A DNA stretch of 8,541 nucleotides from Spirochaetales bacterium (lineage in GTDB: Bacteria; Spirochaetota; Spirochaetia; DSM-16054; Sediminispirochaetaceae): the NCBI GenBank assembly GCA_021767325.1, contig JAASTM010000067.1:1-8541 (forward strand), written 5' to 3'. The notes below the pieces were generated by a model. It was not told the DNA's origin. It saw nothing but the letters and a program-made list of their open reading frames with translations, and did no database searches. Within the stretch, counting starts at the first letter, position 1; every line of letters begins with the position of its first letter. Both the position numbers and the translations under genes were made by a program. Below, in pieces: positions 1 through 8,541 of the stretch.

Positions 1-1
1 C

Positions 2-136
2 ACCAGCCATGCCAGTATGTCGGCGGAAGACCGGGCCAAAGCCGGCATCAGCGACAGCCTTATCCGCTTTTCCGTCGGAATCGAAGACGCCGATGACCTG
101 ATCAAAGACCTCGAAACAGCCCTGGCCAAGCTGTAA
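2..136 (+). CDS. C-terminal end of a PLP-dependent Cys/Met-metabolism enzyme (partial)
   Basis: Only the last 44 codons and the TAA stop are inside the window; the 5' end lies upstream. The fragment begins TSHASM and contains LIRFSVGIEDADDLIKDLE, which matches the conserved C-terminus of the trans-sulfuration enzyme family (O-acetylhomoserine sulfhydrylase, cystathionine gamma-synthase or gamma-lyase, methionine gamma-lyase). In that family the Arg of the LIRFSVG motif holds the substrate carboxylate, and the final helix carries the ED-DLI-DLE pattern. These cytosolic PLP enzymes make or break C-S bonds of homocysteine, cysteine or methionine. The tail alone cannot tell the members apart; the TSHA and AGI-D-LIR pattern leans towards an O-acetylhomoserine sulfhydrylase or methionine gamma-lyase. 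The gene converges on hcp and shares a hairpin with it. Confidence 0.85.
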   Translation, partial: TSHASMSAEDRAKAGISDSLIRFSVGIEDADDLIKDLETALAKL

Positions 137-156
137 GCACTCGGCAATGATAGAAA

Positions 157-186
157 AAGGGGCGGCAGCCGCAGCCGTCGCCCCTT
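157..186. terminator. Shared (bidirectional) intrinsic terminator between the PLP enzyme gene and hcp
   Basis: An 8-bp perfect GC-rich stem, AAGGGGCG (157-164) with CGCCCCTT (179-186), closes a 14-base loop. Read on the minus strand it is followed directly by a T-run (the A-run at 154-158), which is the classic end of an hcp transcript. Read on the plus strand it sits 20 bases after the PLP-enzyme stop but is followed only by ACAATTT, a weaker U-tract. A second small hairpin, AGCAGA/TCTGCT (194-199/203-208), lies between it and the hcp stop. It is therefore best for hcp and probably also used by the upstream gene. Confidence 0.75.
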
Positions 187-216
187 ACAATTTAGCAGAT
201 TATCTGCTCAGCCGGT

Positions 217-1845
217 TCAGCCGACTACAGCGGCAATATCGCTCTCTGCATCGCTAGTGGCCTTCAAATCGAAAGTCTCAATAATCAGCTTCTTCACATT
301 CTCTGACACAAAGCCCGGCAGGGTCGGTCCGATACGCACCCCCTTAAACCCAAGGGCCAGCAGGGCCAGCAGCACGCAGACAGCCTTCTGTTCGTACCAG
401 GCCACCGCGAAGTCCACCGGCAGGTCGTTCAGATCGTCCAGCCCGAAAGCATCCTTTAGGGTCAGAGCGATCGAAGCAATGGAGTAGGAATCGTTACACT
501 GCCCGGCATCCAACACCCGGGGTATACCGCCGATATCACCCAGATCCAGCTTATTGTAGCGGTACTTGGCGCAACCGGAGGCCATTATCACCGTGTCTTT
601 CGGCAGCTTCTGCGCAAACTCAGTAAAGTATTCCCGCGATTTCATGCGGCCGTCGCAGCCGCCCATCACGACAAACTTCTTAATGGCGCCGGATTTGACT
701 GCATCAACCACCTTATCGGCCAGCTGCTCCACCTGGTGGTGGGCAAATCCGCCGACGATCTCACCCTCTTCGATCTGCTCGGGTGGATCACACTTCTTAG
801 CAAGTTCTATCAGCTGCGAGAAATCCTTCTGACTGCCGGCTTTGCGGTCTGGTATGTGCGGCACACCGGGATATCCGGCCATACCGGTGGTAAAAATACG
901 GTCCTTGTAGGCATCCCTTACCGGGGTAATACAGTTAGTGGTCATCAGGATCGGCCCGTTGAAACTGGAAAACTCACTGCCCTGCTTGTACCATGAACCG
1001 CCGTAGTTGCCGACAAAATGGTCGTACTTCTTGAACGTCGGGTAGTAGTTAGCCGGCAGCATCTCCGAGTGGGTGTACACATCCACGCCGGTGCCTTTGG
1101 TCTGCTCGAGCAGCTCGTGCATGTCCTTTAGGTCATGGCCTGAGATCAGGATACCCGGATTGTCGCGGGTGCCGATATTCACTTTGGTCATCTCCGGATG
1201 CCCGTAGGTGCCGGTATTGGCCTGGTCCAGCAGGGCCATAGTCTTGACCGCCGTGTGTCCGGTTTTCACCAGTACGCCGGCCAGGTCCTCGATAGACAAA
1301 TCCTGCATCGTGGCCACCAGCTCATCCACTACCTCAGTGTAAATCTCCTCATCCTCATAACCGAGAACTGCCGCATGCTCACCATAGGCGGCAATTCCCT
1401 TCACCCCGTACACGATAAACTCGCGCAGTGAACGCACATCTTCGTCCTTGGTCGCCTTTACGCCGGCTCGGTCGAAGGCGGCCTCGAGCTCCTGTTCGTT
1501 TTTGGCGGTGAACTTTACATACTCGGGCAGCTCTTCATCCCCGGTATACTGGTCTATCAACTTCTGCTTTCGGTCAATCGCCTCATACGTCAGCGCCTTG
1601 ATCCGCTCTACATCGAAATTCGCATTGGTGATGGTTGAAAACAGGGCCCGCAGAATGAAATTTCCCTCGTCACTAATGGACTTACCGGCCGCAGCTTTTT
1701 TCTGCGCCATATAGGCGATTCCTTTTACGGCATACACCAGGACATCCATGTGGTTTGCGGTAATGTCGTCCTTACCGCAGACGCCGCGTACGGTGCAGCC
1801 GATATTCTTAGCTGTCTCCTGACATTGATAACAAAACATACTCAT
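217..1845 (-). CDS. hcp: Hybrid cluster protein (hydroxylamine reductase / NO reductase), class I
   Basis: The 542-residue product is a full-length Hcp (prismane protein), a cytosolic Fe-S enzyme that reduces hydroxylamine in vitro and is linked in vivo to nitric oxide and nitrosative or oxidative stress. The N-terminus carries C5-x2-C8-x8-C17-x5-C23, the spacing of class I proteins from strict anaerobes, which hold a [4Fe-4S] cluster; the enterobacterial class has wider spacing. All hybrid-cluster ligands are visible: H237 (GHDL), E261 (HSEM), C305 (TTNC), C397 (GGCDGR, the persulfide position), C425 (SGCAKY), C450 (GQCND), E485 and K487 (WYEQK). Their spacing follows the Desulfovibrio enzyme almost residue for residue. 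The start ATG at 1845 has GAGAGGG six bases upstream; a second in-frame ATG two codons later (1839) has a less suitable distance. It lies 66 bp downstream of rbr on the same strand and ends before a strong hairpin. No hcr reductase gene is next to it, as is usual for class I. Confidence 0.97.
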
Positions 1846-1884
1846 ATTAATCCCTCTCTATCGATTTGGTTGGTGCGGTGTGTT

Positions 1885-1899
1885 GTATAAAAATTATGT
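1885..1899. promoter_or_regulatory. Candidate PerR-like dyad upstream of hcp
   Basis: The 15-mer GTATAAAAATTATGT has the 7-1-7 form of a PerR box and agrees with TTATAATnATTATAA at 10 of 14 fixed positions. It lies about 40 bases before the hcp start, inside the 66-bp rbr-hcp spacer, so hcp may have its own regulated promoter as well as read-through from rbr. The spacer is AT-rich, so a chance match is possible. The sequence supports the dyad; the regulator is inferred. Confidence 0.25.
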
Positions 1900-1911
1900 A
1901 GATGAAAAAAT

Positions 1912-2460
1912 CTATGAAAATTCCCGAAACTTTTCCTGTTTAGCCCCGCACACCGGGCATTTCTCCGGAGCAGTACCTTCTACTGTGTATCCGCACACAT
2001 CGCATACCTGCACCGCATCCAGATCGACATCTTTGCCGCTGTCGACTGCCGCTTTGGCCTTTTTGTAGAGAGCCAAATGCTCTTTCTCGGTCTGGTAGGA
2101 CCAGTTGAAGCTGCGGTAGGCGTCTTTCTCGCCCTGCATCTCAGCTACTTCCATGTAGGCCGGGTACATCTCCTCGACCTCGAAGGTCTCTCCATCGATG
2201 CCCAGCTGCAGGTTCTTGGCAGTATCACCCGGTCCGAAAGCGCCCATACTGGTAGCCAGGTACCCGGTTTCCAGGTGCTTGAGCACCCGATAGTGATCGC
2301 CGGCATGGATATACTCGGCGTACGAAACTGCAGTGAACAATCGGGCGACATTAGTGAAACCCTCTTTTTCGGCCTGCACCGCAAAATAGCGATAGCGCAT
2401 GTTAGCCATGCTCTCGCCTCCGAACGCATTTACCATGTGTTGTTCGGTCATCTGTTTCAT
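1912..2460 (-). CDS. rbr: Rubrerythrin (diiron peroxidase with C-terminal rubredoxin domain)
   Basis: The 182-residue protein has the classic two-domain layout. Residues 1-140 form a ferritin-like four-helix bundle with diiron ligands: E16 (GGESMANMRY), E49-x2-H52 (EYIH), the E91/E94/E97 cluster (GETFEVEEMYPAY) and E125-x2-H128 (EKEH). Residues 150-182 form a rubredoxin-like [Fe(SCys)4] domain with C153-x2-C156 and C168-x2-C171, ending in KFREFS. Rubrerythrins reduce hydrogen peroxide to water in the cytosol of anaerobes, taking electrons from NAD(P)H through rubredoxin-type carriers. The start is set by an ATG with a G-rich Shine-Dalgarno run (GGGGG) five bases upstream; the alternative Met4 has no better site. 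It is the first gene of a probable rbr-hcp unit, pairing peroxide defence with hydroxylamine/NO defence. A candidate PerR-like dyad lies just upstream of the RBS. Confidence 0.97.
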   Translation of the reverse strand: MKQMTEQHMVNAFGGESMANMRYRYFAVQAEKEGFTNVARLFTAVSYAEYIHAGDHYRVLKHLETGYLATSMGAFGPGDTAKNLQLGIDGETFEVEEMYPAYMEVAEMQGEKDAYRSFNWSYQTEKEHLALYKKAKAAVDSGKDVDLDAVQVCDVCGYTVEGTAPEKCPVCGAKQEKFREFS

Positions 2461-2469
2461 TTTTTCCCC

Positions 2470-2484
2470 CTATAACAATTTTAA
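2470..2484. promoter_or_regulatory. Candidate PerR-like dyad overlapping the rbr promoter region
   Basis: CTATAACAATTTTAA matches the PerR consensus TTATAATnATTATAA at 11 of 14 fixed positions. It lies 10-24 bases upstream of the rbr ATG and overlaps a -10-like TAAAAT on the minus strand. PerR commonly controls rubrerythrin genes in anaerobes, which makes the assignment plausible. It shares ten of fifteen positions with the dyad before hcp. No perR gene is in the window, and AT-rich background could produce this by chance. Confidence 0.3.
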
Positions 2485-2715
2485 TTTATGTTCTCTACTA
2501 AAATGGTAATTTTTTTGAGGGGTATATGCAAATTCAACTGTCAAAATGAAATTGACCGGATGCCTTGCCTATTATGCTTACTCTGTGTATTCTGACCGGA
2601 GCCATTCTAATGGGATTCCTTTTCGAACACGTCTCATCAGACCGGCCGTTGTCCACCGGCCCTCTTCACCCAGAAAAAATTGTAAAAACACCCGAATTCA
2701 GACTTCCGGCTTGAA
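2485..2715. other. Spacer between divergent rbr and nrdR without a clear gene
   Basis: This is the middle of the 331-bp intergenic region. On the minus strand it should contain the rbr promoter, but no good -35/-10 pair is visible: a perfect TTGACA (2539-2544, -) has no -10 hexamer at 16-18 bases. GTCAA-N7-TTGAC (2540-2556) is an inverted repeat of unknown meaning. On the plus strand a 46-codon frame (2574-2714) reads MLTLCILTGAILMGFLFEHV, a possible membrane segment, and ends KTPEFRLPA, but it lacks a convincing ribosome binding site. It may be a small membrane peptide or the decayed start of a larger gene. No RNA gene or terminator was recognised. Confidence 0.4.
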
Positions 2716-2731
2716 ATACTACATATAGTGT
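2716..2731. promoter_or_regulatory. NrdR box 1 (distal) upstream of nrdRDG
   Basis: ATACTACATATAGTGT is a 16-bp imperfect palindrome. Its inner 14 bases are the exact reverse complement of the corresponding part of box 2. It closely resembles the NrdR operator consensus (ACACwATATnTwGTGT type) found before ribonucleotide reductase operons. Its centre is 41 bp from the centre of box 2, about four helical turns, so both would lie on the same DNA face. Its position before nrdR points to autorepression when dATP is high. Confidence 0.85.
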
Positions 2732-2756
2732 GTTAACCTCTTTTTTGGAATAAAAA

Positions 2757-2772
2757 ACACTATATGTAGTGT
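2757..2772. promoter_or_regulatory. NrdR box 2 (proximal) upstream of nrdRDG
   Basis: ACACTATATGTAGTGT is a 16-bp palindrome with 14 of 16 positions symmetric, ending 19 bases before the nrdR ATG. It is a near-ideal NrdR operator. A -10-like TATATG or TATATT overlaps its core or right edge, so binding would occlude RNA polymerase. A T-rich and A-rich tract (2741-2757) separates it from box 1. Confidence 0.88.
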
Positions 2773-2791
2773 ATATTTAAGGAACTCATAC

Positions 2792-3265
2792 ATGCAATGT
2801 CCGCACTGCAATGTGAATAATGATAAAGTACTCGAATCACGCAGTCTCCCGGGCGGCACCTCTATTCGCCGTCGGAGGGTCTGTCTGGAGTGCGGCTACC
2901 GCTTTACCTCGTATGAGCACATAGAAGAAAAACAGCTGATGGTCAGGAAGCGCGACGGCCGGCGCGAGCCCTTCGACCGCCAAAAACTGGAACGCGGTCT
3001 ACAGACCTCGCTCGAGAAGCGGCCGGTTTCACAGCTGCTGATAGAAGAGATCGTACACTACATCGAAGACGAGGCCGCTATCCGCCAGGCCGGCACCCAT
3101 GAAATAGATTCGGCGCAGCTCGGGGAAATGGTCCTCGAACAGCTGTACAAAGTGGATAAGGTGGGTTATATCCGCTTTGCTTCGGTCTACAAGATGTTCG
3201 AAGATGTCGAGGCCTTTAAGCGCGAGTTAGATGCCATGTTTGCACAAAACGGAGGGGAACAATGA
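2792..3265 (+). CDS. nrdR: NrdR, ATP/dATP-sensing repressor of ribonucleotide reductase genes
   Basis: The 157-residue protein is a typical full-length NrdR. An N-terminal zinc ribbon, C3-P-H-C6 and C31-x2-C34, is followed by the Arg-rich stretch SIRRRRVC that contacts DNA. Residues about 49-139 form an ATP-cone (VRKRDGRREPFDRQKL ... GYIRFASVYK), which binds ATP or dATP and sets the oligomeric state and hence operator binding. The short acidic tail is normal. The start ATG has AAGGA eight bases upstream. Two NrdR boxes lie immediately before it, so the repressor controls itself and the reductase behind it. Its TGA overlaps the nrdD ATG by four bases (ATGA), indicating translational coupling. 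Regulator and target in one autoregulated operon is a known arrangement. Confidence 0.97.
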   Translation: MQCPHCNVNNDKVLESRSLPGGTSIRRRRVCLECGYRFTSYEHIEEKQLMVRKRDGRREPFDRQKLERGLQTSLEKRPVSQLLIEEIVHYIEDEAAIRQAGTHEIDSAQLGEMVLEQLYKVDKVGYIRFASVYKMFEDVEAFKRELDAMFAQNGGEQ

Positions 3266-5817
3266 AAGTCGAACTGAAGAACGGAAGCTGGGAGGTCCTC
3301 GTCGGCGACGAGACGCAGGATTCAGCCGCCGGGGCCGGAGAAACAGCCCGGGCAGCCGAACCGGTAGTGCGGCGCATTATCAAGCGCGACGGCTCGGTTG
3401 AACCCTACCGCCGCAGCCGCATTGCCGGGGCAATCGCCAAAGCGGTTACAGCTGTCAAGCAGGCCGAAGATCCGCAGCTGGTCGAAGCGCTTACCGACCA
3501 GGTAGAGGACAAGCTGCGGGAGTTCATGCAGCAGCGCCACCCCAACTCCGTGCCGGCCATCGAGGAGATCCAGGATCTGGTGGAAACCGTACTGATCGAA
3601 TCGCGGGAGGTCGCTGTAGCCAAGGCGTATATCCTCTACCGGGCCCGCCGCGAGTCGATCCGTGACACCCGCAAACTGATGCTCGATATCAACACAACTA
3701 TGGACGGCTACCTTTCACAGTCGGATTGGAGGGTCAACGAGAATGCGAACGTCAATTTCTCACTGGGAGGATTGATCCTGCACAACTCCGGCACTATTAC
3801 CGCCAATTACTGGCTCAAGAACATTTACACCCCCGAAATCGCCGAAGCCCACCGCAGCGCCGCCTTTCACATCCACGATCTGTCGATGTTCAGCGGCTAC
3901 TGCGCCGGCTGGTCGCTGCGTCAGCTTATCGCCGAGGGGCTCGGCGGGGTGCCCGACAAGATCTCCTCCAAACCGGCCCGCCACCTGTCCACCCTCATTC
4001 AGCAGATCGTCAACTTTCTCGGCATCATGCAGAACGAGTGGGCCGGTGCTCAGGCCTTCTCCAGCTTCGACACCTACCTGGCCCCCTTCGTTAAAGCCGA
4101 CGGCCTCTCTTATCAGGAGGTCAAGCAGAACCTGCAGACCTTTGTTTTCGGTGTGAACACCCCCTCGCGCTGGGGCAGCCAGGCCCCCTTCACCAACATC
4201 ACTCTCGACTGGACGGTCCCCGGCGATCTGGCCGGCCGACCGGCGGTAGTGGGCGGCCGGGAGCAGGAGTTCACCTACGCCGACTGTCAAAAAGAAATGA
4301 ACCTGATCAACCGCGCCTTTATCGAGCTGATGCTCGAGGGCGATGCCGAGGGCCGCGGCTTCCAATATCCAATTCCCACTTACAACATCACCGAGGATTT
4401 CGACTGGGATTCGGAGAACGGCCAGCTGCTGTTCGAGATGACCGCCAAATACGGCACTCCTTATTTCCAGAATTTCATCAACAGCGACCTCGATCCCGGG
4501 GACGTCCGATCCATGTGCTGCCGGTTGCAGCTGGACAAGCGCGAGCTGCGCAAGCGCGGCGGCGGACTGTTCGGCTCGGATGAGTTCACCGGTTCGGTAG
4601 GTGTGGTCACCATCAATCTGCCGCGCATCGGCTATCTCGCCGATTCCAAGGTTGAGTTCTTCCGGCGACTGACCGACCTGATGGACACTGCGGCCCAGTC
4701 ACTGGTCATAAAGCGCAAGGTGATCGACCATCTGATGCAGGGCGGCCTGTTCCCCTACACCCGCCGCTATCTCGGCCATTTGAACAACCACTTCTCCACC
4801 ATCGGCATAGTGGGAATGAACGAGTGCGCCCTCAACTTTCTCGGGCAGGATATCTCCACCGAAGAGGGCCGCAGTTTTGCCGAGGAAATCCTGGACTACA
4901 TGCGCCGCCACCTCTCCGACCTGCAGGAGGATACCGGCGACCTGTTCAACCTGGAGGCCACTCCGGCCGAGAGCACCAGCTACCGCCTGGCCAAGCATGA
5001 CAAACAGCAGTACCCCGAGATCATCACAAGCGGTGACCAAGAGCCCTTCTACACCAATTCGACCCAACTGCCGGTCGACTATACCACTGACGTCTTCGAA
5101 GCACTGGACCACCAGGACCGCCTGCAGACCAAGTACACCGGCGGCACGGTATTCCACGCCTTTTTGGGTGAAGCGGTCAGCGACTGGAAGGCCTGCCGCA
5201 GCATGGTGCAGACCATCGCCCGCAACTACCACCTGCCCTACTTCACAATATCACCGACTTTCTCCATCTGCCCGGAGCACGGCTACATCGCCGGCGAGCA
5301 CTTCACCTGTCCGCACTGCGGCGGCGAGGCGGAAGTGTACACCCGCATAGTCGGTTACTACCGCTCGGTGCGCAACTGGAACCGGGGCAAGCAGGAGGAG
5401 TTCGGACTGCGCAAGCTGTTTACGGAGCCGGACGCTGCGGTCGGAGACACAGGGGGCTTCGAGAACACGGTGCAGGTTGAGGTCGAAGATTCGAAAGTAA
5501 TGGATACCTACTCCGGCGGGCAGTTGACCCTGGATTCCATCCGGGAGCCATCGCAGACCGCAGCCGCCAGCACTGGAGCTGCTTCCTACCTGCTGTTCTA
5601 CCGCAGCCAATGCCCCAACTGTCCTCCGGTCAAGGCATACATGGAAGGCGTTGCGCTGAAAGGCCGGCAGGTGAACGTCGATACGGCCGAGGGGATTGCC
5701 GAGGCAGCAGCCCACGAAATTATGGCCGCGCCGACAGTAGTGGTCTTTGATGCGGATGGCAATGAAACCGCCCGAACCTTCTCGGTGGCCGAACTGCGCG
5801 CACTATTCGAGGCGTGA
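3262..5817 (+). CDS. nrdD: Class III anaerobic ribonucleoside-triphosphate reductase with fused C-terminal glutaredoxin/NrdH-like domain
   Basis: NrdD reduces ribonucleoside triphosphates to deoxy forms without oxygen, using a glycyl radical made by NrdG. The 851-residue product has a short variable lead (1-35), an ATP-cone for allosteric control (about 36-130, RRIIKRDGSVEPYRRSRI), the ten-stranded barrel (about 135-660), a zinc site and glycyl-radical loop (C670-P-E-H673, C683-P-H-C686, R695-I-V-G698-Y-Y), a linker (about 710-772) and an extra domain at 774-851. Candidate active-site thiols are C214 (GYCAGW) and C420 (SMCCRL, at the position of the thiyl-radical Cys). The extra domain has a beta strand YLLFYRS, redox motif C784-P-N-C787, and a cis-Pro loop AAP824TVVVF followed by a beta hairpin, as in glutaredoxin, NrdH or thioredoxin folds. 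This suggests the redoxin-dependent NrdD type rather than the formate type, with the dithiol donor fused on; that mechanism is inferred. GGAGG lies six bases before the ATG, which overlaps the nrdR stop; nrdG overlaps the end. Confidence 0.96.
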   Translation: MKVELKNGSWEVLVGDETQDSAAGAGETARAAEPVVRRIIKRDGSVEPYRRSRIAGAIAKAVTAVKQAEDPQLVEALTDQVEDKLREFMQQRHPNSVPAIEEIQDLVETVLIESREVAVAKAYILYRARRESIRDTRKLMLDINTTMDGYLSQSDWRVNENANVNFSLGGLILHNSGTITANYWLKNIYTPEIAEAHRSAAFHIHDLSMFSGYCAGWSLRQLIAEGLGGVPDKISSKPARHLSTLIQQIVNFLGIMQNEWAGAQAFSSFDTYLAPFVKADGLSYQEVKQNLQTFVFGVNTPSRWGSQAPFTNITLDWTVPGDLAGRPAVVGGREQEFTYADCQKEMNLINRAFIELMLEGDAEGRGFQYPIPTYNITEDFDWDSENGQLLFEMTAKYGTPYFQNFINSDLDPGDVRSMCCRLQLDKRELRKRGGGLFGSDEFTGSVGVVTINLPRIGYLADSKVEFFRRLTDLMDTAAQSLVIKRKVIDHLMQGGLFPYTRRYLGHLNNHFSTIGIVGMNECALNFLGQDISTEEGRSFAEEILDYMRRHLSDLQEDTGDLFNLEATPAESTSYRLAKHDKQQYPEIITSGDQEPFYTNSTQLPVDYTTDVFEALDHQDRLQTKYTGGTVFHAFLGEAVSDWKACRSMVQTIARNYHLPYFTISPTFSICPEHGYIAGEHFTCPHCGGEAEVYTRIVGYYRSVRNWNRGKQEEFGLRKLFTEPDAAVGDTGGFENTVQVEVEDSKVMDTYSGGQLTLDSIREPSQTAAASTGAASYLLFYRSQCPNCPPVKAYMEGVALKGRQVNVDTAEGIAEAAAHEIMAAPTVVVFDADGNETARTFSVAELRALFEA

Positions 5818-6515
5818 TGGCGCTGACACAGGTCGGCCTGCAGAAAACCACCTTGCTGGACTTTCCGGGCGAGGTCGCGGCCACGGTGTTTACCCCTGGC
5901 TGCAACCTGCGCTGCCCCTACTGCCACAATCCGACACTGGTATCACCCCCGTATCCCGCGGACCTTATTTCACTCGAGGAGCTGGACCACTTTCTGGGCC
6001 TACGGTCCAATGTGCTAGGAGGGGTCTGCATCACCGGCGGAGAACCACTGATCCATGAAAATCTGGACCATCTCATCGACATGATCCACCGGCACGGCCT
6101 TAAAGTAAAGCTGGACACCAACGGAACCTATCCCGAACGCTTGTCCCAGGTCGAAGTGGAGTATGTCGCGATGGATTTGAAAACCGCGCCGGAGAAGTAC
6201 TACAGCCTGCTCGCCTGGCCGTCGTCCGGTCAGATAAGCACTGCCGCAAGACTCCGTGCATCCTTGAAATATCTAAAAACCGCCGGTATCCCCTATGAGA
6301 TTCGAACTACGGTGGTGCCGGGAATTGTCGGGGTGGAGGAACTGCGCGAGATGCTGCCGCTACTGCAGGGAGCCGTGCGCTATATCCTTACCCCTTTTCG
6401 CCGGGGAGAGACCCTCGACCCGGCCTATGCCGAACAGCCGGCCCCTGATGAGGACCAGCTGCAGACAATGCGCTCACTGGCCACAGAGGCCGGAATAGAC
6501 TGTGAAATCAGGTAG
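5817..6515 (+). CDS. nrdG: Anaerobic ribonucleotide reductase activase (radical SAM, NrdG)
   Basis: This radical-SAM enzyme uses a [4Fe-4S] cluster and S-adenosylmethionine to form the glycyl radical on NrdD (G698 of the preceding product). Numbered from the ATG (232 residues), C29-N-L-R-C33-P-Y-C36 is the CxxxCxxC cluster motif, preceded by GLQKTTLLDFPG and ATVFTPG. G74-G-E-P77 (CITGGEPL) is the SAM-binding GGEP motif, followed by KLDTNG and MDLKTAP strands. At about 230 residues it is longer than the E. coli type (about 154) and matches the longer NrdG2-like family. An in-frame GTG at 5814 overlaps the nrdD TGA by four bases, but the GAGG at 5809-5812 is only one base from it and four from the ATG, so ATG 5817 is preferred. 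No hairpin terminator follows; the next gene ends seven bases away on the other strand. Confidence 0.95.
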   Translation: MALTQVGLQKTTLLDFPGEVAATVFTPGCNLRCPYCHNPTLVSPPYPADLISLEELDHFLGLRSNVLGGVCITGGEPLIHENLDHLIDMIHRHGLKVKLDTNGTYPERLSQVEVEYVAMDLKTAPEKYYSLLAWPSSGQISTAARLRASLKYLKTAGIPYEIRTTVVPGIVGVEELREMLPLLQGAVRYILTPFRRGETLDPAYAEQPAPDEDQLQTMRSLATEAGIDCEIR

Positions 6516-6522
6516 AGTGGAA

Positions 6523-7119
6523 CTATAGCTTTACCAACACACCGATGAGACCGCCTCCGCCCCATCCGCCGTAATAACCGCCTTCAAAATTGATCGCTAC
6601 ATTCGGCGTGAGAAAATAGTTCACACCAGCAGTTGAGCGGAGTCCTATTTCGAACTTGTCATAATCACCACTATAATAATCGTCGAGATATTCATTCGTG
6701 TAACTGTAGAAGCCGAGTCCCAGACCGACATACGTATCAACATTTGCCAGCCACTGCATATTCTCATCCAGGTTCAGCTCTTTCAGTCCTAGATGAACGG
6801 TTCCGAATCCGCCGCCGCCGAAGTAGGTCTCCTTGTAATCACCCCACCAGTTATCATTGTCCAACCGGTAGTAATTCACTTTACCGGCCACACCGAAGGT
6901 CAACGGCAGCTCACCACCGAGGTCGTACCGCGACAGAATCAGCTCGACGCCGCCGGACACATCGATTGCCCCCCAGAAGAATCCGTATCCGAGTCCGGCA
7001 GATACGGCCAGATCTCCGGGTGCCATCAGCGGCTCGAGCCCGCTGTTGTTTTCCTGGGCAGCCAATACCCCTGTGCATGCGATTGAAATAAGAAGAACAA
7101 GGATCAGAAGACGTTTCAT
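6523..7119 (-). CDS. Probable outer-membrane beta-barrel protein, function unknown
   Basis: The 198-residue product starts with a clear signal peptide, MKRLLILVLLISIACTGVLA, with likely cleavage after A20 or A21. The mature part has alternating hydrophobic/aromatic strands rich in Gly, Tyr and Asp (for example AGLGYGFFWGAIDVSGG, YVGLGLGFYSYTNEYL, NFEGGYYGGWGGGGLIG) and ends VLVKL. This pattern fits a small outer-membrane barrel of roughly eight to ten strands; the terminal residue is Leu rather than the commoner Phe. C15 in the hydrophobic stretch could be read as a loose spirochaetal lipobox (SIAC), but the residues after it still look like signal-peptide core. The start at 7119 has AGGAGG six bases upstream; a longer frame to 7146 has no such site. 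I do not recognise a specific family. It converges tail to tail with nrdG. Confidence 0.75.
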   Translation of the reverse strand: MKRLLILVLLISIACTGVLAAQENNSGLEPLMAPGDLAVSAGLGYGFFWGAIDVSGGVELILSRYDLGGELPLTFGVAGKVNYYRLDNDNWWGDYKETYFGGGGFGTVHLGLKELNLDENMQWLANVDTYVGLGLGFYSYTNEYLDDYYSGDYDKFEIGLRSTAGVNYFLTPNVAINFEGGYYGGWGGGGLIGVLVKL

Positions 7120-7216
7120 ACAATTCCTCCTGTTAATGAAAGACATTCTTTATTAATAATGCTACTCCCACTTTTGGAATAAAGCAATGTATTTAGAAAA
7201 ATCAGGTCAAATTTTT

Positions 7217-7233
7217 ATTACTTTTTTAGTAAT
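7217..7233. repeat. AT-rich inverted repeat in the spacer upstream of the beta-barrel gene
   Basis: ATTACT and AGTAAT form a 6-bp dyad around five T residues. The spacer 7120-7320 is strongly AT-rich compared with the genes and should carry the promoter of the beta-barrel gene. A related sequence, ATTAC-N7-GTAATGTA, lies at 8328-8347 before the CIA30-domain gene. Another AT dyad, TTTATT-N6-AATAAA, lies further along the spacer, near 7261. Neither is strong enough to call a terminator. Confidence 0.3.
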
Positions 7234-7320
7234 GTATAGGTAAACAGCTACAGAGAATAGATTTATTGATATAAATAAAAATTTTAACGAACTTAGTTTG
7301 AGTCCTGTAATGAGAGAATT

Positions 7321-7713
7321 CTAATGAAATGAAATCCGGTTTTTACCGCCTGCTTTGGCCTTCAGCAGTGCTGCATCTGCGCTCTCAATGAGCTCATCGA
7401 GTTTGACCCCCGGCTGATAGCCCGACGACGTCAGGCCGATGGAAACGGTGATCATAGGTAACATATAATACTTAAAATTGTCCAAATCGACCTACGCCGC
7501 CTAAACAACGTACTCACCGCTCCCGCCGCCCATTCGCACCAGATACGGATCGATCTCTCTCATACGACAATTCAGTTCCTTGCGGTTGTAAAGCCCGGTC
7601 AGAACATCGATGGCCTCTTGCGCCGAGAGACTTCTGTCCGCATCAATCAAATATGAGACAGCGGGGTTGAGTTCATAAGAAACCTCGGTATCAGTCAGAT
7701 TGATTTCCGCTGA
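7321..7713 (-). pseudogene. Degenerate GGDEF (diguanylate cyclase) gene remnant
   Basis: One minus-strand frame carries recognisable pieces of a GGDEF domain in natural order. DVLTGLYNRKEL (domain start; LTGLYNR at 7582-7602) is followed by helix and loop residues, then VDLDNFK (7471-7491), then directly ITVSIGLTSSGYQPG, LDELIESADAALLKAKAGG and KNRISFH with a TAG at 7321-7323. The normal middle (ND-GH-GD-L and the GGDEF signature, roughly 85 residues) is missing between VDLDNFKYYM and LPMITVSIG. Two in-frame TAG codons (7492-7494 and 7501-7503) break the first beta strand, and a third TAG lies at 7714-7716. Without the signature loop it cannot make cyclic di-GMP. Residues before LTGLYNR (YELNPAVSYLIDADRSLSAQE) may be a leftover of a sensor or linker. 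There is no start codon with a ribosome binding site. The frame is the same as that of the upstream CIA30 gene. Confidence 0.85.
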
Positions 7714-7737
7714 CTATAGGCGCTCAGCTGGAAAGAA

Positions 7738-8316
7738 TCAATACAATCCGATATATCCGAGGTCTACACCGGCGCTGAATTCCTGCTTTGCGGCCACCAG
7801 CGCAATACTCGTAAGTGCACTGGTATTCGGTCGTCTCAACAGGGTGAGTTCACTCTCAAAAGAGTCAAAGGGGATTCGCGCCTCAGTCCATCCGGAAGAT
7901 TCTGGCAGAGCGGCGGCAAAGTGGGCCCAAGGCAGCCGGGTCTGTCGCGTTCGCAAATGTAGATAGTAGCTGCCGCTGCGGAAGGCTCTGTACCTCACCT
8001 TTATTCCACTGTAGCGTGATGCATCGAAACTCCCGTTGCCCGGAGCAAGCGGGAGACGGACCTGAATAAATCCGCCGTTGTTATCGAGAGACACTTCACC
8101 TTCCATCCGCAGATAAACTCTCTCATCGCTGCGGAGGCGGGCCCTTATATCAGATTTTCCACCCATCACACGATCGGTAAAGCCCTGCCACTGGGTGCCC
8201 ACTAGGGAAATTCCGTCAGCATCGGCGAAATCATCGAGTACCAGTTCATCTGCCATAAGCGCCCCCGTAGAGATAAGCAGCACAGTCATAACACCTATGA
8301 TGATTTTTCTTTTCAT
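7738..8316 (-). CDS. Exported CIA30-domain protein
   Basis: The 192-residue product has a signal peptide (1-22, MKRKIIIGVMTVLL...ALMA, cleaved before DEL) and one CIA30-like domain (about 25-192). Family marks are LDDF near the mature start, W43-QGFTDRVMGGKSD (the conserved VMGG-S block), DNNGGFIQVR (79-87), SGIKVRYR, YYLHLRTRQTRLPW, W-x-EARIPFDSFE, and the final strands ALTSIALVAAK ... VDLGYIGLY. The fold is a galactose-binding-like beta sandwich related to CBM11. In mitochondria the family aids complex I assembly, but the signal peptide here argues for a role outside the cytoplasm, perhaps ligand or carbohydrate binding; this is inference. The domain looks complete at its TGA. The start is uncertain because no Shine-Dalgarno sequence precedes the ATG. 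It lies directly upstream of, and in frame with, a GGDEF remnant, so it may once have been the sensor part of a longer protein. Confidence 0.8.
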   Translation of the reverse strand: MKRKIIIGVMTVLLISTGALMADELVLDDFADADGISLVGTQWQGFTDRVMGGKSDIRARLRSDERVYLRMEGEVSLDNNGGFIQVRLPLAPGNGSFDASRYSGIKVRYRAFRSGSYYLHLRTRQTRLPWAHFAAALPESSGWTEARIPFDSFESELTLLRRPNTSALTSIALVAAKQEFSAGVDLGYIGLY

Positions 8317-8327
8317 AACATAATTAA

Positions 8328-8347
8328 ATTACTAATTTTGTAATGTA
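8328..8347. repeat. ATTAC-N7-GTAATGTA dyad between the CIA30 and DUF427 genes
   Basis: In the 68-bp divergent spacer, ATTAC (8328-8332) and GTAAT (8340-8344) form a 5-bp inverted repeat with a 7-base loop, continuing GTA. It resembles the dyad at 7217-7233, which also continues GTA after GTAAT. It could be an operator serving either divergent gene. AT richness makes chance similarity quite possible. Confidence 0.25.
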
Positions 8348-8384
8348 AAGCATAGCTTTTTTGCATGAAGTAAGGAGATGAGGT

Positions 8385-8541
8385 ATGAAAAAGCCAGCAC
8401 CAGGCCCCGGACAGGAATCGGTGTGGGACTATCCCCGCCCACCCCGTCTCGAATCGAGCCCGAAAAAACTGAAAGTGGTATTCAACGGTGTGACAATCGC
8501 AGAATCGAGCAGAGCCTATCGGGTGCTCGAAACCAGTCATC
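8385..8541 (+). CDS. DUF427 domain protein, N-terminal part (runs off the window)
   Basis: The frame is open from ATG 8385 to the window end (52 codons). A strong AAGGAG (8372-8377) lies seven bases upstream. The protein begins MKKPAPGPGQESVWDYPRPP, continues RLESSPKKLKVVFNGVTIAES and ends RAYRVLETSH at the edge. The combination of VWDYPRPP, the V-V-F/NGVTIA-S strand and RVLETSHP-like segment is typical of small cytosolic DUF427 proteins, whose biochemical role is not established. It is divergent from the CIA30 gene across a 68-bp spacer. A minus-strand frame over the same DNA is a shadow. Identity is fairly sure; function is unknown. Confidence 0.85.
   Translation, partial: MKKPAPGPGQESVWDYPRPPRLESSPKKLKVVFNGVTIAESSRAYRVLETSH

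Follow-up and report, generated by a model that had tools for sequence, protein, structure and literature searches.

The class III ribonucleotide reductase (RNR) encoded in the window, the 8,541-nucleotide stretch of spirochaete DNA analyzed here, carries a thioredoxin-fold redoxin domain at the C-terminus of its NrdD chain, and this tethered domain is probably the dedicated, covalently attached disulfide reductant of the enzyme. The window enzyme belongs, as an unexceptional case, to a group that is widespread and has been little described. Its split relatives, in which the radical-bearing end of NrdD forms a separate protein, are a larger surprise than the fusion itself.

The source of the window is an uncultured bacterium; its best genome match, L001 (91% identity), is a Spirochaetia MAG. 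In the nrdRDG cluster (Table 1), the stop codon of nrdR overlaps the start of nrdD (ATGA at 3262-3265) and the start of nrdG overlaps the stop of nrdD (TGATG). The whole of NrdD, redoxin included, is one open frame (3262-5817), which puts the redoxin and the RNR component in the same chain. The barrel (residues 160-720, matching positions 1-562 of the 562 in PF13597), the glycyl-radical motif, the zinc ribbon and the adjoining nrdG activase identify the enzyme as a class III NrdD; the zinc-site motif CxxxHx6CxxC is the one described for Thermotoga maritima NrdD (PMC4493059, accessible text). The hydroxylamine reductase and rubrerythrin genes, which point away from the nrdRDG cluster, look like stress genes of an anaerobe. 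Cas12f-like and other weak Pfam matches in the window were set aside as chance.

Table 1. Features of the nrdRDG cluster and its flanking genes in the window.
Feature	Position	Strand	Evidence
Hydroxylamine reductase (hybrid cluster protein) gene	217..1845	-	Family profile matches
Rubrerythrin gene	1912..2460	-	Family profile matches
nrdR, transcriptional regulator	2792..3265	+	TIGR00244, 179.6 bits, above cut-off
nrdD, 851-aa class III ribonucleotide reductase ending in a redoxin	3262..5817	+	PF13597, 1e-190; PRK08270 equivalog, 1127.8 bits, above cut-off, residues 37-721
ATP-cone, residues 38-131	3373..3654	+	PF03477, 1.9e-22
C214, barrel strand A cysteine	3901..3903	+	Alignment to Y-C of T. 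maritima NrdD
Finger-loop motif M418-C419-C420-R421	4513..4524	+	Alignment to T. maritima NrdD
E565, putative proton donor (T. maritima E495)	4954..4956	+	Alignment
Zinc-ribbon ligands C670, H673, C683, C686	5269..5319	+	Alignment to T. maritima CxxxHx6CxxC site
G698, glycyl-radical site (RIVGYY)	5353..5355	+	Alignment to T. maritima NrdD
Disordered linker, residues 726-770	5437..5571	+	AlphaFold2 pLDDT <50; 13-58% identity to relatives
Redoxin domain, residues 774-851; CPNC (784-787) at 5611-5622, cis-Pro 824 at 5731-5733	5581..5814	+	Fold prediction, profile, alignment
nrdG, radical-SAM activase	5817..6515	+	TIGR02495 (NrdG2), 171 bits, above cut-off
CIA30-family protein	7738..8316	-	PF08547, 64.7 bits

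The original prediction had placed a C-terminal redoxin at exactly the position given in Table 1, and structure prediction bore this out. Residues 774-851 predicted alone adopt a thioredoxin fold (pLDDT 97), with the CxxC at the start of a helix and a cis-Pro loop, as in dithiol redoxins of this fold; in the AlphaFold2 model of the full-length chain the same residues are ordered and residues 726-770 are disordered, in agreement with the predicted attachment through a flexible linker. All 59 redoxin domains in the alignment have both cysteines of the CxxC and the cis-Pro. The glutaredoxin/NrdH-like label initially given to the domain proved too specific, since structure and profile comparisons place it nearest to thioredoxins and protein disulfide oxidoreductases; the domain profile reaches 1e-6 against NrdH (1h75), and other matches are far better. 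The window domain misses the PF00462 glutaredoxin threshold (18.8 versus 22.9 bits) and was not filed as a glutaredoxin, while 53 of the 59 members of the domain alignment match that family at E ≤ 0.01. Because their scores lie under the Pfam cut-offs, the domains of the window group are missed by Pfam annotation. The nearest free-standing relatives listed for the domain were for the most part short ORFs. Many of these sit on short contigs, several bear the name NrdD or partial NrdD, and they point to no particular origin of the domain.

Comparison of the window with the nearest genome (G001, a MAG used as a stand-in for the window genome) gives dN/dS values of 0.17 (redoxin), 0.04 (NrdD core), 0.14 (nrdG) and about 0.32 (linker). 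In the linker the synonymous sites approach saturation. By these ratios the redoxin domain is under purifying selection. The CxxC is kept by all 106 redoxin carriers found among 169 classified loci, 87 having CPNC and the others CRNC, CPKC, CPYC, CINC, CHNC, CPAC or CPGC.

The cysteine column at C214 holds a Cys in every alignment row that reaches it (86 of 89), E565 is conserved in 89 of 89 rows, and MCCR, Glu and C214 occur together in 80 of the 80 nearest loci (the best 80 of at least 583). C419/C420 and E565 provide the third active-site cysteine and the glutamate that characterize NrdD2, the redoxin-using subtype. The N. bacilliformis enzyme forms a redox pair between one of its double cysteines and the strand A cysteine, which thioredoxin re-reduces, and the active-site Glu was proposed to be essential for formate-independent reduction (PMC9669993). 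The same study ties the finger-loop Met to formate use in the E. coli enzyme, states that MCCR enzymes with the Glu are able to use either reductant, and finds double-cysteine class III reductases to be mostly MCCR, 83% starting with Met. The assignment to the redoxin-using type holds in part: the window active site, with its extra finger-loop cysteines (C419/C420) and E565, fits re-reduction by a redoxin, yet Met418 leaves formate possible too. The partner of C214 in the predicted active-site disulfide, which the original prediction left unmentioned, is expected to be C419 or C420. The model does not place this cysteine pair because AlphaFold2 predicts the finger-loop region poorly (block means of 52-65 for residues 411-440). 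The fused redoxin is itself the strongest hint as to which reductant this MCCR enzyme uses.

The fusion is no peculiarity of this enzyme: a survey of NrdD proteins found it to be the rule among the nearest relatives. A scan of GTDB genomes with an NrdD alignment confirmed at least 583 stretches, with search patterns that bias toward close relatives; among the best 80, which were kept, 78 carry the redoxin, 70 on a single chain and eight on the small ORF of a split enzyme. The remaining two are L005, which is split and lacks the redoxin, and L001, whose locus is cut short by the end of its contig; on a second contig of that genome (L190), the NrdD tail has the redoxin and is followed by nrdG. 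A protein search with the tail alone yielded nine proteins, window included, the other eight being 13-58% identical to the window in the linker and 53-88% in the redoxin. In a core tree (90 rows, 631 columns, built by a quick method with SH-aLRT support only), all redoxin carriers except L010 form one 51-row clade (SH-aLRT 99), so that the fusion looks old and kept; the redoxin is missing inside this clade from L005 and from the radical subunit of the L157 genome, which is encoded elsewhere.

Broader sampling delimits the group. The Spirochaetota sample comprised 198 genomes, 101 of them with NrdD matches, from which, the matches being listed only in part, 89 loci were classified (the 29 loci L101-L129 and 60 others) as eight MGCR and 81 MCCR; the matches set aside were for the most part fragments or second copies, along with a number of near-identical genomes. 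A Bacillota set added 29 new loci, 17 MGCR and 12 MCCR. None of the 25 formate-type MGCR enzymes (8 Spirochaetota and 17 Bacillota loci) carries the redoxin, and it is likewise absent from the seven of the 12 Bacillota MCCR loci that were traced to their end. The radical motif was not matched in L195, L199, L201, L208, L211 and several archaeal loci. Since MCCR enzymes of the same motif without redoxin exist (39 adjacent-split and seven single-chain loci in Spirochaetota, and some archaeal ones), the fusion is the mark of one MCCR group and not of MCCR enzymes in general. At the redoxin-less loci searched, the domain profile detected no adjacent free redoxin gene in regions reaching at most about 2.5 kb past the gene. 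Two archaeal loci have a free redoxin-like ORF just downstream of a SECCR-type nrdD (L227:3250-3513 and L228:3185-3526), which apparently corresponds to the fused domain as a gene of its own. The spirochaete genomes G130, G135, G140, G165 and G008 each combine a single-chain NrdD of the MGCR type with a split, redoxin-bearing MCCR enzyme.

In nine of the spirochaete relatives (L002-L009 and L011) the NrdD frame stops 23-33 residues past the zinc-ribbon CxxC and a new small ORF follows, with its own start codon (eight ATG, one TTG) and a Shine-Dalgarno-like sequence upstream. The large subunits end in a charged helix-like stretch and the small subunits start with a similar one, followed by T-E-V-Y-x-RIVGY and, in eight of the nine, by linker and redoxin after the radical loop; the split would correspond to a helical hairpin cut at its tip. 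NrdD is split in 70 of the 81 sampled spirochaete MCCR loci: 64 have an adjoining small ORF, 25 with and 39 without redoxin (L151 being counted as split), and six, including L146 at a contig end, stop at the equivalent position with no small ORF found nearby. Ten others are single-chain, three of them with redoxin, and L139 runs off its contig. The single-chain MCCR enzymes L178, L183 and L188, which lack the redoxin and stand in a clade with split members, are possibly the unsplit form of a second split type; in L178 and L188 a long additional loop separates the zinc ribbon from the radical loop. At their shortest, the adjacent small frames measure 53-61 codons. If the split is real, a radical ORF is predicted elsewhere in the genomes of the unmatched loci (the six stop-only loci and L139), and one was found in seven of seven. 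In G183, G191 and G039, which count as one event because the genomes are near-identical, it is a 106-codon frame without redoxin (L248-L250) that immediately precedes an nrdG-like ORF and shares its contig with the large subunit, at a distance of 0.36-0.53 Mb.

Sequencing error was rejected as the cause of the split: stop and restart lie in different relative frames between genomes, Shine-Dalgarno-like sequences precede the small ORF at nine loci, and three of the large subunits come from contigs of about 2.8 Mb that encode the radical subunit at another place. Refusion of a split ancestor, suggested by a first tree with the window group inside the split clade, is not claimed here because a constrained tree uniting all 27 split rows of that clade scores better (log-likelihood +11.5, p-AU 0.635); the single chain may be the unsplit sister form. 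A protein search with a redoxin-bearing small subunit gave 3283 clusters at E ≤ 1e-5 among 7996 scored. The best 120 of the 3283 are 154-201 residues long and are named hypothetical protein, thioredoxin, glutaredoxin or anaerobic ribonucleoside-triphosphate reductase; those beyond the best 120 may include cut-off pieces of fused enzymes. One split-type small subunit (P0080) came from a set that bears the label of the anaerobic protist Anaeramoba ignava, where contamination or a symbiont seems likely. A separate radical piece may also exist in some Bacillota genomes, several of the candidates scoring below the cut-off, and in the archaeal L239, L240 and L242 small ORFs (72-132 aa) with a RITGYF/RVTGYF motif like that of the radical loop lie apart from nrdD and are possibly autonomous glycyl-radical proteins.

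Generation of the glycyl radical by NrdG is established for the class III family. In the mechanism that we propose, NrdG would generate this radical on G698, from which it would move on to a finger-loop cysteine. Ribonucleotide reduction would then leave C214 in a disulfide with C419 or C420, by analogy with N. bacilliformis (PMC9669993). The C784/C787 dithiol would reach the barrel by means of the disordered linker and re-reduce this disulfide, after which the domain would be recharged by thioredoxin reductase or a ferredoxin-linked reductase. The tether would thereby secure a high local concentration of one dedicated reductant at each active site. Precedent comes from a glutaredoxin fused to class I NrdB, an efficient reductant (PMC6187632, accessible text).

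The recharging step is suggested by the gene content of G001, which has two thioredoxin reductases above the family cut-off, several thioredoxins and one ferredoxin-thioredoxin reductase beta chain, together with one class I/II RNR large chain. No match was found there to PF04262 (glutamate-cysteine ligase), the sole glutathione-synthesis family searched, or to the pyruvate formate-lyase family; gene absences in this genome are weak evidence because it is a MAG. Of the recharging routes envisaged by the original prediction, thioredoxin reductase or a ferredoxin-linked enzyme is our best guess from these genes, and glutathione is less likely. A 436-residue frame in the same genome (G001:C20:6820-7980) matches both thioredoxin reductase and thioredoxin families and is an apparent fusion. 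More widely, 80 of 80 spirochaete genomes have a thioredoxin reductase-family match, 73 above the cut-off. Pyruvate formate-lyase is above the cut-off in 14 of 37 redoxin genomes (two more partial) versus 2 of 43 redoxin-less ones. A rule that redoxins accompany a lack of formate, under which redoxin genomes were expected to lack this enzyme, was dropped, the trend being the opposite.

An alternative that we judge unlikely is that the enzyme runs on formate and that the redoxin is an activator or repair domain, which would keep the active-site and finger-loop cysteines reduced for radical formation or for restoration after mild oxidation. Met418 is present, MCCR enzymes with the Glu can reportedly work with either reductant (PMC9669993), and in E. 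coli, whose enzyme uses formate, thioredoxin contributed to activation (PMC4390871, accessible text). The commoner occurrence of pyruvate formate-lyase in redoxin genomes, the split small subunits that join the redoxin directly to the radical loop, and the hydroxylamine reductase and rubrerythrin genes upstream in the window also speak for such a role. It is harder to reconcile with the absence of the domain from all 25 MGCR formate-type enzymes and of a pyruvate formate-lyase match from the nearest genome, and a 1:1 tether would suit use at each turnover better than one-off activation.

Proximity to the radical loop and to nrdG, whose codons overlap those of nrdD, could also mean that what the domain serves is not the reductase active site but NrdG or the NrdD-NrdG encounter, through docking or by supplying the cluster of the activase with electrons; the three near-identical genomes, where the small radical ORF is remote from the large subunit and immediately followed by an nrdG-like ORF, would agree with this. 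The small proteins of those genomes lack the redoxin, however, the redoxin-less L005 likewise precedes an nrdG-like ORF, and a CxxC redoxin is a two-electron carrier that does not usually feed a [4Fe-4S] cluster, all of which makes this role very improbable. Least credible to us is that the domain is a dispensable passenger. Free thioredoxin could do the job, since every genome tested has a thioredoxin reductase-family match, and the MCCR active site does not require a fused domain, as MCCR relatives without it exist and L005 lost it. The passenger reading is countered by the CxxC of 106 of 106 carriers, by the invariant Cys, Cys and cis-Pro (59 of 59) and by purifying selection on the domain. 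We thus favor the domain as the dedicated reductant. For this role we count the fold, the invariant residues, the disordered linker, the MCCR, Glu and C214 combination, the 78 carriers among the 80 nearest loci, the 0 of 25 MGCR enzymes and the old clade, as well as a redoxin dN/dS like that of nrdG, a nearest genome with thioredoxin reductases but no pyruvate formate-lyase match, and the L227/L228 ORFs; against it count the formate-linked Met of MCCR, the faster evolution of the domain than of the core, the relatives of the same motif that lack the domain, the thioredoxin reductase matches of every genome tested, the low model confidence at the finger loop, and the failure of formate supply to sort the types as expected.

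We also put forward, as a tentative idea that we lean somewhat against, that the end of NrdD (radical loop, linker and redoxin) is an exchangeable cartridge for radical and electrons. The split forms would be two-chain enzymes, apparently held together in the redoxin group by the added helices, in which an O2-damaged radical subunit could be replaced, and the window enzyme would be the single-chain form, where oxygen cleavage at G698 would shed radical site and reductant together. Split enzymes of this kind, whose glycyl radical would sit on a small partner (about 60 to 200 residues) and which are common among the Spirochaetota sampled, would lend themselves to work on radical exchange and the repair of oxygen damage. 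A large MCCR group with its own redoxin, for its part, makes the choice between formate and thioredoxin directly testable on one purified protein.

Among known redoxin-dependent systems, the NrdH of Methanosarcina barkeri is reportedly encoded in the same operon as NrdD3. This pair likewise employs a small redoxin as class III reductant (PMC9176816, accessible text); unlike the window redoxin, NrdH is a separate protein, and the NrdD3 active site is QCCR/A without the Glu (PMC9669993). The redoxin-using NrdD2 enzymes of N. bacilliformis and T. maritima share with the window enzyme the double-cysteine finger loop, the strand A Cys, the Glu, the zinc ribbon and the glycyl loop, but are SCCR enzymes with a free thioredoxin or protein factor, whereas the window enzyme is MCCR with its own redoxin (PMC9669993; PMC4493059, accessible text). 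The words glutaredoxin and redoxin are absent from PMC9669993, which analyzes RNR extensions and, in its accessible text, takes the C-terminus of class III enzymes to be a glycyl-radical domain. In the open-licence literature, outside which many subscription papers lie, we found no description of a widespread NrdD-redoxin fusion or of a split class III enzyme in cellular organisms. Glutaredoxin fusions to all RNR components have been found in RefSeq, with a single grx::nrdD named, from Lachnospiraceae bacterium TWA4, and the Grx::NrdB of Facklamia ignava, likewise a CxxC redoxin within an RNR component, was shown to be a reductant by dithiol exchange; it is N-terminal, on a class I radical subunit, glutathione-using and CPWC (PMC6187632, accessible text). 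The window redoxin is instead C-terminal to a class III glycyl-radical loop and is common among the nearest relatives, not a single case.

The split NrdD relatives recall GrcA/YfiD in that a small radical-loop protein works with a large barrel. GrcA/YfiD is the autonomous small glycyl-radical protein of pyruvate formate-lyase, a spare part beside an intact enzyme; the large subunit of split NrdD, by contrast, has no loop of its own, and some of the small subunits carry a redoxin. Class II RNRs also occur split, as NrdJab. As in NrdJab and in the split nrdD genes of phages (PMC3653736, accessible text), the RNR is spread over two or more ORFs. For individual phages, the accessible text of PMC3653736 attributes the splits to introns, inteins or homing-endonuclease insertions or leaves the break unexplained, whereas the spirochaete cut is recurrent, lies at the boundary between zinc ribbon and radical loop, extends phylum-wide and, in the redoxin group, adds a helix-like stretch on each side.
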